Positions 1 through 33,459 of a DNA stretch of 33,459 nt are shown piece after piece. This DNA comes from Campylobacterales bacterium. GTDB taxonomy: Bacteria; Campylobacterota; Campylobacteria; Campylobacterales; QNZT01. Positions within the stretch are counted from its first letter, which is position 1. Each line of letters opens with the position of its first letter. The stretch lies in NCBI GenBank assembly GCA_027023405.1, contig JALVVN010000025.1, positions 1 to 33,459 of the forward strand, written 5' to 3'. The notes beneath the pieces were generated by a model that had not been told where the DNA came from, ran no database searches, and saw only the letters and a list, made by a program, of their open reading frames with translations. The position numbers were made by a program, and so were the translations under genes.

Positions 1-429
1 ATGCCTCGATATGCGACTATTTTTGGAATTATGTTGATGGCATCGGTTGGCTTACCGTTGACTATCGGTTTTGTCGGTGAATTTTTGTCACTTTTAGGTT
101 TTTATCAAGTCTCTCCGGTGATGACGGCGATTGCAGGAAGTTCCATTATTTTAGGGGCGGTTTATATGTTGGTTCTCTATAAGCGATCCTTCTTTGGTCC
201 GCTTACGAATCCAAAAAACGAGTCACTTAAAGATTTGACTTCGCAAGAACTCACAGCTCTTGTGCCATTAGTCGCACTTGTAATTTTCTTGGGAGTTTAC
301 CCAAAACCTGTATTAGAGCCAATGAGCCATAGTGTAGATGAGATGGTTCAAAAGATGGAGAAAAAAGCGGTTTTGCCAAAAACAAAAGCATTTATTCATC
401 ATGTAAATAGTATCGGAAAGGATAAGTAA
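1..429 (+). CDS. nuoM: NADH-quinone oxidoreductase subunit M, C-terminal part (5' end outside window)
   Basis: This is the last 142 codons of a proton-pumping complex I membrane subunit. The frame is open from base 1, so the first ATG is probably internal. The stretch near residues 14-34 ([20 protein letters not shown]) is the conserved late antiporter-like segment of NuoM, with its G-x-P and GF-x-GEF motifs. Further hydrophobic helices follow, and the C-terminal tail is short and Lys-rich. The stop overlaps the first base of nuoN by one nucleotide, as expected inside a nuo operon. Family assignment is by motif plus the neighbouring nuoN; the full-length protein would be about 500 aa. Confidence 0.93.
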
Positions 430-1922
430 TGTTGGATCCCATTTCAATAGATATGTCATCACTCAATGTAGCAACTTTGATACCGATGGGGATTATCCTC
501 TTTGGTGCTTTAACCATTTTAGTTATCGATCTTGTAACTGATAAGCTCTCAAAAAGCTTTTATGTTATGGTGAGTGAATTGTTTGTATTGCTTGCATTAG
601 GTGCCGCTTTAGGCTTTAATGGTGCAAGTCGAGGAATGTTTGATGTGATGCTAATTGACGGTATCTCTATGTTGGGGCAAGCAATCATATTGATTGCTTC
701 AGCACTCTTTATACCATTGGCTCTTTCATCGAGAAGGTTTCATGAATTTAGTTATCCTGAATTTTTTGCACTCTTTCTTTTTATGATTGCAGGGTTCCAG
801 TTTATGGTTACAAGCGATAACTTGATTTTAATTTTTATCGGTTTGGAGACCGCATCTTTAGCACTCTATACCCTGATTGCAATGCACAATCGAGATCGGT
901 CATTTGAAGCAGCGATCAAGTATTTTACAATGGGTGCAATGGCAGCTGGATTTTTTGTTTTTGGTTCTATGATTTTATATGCACTTACCGGTAGTGTTGA
1001 GATCCATAAGATTGCGGCTTCACTTGAGTTAAAGCATTATCAACCAATTAGCGCCGTCTTATTGGCAGTTATTTTCATGATCGGTGCGATTGGATTTAAA
1101 CTCTCAATGGTACCTTTTCAGACATGGGTACCTGATGTCTATGAGGGTGCTAGTGCAGCATTGGCGGGTTATATGTCAATCGTACCAAAGATTGCAGGTT
1201 TTATTGTAGCAATGCGTCTTTTTGAGTTTATGATTCATGCTCAAATTCCTTGGGTTCAAGATCTTTTATGGTGGGTAGCCGTCTTAACAATGACACTGAC
1301 AAATATCATGGCATTGGCTCAAGAGAGTGTGAAAAGGATGTTGGCATACAGTTCTATTTCTCATGCCGGTTTTGCGATGAGCGCGATTTTAATTGGTACT
1401 ACACAATCCAATTCAGCACTCTTTTTGTATTGGATACTTTTTACCTTTACAAACCTTGGTGCCTTTACCATGCTATGGGTATCCCGTCACAAAGCCAGTG
1501 AAAAGTTGCATGGTACCCGTTTCGATCATCCCTATGAGAAATTTAGTGGTATGATTAAGATTATGCCTGTTAATGCGGTGATTATGGCAATTTTTATTCT
1601 CTCTCTTGCTGGTGTACCACCTTTTTCACTTTTTTGGGGAAAACTCTATTTAATGAGTTCAGCAGTCAATGCAGGTTTTGTATCACTTGCGGTGATTATG
1701 GGTATCAATAGTGCCATTTCAGTTTACTACTATTTGAAGTTGATAGTCTATATGTTCTTGTATGAGCCAAAGACGAATGATGGTACAATCTACATGAAAA
1801 ATGCTTCAACAACACTCAAAACAATTATCGGGTTGGCAGCATTTGCTACACTTTTTGCTATCTTTATGACCGGATCGCTTTTGGATACCATTACTAAGTA
1901 TGTCTCTGCAAGCGGATACTAA
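429..1922 (+). CDS. nuoN: NADH-quinone oxidoreductase subunit N
   Basis: A 497-aa, highly hydrophobic protein of the normal length for NuoN, one of the three antiporter-like, proton-translocating subunits of respiratory complex I in the inner membrane. It shows about 14 membrane segments. Conserved features include the charged helix around [13 protein letters not shown] (residues ~138-150), [18 protein letters not shown] (~223-240) with the functional Lys, and [16 protein letters not shown] (~303-318). Its ATG overlaps the nuoM stop, so the two are translationally coupled. It is the last nuo gene here: a hairpin follows at 1934-1958 and pflA starts at 2004. No disruption is visible. Confidence 0.96.
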
Positions 1923-1933
1923 TTGCTTGTGAG

Positions 1934-1958
1934 TATCTCAAGCTTTTTGCTTGAGATA
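1934..1958 (+). terminator. Hairpin after nuoN, likely end of nuo operon
   Basis: A perfect 10-bp inverted repeat (TATCTCAAGC / GCTTGAGATA) with a TTTTT loop starts 12 bases after the nuoN stop. The tail is pyrimidine-rich rather than a clean U-run, so termination may be partial. Confidence 0.55.
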
Positions 1959-1991
1959 AGACCCCTCACCATTCTTTTCTCCCCCTTATGA

Positions 1992-1997
1992 TATAAT
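1992..1997 (+). promoter_or_regulatory. -10 box of pflA, leaderless configuration
   Basis: A consensus TATAAT lies 6 nt before the pflA ATG at 2004, and no purine-rich ribosome binding site lies between them. With a normal -10 to start-site distance, transcription would begin at or next to the A of the ATG. This is inferred from sequence only. Confidence 0.5.
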
Positions 1998-2003
1998 CAT
2001 TCT

Positions 2004-4340
2004 ATGTCAAAGTTAATATTTTTAATTTTTCTACCTATTTCATTAATTAGTGCAACCTTGACACTGAATTTAGCGAGAGATGATAATGTGACATTTTCTG
2101 TGTGTCATATTGATGATAGAGAAGCGTTTCTCTGTAAAGAGGTATTGAATGATGCTTTTAAAAAGGAGCTTGTCTGTTTCTTGCATCAACCCATTACAGG
2201 ACGAGAAGCACCGGTAGAGAATCGATTCTTCAAAATCTATTTTGAGGGCTCAAATGTACGAGTTGTACCCAAATCTCACTATTATTTTTATTCGTATAGT
2301 GATACTTTTATCGATGATCAAAATGTATCTAGTATCGTTTCCAAGCCGTCATTACATTGGATAATTGTAGGCTTTAAGAAACAAACAAGACTTTTTGGCA
2401 AACAAAACTCAGAAGGGCTCAATTTCCCCGTTACCTTTGAACAAAATCATCTACCCTTTATCGGTGAGTTGGATTACAGTCTCAAACCGGTCACACACAA
2501 AGAGGGTGTCGATGAGATGTCGCGTATCCAAGAAGCCTATCGTAAAGCGCGCTATGAGGAGGTGTTGGATCGGGTTGAGAGTATGGAAAGGGAAGAGTCA
2601 AATAGTTTTAGTCCGATTGCCAAACTATACGCTTTGAGAGCAATGGGAAAGATGATAGAGAGTGAGGATGCTAAAAAACTTGATCCGATGGATTGGGTTG
2701 AACAATCAAAAGCGTGGATCGAGCAAAATCCATCAAGTGAGTATTTAGCCGAAGTCTACTCATTTGTCGCCAAAGGGTATATAAAGATGGGGCGATACAA
2801 AGAGGCAAAGCGCAATATGGATATTTTAAAAGATGACTTTTCCAATACCCCATATTTTTTTCAAGTTAAACTTTTTGAAGCAAAACGCTATGAGCAATTG
2901 AAAAAGTTCAGTAAAGCGATCACAAGTTATAGACAAGTATTGTATCACACACAAGATGTTGATCTTGCTTCACTTGCAGCCTTACATCTGGCTAAACTCT
3001 ATCTGACACATGATAAACCTAAAAAAGCAAAAAATCTACTTCTCAAAATTCAAAAAGCAAATCCGCCGATCTTAATACAGAAGGCAGGTTTTACACTCTC
3101 CCTTGCAGAGCAATTTGCCGATGCCAATGGAAGTAACCTCTCCCTCTCACTACTTCCTGTTTTAAAAAAGAGCCCGCAGATCGACAAAGAACGATTAATC
3201 AAAGATCAGGGTTACTGGTATGAGAAGTCGCGAGAAATTACCAAAGCAATCACAAGCTACCGATACTATCTCGATAAATATGCTGATGGTAAATATGTCG
3301 CGTTTGTCAAAGAGCATCTTGATGCCCTGGCACTTGATAGCAATGAACAAAATCAAAGCAAACGGCTGGAGAGACTTGATGAACTATTGAAGCGTTATCA
3401 GGGTAAAGCACTCTGGAAAAAAGCGCTTATAGAAAAGAGTAAGATTTTGGTCGATCAAAAAGAGTATGAGAAGATTTTGGCAATGAAAGCAGATCTTAAG
3501 AAGGCGGGAGGCGAGGAGCTTATCCAGCTAAGTGCGCAAAAACTTTTTGAACAAGATTTGCAACATGAAAAGTGTAAAGAGGCAATCACCCTCTTGGATG
3601 ATTACAATATCACAACACCTACTAAACTCAAAGAGAAGCTCTTTGTCTGCTACAAAAAGCAAAAAGATTTCAAACACGCAATCCGAGAGGCAAAGGAACT
3701 ACTTAATGATCAAAATCTCACCCAAAAGAGCCGATATCTCTATGAGCTCATTCAGCTCTATGCCAAGACATCCAATGATAAGGCACTACTGTTGGCGGCA
3801 AATGATTTGGAGAAACTCTTGCAAATCACCAAAGAGAAGCAGTATGAAGATTATTGTCTCAAGAGTGTATCTGCTTATGCACATCTCAAAAAGTATGAGG
3901 ATTTAATGCTCCAAGAGGCGCAAAAGTGTGAAAAAAACTTGGGCGATGATGTGAGACTTTTGGATGTCTATCACTATCTTGTTCTTTACGGCAAATCTCA
4001 TCAGCTCGATCCGATGATTATTCGTTATGCCTCCAAAATGATTGATTTGCAAAAGCACTATCATATTGATACCTATTCTCCCCAAGTGGAGATAGATCTC
4101 GCTGAAGCATTGCGCAAAAAGAAGCAGTATCAAAAAGCGCTCGATACACTACTACCGCTTCTGTATAAAAAATTGACAGATGAAGAGAAGGCGCATGTAC
4201 TCTATCTCTCTGCCTATTTAAGTGAAAAGCTTGGCAAAATTAAGGAGGCAAAGAGTTTCTACACCAAGTGTGGGGAGATCGTCAAAAATAGTGCCTGGGT
4301 TGAGTTGTGCGCAGAGAATATGGCGCTCTTGGAGGAGTAG
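2004..4340 (+). CDS. pflA: PflA-like TPR protein of the flagellar motor
   Basis: A 778-aa protein with a signal peptide at about residues 1-17 and a beta-rich N-terminal domain to about residue 160. A long solenoid of tetratricopeptide-like helical pairs follows from about residue 175 to the end, for example the repeats near YEEVLDRVESMERE, YKEAKRNMDILKDD and KKAKNLLLKIQKAN. In Campylobacter, PflA is a periplasmic TPR protein of about 790 aa. It helps build the disk structures that widen the flagellar motor, and its loss leaves a paralysed flagellum. Its gene follows nuoN there as it does here. Length, signal peptide, TPR architecture and position all agree; the name rests on these and not on a search. 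Lysine-rich composition and AT-rich codons match nuoN. No flagellar genes are adjacent. Confidence 0.8.
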   Translation: MSKLIFLIFLPISLISATLTLNLARDDNVTFSVCHIDDREAFLCKEVLNDAFKKELVCFLHQPITGREAPVENRFFKIYFEGSNVRVVPKSHYYFYSYSDTFIDDQNVSSIVSKPSLHWIIVGFKKQTRLFGKQNSEGLNFPVTFEQNHLPFIGELDYSLKPVTHKEGVDEMSRIQEAYRKARYEEVLDRVESMEREESNSFSPIAKLYALRAMGKMIESEDAKKLDPMDWVEQSKAWIEQNPSSEYLAEVYSFVAKGYIKMGRYKEAKRNMDILKDDFSNTPYFFQVKLFEAKRYEQLKKFSKAITSYRQVLYHTQDVDLASLAALHLAKLYLTHDKPKKAKNLLLKIQKANPPILIQKAGFTLSLAEQFADANGSNLSLSLLPVLKKSPQIDKERLIKDQGYWYEKSREITKAITSYRYYLDKYADGKYVAFVKEHLDALALDSNEQNQSKRLERLDELLKRYQGKALWKKALIEKSKILVDQKEYEKILAMKADLKKAGGEELIQLSAQKLFEQDLQHEKCKEAITLLDDYNITTPTKLKEKLFVCYKKQKDFKHAIREAKELLNDQNLTQKSRYLYELIQLYAKTSNDKALLLAANDLEKLLQITKEKQYEDYCLKSVSAYAHLKKYEDLMLQEAQKCEKNLGDDVRLLDVYHYLVLYGKSHQLDPMIIRYASKMIDLQKHYHIDTYSPQVEIDLAEALRKKKQYQKALDTLLPLLYKKLTDEEKAHVLYLSAYLSEKLGKIKEAKSFYTKCGEIVKNSAWVELCAENMALLEE

Positions 4341-4361
4341 AAAACTTCTCCAAAAGCTTTA

Positions 4362-5222
4362 CTATCGAAGTTGCACACTATTTTTATCTAGCTGAAAAGT
4401 ATATCCGTCTCGTAGTTCGAGTATCTCACCCCATCCCTGTGCATAATAGCGATCCTCTGTTTTGCCTGCGCCGTTACACTGAACATGGATGACATTGATA
4501 TAGTCAAATGCCTTATCGTTAAGATGCGTGACGCTTTGGGTGTTGAATGCGCCGGGGATATGCTCGACTACGGAACAGACTTGACGACCTTCATCATAGT
4601 TTTCATTGCCTTTGACAAATCTGCGGTGTTGATAGATGGCATAGCCGTTTGCATCATAAGAGCTGATACTATCAAAGCCTACAAAATCATGAGAAGTGAT
4701 TGTGTTGTCTTTAAACACATATATGGAATTATCGGATTTATTTCGCTCCAGACTGAACTGATGCGTTGTCACGAGATACCCCTGAGAGTCAAATTGATCG
4801 ACGGATTCAACCATATTTTTACCCTCTTCAAGTACTTGATAGAGATAGTAGTAGCTTGCTAGATCGTAAGTGCTATTGTCGTTTTGGTAGAGGACATCTC
4901 CTTGGTAGTTGCTATTCTCTTGTGTGATGGTGACTGTTCGCGTGGCATAGGCGACATTTCCATCGCTATCTTTCACACTATATTTTACATAGTAAGTTCC
5001 CGGCTTATAAAAGTTAAGATTGCTGGAGATTTGTACCTTGTTGGTGAGATCACCGTCTTGTGGATCGGTGGCGGTATATCCCGGCTCACGAATTACTTCT
5101 CCTACTTTGAGTGTGATATCAGTGTCGCCCTTGAGAGTGATCGTCGGATTCTCATCGCTAGCACCGGTACATCCTCCTAGCAATAGTAAAGCGGTAAATG
5201 ACGCTATCCAAATCTGTTTCAT
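4362..5222 (-). CDS. Lipoprotein with DUF5011-like Ig-fold domain
   Basis: A 286-aa putative lipoprotein. Residues 1-18 form a signal peptide with a lipobox ending LLLLGGC, so Cys18 should be lipidated. Residues ~26-99 match the DUF5011/bacterial Ig-like pattern (VGEVIREPGYTATDPQDGD, then YKPGTYYVKYSVKDSDGN), a beta-sandwich common in surface and secreted proteins. The remaining ~185 residues are polar and aromatic, with no motif I recognise. The start is supported by AAAGGAG about 7 nt upstream. The gene is convergent with pflA, 21 bp apart. It probably sits on the outer membrane or cell surface; the role is unknown. Confidence 0.75.
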   Translation of the reverse strand: MKQIWIASFTALLLLGGCTGASDENPTITLKGDTDITLKVGEVIREPGYTATDPQDGDLTNKVQISSNLNFYKPGTYYVKYSVKDSDGNVAYATRTVTITQENSNYQGDVLYQNDNSTYDLASYYYLYQVLEEGKNMVESVDQFDSQGYLVTTHQFSLERNKSDNSIYVFKDNTITSHDFVGFDSISSYDANGYAIYQHRRFVKGNENYDEGRQVCSVVEHIPGAFNTQSVTHLNDKAFDYINVIHVQCNGAGKTEDRYYAQGWGEILELRDGYTFQLDKNSVQLR

Positions 5223-5268
5223 CGTAAACTCCTTTCTCTAACTATATAATATGATCGTGAAATTTTTG

Positions 5269-6687
5269 TTAAAAGATCACCACACTCTTCATCTCAGTAA
5301 ACTCTTCTAGGGCAAATCTCGGTCCCTCTTTTCCGATCCCGCTGAGCTTTATCCCTCCATAAGGTTGAATATCAAAACGCACGGTCGGTACATCATTGAC
5401 GACGACCCCGCCACACTCAAACTCATCAATCGCACGCTGTGTGAGGCGTAGATCATTGGTAAAGATCGAGTATTGGAGTCCGTAGGGAGATTGGTTGATC
5501 TTGGTAATCGCTTCATCAAAATCCTTGACCTTGACAAGACTGACAATAGGGGCAAAAACCTCTTCACAGACGATTTTCATCTCATCGGTGACATCAGCCA
5601 TCACTGTCGGTGCGAAGAGTCGTCCCTCGCGCGTACCACCACAGAGGATAGTCGCTCCTTCGCTCACGGCACTCTTCACCCAACTCTCTGCGCGTTGTGC
5701 CGCTTCTTCATTGATGAGTGGTCCCATAAAGGTACGCTCATCAGAGGGATCGCCGACCTTGAGAAATGATGCTTCATCCGCCAAATAGCGTCCAAACTCT
5801 TCAGCGATCTTTTCGTGAACATAGATGCGTTGGAGTGAGATACAGACTTGACCGGAGTTGGCAAAGGCACCTACGGCGCATTTTTGTGTGGCAAGCTCCA
5901 GATTGGCACTTTGATCGATGTAGGTAGCAGCATTGCCTCCTAACTCTAAAGCGACCTTTTTGATACCCGCATTTTGGGTGATGATCTTGCCCACGCCGAC
6001 ACTACCCGTAAAGCTGATGACTCTAGGAATAGGGCTTTTGACCAGGGCACTGCCTACTTCTGCATCACCATACACAAGACTGAGTGCATTGGGCGAACGG
6101 TGAGGACTCTGAATAAATATCGAGGCAAATTTAAAGGCAGTTAAAGGTGCTTCGGGTGTCGGCTTGAGTACGACACTGTTACCCGCGACGAGTGCGGGGG
6201 CAAGTTTGTGTGCGATGAGGTTAAGCGGAAAGTTAAAGGGGGTGATGAGGGTAGCGACACCAATAGGCACGCGTTTGAAAAAGGCGGTCGCTTTTCTTCC
6301 GCTGGGCATCGCATCGGTTTGGATCGTCTCACCGCGTAGTTCGATAGCACTAGCGACGGTGAGCCGAAGAGTTTCGATACAGCGATCGACTTCGATACGA
6401 GAAAACTTGATCGGTTTACCCACCTCTTGGGTGATGGTGTGAGCGATCTCCTCTTTTTGAGCTTGGAGACGCAAAATGACATCTTCGATCCACGCGATGC
6501 GTTGGCTCATTGGGATTGATCTGTTTTGCTCAAATGCCTTTTTGGCGATCTTGAGTGCCTCCTCCGCATCACTGGCATCACACTCCGGATATTTGGAGAC
6601 GACTTGATTGTTGTATGGATTGTGAATTTCACGGTAACTTGTCTTGCTGACTTCAATATCTCCGAAAAGTATTTTGGCTTCTTTCAT
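5269..6687 (-). CDS. NAD(P)-dependent aldehyde dehydrogenase
   Basis: A 472-aa protein of the normal aldehyde dehydrogenase length. Seen motifs: TPFNFPLN with catalytic Asn152; the cofactor-binding FTGSVGVGK (226-234); VALELGGN with the general base Glu248; and FANSGQVC with the catalytic nucleophile Cys282. All key residues are present, so it should be active, oxidising an aldehyde to its acid with NAD(P)+ in the cytoplasm. The overall pattern resembles the lactaldehyde / non-phosphorylating glyceraldehyde-3-phosphate / succinate-semialdehyde group, but the substrate cannot be read from sequence. It stands alone between a lipoprotein gene on the same strand (46 bp gap) and the divergent HdeD-like gene. 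Confidence 0.9.
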   Translation of the reverse strand: MKEAKILFGDIEVSKTSYREIHNPYNNQVVSKYPECDASDAEEALKIAKKAFEQNRSIPMSQRIAWIEDVILRLQAQKEEIAHTITQEVGKPIKFSRIEVDRCIETLRLTVASAIELRGETIQTDAMPSGRKATAFFKRVPIGVATLITPFNFPLNLIAHKLAPALVAGNSVVLKPTPEAPLTAFKFASIFIQSPHRSPNALSLVYGDAEVGSALVKSPIPRVISFTGSVGVGKIITQNAGIKKVALELGGNAATYIDQSANLELATQKCAVGAFANSGQVCISLQRIYVHEKIAEEFGRYLADEASFLKVGDPSDERTFMGPLINEEAAQRAESWVKSAVSEGATILCGGTREGRLFAPTVMADVTDEMKIVCEEVFAPIVSLVKVKDFDEAITKINQSPYGLQYSIFTNDLRLTQRAIDEFECGGVVVNDVPTVRFDIQPYGGIKLSGIGKEGPRFALEEFTEMKSVVIF

Positions 6688-6792
6688 CGTACAACCTTTT
6701 TTCTGGAAATTGTAGCATAACTGCTACCTAAGTTGCAAAAAAAAGATGTAAAAAAGAGTACAATTTGAATAGTAAAATTTAGGAGGTTAGAG

Positions 6793-7341
6793 ATGTGGTT
6801 ATATCCGGGTGAGGATCTTGTGATTGAGAAGTTTGGAAAATATGCTAAAATAGCGGGGAGCATTTTTTTAGTGTTGGGTATTGTAGGTATTTTTTATCCT
6901 GTATTTACAACCTATGCGACGGTTATTTTTGTTTCATGGCTCATGCTCTTTGGAGGTTTGGTCGCGGGGTATTTTACCTACTTGAGTAACCCGAAAGAGT
7001 GGCAGGGTTGGCTCAAAAGCATTATTTTGATAGGTGTGGCGCTCTACATGCTCTTTTCACCGCTTGGTGGAGCTGCGACATTGGGTTTGTTGCTCTCTAT
7101 CTACTTTTTTATGGATAGTTTTAGCGGGGGTGCGTTGGCATCTACTTTTTATCCGCAAAAAGGATGGCTCTTGTGGGCACTCAATGCATTTCTCTCTTTT
7201 GTAATGGGTATTATTTTGGTGGTGGGATGGCCCTTTAGCTCACTCTATTTGATTGGGTTGTTAGTAGGTTTTAGTCTCTTTTTTGACGGTTTAGCACTCT
7301 TGAGCGGTGCCAAAATTTTTAGTGATATGACAAAGGAGTAG
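6793..7341 (+). CDS. HdeD-family (DUF308) membrane protein
   Basis: A 182-aa integral membrane protein with about six hydrophobic helices arranged as paired repeats. Short signatures such as GIVGIFYPVFTTYATVIFVS and FDGLALLSG are typical of the HdeD/DUF308 family. E. coli HdeD is linked to acid tolerance at high cell density, but the mechanism is unknown. A strong ribosome binding site (TAGGAGG) lies 7 nt before the ATG, and a TACAAT -10-like box lies upstream. Only 4 bp separate it from the universal stress protein gene, so the two are probably co-transcribed, which suggests an envelope or stress role. Confidence 0.82.
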   Translation: MWLYPGEDLVIEKFGKYAKIAGSIFLVLGIVGIFYPVFTTYATVIFVSWLMLFGGLVAGYFTYLSNPKEWQGWLKSIILIGVALYMLFSPLGGAATLGLLLSIYFFMDSFSGGALASTFYPQKGWLLWALNAFLSFVMGIILVVGWPFSSLYLIGLLVGFSLFFDGLALLSGAKIFSDMTKE

Positions 7342-7345
7342 AAAA

Positions 7346-8182
7346 ATGAAACGCATTTTAGCACTTATCAATCGAGAAGAGGATATAGATCGAGTGTTAG
7401 CACGATCGGTTGAGATGGCAAAAGATAATGATGCTATCCTGGAGATACTTTTTGTTCACGAGACACATCTATTGGATTTGCCCGATTTTTTTAAACCCTC
7501 ATTTTTAAAAGAAGACGGGATTGATGAACAGGCGGTCAAAGATGCGATCAAGCGTCACTTGCATGCGCTTGAATACACAGAGGATGTCGCTATCTTTGTT
7601 AAAATCGATGATAGTGTAGATAGGGTCAAAGAGCTCTCAGACAGTGATACTTTGGTGGTAAGTGCTTATATTGAAGGTGTGAGTGAAGCATTGACCAAAA
7701 AGCTTAAAACACCCCTTTTGATTCTTAAAGAGAAGCGAGAAAAGTATGAAAATATTTTGATTCCGGTTGATCTCAGTGAACGATCCAAAGTGTGTGTAGA
7801 GAGGGCGAGAAAGCGTTTTGAGGGGGCGCATTTTCGTATTTTGTATGATTATCGTTATCCCTATGAACTTGTGATGGCAGATGTCAATTTTATGGATGTG
7901 CCACTTCCTGATCCCATCTTTACCCAAGAGGTGAGCCAAGATATGCGTGAAGCATCACGAAAACGCTATTATCAATTTCTCGATGAGATGCATATCGATG
8001 GTGATTTTATCGAGGATCTTTCGGGTGTGGATGAGGATTTGAATGCCTATCTACGAAATCACCCATGCGATCTACTGTTTATCTGTACCAATAGTCAAAG
8101 CGATCTATTGGATGAGAGTGTCGCCGTATCACTTGTCAAAAATTTGCCGTGTGATATCTATCTATCAAATAAAGGAGCCTAA
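7346..8182 (+). CDS. Tandem universal stress protein (UspA fold)
   Basis: A 278-aa protein that looks like two Usp domains in tandem: residues 1 to ~127 and ~130 to 278. Each begins with the usual beta-strand (KRILALINRE and YENILIPVDLSERSK). The second starts with the VDLSE pattern common in Usp domains. A classical ATP-binding G-2x-G-9x-G-S/T motif is not obvious, so nucleotide binding is uncertain. Usp proteins are cytoplasmic and often sense energy or membrane stress. It lies in a probable operon HdeD-like / Usp / 67-aa ORF with gaps of 4 and 2 bp. Confidence 0.85.
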   Translation: MKRILALINREEDIDRVLARSVEMAKDNDAILEILFVHETHLLDLPDFFKPSFLKEDGIDEQAVKDAIKRHLHALEYTEDVAIFVKIDDSVDRVKELSDSDTLVVSAYIEGVSEALTKKLKTPLLILKEKREKYENILIPVDLSERSKVCVERARKRFEGAHFRILYDYRYPYELVMADVNFMDVPLPDPIFTQEVSQDMREASRKRYYQFLDEMHIDGDFIEDLSGVDEDLNAYLRNHPCDLLFICTNSQSDLLDESVAVSLVKNLPCDIYLSNKGA

Positions 8183-8184
8183 AT

Positions 8185-8388
8185 ATGAGTGAAAAACTGG
8201 ATGCTATTAAAAAAGAGTTACAAAGCCGTAAAGAGGAGATCAAAAAAGAGTTACACCTACTATACAGCGCAAATATGCGTATTACGGAGTGGGATGTACC
8301 CGAAACCGATCAAAATGAGGCGTCAAAAGTATTGATTGATATTTTACAAGAGGGGTTGGATGAGATAAAAGCTTCACTCAAAAGCTAG
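8185..8388 (+). CDS. Small Lys/Glu-rich protein, unknown function
   Basis: A 67-aa ORF 2 bp after the Usp stop, with AGGAG upstream of the ATG. The first half (KKELQSRKEEIKKELHLL) is a charged amphipathic helix that could form a coiled coil. No family recognised. The tight spacing and shared terminator hairpin make it the last gene of the HdeD-Usp operon, and thus probably stress-related. Its stop codon lies inside the hairpin at 8384-8406. Confidence 0.7.
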   Translation: MSEKLDAIKKELQSRKEEIKKELHLLYSANMRITEWDVPETDQNEASKVLIDILQEGLDEIKASLKS

Positions 8389-8406
8389 ATCGACTTGCGA
8401 TCTAGC
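8384..8406. terminator. Bidirectional terminator between convergent small ORFs
   Basis: A perfect 9-bp stem (GCTAGATCG / CGATCTAGC) with loop ACTTG. T-rich tracts follow in both directions (CCGTTTTACTTTTT on +, TTTTGAG on -). It lies between the ORFs ending at 8388 (+) and 8412 (-), so it can serve both. Confidence 0.75.
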
Positions 8407-8411
8407 CCGTT

Positions 8412-8615
8412 TTACTTTTTAAAGGTATCGTAAACGCGTTGAAGATCTTCGTAGGGGATCTCACTGTTTTCAGTAATAAAGGTAATGGCTTCATAAGGGT
8501 CACCATCTGTAATCTCCAAAGCTTTGTCTAAAAGCTCTGCTATCGTATCATCATCTAGCGTTTCGATATCGATTTCGCTAAGCTCTCCAAGGAGTTCTAA
8601 CTCTTCTACCGTCAT
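8412..8615 (-). CDS. Small acidic protein, unknown function
   Basis: A 67-aa, very acidic protein with three helical stretches and no Cys or signal peptide. The sequence around GELSEIDIETLDDDTIAELLD is strongly Asp/Glu-rich. The ribosome binding site is weak (GGGAGAG a few bases before the ATG). No family recognised. It is divergent from the DUF3015 gene across a 216-bp intergenic region that holds three inverted repeats. The coding call rests on an intact frame, plausible composition and the terminator at its 3' end. Confidence 0.65.
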   Translation of the reverse strand: MTVEELELLGELSEIDIETLDDDTIAELLDKALEITDGDPYEAITFITENSEIPYEDLQRVYDTFKK

Positions 8616-8636
8616 AAATCTCTCCCATATATTAGA

Positions 8637-8717
8637 TGTAAAATCGCGTGATTTACACTCACTATTATCGACAAAATAGTTTGTCGCTTTAATCTTTCAT
8701 AAATATTCTTTATGAAA
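8637..8717. repeat. Three consecutive inverted repeats in a divergent intergenic region
   Basis: Three separate palindromes lie in 81 bp. An imperfect 21-bp one is at 8637-8657 (TGTAAAATC / TGATTTACA arms). CGACAAA / TTTGTCG with a 4-nt loop is at 8669-8686. TTTCATAAA / TTTATGAAA with a 5-nt loop is at 8695-8717. They sit between divergent genes starting at 8615 (-) and 8832 (+). They may be operators or structured RNA; the arms are seen, the role is not. Confidence 0.6.
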
Positions 8718-8831
8718 ATGGAATAGTACTTAGATTTTCTTAAAATATTCTTAACTACTAGATCCTTATCATGCTCTTATGGAGAATGTGCTAAAGTATC
8801 ACCGTAATATTTAAAAATTCAAGGAGAAGTA

Positions 8832-9278
8832 ATGAAAAAAATTTTAGTTTCAGTTGCAACAATGGCAACACTGACTAGTAGTATCTATGCAGCGGGTAAT
8901 AGCAATACCGGATGCGGTTTAGGTTCGATGTTGATTCCAAATCAAGATACAGTAGCGACACAAATTTTGGCGGCGACTACAAACAGTACATCCGGAAACC
9001 AAACTTTCGGTATCACAAGCGGTACACTTAACTGTACAAAACCTTTCAAATTGGTGATGAATGACAAAGCACAACGATTTGTTGCTGACAATATGGACTC
9101 TATCGCTGAAGAGATGGCGGCCGGTAAAGGTGAAAATCTTGATACACTTCTCTCTATGATCAAAGTAGAAGATAAAGCGACAGCGGCAAGCAAGCTTAAA
9201 GCAAATTTTGCAAAAATCTACTCTAGCTCAAATGTAGATTCTGCACAAGTTCTTGATAACATCGCAAGCGTACTCTAA
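8832..9278 (+). CDS. DUF3015-family periplasmic protein
   Basis: A 148-aa exported protein. Residues 1-20 are a clean Sec signal peptide ending SIYA, followed by the family's glycine/cysteine start NTGCGLGSMLIP. The body has a second Cys (TLNCTKPF), fitting a disulfide. The C-terminal half is helical. This arrangement matches DUF3015, a family of uncharacterised periplasmic proteins in Proteobacteria. An AAGGAGA ribosome binding site lies just before the ATG. Next, 11 bp on, is a DUF4105 envelope protein; the two families are often found together, which suggests a shared envelope task. Confidence 0.8.
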   Translation: MKKILVSVATMATLTSSIYAAGNSNTGCGLGSMLIPNQDTVATQILAATTNSTSGNQTFGITSGTLNCTKPFKLVMNDKAQRFVADNMDSIAEEMAAGKGENLDTLLSMIKVEDKATAASKLKANFAKIYSSSNVDSAQVLDNIASVL

Positions 9279-9289
9279 TTAGGTTATTG

Positions 9290-10945
9290 ATGCAAAGAGG
9301 GTTAATCTTTTTAGCTCTTTTTGCGACGACGCTTTTTGCGAGTGACAGCTATTGGCTTAAGCTTTTACACTTTCGTGACGGTCAGTCACAGATCGATGAT
9401 CCTCACTTTTTTCTTTCACCGATCGGCAATGTGAATCCCCAAGCCGAACTCAACGCAACAATCAACGCACTCAAACAAAATGACAACAATATCTCCTGCA
9501 GGTATCCCGCGCGTACAGCGTATCTTTTTGAGGCATACGCCGATCGTCTCAAGGGAGTGAAATACCGTGAGTGTCCGGCACTCCAAAAACTCCTCAAAGA
9601 GATAGAGCCCAAAAGTGTGACGCTCATTTTTCCGACCGCACACATTAACTCCCCCGCTTCGATGTTTGGGCACACCTTTTTGCGCATTAACGGCAAGGAG
9701 AAGAGCCCGCTGATGGCAAACGCTATCAACTATGCCGCCAACAGCGATGAGAAAAATGGACTCTTTTTCGCCTATTACGGCTTGACAGGCGGTTATCAGG
9801 GGCGCTATTCGGCTCTGCCCTATTACAAGAAGATCAAAGAGTATAGCAACTTAGAGAGCCGAGATATTTGGGAGTATGATCTCGATCTCACACCCCAAGA
9901 GATCAGACGGATGCTTCTTCATCTCTATGAGATCAAAGATTATTACAGCGACTACTACTTCTTTACTCGAAACTGCTCTTACAATCTACTTTGGCTCTTG
10001 GAGGTGGCGCGCCCCAGTTTGGATTTGGTCGGTCAATTTAGTTACAAAGCGATCCCTATCGATACGATCAAGGTCGTCTCTCGTGCGGGGCTTATCATAA
10101 AGCGCCATTTTCGCCCCTCATCCGATCGGAAGATCAGAGCACTACTCGAAGCTTCCAAGCACGCTACGGGCAGGATCAAAGAGGCGTATCAAGCAGAGCT
10201 AGCGGTTAAAAAGCTCAAACTTCTGCGAAAAGCCAAAAAAATTGATGCTAAAAACTACACCAAAAAACTAATTGCCTTACTCCAAAAGCGAAGTCGTCTT
10301 CCCAAAACACCGTCTATCAAGATACCCAATCCCACAGATCCTCTTCGTTCCCATCCTAGTACGAGGGTCGATTTAGCGATCGGAGACCAGGGCGTAGAGC
10401 TAGGATATAAGGCGGCGTTTCACGATATTTACGATCTCGATCGTGGATTTAAAGAGGGGGCGTATATCGACTTTTTTCATCTCAATCTACTCTACAAGCG
10501 GGATCGTCGTCTGCGTCTGAACTATTTTGATTTTGTAAAGATCATCTCCTATGCACCGATCGATGCGATCTTTTTTCAACCCTCATGGGGTGTCGAGGTG
10601 GGATTTGAACACTTTAGAGGCAAAGATCACTTCAAGCTCAAAGGTGAAGTGGGACTCAGTTACAAAGTAGGGCGATGGCTGATCTACACGACTGCACTTC
10701 CAAGTCTGCATCTACGCGCAGGAGCGCTTTGGGGTATAGGTGCCAAAGTAGGTGCGATGGCAAATTTTGAGGAGATGAAAGTGGGAGCGAGTATCGCACA
10801 TGAGTGGTATGACAAGGGGTTTTGGGCGTATCACGGGGAGATCTTTACGACGATGCAACTCACCGACTCTTTTGCACTCAACCTAAAGCTAGAGGATGAT
10901 AGTATCGACAAAAATGCCCAAGTGCGACTCTTTTACTATTTTTAG
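9290..10945 (+). CDS. DUF4105-domain envelope protein
   Basis: About 551 aa from the ATG at 9290; a TTG three bases upstream is in frame, but AGG spacing favours the ATG. A signal peptide (residues ~1-18, ending LFA) precedes a DUF4105/Lnb-like N-terminal domain. That domain contains [20 protein letters not shown] and, later, [15 protein letters not shown]; these conserved His and Cys positions resemble an NlpC/P60-like catalytic core, which is inference. The C-terminal third is rich in alternating aromatic and charged strands ending LFYYF, as in an outer-membrane beta-barrel. It follows DUF3015 and overlaps no gene; tsaD begins 8 bp later. Confidence 0.8.
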
Positions 10946-10953
10946 GAGCAGAT

Positions 10954-11943
10954 ATGATACTCAGCATTGAGAGCAGTTGTGACGATAGTTCGATCGCCGT
11001 GACACGGATCGCCGACAAAGAGGTATGCTTTCACAAAAAGATCTCCCAAGAGTTAGAGCACTCCAAATACGGTGGTGTCGTGCCGGAACTTGCCGCGCGA
11101 CTTCATGCCCAAGCGCTACCGAAGATTTTGGAGGAGACAAAGGAGTATTTTCCTGATCTCAAGGCGATCGCCGTGACTAACGAACCGGGACTCTCCGTCA
11201 CACTGGTCGAGGGGATCACGATGGCAAAAGCGCTCTCCATCTCACTTGATCTCCCCCTTATCGCGGTCAATCACCTCTACGGGCACATCTACTCACTCTT
11301 TATCGAAAAGGAGACGCTTTTCCCGCAGACAGTGTTGCTGGTATCGGGTGGGCATACGATGATTATCGAGGTGAGAGGATTTGATCAGTTTGAAGTGGTG
11401 GCACGAAGTATGGATGACAGTTTCGGTGAGAGTTTTGACAAGGTTGCGAAGATGTTGGGATTAGGGTATCCCGGCGGACCAATCGTCGAGAAGTTAGCAC
11501 AAGAGGGAGATGAGAATCGCTTTGACTTTACCGTACCACTTTACAACTCTCCCAAACTTGCTTTCTCCTATTCGGGATTGAAAAATCAAGTGCGTTTGGC
11601 AATCGCCGATCTGGGGGAGAGTATCACGAAGCAAGATCGGCGCGATATCTGTGCATCGTTTCAGCGGGTAGCGTGTGAACATCTACTTCATAAACTCAAA
11701 AAATATTTTCAATCCAATCGCCCTGCTCATTTTGCTATCGTCGGTGGAGCGAGTGCCAACCTCTATTTGCGTCAAAAAGTTGAAGAACTCTGCAAAAAGT
11801 ACGGTGCGCAACTGCATTTAAGTGATCTAGCCTATTGTAGTGACAACGCCGTGATGATCGGACGGTATGCGATCGACGCTTACACGCAAAAGAAGTTTTG
11901 CGACTATCGCAAGATCACTTCCGATCCAAAGGTGTTTCGTTAA
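10954..11943 (+). CDS. tsaD: tRNA N6-adenosine threonylcarbamoyltransferase
   Basis: A 329-aa protein, the normal length of TsaD (Gcp/YgjD). With TsaB and TsaE it transfers the threonylcarbamoyl group to A37 of ANN-decoding tRNAs. Seen: N-terminal [10 protein letters not shown]; the [10 protein letters not shown] signature at 40-49; metal-binding His107 and His111 in NHLYGHIYS; the phosphate-binding VSGGHT; and [12 protein letters not shown] near the C-terminus. The protein is intact and cytoplasmic. Its stop overlaps the stop of the convergent DUF4149 gene by 4 bp. The ribosome binding site is AGGAG before the ATG. Confidence 0.96.
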
Positions 11944-12422
11944 TCTTTCAAACTACGATAGAGATTTCGACCCAATAAGATCAAAAGCGCGACGGCAAAG
12001 AGCTTGAAGTCAAGCTCACTTGCAAAGTGGGTGTTGGCAAAGAGTTTGCTTTGGGTTACTTTCTCGCCTTGGGCTTGAAATTCTAAAATCTGTGGAATAT
12101 AGTAGTGCGAATAGAGCAACCCGCTCATAATGACAAGCAATCCACTCAGTAGCGCAATTCCGTCACGCTCAAAACTTTTGTAGCGAAATCCCTCATAAAA
12201 AACGACAGCCAACAGACAGAGATCGACCAAATAGGAGAGACGAACGAAATTTTTTGTCATAATGAGCCCCTCTTGGTAGCGACTCAAGATTTCACTACCT
12301 AGAGCGCTTTGAGAGTGAAAGATGACCGGTGCGACGACAGCACCCGCATAGAGCGATGCTCCGAGTGTGATGCCCAATATGATAATGTATATAAGTGTAA
12401 TCCACTTTGGAATTTTTAGCAT
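11940..12422 (-). CDS. DUF4149-family membrane protein
   Basis: A 160-aa integral membrane protein with four hydrophobic segments (about 8-30, 57-75, 88-108, 140-155). The [20 protein letters not shown] start with conserved small residues and the later [14 protein letters not shown] fit the DUF4149 family, whose function is unknown. The promoter side shows TATTATAGT and AAAGGA before the ATG. The stop overlaps that of tsaD (shared TTAA), so transcription of the pair is convergent with no room for a terminator. Confidence 0.78.
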
Positions 12423-12530
12423 AATTAATCCTTTTGGATACTATTATAGTAGGAAATCTTTTAAATTAAGATAAGTTTTATCCTAATTAGGTTATCATTA
12501 TCACTTAAAATTATAACAAAGGATAGAAAT

Positions 12531-13052
12531 ATGGCAACAGTCACATTTAAGAATGATACAGTATGCAACCTTGCAGGAAATGAAGTAAATGTCGGAGATA
12601 AAGCTCCGGAGGTTACAGTCGTAAACTGCGATCCGATGCTTCAAGATGAGAAAGTCGGCGGAGAGGGGAAAGTACAACTTGTTGTCGCGGTTCCTTCACT
12701 CGATACGGGTGTATGTGATGCGGAGACGAGAAGATTTAATCAAGAGGCGGCAAATCTTGATGGTGTAGAGGTGATTACGGTATCTATGGATCTTCCGTTT
12801 GCGGCAGCTAGATGGTGTGGTGGAGCTGGGATCGACAAACTCAAAGTATGCTCTGATTTTAGAAACAAAGATTTTGGAAATGCTTACGGTGTACTTTTGG
12901 CTGACGGGCCTTTGGCGGGCGTACTTGCGAGAGTGATCTTTGTCATCGGTAAAGATGGCAAAGTCACTTACAAACAAACAGTTCCTGAGATCACGCAAGA
13001 GCCAGACTATGAAGAGGCGATTGCGGCAGCAAAAGCTGCGGCTACGGCATAG
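12531..13052 (+). CDS. tpx: Thiol peroxidase (atypical 2-Cys peroxiredoxin)
   Basis: A 173-aa Tpx of normal length that reduces hydroperoxides with thioredoxin as donor. The peroxidatic Cys62 lies in PSLDTGVCD with Thr59 in the T-x-x-C motif. The resolving Cys96 lies in ARWCGGAG, matching the E. coli Cys61/Cys95 pair. An extra Cys107 is present. A TATAAC box and AAAGGA precede the ATG, so the leader is short. It is a single-gene unit, bounded downstream by a strong hairpin. The Ala-rich end (AAAKAAATA) is unremarkable. Confidence 0.95.
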   Translation: MATVTFKNDTVCNLAGNEVNVGDKAPEVTVVNCDPMLQDEKVGGEGKVQLVVAVPSLDTGVCDAETRRFNQEAANLDGVEVITVSMDLPFAAARWCGGAGIDKLKVCSDFRNKDFGNAYGVLLADGPLAGVLARVIFVIGKDGKVTYKQTVPEITQEPDYEEAIAAAKAAATA

Positions 13053-13166
13053 TTGAACCAATTAAGATAAATTTTATCTCTTTTTAGCTACAATTCTTTT
13101 GTGCTTGATAAATTTTATCAACACTGTCATATAGATTTATCTTTCTTCATGATAGATCCTGAGGGG

Positions 13167-13189
13167 AACGGTGCGAATTTCGCACCGTT
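13167..13189. terminator. Strong hairpin terminator shared by tpx and tlpA-like gene
   Basis: A perfect 10-bp GC-rich stem (AACGGTGCGA / TCGCACCGTT) with a 3-nt ATT loop, followed by ATTTTCC. It touches the stop of the convergent thioredoxin-like gene at 13188 and lies about 115 bp after tpx. Two weaker AT-rich palindromes, around 13064-13085 and 13103-13120, precede it. Confidence 0.75.
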
Positions 13190-13703
13190 ATTTTCCATAC
13201 CGTATTCTTATAAGATCCCTAATCAACCGTCTTTTTGTTAGCCCGCCTGTATAATCTTTCTGAAACTTCCCGCTTCTATCAAAGAGATAAATTTTGGGTA
13301 TCTCCCCTTTCCAGTCCAAATGTTCCTGAATAAAACTAATCAACTCCATCGCATAACTAAAATTGACAACGGGATAGTTGAGTCCCTTGGATTTGGCAAA
13401 TCGTACAAGTGTTTTATCTCTTACATTATCTTCTGTTTGAATCCCTAAGACGATCAAATCTTTTGTCTCTTTGTGAATCTTTTTGAGCTCCGGCATCTCA
13501 GCATTGCAAGCGGGGCAGTGCGTGCCGAAAAAGACTAAAAGAAGTGCCTTATGTTTCCAGCGGTTGGTCACTTTGAGTCCGTGATTGTCGATGTGCATGA
13601 TGAGTTTTTTCCCTTTTGCCGTCTCCATGGGGATATCGAGTGGTTCGATCGCCAGAAGATAGATCGGTGCGAGTAAAAGAAGCCACGGCAGTCGTTTTTT
13701 CAT
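13188..13703 (-). CDS. TlpA/ResA-like thioredoxin-fold protein
   Basis: A 171-aa exported protein. The N-terminal hydrophobic segment (LPWLLLLAPIYLLAI) is a signal peptide or anchor. The redox motif is C-P-A-C in FFGTHCPACNAEMPEL, followed by a TlpA-like fold (IKKIHKETKDLIVLGIQ, GEIPKIYLFDRSGK with the cis-Pro). It should reduce or isomerise disulfides in the periplasm, for example in cytochrome c maturation. It is convergent with tpx. Its start lies about 100 bp from the divergent moaC start. The partner is not identifiable from context. Confidence 0.85.
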   Translation of the reverse strand: MKKRLPWLLLLAPIYLLAIEPLDIPMETAKGKKLIMHIDNHGLKVTNRWKHKALLLVFFGTHCPACNAEMPELKKIHKETKDLIVLGIQTEDNVRDKTLVRFAKSKGLNYPVVNFSYAMELISFIQEHLDWKGEIPKIYLFDRSGKFQKDYTGGLTKRRLIRDLIRIRYGK

Positions 13704-13742
13704 CTTGATCCTTCATAATAATAATTAGCAGTAAAGGTATGA

Positions 13743-13748
13743 TATAAT
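13743..13748 (+). promoter_or_regulatory. -10 box upstream of moaC
   Basis: TATAAT at 13743-13748 lies 56 nt before the GTG start, giving a ~50-nt leader. The leader contains a GGG...CCC pairing (GGGTATCTA / TTAGAGGTGCCC) and then AAGGAA as ribosome binding site. I do not recognise a known riboswitch in it. Confidence 0.5.
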
Positions 13749-13804
13749 TTTCTAAATTAAACAAGGGTATCTAGGGTTATTAGAGGTGCCCGTAAGGAAA
13801 TATT

Positions 13805-14278
13805 GTGAAATTGACACACTTAGATGAAAATGATCGCCCGAAGATGGTCGATGTCTCGGACAAATCCGATACTACCCGCATAGCGGTTGCCAGCGGTGAG
13901 ATCAAGATGAGTCAAGAGGCGTATGAACTCGTCGTATCCAACCAAACCAAAAAGGGACCGGTGCTTCAGACGGCGATCATCGCGGCGATCCAAGGAGCCA
14001 AAGAGACGAGTCGGTTGATCCCGATGTGCCATCCGCTGATGCTGACTTCAGTGAAGTGTGATGTGGAGCAACTGCCTGATCTGCCCGGTTTTCGTCTCGA
14101 AGTGAGGGCAAAACTGACAGGAAAAACCGGCGTGGAGATGGAGGCGTTGACCGGTGTGAGTGTCGGGCTTTTGACCATCTACGATATGGTCAAAGCAGTC
14201 GATAAATCGATGGAAATTTCAGAAATCAAGCTACTAAGCAAAAGTGGCGGAAAGAGTGGGGATTATGTTAGAGGGTAA
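13805..14278 (+). CDS. moaC: Cyclic pyranopterin monophosphate synthase
   Basis: A 157-aa protein, the normal length of MoaC. It makes cyclic pyranopterin monophosphate with MoaA, the first step of molybdenum cofactor synthesis. Seen: the N-terminal [33 protein letters not shown] with the catalytic His; [20 protein letters not shown]; and KSGGKSG at the end. The start is GTG at 13805 with AAGGAA 6 nt upstream. The 3' end overlaps the DUF493 gene. It fits with modABC and the molybdopterin nitrate reductase elsewhere in this window. Confidence 0.95.
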
Positions 14279-14522
14279 AAAATTAGAGTTAGAGTATCCG
14301 TGCAATTGGAACTACAAAGTGATTATCAATGCGCATTGTAAGATCGAACATATCGTCAAAAATGTGGTGGGAGATCGCATCTATAAGATCGGTGCACCCA
14401 AGCATAGCAAAGATAAAAATTATATCAGTTATAAAGTCTCTCTTTTGGTGCATAGCGACGAGGATCGTGTAGGGTTGTTTGATGCGTTTAAGAAGGAAGA
14501 TTGCGTCAAGATTGTCTTGTAG
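14265..14522 (+). CDS. DUF493-family protein (YbeD-like)
   Basis: An 85-aa protein from the ATG at 14265, which overlaps the moaC end by 14 bp. GGAAAGAGTGGGG just upstream provides a ribosome binding site. The pattern ([38 protein letters not shown], ending in a beta-strand) fits the DUF493/YbeD fold, an ACT-like alpha/beta ferredoxin fold. The same fold occurs in LipB-adjacent YbeD of E. coli. Function is unknown. The overlap implies co-translation with moaC. Confidence 0.8.
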
Positions 14523-14527
14523 TGATG

Positions 14528-15442
14528 CTATTTGGCTAAGAGTATACCAAAGTTGAGTCGCAGTGAGAAATCATTGTGAAAATGGTGTGCTTTGCTTCTA
14601 TCTAGCTGTGGGATGAATTCCAAAAATGACCAACGAGTCAAAAAGTGACGATAGCGGATGTTGGCGATATATCTCGCGTTTTGAAATCGGTGTTCGGGAA
14701 GCGTTTGCGCCCGATATGCGACCAAATATAGTAAACTGCTTCGGTCGTTTATGCGCTGATGCAATTTGAAAATCAGATCATAGTTGAAGCGATCTTGCCA
14801 ATTTTTATGCGTGAGAATGAGTGTGTCTTGGAGCCACAATGTAGAGGAGAGTGGTCGTGACAGGCTCACAGATGTTGTAGAAATGATTTTGGAGTTGAAG
14901 AGGTATTTGTAAAAGTGAAGATCGTATAGAAGAGAGTAGATTTGAAAATTGATCCGCTTTTGCATACCGATCTTGAGATAGGGTTCATCTAAGTGTTGAA
15001 GTTTGATACCGAGTTTCGTATAGAGATCAAGACGATTTTGTTTGATAATGTGTAAAAGCATCGAGAGTCGAAGTTGGTTGTCCTCTGTCGTCGTATCGTA
15101 ATGACGCGAGAGAGAGCGGTTGAGAGGTGATGAGGCGCTCTCTTTGTCAAGTGTAAACTCAAGATATCGGCTGATGGAGGGTAGGATGAGGTTGCCTCTA
15201 AGGTAGAGGTAGGGATGGAGTGAATGACGATCAGCTTTGAGTGAGGTGATAATCTTTAAGCGGTTACGATAGAGAATCGATCGTTCGATATTATCTTCAT
15301 TAAGATCACTAAATTTGCTTAAACGGTGATCAAGCTTTTGAAGCAATGCGAAATAGCTTTGCCTACCTTCTCTATAGAGTGCTTCAAAATCGATAGCATG
15401 TAGTGTACTTAGTAAAAACAAGAGAAAAAATAGGATGCGCAT
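14528..15442 (-). CDS. Putative outer-membrane protein
   Basis: About 304 aa from the ATG at 15442, which has GGAGTCTG upstream; a longer start at 15469 is less likely because it would add residues before the signal peptide. Residues 1-16 (MRILFFLLFLLSTLHA) are a signal peptide. The mature part is rich in alternating hydrophobic/aromatic and polar residues, with many Tyr, Arg, His and Ser. It ends in strands like RWSFLEFIPQLDRS and SLRLNFGILL, which suggests a beta-barrel. I recognise no family. It is convergent with the moaC-DUF493 unit, 5 bp apart. Confidence 0.65.
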   Translation of the reverse strand: MRILFFLLFLLSTLHAIDFEALYREGRQSYFALLQKLDHRLSKFSDLNEDNIERSILYRNRLKIITSLKADRHSLHPYLYLRGNLILPSISRYLEFTLDKESASSPLNRSLSRHYDTTTEDNQLRLSMLLHIIKQNRLDLYTKLGIKLQHLDEPYLKIGMQKRINFQIYSLLYDLHFYKYLFNSKIISTTSVSLSRPLSSTLWLQDTLILTHKNWQDRFNYDLIFKLHQRINDRSSLLYLVAYRAQTLPEHRFQNARYIANIRYRHFLTRWSFLEFIPQLDRSKAHHFHNDFSLRLNFGILLAK

Positions 15443-15495
15443 CAGACTCCTTGCTGTGAAATAATACAATTTTTTTGAAAAAAACCTGCTTTTAC

Positions 15496-15524
15496 TTTAC
15501 AAACAAGATTTTTTTTGCTATAAT
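15496..15524 (+). promoter_or_regulatory. Promoter of the tRNA cluster
   Basis: TTTACA at 15496-15501, a 17-nt spacer and TATAAT at 15519-15524 preceded by TGC, which makes an extended -10. This is close to the sigma-70 consensus and stronger than other promoters in the window. It lies 22 nt before tRNA-Gly. Confidence 0.75.
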
Positions 15525-15546
15525 CTCGTCTCTTTAATCATGATAT

Positions 15547-15621
15547 GCGGGAATAGCTCAGTGGTAGAGCACGACCTTGCCAAGGTCGGGGCCGCGAGTT
15601 CGAACCTCGTTTCCCGCTCCA
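15547..15621 (+). tRNA. tRNA-Gly(GCC)
   Basis: A 75-nt cloverleaf with CCA encoded. Acceptor GCGGGAA pairs with TTCCCGC. The anticodon stem CGACC/GGTCG holds loop TTGCCAA, so the anticodon is GCC. The T-arm has GTTCGAACC. Confidence 0.97.
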
Positions 15622-15698
15622 TTAATTAAAGAAAAATGATTGAAACTGATGGTGTCCGATATGCCTGACATCACAGACCCGACAATCTCAAACAGTTT

Positions 15699-15786
15699 GC
15701 CCGGGTGGTGGAATTGGTAGACACAGGGGACTTAAAATCCCCCGGCTATTGCAGCTGTGCCGGTTCAAGTCCGGCCTCGGGCACCA
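15699..15786 (+). tRNA. tRNA-Leu(UAA)
   Basis: An 88-nt tRNA with a long variable arm, as expected for Leu, and CCA encoded. Acceptor GCCCGGG pairs with CTCGGGC (one G-T). Anticodon loop CTTAAAA gives UAA. The T-loop is GGTTCAAGTCC. Confidence 0.97.
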
Positions 15787-15798
15787 CTAAAAAACGGC

Positions 15799-15873
15799 GG
15801 CGACATAGCCAAGTGGCTAAGGCACGGGCCTGCAAAGCCTTGATCCCCGGTTCGAATCCGGGTGTCGCCTCCA
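15799..15873 (+). tRNA. tRNA-Cys(GCA)
   Basis: A 75-nt tRNA with CCA encoded. Acceptor GGCGACA pairs with TGTCGCC. Anticodon loop CTGCAAA gives GCA. The outermost anticodon-stem pair looks weak (C with T), with G-T next to it; the other arms are sound. It lies 12 bp after tRNA-Leu. Confidence 0.95.
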
Positions 15874-15984
15874 TTAAATTGTCTCAAACTTATAAGGCAA
15901 AGCCTCATAAGTTTTCAAACACTAAAGCTACGGCAGTCGCCGAGAATTTAGTGAAATGAAGGCATATTTTTCTTTTATATTTTT

Positions 15985-16073
15985 CGGGAGATGGCAGAGC
16001 TGGTCGAATGCGGCGGTCTTGAAAACCGTTGAGGGTCACACCTCCGGGGGTTCGAATCCCTCTCTCCCGGCCA
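15985..16073 (+). tRNA. tRNA-Ser(UGA)
   Basis: An 89-nt class II tRNA with a long variable arm and CCA encoded. Acceptor CGGGAGA pairs with TCTCCCG. Anticodon loop CTTGAAA gives UGA. Its 3' end directly abuts a region of decayed mobile DNA. I found no second copy of its 3' end within the window. Confidence 0.96.
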
Positions 16074-16075
16074 CT

Positions 16076-16500
16076 TTTTGAACAATCCTACTAAACATCT
16101 TGCCAATATAAGTCTTTTTATCATCCTTCTGAAAAACAATATGCTTCTCTTCAAGCTCTGCTTTTGTCATCGTACTGATATCGTCTAAATGCTTTTGAAT
16201 TGTTTTGATGGCTTTCTTGATGGGTGCAAGCCTTGAATGGGTTGCCCAGAAGTACTATTGTTCTTCCCCTCAGTCACATAGAGTGTGCGTCGCTGTTTCA
16301 TATCAACAATGAGGGTAATATAGTTGTGTCCTTTTCTTTGTCTGGTCTCATCCATACTGATAGCTTTAATCGTGAAGAAATCTTCTTTGGATCGTGTCTG
16401 TTCAATGTAACGACTCAACATCTCCTAAAGCTTATCGTCATAGATACCGACTAGTTTGGATAATTTGTAACAAATAGAACACCAGAGTTCTCAAAAAATG
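16076..16500 (-). pseudogene. Decayed ISL3-type transposase remnant beside tRNA-Ser
   Basis: On the minus strand, AISMDETRQRKGHNYITLIV followed by DMKQRRTLYVTEGKN (about 16245-16360) matches the start of the catalytic domain of ISL3 transposases (I-DE-x5-GH-x-Y-x-T-VVD). An upstream stretch, CSICYKLSKLVGIYDDKL (~16432-16485), is in the same frame but ends in TAG before the next Met. Downstream, the frame drifts; another frame continues IKKAIKTIQKHLDDIS and on to the tRNA. The fragment is far shorter than the ~400-aa family, with a stop and a frameshift, so it is not functional. No intact inverted repeats are seen. Confidence 0.65.
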
Positions 16501-16516
16501 CTTTTGATACCCGAAC

Positions 16517-17455
16517 CTAATAACTCTCCAGCGTTTCAAAGCGCCATCCGCGTTGCTGTAAAAGCGCGATGAGTCGTCTGAGTTTGGCTTTGCCGTTGAA
16601 GCGATCTTTGAAGGTAAAGTCGTGCATGAGGAGGATACATTTTCCTCGTTTGTGCGTTTTGTGACGGCGATAGATTTGTTCGATTGCATCGGCGATTTGG
16701 CGGGGGGACTTGTAGAGTTTGCCGGTATGCGGATCATAATCCCACTGATAATCCCAACCGAAAATATCAAACCCCCTCCGATCCAAAGCGTCATACACAT
16801 GCGCTTCACGACTGCTTCGTATCGCAGGATCATTTCGTACGATTCGAGGGAGTCGAAAGACATTGCGACCGGCTAACCGACAACATTTTTGCACATGCGC
16901 TTCATCATAACGGCGCAATTTTCTCTCCATCTTTTCTATATCTCTGATGACGCATTGTTTGTGGGCATAAAAATCTCGGTAGTGTCCGTTTGCGTGAGAG
17001 TAGGTGTGATTTGCGACGAGGATGTTGGGTGCGTCGATCGCACGCAAAAAGAGTCGTTTGCGATAACGGCTCAGGTCGACATGCCTTCCGATCATAAACA
17101 TCGTCGCATCGACACCGGTTTCGTTGAGTACGGAGATGACATTTTGGGTGCCGTTGAGCGGTCCGTCATCAAAGGTGAGATAGATGCGTTTAGGCGCGTG
17201 CGCATCGGTAATGATAATACGATGTTTGCGCCTTTTTTTCTGTATATGATGCGGATGATAGGAGCGCTTGACCTCTTGACCCAAAATTTGCTCATCTTTG
17301 GCACTCTCTTTGGGGATTGCATAGGAGTGTTCTTGCGGTTCATTGTTGTAGGGCGAGAGGGTGCCGTCACCATTGACAAACATCCATTGAGCGTGGAGTA
17401 CTGAAACAGTGAGTAGCTGTAGAGCGACAAGGAGTATATGATATTTGATGCGCAT
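16517..17455 (-). CDS. Exported NodB-type polysaccharide deacetylase
   Basis: A 312-aa protein with a signal peptide (~1-22) and a polar linker of about 60 residues. A NodB domain starts at IYLTFDDGPLNGT, with the catalytic Asp pair in TFDDGP (94-99). The metal-binding HTYSH follows at 150-154, and LLMHD is the C-terminal motif. All core metal and catalytic residues are present, so it should remove N- or O-acetyl groups from an envelope or extracellular polysaccharide. The substrate is unknown; peptidoglycan or an amino-sugar exopolysaccharide are options. It is divergent from modA across 61 bp and ends next to the ISL3 remnant. Confidence 0.88.
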   Translation of the reverse strand: MRIKYHILLVALQLLTVSVLHAQWMFVNGDGTLSPYNNEPQEHSYAIPKESAKDEQILGQEVKRSYHPHHIQKKRRKHRIIITDAHAPKRIYLTFDDGPLNGTQNVISVLNETGVDATMFMIGRHVDLSRYRKRLFLRAIDAPNILVANHTYSHANGHYRDFYAHKQCVIRDIEKMERKLRRYDEAHVQKCCRLAGRNVFRLPRIVRNDPAIRSSREAHVYDALDRRGFDIFGWDYQWDYDPHTGKLYKSPRQIADAIEQIYRRHKTHKRGKCILLMHDFTFKDRFNGKAKLRRLIALLQQRGWRFETLESY

Positions 17456-17516
17456 TTTGGCATCTTAACAAATTTGTGCTAAATGTGTTAAAATAGTCAA
17501 AAACAAAAGGATATAT

Positions 17517-18269
17517 ATGAGGCAAATCTTTGTGCTTGTACTTCTCTTTCCTCTTTTTTTGCAGGCAGAGACTCTTACGATCTTCGCCGCAAGTGATCTT
17601 AAATTTGCTCTTGATAAGATCGTCAACGCTTTTGAGCAAGCTCACCCGACGGATAAGATCAAGATGATCTACGGATCATCGGGCAAAGGAATGGTGCAGA
17701 TCGAGCGAGGTGCGCCTTTTGATCTCTACTTTAGTGCCAATATGGACTATGTGCAAAAGCTCTACAAAAAGGGTGACATTGTCACTGAACCCAAACTCTA
17801 TGCGATTGGTCGATTGGTGCTTTGGAGTAAAAATACGCACTTTGACCCCAAAAAGGGTTTTGATCAGCTTCGCGAACCGTGGGTCAAACACATCGCCATC
17901 GCCAATCCCGCACACGCACCCTATGGTGAAAAGGCGAAAGAAGCACTCATCAATGCCAAGATCTACGATGCGATCTCCTCTAAAATCATTTTGGGGGAGA
18001 ATATCTCACAAACAGCCAACTTCGTAGCGACTCAGGCGGCGGATATTGGTGTCATCGCGCTCTCACTTGTCAAAGCACCGACGATTGCACAGAGTAAATA
18101 TGGTGCATATTTTCTCATCGATGCGAAATTTCACGAACCGCTTCGGCAGGGCTACGGCATCACAAAGGTGGGTGCTGACAAACCCTTGGCCAAGAAATTT
18201 TTTGACTATTTTCATACGCCGGAAGTCCAAGCGGTGATGCAAAAATATGGATTCAAAGTAGAGCAGTGA
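17517..18269 (+). CDS. modA: Molybdate ABC transporter substrate-binding protein
   Basis: A 250-aa periplasmic binding protein. The signal peptide is residues 1-17 (ending LQA). The mature start, ETLTIFAASDLKFALDKI, carries the ModA oxyanion-binding Ser. GSSGKGMVQIERGAPFDLYFSA is the conserved second binding segment, and ADIGVIALS is typical of the C-terminal lobe. It binds molybdate, or possibly tungstate, and delivers it to ModB. AAAGGA lies upstream of the ATG, with TAAAAT as a possible -10. The stop overlaps the modB start (GTGA). Confidence 0.93.
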   Translation: MRQIFVLVLLFPLFLQAETLTIFAASDLKFALDKIVNAFEQAHPTDKIKMIYGSSGKGMVQIERGAPFDLYFSANMDYVQKLYKKGDIVTEPKLYAIGRLVLWSKNTHFDPKKGFDQLREPWVKHIAIANPAHAPYGEKAKEALINAKIYDAISSKIILGENISQTANFVATQAADIGVIALSLVKAPTIAQSKYGAYFLIDAKFHEPLRQGYGITKVGADKPLAKKFFDYFHTPEVQAVMQKYGFKVEQ

Positions 18270-18931
18270 TCGACCTAACACCCTTTTGGCTCTCTTTCAA
18301 GCTGGCTACCGTTACGACGCTACTCCTTTTTATGGTAGCAGTGCCTTTGGCGTGGTGGCTCTATCACACCAAGTCGGTTGTAAAACCCTTTGTCGAGACG
18401 ATCAGTGCGCTTCCTATCGTATTGCCCCCATCGGTTTTGGGATTTTATCTGTTGTGGGCATTTGCGCCTGATTCATTAGTAGGGAAGATGCTCTTTGAGT
18501 GGTTGGATATCAAGCTGGTTTTTAGTTTTGCGGGATTGGTCGTGGCGAGTATGATCTATTCGTTCCCCTTTATGCTCCAACCGATCCAAAGCGGTTTTGA
18601 ATCCCTCTCCAAAGCGATGGTCGAAGCCAGTTTCTTAGCGGGTAAGGGGGAGTTTACGACCCTGCTTCGCGTCGCACTGCCCAATATCAAACCCTCACTG
18701 CTGACCGCACTCATCATCACTTTTGCCCACACGGTCGGGGAATTTGGGGTGGTGCTGATGGTCGGCGGAAGTATCCCTGACAAAACCCGTGTCGCATCAG
18801 TGGCGATCTATGATATGGTCGAAGCGATGGATTATAAGAGTGCCCATATTTACAGCGGATTGATGCTGATCTTTAGCTTTGTTGTGCTTTTGAGCGTCTA
18901 TCTGCTGAACCGAAGGATGAAGATCAAATGA
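18266..18931 (+). CDS. modB: Molybdate ABC transporter permease
   Basis: A 221-aa inner-membrane permease with about five helices. The cytoplasmic EAA loop is visible around EASFLAGKGEFTTLLRVALPNIKPSL, including the EA-x3-G core, followed by HTVGEFGVVLMVGG, typical of ModB. The start is GTG at 18266, overlapping the modA stop by 4 bp. The end overlaps modC by 4 bp. Both overlaps indicate translational coupling and near-equal synthesis. Confidence 0.94.
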   Translation: MIDLTPFWLSFKLATVTTLLLFMVAVPLAWWLYHTKSVVKPFVETISALPIVLPPSVLGFYLLWAFAPDSLVGKMLFEWLDIKLVFSFAGLVVASMIYSFPFMLQPIQSGFESLSKAMVEASFLAGKGEFTTLLRVALPNIKPSLLTALIITFAHTVGEFGVVLMVGGSIPDKTRVASVAIYDMVEAMDYKSAHIYSGLMLIFSFVVLLSVYLLNRRMKIK

Positions 18932-19728
18932 TAGAGATCGCCGTTCAAAAGCCACTCGGATCGTTTCTGCTTGATGTCCAAACCAAGATCAAAGAGGGGG
19001 AGTTTGTCGCTATCAGCGGGAAGAGCGGTAGCGGGAAAACGATACTGCTTCGTATCTTGGCGGGCTTGGAGTCGGCGCAGGGGCGGATCATTTTTGGGGA
19101 ACGGCTTTGGTTGGATGGAGAGAAGCAACTACCGGTACAACAGCGAAGTATAGGGTTTGTGACACAAGTGTATGGATTGTTTGAAAATATGACCGTGCTT
19201 GAGCAACTGCTCTTTGTCAGGCGCGATCGCCCTTTGGCTCAAAAGCTTTTGGAGATGACGCAACTACACGATCTCAGCGCCTCCTACCCTGTACAACTGA
19301 GTGGCGGGCAGAAACAGCGGGTAGCGCTCTGTCGCGCGATGATGCGATCGCCCAAACTGCTCCTACTCGATGAACCGCTTTCGGCACTGGATCAGGCATT
19401 GCGCGAGAAGTTGCAAGAGGAGATAGCCTTGATGCATCGTGAATTTGGGATGACGACACTGCTTGTGAGCCATGACAAACGGGAGATTTATCGCTTGGCG
19501 GATCGGATGGTTGAGATAGAGAGAGGACGGATCGTGCGAGAGAGTACCAAAGATGAGTGGTTGCAAGAGGAGCAAATATTAGAGGGGGAGGTGTTGGCAG
19601 TAGAGGAGGATCATCTAGCTGTTTTGGTAGGTGATCGGATCGTGCGTGTCGAGAGGAGCACGGATCACTATTTGTTGCACAAGGGAGATCATGTGCGCTT
19701 GAATGCGATGTTGTTTGAAGGAAAATAG
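18928..19728 (+). CDS. modC: Molybdate ABC transporter ATP-binding protein
   Basis: A 266-aa ATPase. Seen: Walker A GKSGSGKT (31-38), signature LSGGQKQRVALCRAM, Walker B LLLLDEPLSALD and the switch His in LLVSHD. At 266 aa it is shorter than E. coli ModC (352 aa): after the ATPase core there is only a short tail (EGEVLAVEEDHLAVLVGD) resembling part of one TOBE/Mop-like barrel. Molybdate feedback through a full Mop domain is therefore doubtful. It ends 1 bp before the next gene. Confidence 0.92.
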   Translation: MIEIAVQKPLGSFLLDVQTKIKEGEFVAISGKSGSGKTILLRILAGLESAQGRIIFGERLWLDGEKQLPVQQRSIGFVTQVYGLFENMTVLEQLLFVRRDRPLAQKLLEMTQLHDLSASYPVQLSGGQKQRVALCRAMMRSPKLLLLDEPLSALDQALREKLQEEIALMHREFGMTTLLVSHDKREIYRLADRMVEIERGRIVRESTKDEWLQEEQILEGEVLAVEEDHLAVLVGDRIVRVERSTDHYLLHKGDHVRLNAMLFEGK

Positions 19729-19729
19729 A

Positions 19730-21946
19730 GTGAGAAAGATTGTAGTTTTGTTATTGTGGATATTGGTGCCTTTAGGACTTATGGCGGATGGCGCACACCT
19801 AAAAGTAGAATTGGCACGGTTGGCATCAGGTGTGAAACTACACGCAATCAAAAGTGACGGGAGAGAGTTGCTGGCAAAAGAGGCGAATCCGACACTCTTT
19901 CGCATCGATCTCAAGAAACTCTCCGACGGTAAAATCTTTAAGCTGTTCTCCTCCAAAGGGTGGCACGGTATCAAAGTCAAACGACGCGATGAAGTGACGC
20001 AGGAGATCAGACTCTCACAGCCGACCGATGAGACACTTCCCCGGACACTTCAGATCATTATCACGATGCAGGTGCGTGTCGGCGAGGTGGATTGGGATCT
20101 GCGCGTAGAGGGAATAGGAAGCGATTTTAGCGTATTAGAAAGCCGTTTCCCGCTTATCGATCTCAAGCCGATGCGCGATGCGCGTCTTTTTGTACCCTAT
20201 CGATTTGGCAAGGTGATCCGAGATCCCTTGCATGATCTTGATTACGGTGACAACAAGCCAAATGACCACTTTCTCAACGCCGGTGCGGGGCTCTATCCGA
20301 TGGGTTGGGGTGCGACGATGCCCTATATGGCGTACTACGGTAGTGATCTTGGGCTCTTTTTGTGTGCGTGTGATAAAAAAGCCTCGATCAAGACGCTGAT
20401 CGCCAAAGGGCGGGGAGATTTTTTGCATATTGCGACCAAAGTTCCCGCGCCGAATATGGGGCGAGGGGGCAATGACTTTGCCTATCCGGGTCTGTTTCAG
20501 ATGCGTATTTATCACGGTGACTGGTATGAGGCGGCGCGTCTCTATCGATCGTGGGTACGCGCCAATGCCGACTACTATCCGAGAAATGATAGTGCACGCA
20601 CGGTACGACTCAAACGACTTAAAAGTGTCGATGTTTGGGCGACACAGCCACTCTGGAACGGGCACGGAAACTATTCAGCAAAAGTGATCGCAAAGATGAT
20701 GCGCGATCTCAAAAAGCGCTTGGGTACGGAGGTCGTTTTGGGTGCCTATTGGCTCTCACCGCACGATCGGGCAAATGAAGATGACTTTCCTCAGTTTTAC
20801 CCCTCCAAAACCGCTCTCACGCTCAACAAAAATCTCAAAAAAGCGTTCGGCGACAAAATATCGCTCTCACTCTACACAAACGGCTACCTCTATGACACCA
20901 AGATCGCTCACCCCGATCGCTTCGTGCCCCCTTTCTCCAAAGTGCGCCGTTTTAGTGCCAAAAAAGCTGACGGATCGCCCTATACCCAAAAGTGGATCGG
21001 CAACCGATTTGCGGTGATGTGTGCGACACAAAAGCCATGGCAGGATATTTTGGTGAATGTACATCGGCGCTTCGTGAGTCACAGCGGTGTAGATGGAGTG
21101 CTACTCGATCAGATCACCTCGACCAGCCCCAAGCTCTGTATGGATACCACTCACGGACACCCGATCGGGGGTGGGCACTACTGGCGTGAGGGCTACAAAA
21201 CGCTTCTCTCACGACTGCATCGTGTCTATCCGGAGGGGAGATACTTCGTAAGCGAGGGGTTTAATGACTCCCTGATGGATCAGATCGAGGGGTATGAAAC
21301 GATCCACTACATGACCCAAGATCAGGTGCCCGCAGTCCAAGTAGTCTATGGCGATCGGGCAAGCTTCATCGGTCCAAGATCAGGTACCAATACCTACAAA
21401 AACCAAACGATTCCCGACGATGAAGCGCTCTACGGCAAAACGGGAGAAGCATTTATCTTCGGATCGACGATCGGCTACTTTTACCCCGATCTCGGACATT
21501 CCCCACTCCCGGGTAGCCAACGCGCTAATGCTGTGGCGTATGTGAGAAAATTGGCACAGATGCACCACCGACTCGTCCGTTTCATCGCCTACGGTCAGAT
21601 GCAAAAACCGCTATACATCGCCCAAAAAGAGCGCATCACAGTCCCTGCCGATCGCTCACACTGGATACCCCAAGTCACGATGAAGGCGATCCAAAACAGC
21701 GTTTGGAGAGACAGATTGGGTAATATTGCCTGTATCTTCCTCAATGTCCAGACCCCCGATAGCCACAAGAAGATCAGTTTCGACATCGACTTTAACGGCA
21801 AACGATATGGACTAAACGGTGCGCTAAGACTCAAAGCAGTCACATCCGACGGGGAACGGGAACTGGGTAAAGTGGCTAACCACTTTCAACGACGCATCAC
21901 CCTTGATCCGGCGGATGTGGTGGCAATCGTGGTGTCGGAGGGGTAA
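19730..21946 (+). CDS. Large exported DUF6259-like glycosidase candidate
   Basis: About 738 aa from GTG at 19730, one base after the modC stop; starting here gives a clean signal peptide (RKIVVLLLWILVPLGLMA). Residues ~25-250 look like a beta-sandwich N-terminal domain. The middle (~280-560) has a TIM-barrel-like alternation with VDGVLLDQITS and YFVSEGFND, whose Asp and Glu are candidate catalytic residues. The C-terminal ~100 residues form a beta domain. This layout resembles DUF6259 and related glycoside hydrolase families; the fit is by pattern only and substrate is unknown. The last 197 bp occur again, diverged, at 22692-22888. Its coupling to modABC is odd for such an enzyme and may reflect insertion. 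Confidence 0.65.
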   Translation: MRKIVVLLLWILVPLGLMADGAHLKVELARLASGVKLHAIKSDGRELLAKEANPTLFRIDLKKLSDGKIFKLFSSKGWHGIKVKRRDEVTQEIRLSQPTDETLPRTLQIIITMQVRVGEVDWDLRVEGIGSDFSVLESRFPLIDLKPMRDARLFVPYRFGKVIRDPLHDLDYGDNKPNDHFLNAGAGLYPMGWGATMPYMAYYGSDLGLFLCACDKKASIKTLIAKGRGDFLHIATKVPAPNMGRGGNDFAYPGLFQMRIYHGDWYEAARLYRSWVRANADYYPRNDSARTVRLKRLKSVDVWATQPLWNGHGNYSAKVIAKMMRDLKKRLGTEVVLGAYWLSPHDRANEDDFPQFYPSKTALTLNKNLKKAFGDKISLSLYTNGYLYDTKIAHPDRFVPPFSKVRRFSAKKADGSPYTQKWIGNRFAVMCATQKPWQDILVNVHRRFVSHSGVDGVLLDQITSTSPKLCMDTTHGHPIGGGHYWREGYKTLLSRLHRVYPEGRYFVSEGFNDSLMDQIEGYETIHYMTQDQVPAVQVVYGDRASFIGPRSGTNTYKNQTIPDDEALYGKTGEAFIFGSTIGYFYPDLGHSPLPGSQRANAVAYVRKLAQMHHRLVRFIAYGQMQKPLYIAQKERITVPADRSHWIPQVTMKAIQNSVWRDRLGNIACIFLNVQTPDSHKKISFDIDFNGKRYGLNGALRLKAVTSDGERELGKVANHFQRRITLDPADVVAIVVSEG

Positions 21947-22017
21947 GCCAAAGTCCCTCCCTCCTGAATCATGAAGAAAATAAGATACAATAAATGGGTT
22001 AGGGTAAAGTTAGAGGA

Positions 22018-22557
22018 CTATTTCCATAGTTTGGCAAAGTTAATTTCGATCTCGCATTTTCCAAGCTCAAAAGTGGTTTTTTCATCGGTTGCGTCAAGCA
22101 TTTTAATATATCGTCCCTCTTTCAGTTCATAGACTTTGGCGATTTCGTCATCTGGATTGACCATAATATAGTATTTCACACCCTCCTGTTCATAAAGTGC
22201 ATATTTGAGTGTTGTATCTTTTTTGGCAGTCGCTTTTGAGAGTACTTCAAAAATCATAACAGGCGCTTTGGTGATATACGCACCTTCAGGTTCATAGCAA
22301 ACGACGAGATTATCCGGCTGAACGATAGTGTCTTCGGTAATCTTCCAGTCCACAGGAAGCAGAGCATGATATGTTGTACATGTTTCCAACTCTTCATCTA
22401 AAATTCTTGCAATTTTATTGCTAATTTTCTGATGTTTGATCATCGGTGCAGGACTCATAGCGTAAGGTATGCCCTCTATCAGCTCCCACTGATCCTCCCA
22501 CAGTTTATAGTCATCATATGTGTAGTGCGGAAAATCCTCTTTTTTGAGTGCACCCAT
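22018..22557 (-). CDS. Uma2-family (DUF820) putative endonuclease
   Basis: A 179-aa protein from the ATG at 22557, chosen because AAAGGAAC lies just upstream; longer frames lack a ribosome binding site. The Uma2 pattern is clear: YELIEG-like WELIEGIPYAMSPAP near the start, VQPDNLVV with Asp82, and VMIFEVLSKAT with Glu104. These are the acidic residues of the PD-(D/E)XK nuclease fold. YALYEQEGVKYYIMVNPDD closes the core. Uma2 genes are abundant in cyanobacteria and scattered elsewhere, and their biology is unresolved. It lies between two copies of the 3' end of the glycosidase gene, so it is probably acquired. Confidence 0.85.
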   Translation of the reverse strand: MGALKKEDFPHYTYDDYKLWEDQWELIEGIPYAMSPAPMIKHQKISNKIARILDEELETCTTYHALLPVDWKITEDTIVQPDNLVVCYEPEGAYITKAPVMIFEVLSKATAKKDTTLKYALYEQEGVKYYIMVNPDDEIAKVYELKEGRYIKMLDATDEKTTFELGKCEIEINFAKLWK

Positions 22558-22691
22558 TTTTGTTCCTTTGTAATTTTCTTGCTGTATTATAACATAAACA
22601 TAGCTTTTGCAAATATTGTTATACTTGACCAAACCCAAAATAAAAATGGCGAAAAAGAGCGAAAAAGAGGGGCAGGGCATGAAATTTAACT

Positions 22692-22888
22692 AGACCCCCG
22701 ATAGCCATCAGAAGATCAGCTTCGATATCGATTTTAAAGGTAAACGGTACGGACTAAACGGTGTGCTAAGACTCAAAGCAGTCACATCAGACGGGGAACG
22801 GGATCTGGGTAAAGTGGCTAACCACTTTCAACGACGCATCACCCTTGATTCGGCGGATGTGGTGGCAATCGTGGTGTCAGAGGGGTAA
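22692..22888 (+). pseudogene. Diverged 3'-end fragment of the glycosidase gene
   Basis: These 197 bp align without gaps to 21750-21946, the last 65 codons and stop of the large glycosidase. I count 14 mismatches (about 93% identity), 9 of them synonymous. The frame and stop are intact, but there is no start and no 5' part, so it is a fragment. The homology continues past the stop: GCCAAAGT and then TGAATCATGA at 22928-22958 match 21947-21980, with about 39 bp missing in the resident copy. Confidence 0.9.
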
Positions 22889-22897
22889 AAAGTAGAA

Positions 22898-23176
22898 CTA
22901 AAATCCACCATCTCCACCATCTCCACCGCCAAAGTTTCCATCTGAATCATGATGAAAACATTCATAAGTTCCCGAATCATCACTATTGTTCATATGATTA
23001 TTATTTGATTCGGAACCTGTATTTAAAATACTTAACATTATGATTGATCCGAGAATAGGGACAAATAATACAAACACGATTCGCCAAAATTTTTGTGTTG
23101 AGTCATATAAAATGTCTTCATTTGAGATCATGATGATTGCAGCAAGATCAAGGAAACTTATTATCAAAAATTTCAA
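22898..23176 (-). CDS. Small membrane protein with Gly/Asp-rich tail
   Basis: A 92-aa ORF with a TTG start and two hydrophobic segments (about 3-17 and 31-51). The sequence QKFWRIVFVLFVPILGSIIM between them recalls the short two-helix membrane module found at the N-terminus of phospholipase D-like proteins. The tail is polar and ends GGGDGGDGGF, encoded by two 9-bp repeats. Short stretches of its 3' and 5' ends seem to persist next to the resident glycosidase and flavoprotein genes, so it was probably part of the ancestral junction. No ribosome binding site is strong. Function unknown. Confidence 0.5.
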   Translation of the reverse strand: MKFLIISFLDLAAIIMISNEDILYDSTQKFWRIVFVLFVPILGSIIMLSILNTGSESNNNHMNNSDDSGTYECFHHDSDGNFGGGDGGDGGF

Positions 23177-23199
23177 AACTCAACTCTATTTTATCATAA

Positions 23200-23325
23200 T
23201 CACCCCTTTACCCTCCACGCAGACGAAAATGCCCATTGAAAATTATACCCTCCCAACTCTCCTGTGACATTGAGACATTCGCCGAGGAAGTAGAGGTTTG
23301 GACACTTTTTGCTCATCATGGTTTG
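23200..23325 (-). pseudogene. Diverged 3'-end fragment of the YhiN-like flavoprotein gene
   Basis: The 111 bp at 23215-23325 align without gaps to 24310-24420, the C-terminal coding end of the full flavoprotein gene. There are 7 mismatches (about 94% identity), all synonymous. The fragment ends WRVKG and a TGA at 23200-23202, whereas the resident gene ends WRVEF because about 25 bp are missing there. There is no start or N-terminal part. It ends 10 bp from the antitoxin stop. Confidence 0.9.
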
Positions 23326-23335
23326 AGTTAGATTT

Positions 23336-23572
23336 TTATAAGTCCTGATCCCTATTTTTCTGCTTATCTAGCTTATCCAAAAGCTCTAACCCCCTCTTTT
23401 TATCTCCTTTGCTTGCCAAGCGCTCAAATCTAATTTTTGCATCATGTTGGGTGAGTGCTATCGTCGCAAGTTCATCAAAAAGTTTGTTGAGTGATATATT
23501 TTGACTTTTGGCATATTTTTTCAAGCGTTCATATTTGCTATCGGGGATTCTTAATGTCAATGTGCTCATCAT
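23336..23572 (-). CDS. Ribbon-helix-helix antitoxin candidate
   Basis: A 78-aa protein (or 77 aa from the second Met at 23569). STLTLRIPDSKYERLKKYAKSQNISLNKLFDELATIAL is a typical MetJ/Arc ribbon-helix-helix domain with the T-L-R-I DNA-binding strand. The tail is charged and likely to bind the toxin. AAAGGAAGAT precedes the ATG. It lies 20 bp downstream of a PIN-domain gene on the same strand, so the toxin gene comes first. It should neutralise the toxin and repress the operon. Confidence 0.82.
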   Translation of the reverse strand: MMSTLTLRIPDSKYERLKKYAKSQNISLNKLFDELATIALTQHDAKIRFERLASKGDKKRGLELLDKLDKQKNRDQDL

Positions 23573-23592
23573 ATCTTCCTTTATCTCTATTT

Positions 23593-24009
23593 TCAGAAGT
23601 TTTTTAAAAACTCTTTTGCTGTCAAAACTTTAAAATCAAAATGCAGTTCATTTGACTTTAAATCCTTGATGTTTTCTGTGATGATGTATCTACTGTTGCT
23701 AGCAACTGCCAACTCTACCAAAAAATTATCATCTGCATCTTTGAGATTTGGTCTCCACAGGTAGAAAATTTCATTGTATGCACAAGTAGATAAAAAAGCC
23801 TGAAATAGCTCCTCTTGCTCTTCTATCGAAAGAGAACACTGTTTTTGAATAGATACTCTTTTCATAACAGCTTCATACTCAACAAATAGCGCAGAACTAA
23901 TCTGAGGAGATATCTCCTCTAAAAGAGCAAGTCTGATAATCTCACGACTTGTCCCGTCCTGACTGATTAATGCTGAAATCCATACATTTGTATCTATGAC
24001 CAAATTCAT
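23593..24009 (-). CDS. PIN-domain toxin (COG1569-type)
   Basis: A 138-aa PIN-domain ribonuclease candidate. The acidic metal-binding residues are in place: Asp6 in VIDTNVW, Glu44 in LFVEYEAV, and Asp91/93/94 in LKDADDNFLVELA, then YIITENIKDL. This matches the 'putative toxin-antitoxin system toxin, PIN family' group (COG1569). The ATG has no ribosome binding site. A possible promoter (TTGCTT, 17 nt, TATCAT) ends 5 nt before it. The MITE-like element at 24059-24218 lies 50 bp upstream. It pairs with the downstream RHH gene. Confidence 0.85.
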   Translation of the reverse strand: MNLVIDTNVWISALISQDGTSREIIRLALLEEISPQISSALFVEYEAVMKRVSIQKQCSLSIEEQEELFQAFLSTCAYNEIFYLWRPNLKDADDNFLVELAVASNSRYIITENIKDLKSNELHFDFKVLTAKEFLKNF

Positions 24010-24053
24010 CTGTTATGATAGCATATATGATGTTATAAAGCAAGAAAATGATG

Positions 24054-24223
24054 AAAATCCCAAATCTAGCAATAGAATTCTTTGAATTTGTATTATGCTC
24101 GTATTCGTGGGGTTTGCATCAAATTTGAGTCGCACCCGTAGGTTCGGCGATAATTTTATGTAAAGCCCAAGGATACGATGATGATACAAAGTCATGAATT
24201 TCTATTTCGAGATTTGGGAAAAT
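24054..24223 (-). mobile_element. 160-bp MITE-like element, copy 1, with 5-bp target duplication
   Basis: The element is 24059-24218 (160 bp). Its termini are inverted repeats based on CCCAAATCTCGAAATAGAA; one end carries three or so mismatches (CCCAAATCTAGCAATAGAA). The 5-bp AAAAT flanks it on both sides (24054-24058 and 24219-24223). It is 96% identical (7 mismatches) to copy 2 in inverted orientation. No transposase is encoded, so it would move with help from elsewhere. Confidence 0.88.
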
Positions 24224-24294
24224 ATGAGAAACAAGATGAAGTGTTCAATGTGTCCATGATAAGAATCACCTGACCAATGTATCTAGCAAATATT

Positions 24295-25437
24295 TCAAAA
24301 CTCTACTCTCCATGCAGACGAAAATGCCCACTGAAAATTATACCCTCCTAATTCTCCCGTGACATTGAGGCATTCGCCGAGGAAGTAGAGGTTTGGGCAC
24401 TTTTTGCTCATCATGGTTTGGGGGTCGATCTCGTCTGTGGCGATGCCTCCTTTGGTCACTTCGGCTTTGGTGTAGCCAAAATTTCCTGCGGGGGCGAAGC
24501 GGTAGGATTTGATTCTTTGGAGTTGCTTTTGTTCGGTGGGTGAGTAGTCGTATAGCGGTTTGTCGGTGAGATCGGACGCATGGAGAAATGCCTTGACAAA
24601 GCGTTTGGGGAGTTTGAGGGCGCTTGAGGGGTGTTTTTTGGAGTTGAAAAAGGGTTTGTCGAGTCTCTGTTTTGGGGCGAAGTCGAGGGTGATCTCACCC
24701 TTTTGCCAATAGAGTGAAGTGTTGAGGATGAGGGGTCCGCTGATCCCTTTGTGGGCAAAGAGGAGATCGCCTTGGAGTCTTTTGCTGCCGATCTTGGCGG
24801 TGGCGTAGAGGGAGATACCGCTGAGATCCTTCATCCAAAACTGCTCTCTTTGAAGTGTCAATCCTACAAGAGCAGGAGCGGTCGGCACGATCGTATGACC
24901 GAATGATTGTGCGATCTCATAAGCAATCCCGCTCGCGCCTATCGAGGGAAAGCTCAGCCCTCCACTCGCGACGATGAGTATATCGGCGCTATATTTGTCA
25001 TCGATGATGAAGTGATTATAGTGTTTAGTGACACTTTTTACTTTGTATCGAGTAACGCGTGTCACTTTATGCTTATAAATAGGGGCTTTAAGGTTTTTGG
25101 TCAGAAGCGTGATGAGTTCTTGGGAGCTGTGGGGGCAGAAGTATTGATCTCGCTTTTGTAGGATCGGCGTGAGTCCGTGATCTTTGAGATAGTTCAGAAG
25201 ATCGTTTTGGTCAAAGTGTCGCAGGATCGGGGCGATGAAGTCGGGATCGCCGAGGTAGTGATCGGGCGAGAGGTGTTTGTTTGTGATGTTGCATTTGCCA
25301 CCGCCGGAGATCTTGATTTTTTGCGCGGGTAGTGGATTGGCATCGAGGAGTGCGATATCGTGATCTCTGAAGCGATTTGCCACCATCAATCCACTCGCAC
25401 CCGCGCCGATGATGAGAATTTTGTGGTGTTTGGGCAT
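24295..25437 (-). CDS. YhiN/HI0933-family NAD(P)/FAD-dependent oxidoreductase
   Basis: A 380-aa flavoprotein. The dinucleotide-binding motif GAGASG is at 11-16, and KIKISGGGKCNITN at ~41-54 is the family signature. ADILIVASGGLSFPSIGASG is the second family block. FAPAGNFGYTKAEVTKGGI and LYFLGECLNVTGELGGYNFQ close the FAD site. It is complete and close to the usual ~400 aa. The family's physiological substrate is not established. A TATAAT box and AAGGAA precede the ATG. The last residues (WRVEF) appear altered by a small deletion compared with the fragment at 23200-23325. It is divergent from the YgjP-like gene. Confidence 0.9.
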   Translation of the reverse strand: MPKHHKILIIGAGASGLMVANRFRDHDIALLDANPLPAQKIKISGGGKCNITNKHLSPDHYLGDPDFIAPILRHFDQNDLLNYLKDHGLTPILQKRDQYFCPHSSQELITLLTKNLKAPIYKHKVTRVTRYKVKSVTKHYNHFIIDDKYSADILIVASGGLSFPSIGASGIAYEIAQSFGHTIVPTAPALVGLTLQREQFWMKDLSGISLYATAKIGSKRLQGDLLFAHKGISGPLILNTSLYWQKGEITLDFAPKQRLDKPFFNSKKHPSSALKLPKRFVKAFLHASDLTDKPLYDYSPTEQKQLQRIKSYRFAPAGNFGYTKAEVTKGGIATDEIDPQTMMSKKCPNLYFLGECLNVTGELGGYNFQWAFSSAWRVEF

Positions 25438-25475
25438 AGACGATTCCTTTTTAGAATTATATCACACAAAGTCGC

Positions 25476-25481
25476 TATAAT
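25476..25481 (+). promoter_or_regulatory. -10 box of ygjP-like gene, leaderless configuration
   Basis: A consensus TATAAT ends 7 nt before the ATG at 25489, and no ribosome binding site separates them. Transcription would start at the ATG. Confidence 0.5.
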
Positions 25482-25488
25482 AGCTCTT

Positions 25489-26025
25489 ATGCAACACACC
25501 GTCGATGATCTCACTTTTCGCATTACCCGCAAAAGAAGGCTCAAACACCTCTACATTTATGTACGGAGTGAGGGAGTTGAGGTGCGTGCGCCATTGGTGA
25601 TGTCGCAAAAGCATATTTATGATTTTGTACATCAGAAACGAGACTGGATCAAAAAGCAACAATCCAAAATCCATTCAACCCCCAAACCTCGCGATCTCGA
25701 TCCGCAAGAGTTGGCACAACTGCGTCAAAAAGCGCAAGATATGATCGAGCCGTTGGTGCAAAAGTGGTCTAAGATCATGGGCGTTCGACCTCAAAATGTA
25801 GGGTATCGTTACAACAAGAGTCGATGGGGAAGCTGTTCGACAAAAGATCGGTTGAATTTCAATACAAAACTCGCTATGATGCACCACGATTTTGTCGAAT
25901 ATGTCGTCGTGCATGAATTGGCTCACATCCGTCACAAAAACCACTCAAAGGCGTTTTGGGATGAGGTGGAGAAGTTTTTGCCCGATTTTAGAGAACGGAA
26001 GAAATTAATCAATTTTCAAAAATAG
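25489..26025 (+). CDS. YgjP-like (DUF45, SprT-type) zinc metallopeptidase
   Basis: A 178-aa protein starting at 25489. This start is favoured because the frame upstream overlaps the divergent flavoprotein gene and lacks family sequence. The N-terminal beta-hairpin part (LTFRITRKRRLKHLYIYV) is typical. RWGSCS (112-117) and the zinc site VVHELAHIRHKNHSKAFW (His142, His146, catalytic Glu143, third His152) identify the YgjP/WLM-like metallopeptidases. The role in bacteria is not clear. The ATG is 7 nt after TATAAT, suggesting a leaderless mRNA. uppP follows 37 bp on. Confidence 0.9.
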   Translation: MQHTVDDLTFRITRKRRLKHLYIYVRSEGVEVRAPLVMSQKHIYDFVHQKRDWIKKQQSKIHSTPKPRDLDPQELAQLRQKAQDMIEPLVQKWSKIMGVRPQNVGYRYNKSRWGSCSTKDRLNFNTKLAMMHHDFVEYVVVHELAHIRHKNHSKAFWDEVEKFLPDFRERKKLINFQK

Positions 26026-26062
26026 ACGATATATTAAAATACTTTAATTTTAAGGAAATAGT

Positions 26063-26830
26063 GTGGATATTTTTCAGTCGATCATTTTAGGGATTGTCGA
26101 AGGGTTTACGGAGTTTTTGCCCATCTCATCGACCGGACACATGATAGTCGTGGCGCAGTGGTTAGGGATGCCGGAGAGCGAAGAGAACAAAGCATTTATG
26201 GTTATCATCCAGCTAGCGGCGATCTTAGCGGTGGTGTTCAATTATAAAGATAAATTTTCCCTCTCAAAGATTGATCTCTGGCTCAAAGTTTTGGTGGCGT
26301 TTTTACCCCTGGCGATCGTAGGATTTATCTTCAAAGATGTGATCAAGGAGGCGTTTACGACTTCGGTAGTGGCGTATATGTTTATTATTGGCGGTATTGT
26401 CTTTTTGATCGTGGAGCACTTTTACGATGAAAAGAAACAGCACACGCTAGAGGTGGAGGATGTGACTTACAAGCAAGCGGCGTGGATCGGGTTTGCGCAG
26501 ATGTTCGCGCTCATTCCGGGCACTTCTCGTGCGGGATCGACTATCATTGGGGCGCTTTTGGTGGGGCTTTCACGAAAAGCGGCGGCGGAGTTCTCTTTTT
26601 TGCTCGCACTTCCTGTGATGGGTGCGACGAGTGGATATGATCTGCTCAAGCATTACCAAGATTTTGCCAATGAATCGTTTATGCCGTTGCTTGCCGGTTT
26701 TGTCGTGGCGTTTGTCGTGGCGTACTTTACGATGAAGTTTTTTATCCAATTTTTGGAGAAGTTTACCTTTAGGGCATTTGGTATCTACCGTATCATCTTC
26801 GGATTGATTTTATTGATATGGTTTATCTAG
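26063..26830 (+). CDS. uppP: Undecaprenyl-diphosphate phosphatase
   Basis: A 255-aa membrane enzyme of the UppP/BacA family that converts undecaprenyl diphosphate to the monophosphate lipid carrier used for peptidoglycan and other glycans. Catalytic motifs are intact: [15 protein letters not shown] (Glu13, Glu17, His26) and PGTSRAGST (152-160, Arg156). About seven to eight helices are visible. The GTG start at 26063 has TAAGGA about 8 nt upstream. A DedA-family gene starts 1 bp after the stop, so they are co-transcribed; DedA proteins have been tied to undecaprenyl phosphate recycling, which fits. Confidence 0.95.
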
Positions 26831-26831
26831 G

Positions 26832-27422
26832 ATGTTGCACGAAGTAGTCACATGGATCGTCAATCTTGTCGATGGGATGGGGTATATCGGAATCTTTGTG
26901 ATGATGTTTTTGGAGAGCTCCTTTTTCCCGTTTCCGAGTGAAGTGGCGATGATCCCGGCAGGGTATCTCGCATCGATCGGCAAGATGAACCTCATCGTAG
27001 CTATCATCGTAGGGATCGCCGGATCACTTGCGGGAGCGCTCTTTAACTATTTTTTGGCGCTGAAACTGGGGCGAGGATTTTTGCTCAAATATGGTAAATA
27101 CTTCTTCATCTCACCCCAAACGATCGAAAAAACGGAGAAGTTTTTTCAAGATCACGGCCCTATCTCTACCTTTACGGGACGCCTGATCCCGGGTATTCGT
27201 CAGATCATCTCCTTTCCTGCGGGACTTGCCAAGATGGATATGAAGCATTTTGTATTCTATACCGTTTTAGGAGCGGGAGTTTGGGTCGTGATCTTGGCAC
27301 TGATCGGCTATCTTTTCGGTGCCAATCAAGCTGTCGCCAAAGAGCATCTCAAAGAGATCACGATCGTGGTGTTAGGGTTGCTCGGAGTGCTACTTTGGTG
27401 GTATATAAAACGCAAAAAATAG
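26832..27422 (+). CDS. DedA-family membrane protein
   Basis: A 196-aa membrane protein of typical DedA length. The signatures FLESSFFPFPSEVAMIPAGY (residues ~28-47, with the conserved E and P-x-P-S-E) and FTGRLIPGIRQIISFPAG (~115-132, with the essential Arg residues) are clear. Several DedA proteins flip undecaprenyl phosphate or phosphatidylethanolamine across the inner membrane. The adjacency to uppP supports a lipid-carrier recycling role here, which is inference. It starts with an ATG just after the uppP stop. Confidence 0.92.
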   Translation: MLHEVVTWIVNLVDGMGYIGIFVMMFLESSFFPFPSEVAMIPAGYLASIGKMNLIVAIIVGIAGSLAGALFNYFLALKLGRGFLLKYGKYFFISPQTIEKTEKFFQDHGPISTFTGRLIPGIRQIISFPAGLAKMDMKHFVFYTVLGAGVWVVILALIGYLFGANQAVAKEHLKEITIVVLGLLGVLLWWYIKRKK

Positions 27423-27437
27423 GATATAATGCTCTTT

Positions 27438-28232
27438 ATGATGAAGATAATTTTATTTCTTGCGTTTGCATTGCACCTTTTCGCATCGCCTAAGATCGCT
27501 GTCTCGATCGCACCTGAAGCGTGGATCGTCTCTAAGATTGTCGGAGACAAAAATGAAACATTTGTACTCCTGCCCCCCGACGCTTCCCCCGAGAGCTATC
27601 GCCCAAAACCAAAAGATCTCTTAGCGCTCAAAAAGGCGGAGATCTACTTTACGATCGGCGTGCCGTTTGAAAAGCGATGGAAACGAAGATTGGCGAGTGC
27701 CAATGAGAAGTTGGAGTTTGTCGATATCGGTGAGGGGGTTAAAAGGATCGGCGATGATCCGCACATCTGGCTCAGTCCGGAAAATCTCAAGATCATGGCG
27801 CACACCGTGATGCGGCGATTGAGCCAACGAGATCCCGCATCCAAAGATCGCTATGAGAAAAATTACAAAACGGTTTCGGTAGCGTTAGATCAGCTCAAAG
27901 CCAAACTACAAAAACAGCTCGAGAATGTCACCAATAAGGCTCTTCTCACTTTTCACCCCTCATTTGGATACTTTGCCAAAGCGTTTGGGCTAGAGCAGAT
28001 CGCCATCGAGCGGGAGGGACATGAACCCTCTATCAAATATCAGATCGCCGTCATCAAACGGGCGCGAGAGATGGGGATCAAGCAGATCATCATATCTCCC
28101 TCCTTTTCACAAAAAGAGGCGCGGTTTATCGCTCAAAAGATCGGGGCAAAGATCGTCGTGATTGATCATTTGGGCTTTGATGTGCCACAGACATTGACGA
28201 GATTGGTAGAGAGCCTTGCAAAAGCAGATTGA
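27438..28232 (+). CDS. ZnuA/TroA-like metal-binding protein of an ABC transporter
   Basis: 264 aa if started at 27438; an upstream ATG at 27429 overlaps TATAAT (27425-27430), and another at 27441 also fits the signal peptide. The exported protein belongs to the cluster A-I metal-binding family. Three expected ligand motifs are seen: DPHIWLSP, LLTFHPSFGYFA and VIDHLG. The usual first His (P-H-x-Y-E-P) is replaced: the sequence reads PESYRPKP, so a Glu occupies that site. The His-rich loop of zinc-binding ZnuA is absent. Metal could be Zn, Mn or another. The 3' end overlaps the ATPase gene by 17 bp. Confidence 0.82.
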   Translation: MMKIILFLAFALHLFASPKIAVSIAPEAWIVSKIVGDKNETFVLLPPDASPESYRPKPKDLLALKKAEIYFTIGVPFEKRWKRRLASANEKLEFVDIGEGVKRIGDDPHIWLSPENLKIMAHTVMRRLSQRDPASKDRYEKNYKTVSVALDQLKAKLQKQLENVTNKALLTFHPSFGYFAKAFGLEQIAIEREGHEPSIKYQIAVIKRAREMGIKQIIISPSFSQKEARFIAQKIGAKIVVIDHLGFDVPQTLTRLVESLAKAD

Positions 28233-28938
28233 AGTTCGCAACCTCACTTTTTCATATGGAAAAGGAACCATACTTGAGGATATCAATCTCGATCTCTACG
28301 AAGGAGACTATTTAGCGCTGATTGGCCCAAACGGCGGTGGAAAGACTACCTTTTTGAAGCTATTGCTTGGGCTTCGAGAGATTCAGAAAGGTGAGATTAA
28401 AATCTTCGGCAAGGATCCCAAAGAGGCGAGAGGGGAGATCGGGTATCTACCACAATATATCAATTTTAATATGGATATGCCGATCAATGTCGATGAGGTG
28501 GTGCTTCAGGGGCGACTACGAAAAGGAAAGCTCTTCTACACCAAAGCCGATCGCAAGATCGCCAAAGCGTCGCTAGATCGAATGGGTGTCGCCCATCTAG
28601 CCGATCGCAAGATCAGTCAGCTATCAGGTGGACAGCGGCAACGGGTATTGCTCGCACGCGCCCTTGCAAAAGAGCCCAAAATTATCATCCTCGATGAGCC
28701 GACAGCCTCTATCGATCTAGAAGGTCAAAAGGAGATCTATGCTCTCCTCAAGGCACTTCCACAGACTAAGATCGTCGTCTCTCACGATATCAATATTCTC
28801 TTTGAGGGGGTAAATCGTGTCGCGCATATACAGAAACGACTCCATATGCACGATGGATTGGTGCAGAAGATCAAGCGAGATGAGGGACACTTTTGTGAAA
28901 TGGAACTTTTGGAGATGATAAGGGGCGATGATGCTTGA
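28216..28938 (+). CDS. Zinc/manganese-type ABC transporter ATP-binding protein
   Basis: A 240-aa ATPase, probably started at TTG 28216, which overlaps the binding-protein gene; no ATG fits before the first conserved strand (IEVRNLTFSYG). Walker A is GPNGGGKT, the signature LSGGQRQRVLLARALA, Walker B IIILDEPTASID, and the switch VVSHD. The ZnuC/MntB-type assignment comes from its partners. Its stop overlaps the permease start by 11 bp, so the three subunits are co-translated. Confidence 0.88.
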   Translation: MQKQIEVRNLTFSYGKGTILEDINLDLYEGDYLALIGPNGGGKTTFLKLLLGLREIQKGEIKIFGKDPKEARGEIGYLPQYINFNMDMPINVDEVVLQGRLRKGKLFYTKADRKIAKASLDRMGVAHLADRKISQLSGGQRQRVLLARALAKEPKIIILDEPTASIDLEGQKEIYALLKALPQTKIVVSHDINILFEGVNRVAHIQKRLHMHDGLVQKIKRDEGHFCEMELLEMIRGDDA

Positions 28939-29716
28939 GTTGCTTCAGACACCCATTCTCGCCTCTTTGTTGCTAAGTATCGCGATCGGGATCATCGGCA
29001 CACTGATGCTGGTGAACAAATCACACTATATCGCCGCATCCATCGCTCACGGTAGCTACGGCGGGATCGGGCTGGCGATCTTTTTGGGTGTGGGAATGCT
29101 CACGACCACAACCCTTTTTGCGCTAGGGTTAGCGCTGATACTGGCGTATATCACCCAAAATGAAAGCCATCGCAATCGAAACGACATCCTCATCGGTGTC
29201 ATCTGGGCGGTGGGAATGAGCGTCGGGCTGATCCTCACCGATCTCACACCCGGCTATCACCCCGATCTGATGAGCTTTCTCTTTGGCGATATCTTGATGG
29301 TGCCCCAAAGCGATCTCTATTTTATGGGATCGGTCGATCTGCTGCTTTTGGTATTGATGCCATTTTTGTACCATCGATTTTTGGCGATCTTTTATGATCG
29401 GGAGTTTGCGACGCTTTTGGGATTGAGAGTGGGGCTGATCCATACGCTTCTTTTGGTCTTGATCTCTTTGACGGTTGTGATGAGTGTACGATCAGTGGGA
29501 CTGATCTTGGTCATCGCACTCTTTTCGATCCCGCCCTTTATCGCTGAAAAGTTTACGACAAAACTCTATATGACGATGATCTTGGCAGGAATTTTGGCAT
29601 TTATCTTTTCGCTCATCGGGCTTTTGATCTCCTACTCTTTTGACCTCTCCGCTACGCCTTCTATCATTCTAGTCGCGGGGTTGGCGTTTTTTGTGAGTTT
29701 GTGGAGAAAAGAGTAA
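28928..29716 (+). CDS. Zinc/manganese-type ABC transporter permease
   Basis: A 262-aa inner-membrane protein of the ABC-3 (ZnuB/MntC/TroC) family with about eight helices. Family features include the N-terminal HGSYGGIGLAIFLG segment, FLFGDILMVPQSDLYFM in the middle, and VVMSVRSVGLILVIALFSIPP near the C-terminus. The ATG at 28928 (or the next at 28931) lies inside the end of the ATPase gene. It completes a three-gene metal uptake operon. A 9-bp hairpin follows at 29728. Confidence 0.9.
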   Translation: MMLELLQTPILASLLLSIAIGIIGTLMLVNKSHYIAASIAHGSYGGIGLAIFLGVGMLTTTTLFALGLALILAYITQNESHRNRNDILIGVIWAVGMSVGLILTDLTPGYHPDLMSFLFGDILMVPQSDLYFMGSVDLLLLVLMPFLYHRFLAIFYDREFATLLGLRVGLIHTLLLVLISLTVVMSVRSVGLILVIALFSIPPFIAEKFTTKLYMTMILAGILAFIFSLIGLLISYSFDLSATPSIILVAGLAFFVSLWRKE

Positions 29717-29727
29717 TCTCTGTCTTG

Positions 29728-29758
29728 ATTTTGTCGATATTGTACAAAACGACAAAAT
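29728..29758 (+). terminator. Hairpin after the metal transporter operon
   Basis: ATTTTGTCG / CGACAAAAT arms with a 13-nt loop, 12 bp after the permease stop. There is no long U-run, so it may be a weak terminator. The rest of the 184-bp gap to 29901 shows only short AT-rich palindromes. Confidence 0.4.
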
Positions 29759-29900
29759 TAAAGGTCACATATGCTACTACTTGGATACTTTTGTTTATCA
29801 GCAGGAATCTTTTTTCTCTCTTTGAGTATACACTATTTGCAACTTTTTTTGAAAGAAAAAAACTCCTATGAGATATGATGGATACCTCTAAGAGTTGCAT

Positions 29901-32204
29901 CTAAGAGGATCGCTCCCTCCTTTTGACCTCTGTTCGCTCTTTCTTCACTTTTACACCCTCGATATAGCCGCTGATCTTTGGCATCTCATGCGCTATCCCC
30001 TCCGGCACTGTCTCAGAGTGGAGTTGCACGGCGCACTGTTTGTAGTTTGGTTCAAAAGATTTGGGGTCAAATTCGGGTATGGTGATGGCGTTGATCAGCT
30101 GTGTGTTGAAGTGAAAGGGTACAAAGATATTCCCCTCTCTCACGCTTTCGCTCACCTTGACGATCACATCATCGATCCGTCCTCTCGTGCCCGAAATCGA
30201 GATGCGATCTCCGCTTTTGACTTGGAGTTTGGACGCATCTTTGGGGCTGAGATCAATCCACGCTTCAGGGGCGAGATCGTCAAGAATTCCGATAGTTCCG
30301 GTTTTGGTGCGGGTGTGAAACTGCTCGACGGTTCGACCGGTGTTGAGTATCAGAGGTAAGTTTTCACATCGATCTTCGCTCAACGGTTGCCAATCAAGCG
30401 GGAGGAGTTTTGCTTTGCCATCTTTGGTAGGGCAGGGCATCTCTTCACTGTAAAGTCGCTTTGTACCTTTGGGTGCTTTTTCATTGCAGGGCCATTGGAT
30501 ACCGCCAAGCTCCTCGATCAGCTCATAGCTCATACCGCTATAATCGCACAATCGCCCTTTGCTCACCCGCTTGATCTCCTCAAAAACATCTCTTGGAGTG
30601 CGAATATCTTTAAAGAGCAACTCTTGCACACCGTCGAAGTAGCCCGAAAACTCCCGCACGATATCAAAGTCACTCTTGCTCTCTCCCATCGGCTCTACCG
30701 CTTTTTTGGCGTAGTTGCATCGTCTCTCGCTATTGGTATAGCACCCCTCTTTTTCACTCCAAGTTGCTGCCGCAAAGACCACATCGGCGATCTCTGCCGT
30801 ATCGGACATAAAGGCATCTTGTACGACAAGCAGATCGAGCTTTTTGAGTGCACTTCTTAGTCTGTTTTGATCGGGATAACTGACCAGTGGGTTAGTCGCT
30901 ACGACCCACAAAGCCTTGATCTCACCCCGATCAATCGCTTCGATGATCTGCGGATAGGCGTAGCCCCGTTTGGTAGGGATGAGATCGGTTGATACACCGA
31001 TGATCGAGGCAAACTCCGCTCGGTGTGCATCGTTGGCATAGTCACGATAGCCGGGTATGGATGAGGTAAAGCCAAACTCTCTTGTACCCATGGCATTGCA
31101 CTGTCCGGTGATCGACATCGGAGATGATCCCTCTTTGCCAAGATTTCCGGTGATGAGGGCGAGGTTGCAGATCGCTGAGACGGTATCGGTGCCGAGGGCG
31201 CTTTGGTTGACTCCCATCGTCCAAGCACTCATCGCTCGATCAGCCCCCGCATAGATCCTTGCCAACTCATAGAGTGTCTTGACATCGATACCGGTGATAT
31301 TGGCGACCTCTTGCGGAGGGTAGTTTGCCATGATATGTTTACGAAATGCTTTGTATCCCTCCGTGCGATCGGCGATAAACTTCTCATCCTCCCATCCTTG
31401 CTCCATGATGATGTAACACAAACCGTTGATAAGAGCGAGATCGCTTCGCGGTTTGAGCGGCACGAAGATATCCGCCATCTGAGAAGTTTTGGATTTTCGT
31501 GGATCGATGACGATGATCGTCGGTTTTTTGCCGTTTGTCTTTTGGTTTTTGGCGATGTGAAGCTTGAGGATCGGGTGATTGTCGGCGATATTAGCGCCGA
31601 TAAGCATGATCACATTCGCCTTTTCAAAATCCTCATAACACCCTACCGGTCCGTCACTTCCAAAGCTTTGCTTGTACCCCATCACCGCACTTGCCATGCA
31701 GAGGGTGGTATTTCCGTCGTAGTTGTTGGTGCCTAGACCTAGCTGGACAAACTTCCCGAGTGCATAAAACTCTTCAGTCAAAAGCTGACCGGTTGAGATG
31801 ACAGCAACCGCACCCTTGCCATGTTTGGCTTGGATCTCTTGAAATCTCTTAGCGGTAGTAGAAAAAGCCTCATCCCATGAGACGGGAGAGAGTGTGTCGT
31901 TTTTTCGGATGAGAGGCTGGGTAACGCGACTCTTTGCCCTCACCATACGATGCTCACTCAAACCTTTGGGGCAGAGTGTACCCATATTGACCGGATGTTT
32001 GGGATCGCCTTTGGAGTAGGTAGGTTCACCGTTTTTGACCCCGACATACATCCCGCACCCCACACCACAATATCCGCAAGTGGTTCGCACCCATTTGTCC
32101 GGCGCTTTGCTTTTGGCGACCTTGCCAAAGATCGGATCATCGACGAGAGCATATTTATCCTCTTTGATATCCAAGCCTAAAAAATCTTTTAATTTCTCTA
32201 GCAT
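29901..32204 (-). CDS. Assimilatory-type molybdopterin nitrate reductase, catalytic subunit
   Basis: A 767-aa Mo-bisPGD enzyme. The N-terminal 4Fe-4S motif is Cys43-x2-Cys46-x3-Cys50-x27-Cys78. The molybdenum ligand Cys169 is in NTTLCMASAVMGY, as in NarB/NasA/NapA enzymes and unlike the Asp ligand of NarG. There is no twin-arginine signal, so it is cytoplasmic, as expected for assimilatory nitrate reductases. The C-terminal molybdopterin-dinucleotide domain is present (TGRTVEQFHTRTKTG and EPNYKQCAVQL). Formate dehydrogenase is less likely because no selenocysteine or matching Cys context is seen. It stands alone. A CCCCT/AGGGG hairpin overlaps the ribosome binding region near 32210-32227. It depends on Mo supply from moaC and modABC. 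Confidence 0.85.
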   Translation of the reverse strand: MLEKLKDFLGLDIKEDKYALVDDPIFGKVAKSKAPDKWVRTTCGYCGVGCGMYVGVKNGEPTYSKGDPKHPVNMGTLCPKGLSEHRMVRAKSRVTQPLIRKNDTLSPVSWDEAFSTTAKRFQEIQAKHGKGAVAVISTGQLLTEEFYALGKFVQLGLGTNNYDGNTTLCMASAVMGYKQSFGSDGPVGCYEDFEKANVIMLIGANIADNHPILKLHIAKNQKTNGKKPTIIVIDPRKSKTSQMADIFVPLKPRSDLALINGLCYIIMEQGWEDEKFIADRTEGYKAFRKHIMANYPPQEVANITGIDVKTLYELARIYAGADRAMSAWTMGVNQSALGTDTVSAICNLALITGNLGKEGSSPMSITGQCNAMGTREFGFTSSIPGYRDYANDAHRAEFASIIGVSTDLIPTKRGYAYPQIIEAIDRGEIKALWVVATNPLVSYPDQNRLRSALKKLDLLVVQDAFMSDTAEIADVVFAAATWSEKEGCYTNSERRCNYAKKAVEPMGESKSDFDIVREFSGYFDGVQELLFKDIRTPRDVFEEIKRVSKGRLCDYSGMSYELIEELGGIQWPCNEKAPKGTKRLYSEEMPCPTKDGKAKLLPLDWQPLSEDRCENLPLILNTGRTVEQFHTRTKTGTIGILDDLAPEAWIDLSPKDASKLQVKSGDRISISGTRGRIDDVIVKVSESVREGNIFVPFHFNTQLINAITIPEFDPKSFEPNYKQCAVQLHSETVPEGIAHEMPKISGYIEGVKVKKERTEVKRRERSS

Positions 32205-32277
32205 CTCTTTCCCCTTCGTGATTAGGGGTATGATACTATAAAAGTGTCTATTTCTATTCCAAAAATATGACTAAAAT

Positions 32278-33069
32278 TTAATCACATGAAATTCGGAAGC
32301 TACCGTCAAGTTCTTTGGGTAAAAAGAGTGTGTAGAGTCCAAGTTTTTTCGATTCATCGCAGATGTCGTTTTTATGATCTAGATCATCATATTCGACATT
32401 GAGTACAGGTTTGTTTTGGAGGATAAAGGGCTTGAGCATTGCGCATTCATGGTAGTGGTGACACCCCTCATTGACCGCAAAGTCGAAATGATCAACCAAT
32501 TGCTTGATTTGATTTAAATCATTTTTAAGCCCCACCAAAAGACCGAGTTTGTGAGCGGTTTGAGCGAGAAAAGTGTTGTATGCGAGCTGATCTTGGGCGG
32601 TGAGCGCAAATCCCGTATCGTTGGTGTAACCATCGACATTATCAGGCTCGACACCGTCGCAACCCTTCTTTTTAGCCAGCTGCATCCGCTCTCTCATAAT
32701 CGCTTTGACATTCGCATCCCGAATATCCAACCATCGCTCATCCCATCCATCCATCTTTTTGCCCAAGACGCTCGAGTGAAACTTACCGCTATCATCCCGC
32801 CACTTTTCAAAACTACCCGCACTAAAATAGCAGATCACTTTTTTGCCTTGAGAGTGGAGCTTTTGGATCCGTGTTTTAGGCGTGTCGAAAAGATCGATAT
32901 CGTAGATATCCACATTAAAGGAGCTATTGACCTTGCCGGTGAGTTGCCAATGCCAGCTACTTTTGGGATCAAGTTTTTTTGACATTGTTTGGCTTGTCCG
33001 ATCTGCTGAGTTTGATGGGGAGCAACTAAGAGTGAGGAGCGATAGGGTGAGTAGGAGAATTGTTTTCAT
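32278..33069 (-). CDS. GH114-like (endo-alpha-1,4-polygalactosaminidase family) lipoprotein
   Basis: A 263-aa lipoprotein; the lipobox LTLSC places the lipidated Cys at 16. The body matches the GH114 / TM1410-like TIM barrel: KVICYFSAGSFEKWRDD after the first strand, DGWDERWLDIRD, then CDGVEPDNVDGY (137-148) with conserved acidic residues, and FAVNEGCHHYHEC later. Characterised relatives cleave alpha-1,4-linked galactosamine polymers, so the target may be an amino-sugar exopolysaccharide. The ATG has no ribosome binding site; TAGAAT lies 6 nt upstream (33076-33081), suggesting a leaderless mRNA. MITE copy 2 begins 38 bp upstream of the start. Confidence 0.82.
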   Translation of the reverse strand: MKTILLLTLSLLTLSCSPSNSADRTSQTMSKKLDPKSSWHWQLTGKVNSSFNVDIYDIDLFDTPKTRIQKLHSQGKKVICYFSAGSFEKWRDDSGKFHSSVLGKKMDGWDERWLDIRDANVKAIMRERMQLAKKKGCDGVEPDNVDGYTNDTGFALTAQDQLAYNTFLAQTAHKLGLLVGLKNDLNQIKQLVDHFDFAVNEGCHHYHECAMLKPFILQNKPVLNVEYDDLDHKNDICDESKKLGLYTLFLPKELDGSFRISCD

Positions 33070-33075
33070 AAAACT

Positions 33076-33081
33076 ATTCTA
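33076..33081 (-). promoter_or_regulatory. -10 box of GH114-like gene, leaderless configuration
   Basis: On the minus strand, TAGAAT is followed by AGTTTT and then the ATG at 33069, with no ribosome binding site. The box lies between the start and MITE copy 2. Confidence 0.45.
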
Positions 33082-33101
33082 TCACATTGTTATAAAAGTA
33101 G

Positions 33102-33271
33102 ATCTCCCCAAATCTCGAAATAGAAATTCATGACTTTGCATCATCATCGCATCCTTGGGCTTTACATAAAATTATCGTCGAACCTATGGGTGCGACTCAA
33201 ATTTGATGCAAACCCCACGAATACAAGCATAATACAAATTCAAAGAATTCTATTTCGAGATTTGGGATCTC
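33102..33271 (+). mobile_element. 160-bp MITE-like element, copy 2, with 5-bp target duplication
   Basis: The element is 33107-33266 (160 bp). Its ends are perfect 19-bp terminal inverted repeats (CCCAAATCTCGAAATAGAA). The 5-bp ATCTC flanks it on both sides (33102-33106 and 33267-33271). It is inverted relative to copy 1 at 24059-24218 and has 7 mismatches to it. No transposase is encoded. Confidence 0.92.
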
Positions 33272-33354
33272 AAAAAATATTACAATTTGAAATAAAAATC
33301 GACTTCTAACTTCCATATGTGTATAATGCTTGCTAATTTCGTAAAGGAGTTGCT

Positions 33355-33459
33355 ATGGGGGAACCCGGATCTACTATCTCATTGTCATCTTCTCTGAGCA
33401 TCGATAGTCGAACAGTATTCGCGTATAACAGCATAGAACTGTTTGCCGGCGCGGGTGGA
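33355..33459 (+). CDS. DNA (cytosine-5-)-methyltransferase, N-terminal start only (cut by window end)
   Basis: 35 codons from the ATG at 33355 to the last base, open throughout. AAAGGAG lies 6 nt before the ATG and a TATAAT box at 33322-33327. After a ~24-residue polar leader, the sequence NSIELFAGAGG is motif I of C5-cytosine methyltransferases (the S-adenosylmethionine-binding F-x-G-x-GG). That motif is highly characteristic, so the call is good despite the short length. Such genes usually belong to a type II restriction-modification system; a restriction enzyme may lie just beyond the window. The gene lies close to a mobile element, as is common for such systems. Confidence 0.8.
   Translation, partial: MGEPGSTISLSSSLSIDSRTVFAYNSIELFAGAGG

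Follow-up and report, generated by a model that had tools for sequence, protein, structure and literature searches.

Fold and invariant acids suggest a glycosidase for a DUF6259 protein encoded directly behind modABC in a Campylobacterales bacterium

Three characterized enzymes are the closest described systems for the DUF6259 protein investigated here: NagBb from Bifidobacterium bifidum, an alpha-N-acetylgalactosaminidase of GH129; ZGAL_3152 (also DagB) from Zobellia, a GH129-like 3,6-anhydro-D-galactosidase; and FpGalNase from Flavonifractor plautii, an alpha-galactosaminidase. ZGAL_3152 is located in a carrageenan gene cluster and was separated from GH129 by the authors of its study, where its Asp486 was equated with the catalytic Asp435 of NagBb and Glu517 mutants were reported to be inactive (PMC5698469). 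FpGalNase is a three-domain enzyme whose barrel is termed a GH36 domain by its authors (PMC11762096). In the open literature searched, no paper naming DUF6259 or PF19773 was found, and searches there for GH66 dextranase and for Campylobacterota glycoside hydrolases in connection with exopolysaccharide and a hydrothermal setting returned nothing.

The reading frame behind modC and its family

The window, i.e. the whole stretch of DNA that was analysed, comprises 33,459 nucleotides of a Campylobacterales contig (JALVVN010000025.1). The genes and sites around the end of its modABC operon are:

17465..17494, + strand: promoter-like site before modA (TTAACA-18-TAAAAT, extended -10; consensus match only)
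17517..18269, + strand: modA, molybdate-binding protein (TIGR01256, E 2.5e-58, passes the curated cut-off)
18266..18931, + strand: modB, permease (TIGR02141, E 1.6e-68, passes the curated cut-off)
18928..19728, + strand: modC, ATPase (ABC_tran, E 7e-30; TIGR02142, E 4e-51, below the curated cut-off)
19730..21946, + strand: DUF6259 gene, from GTG at 19730 to TAA at 21944-21946, 738 aa; predicted exported retaining alpha-glycosidase
19730..19789, + strand: putative signal peptide region of the DUF6259 protein (about residues 1-20, judged by eye from the sequence)

The modA/modB and modB/modC pairs overlap by 4 bases each, and a single base separates the modC stop (TAG, 19726-19728) from the GTG of the DUF6259 gene. 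The preliminary description had the length of 738 aa and this GTG right, one base past the modC stop, but let the gene begin at 19726, which is the modC stop codon itself; the frame read from there is full of stops. An alternative in-frame ATG at 19703 would overlap modC. The GTG appears to be the better start because AAGGA lies 7 bases upstream of it and because the resulting protein begins with VRKIVVLLLWILVPLGLMADG, which by eye has the pattern of a signal peptide and suggests export. With a gap of 1 nt and a ribosome-binding site in place, read-through from modABC is likely, and co-transcription of the DUF6259 gene with the operon is plausible on these grounds. A second, weaker promoter-like site is found inside modC; over both strands of the region five such sites were counted against a shuffle mean of 5.7, which is no excess over chance.

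The protein had been called DUF6259-like; it is a member of the family itself, as residues 256-548 match Pfam DUF6259 (PF19773) with an E-value of 3.1e-48 and a score of 164.9 bits (cut-off 28.7), far beyond chance. For the window protein, neither GH129 (PF11308) nor GH66 (PF13199) gave a row at E ≤1, where the HMMER filters drop most rows above 0.1. GH66 matches below the cut-off were seen in three other DUF6259 copies from the same genome and a genus-mate; a GH66 identity was dropped because the window protein has no match and the fold matches point elsewhere.

Predicted fold, candidate catalytic acids and proposed mode of action

The AlphaFold2 model of the protein (pLDDT 89.9, pTM 0.92) comprises a beta-sandwich up to about residue 260, a (beta/alpha)8 TIM barrel up to about residue 620, and a second beta-sandwich, i.e. 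the sandwich-barrel-sandwich fold of GH129. With VIA-align, the best match was NagBb (Z 26.8, 3.4 Å over 551 residues, nearly the whole protein), followed by ZGAL_3152 (Z 23.7), FpGalNase (Z 23.4, likewise of three domains) and GH36 alpha-galactosidases (Z 21.7 and lower), with GlgE and GH13-type amylases further down (Z 18.9-19.7). The top matches in Foldseek were NagBb, ZGAL_3152, FpGalNase and GH101. The protein is only about 9–14% identical to the solved enzymes (13% for NagBb, 11% for ZGAL_3152 and 12% for FpGalNase), so the substrate is not readable from the fold.

Remote homology was also found at the sequence level once relatives were included. The single protein searched against the sequences of solved structures gave two lipocalin rows only, with E-values near 1, and a single-sequence search of genome contigs gave no confirmed relative. 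A search with a four-sequence alignment found 95 relatives. Eighty loci were retained, and open frames were extracted at 72 of them. Together with the window protein, 47 of these frames, all from named genome records, make up an alignment of 48 sequences; several were trimmed to the region of the match and lack long N-terminal extensions. The profile of this alignment retrieved ZGAL_3152 entries at E-values of 1.3e-10 to 4e-10; ZGAL_3152 was the sole solved protein at E <1e-9, it has the same domain order as the DUF6259 protein, and the only other row at E ≤1 was a chance-like match (0.37). In a profile-profile comparison with seven proteins matching Pfam GH129 (seven of the ten such genes found in 36 genomes), an E-value of 1.1e-10 and a probability of 97% were obtained over 504 columns.

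Catalytic acids usually sit at the ends of barrel strands. In the predicted model, strands 456-460 and 505-509, which are successive strands of the barrel, end in Asp460 and Glu509, and both acids are among the 16 invariant positions of the alignment (48 of 48 sequences):

21107..21109, + strand: Asp460 codon, proposed nucleophile (strand end, 48/48, aligned with the GH129 Asp)
21254..21256, + strand: Glu509 codon, proposed acid/base (strand end, 48/48, aligned with ZGAL_3152 position 517)

Asp460 fell on the invariant Asp of all seven GH129 sequences in each of three MAFFT modes, and this Asp we infer to be the counterpart of Asp435 of NagBb (PMC5698469). The profile match to ZGAL_3152 consists of two stretches, both of which leave Asp460 outside. 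Glu509 was aligned with ZGAL_3152 position 517, in a stretch that is weak alone (i-E 0.043) and with the chain index assumed to equal the numbering of the paper; in none of the three MAFFT modes did it coincide with the Glu that is invariant among the seven GH129 sequences. The pair would presumably act as nucleophile (Asp460) and acid/base (Glu509).

The preliminary description had called the protein a glycosidase candidate that would lose its footing if the structure lacked a glycosidase-like barrel or an acidic pair; the model has both, and together with the fold matches to glycosidases this makes a strong case for a glycosidase, likely a retaining alpha-glycosidase. A barrel protein with lost or altered catalysis that only binds sugar would fit the fact that no paper reporting DUF6259 activity was found in the open literature searched, but is very unlikely in view of the invariance of Asp460 and Glu509 in all 48 sequences from 12 phylum-level groups.

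We propose that the protein is exported and hydrolyses glycosides, its three-domain plan being that of the GH129/GH101/GH36 group. It would act as a retaining, probably exo-acting alpha-glycosidase, with Asp460 attacking the anomeric carbon and Glu509 donating a proton to the departing sugar. As its target, a terminal alpha-linked galacto-configured sugar (galactose, galactosamine, GalNAc or 3,6-anhydrogalactose) would be most likely, carried by an extracellular polysaccharide of the cell itself or of neighbouring cells. Transcripts of modABC may extend into the gene, which would have no part in molybdate uptake, and the gene's position behind modC would stem from a local rearrangement in this lineage. 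As a whole, an exported retaining alpha-glycosidase with a galacto-type target, brought next to modC by local rearrangement, is the explanation we favour, and we consider it reasonably probable. A widespread "domain of unknown function" thereby gains a testable enzyme assignment, with a fold, a proposed nucleophile and acid/base, and a likely sugar type.

Distribution, descent and genomic neighbourhood

In a sample of 397 Campylobacterota genomes that spans 68 genera, DUF6259 was found only in the genome of the window, and at the family level in two of 22 genomes, both of the window's genus (the genus-mate was outside the 397-genome sample). The family is thus as unusual in this phylum as had been supposed, and a small Campylobacterales genus is marked as its carrier, the other sampled genomes of the phylum being without it. 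Within the genus, two of three genomes are positive (the third is 57% complete), each with two copies. In a tree of 49 sequences covering 12 phylum-level groups, the window gene paired with the FN3-headed copy of the genus-mate and the second copies of both genomes paired together, each with a support of 100/100; the two gene lineages thus look old in the genus. The four genus copies form a clade of eight (100/100) with one sequence each from Thermoanaerobaculia, Methylococcales, Flavobacteriales and Chlorobiota. Composition gives no support for a recent transfer of the gene, its GC content (51.5%, with 57.6% at third positions) being like that of modB and modC.

Linkage to modABC was not conserved. 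A modB match was found in 45 other genomes, and stretches around mod genes were taken from 20 of these (modC matches below 33% identity were excluded from the table; one stretch stops inside modC and another has 0.5 kb beyond it), and DUF6259 was found in none of the 20 (tblastn, E ≤1e-8); ten other window proteins were also absent from these stretches at the same threshold. In the genus-mate (MAG JALWLO01), contig 3 carries modB, and the DUF6259 copies are on contigs 67 and 122. A common, conserved modABC-linked gene, the outcome named beforehand as contrary to the glycosidase proposal, is hence not what these genomes contain, and the adjacency looks incidental. The gene could instead be a true part of a molybdate-regulated unit, e.g. 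one switching surface polysaccharide with the mode of respiration, as the 1-base gap after modC, the overlapping mod genes, the promoter-like site before modA and a molybdenum oxidoreductase gene 8 kb downstream of the DUF6259 gene would suggest; with the linkage seen in one genome only, absent from all 20 mod stretches of relatives, and with orthologue and modB on different contigs in the genus-mate, we regard this as highly improbable. A functional tie to molybdate found no support, and the locus cautions that a 1-base gap to an operon is a poor guide to function where, as here, the neighbour is not conserved.

The molybdopterin oxidoreductase gene (29901-32204) is at a distance of about 10 kb from modC. 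Its product is near the formate dehydrogenase and NasC models but reaches neither curated cut-off.

For the favoured glycosidase, the neighbourhoods in the genus-mate count as support: copy 1, the orthologue of the window gene, is preceded by two FN3-headed proteins with beta-helix-type matches (Beta_helix below the cut-off in one, DUF1565 above the cut-off in the other), and copy 2 is divergent from a Wzz-domain gene that is followed by a glycosyltransferase. The second DUF6259 copy of the window's genome is surrounded by unrelated genes. Among relatives outside the genus, no common partner was found among 20 neighbouring proteins from five hand-chosen loci; most of these neighbours have no sugar link, which counts against the favoured reading, the exceptions being an alpha-amylase-type gene (locus L018) and a polysaccharide-deacetylase-domain protein (locus L047).

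As a separate observation, the genus-mate carries three consecutive genes with a common FN3-type head (L091:8527-16181), attached to the two beta-helix-type proteins and to DUF6259. The heads are 212-nt repeats with 74-80% identity, a modular spread of a common head.

Two further genes of the window are of interest with respect to exopolysaccharide:

16517-17455, divergent from modA: polysaccharide deacetylase
32278-33069: GH114 protein

GH114, GH135, GH166 and GH191 include galactosaminidases that cut galactosamine polymers, and one fungal GH114 enzyme is reported to have no activity on Pel (PMC12054363). The DUF6259 protein could then be an alpha-galactosaminidase trimming the cell's own Pel-type matrix (alpha-1,4 GalN/GalNAc) together with PelA and the GH114 and deacetylase products of the window. 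In line with this, NagBb and FpGalNase, two of the best fold matches, act on alpha-GalNAc or alpha-GalN, the window holds GH114 and polysaccharide deacetylase genes, and the genome contains a Pel locus (L129), in which PelD, DUF3492/PelF, PelG, a 915-aa GH114-domain protein and a PelB barrel were matched. The genus-mate (G001, 92% complete), however, lacks PelG as well as GH114 although both orthologues are present; PelG was found in only two of 46 DUF6259 genomes, hand-picked from the 80 DUF6259 loci; and among 59 relatives, the window's own genome included, 19 have PelG and 29 have GH114, yet only the own genome has DUF6259. As PelG and GH114 are common in relatives without DUF6259, the Pel genes here carry little weight. 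Co-occurrence having failed across the family, the Pel link was kept as a minority reading for this genome, and an unlikely one. Similarly doubtful is a wider proposal, in which the whole of DUF6259 would form a so far unrecognised family of glycoside hydrolases within the GH129/GH101/GH36 group, spread over at least 10 phyla, and, in addition, the two anciently split copies of the genus would be exo-acting alpha-galactosaminidases remodelling the cell's own exopolysaccharide.

Duplicated gene ends downstream of the DUF6259 gene

Downstream of the DUF6259 gene, two host genes each have a second copy of their 3' end, and the copies flank low-GC genes:

22692..22888, + strand: truncated second copy of the last 197 bp of the DUF6259 gene, 93% identical
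24295-25437, - strand: HI0933-type flavoprotein gene, the next host gene

The DUF6259 3' end (21750-21946) and its repeat at 22692-22888 flank a low-GC Uma2 gene (22018-22680). The copies have 14 differences, 11 of them at third codon positions; with a dN of 0.035 against a dS of 0.22, the tail of the gene diverged under protein-level selection, a further point for the explanation favoured above. Likewise, 120 bp of the flavoprotein 3' end are present at 23206-23325 and 24301-24420, flanking an RHH-like/PIN pair (23336-24009), with nine differences, eight at third positions (dN 0.010, dS 0.46). The cassette genes have GC contents of 34.5-38.5%, compared to 49.9-51.5% for the two host genes. 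In the simplest reading, DNA of a related strain recombined within each host gene and was joined illegitimately downstream, so that a cassette was gained and the old tail was left behind; the process would be homology-facilitated illegitimate recombination (PMC3240628, PMC5361080). We rejected the idea that Uma2 is a mobile element which invariably copies gene tails, as the other four of five Uma2 loci have no direct repeat of at least 30 nt within about 1.5 kb on each side (less at contig ends).

The low-GC RHH-like/PIN pair is toxin-antitoxin-like. Beyond it, a MITE-like 167-nt element occurs twice in the window in opposite orientation (24057-24223 and 33102-33268, 95% identical). It was absent from the eight other loci compared, and one of its copies forms a visible imperfect palindrome.
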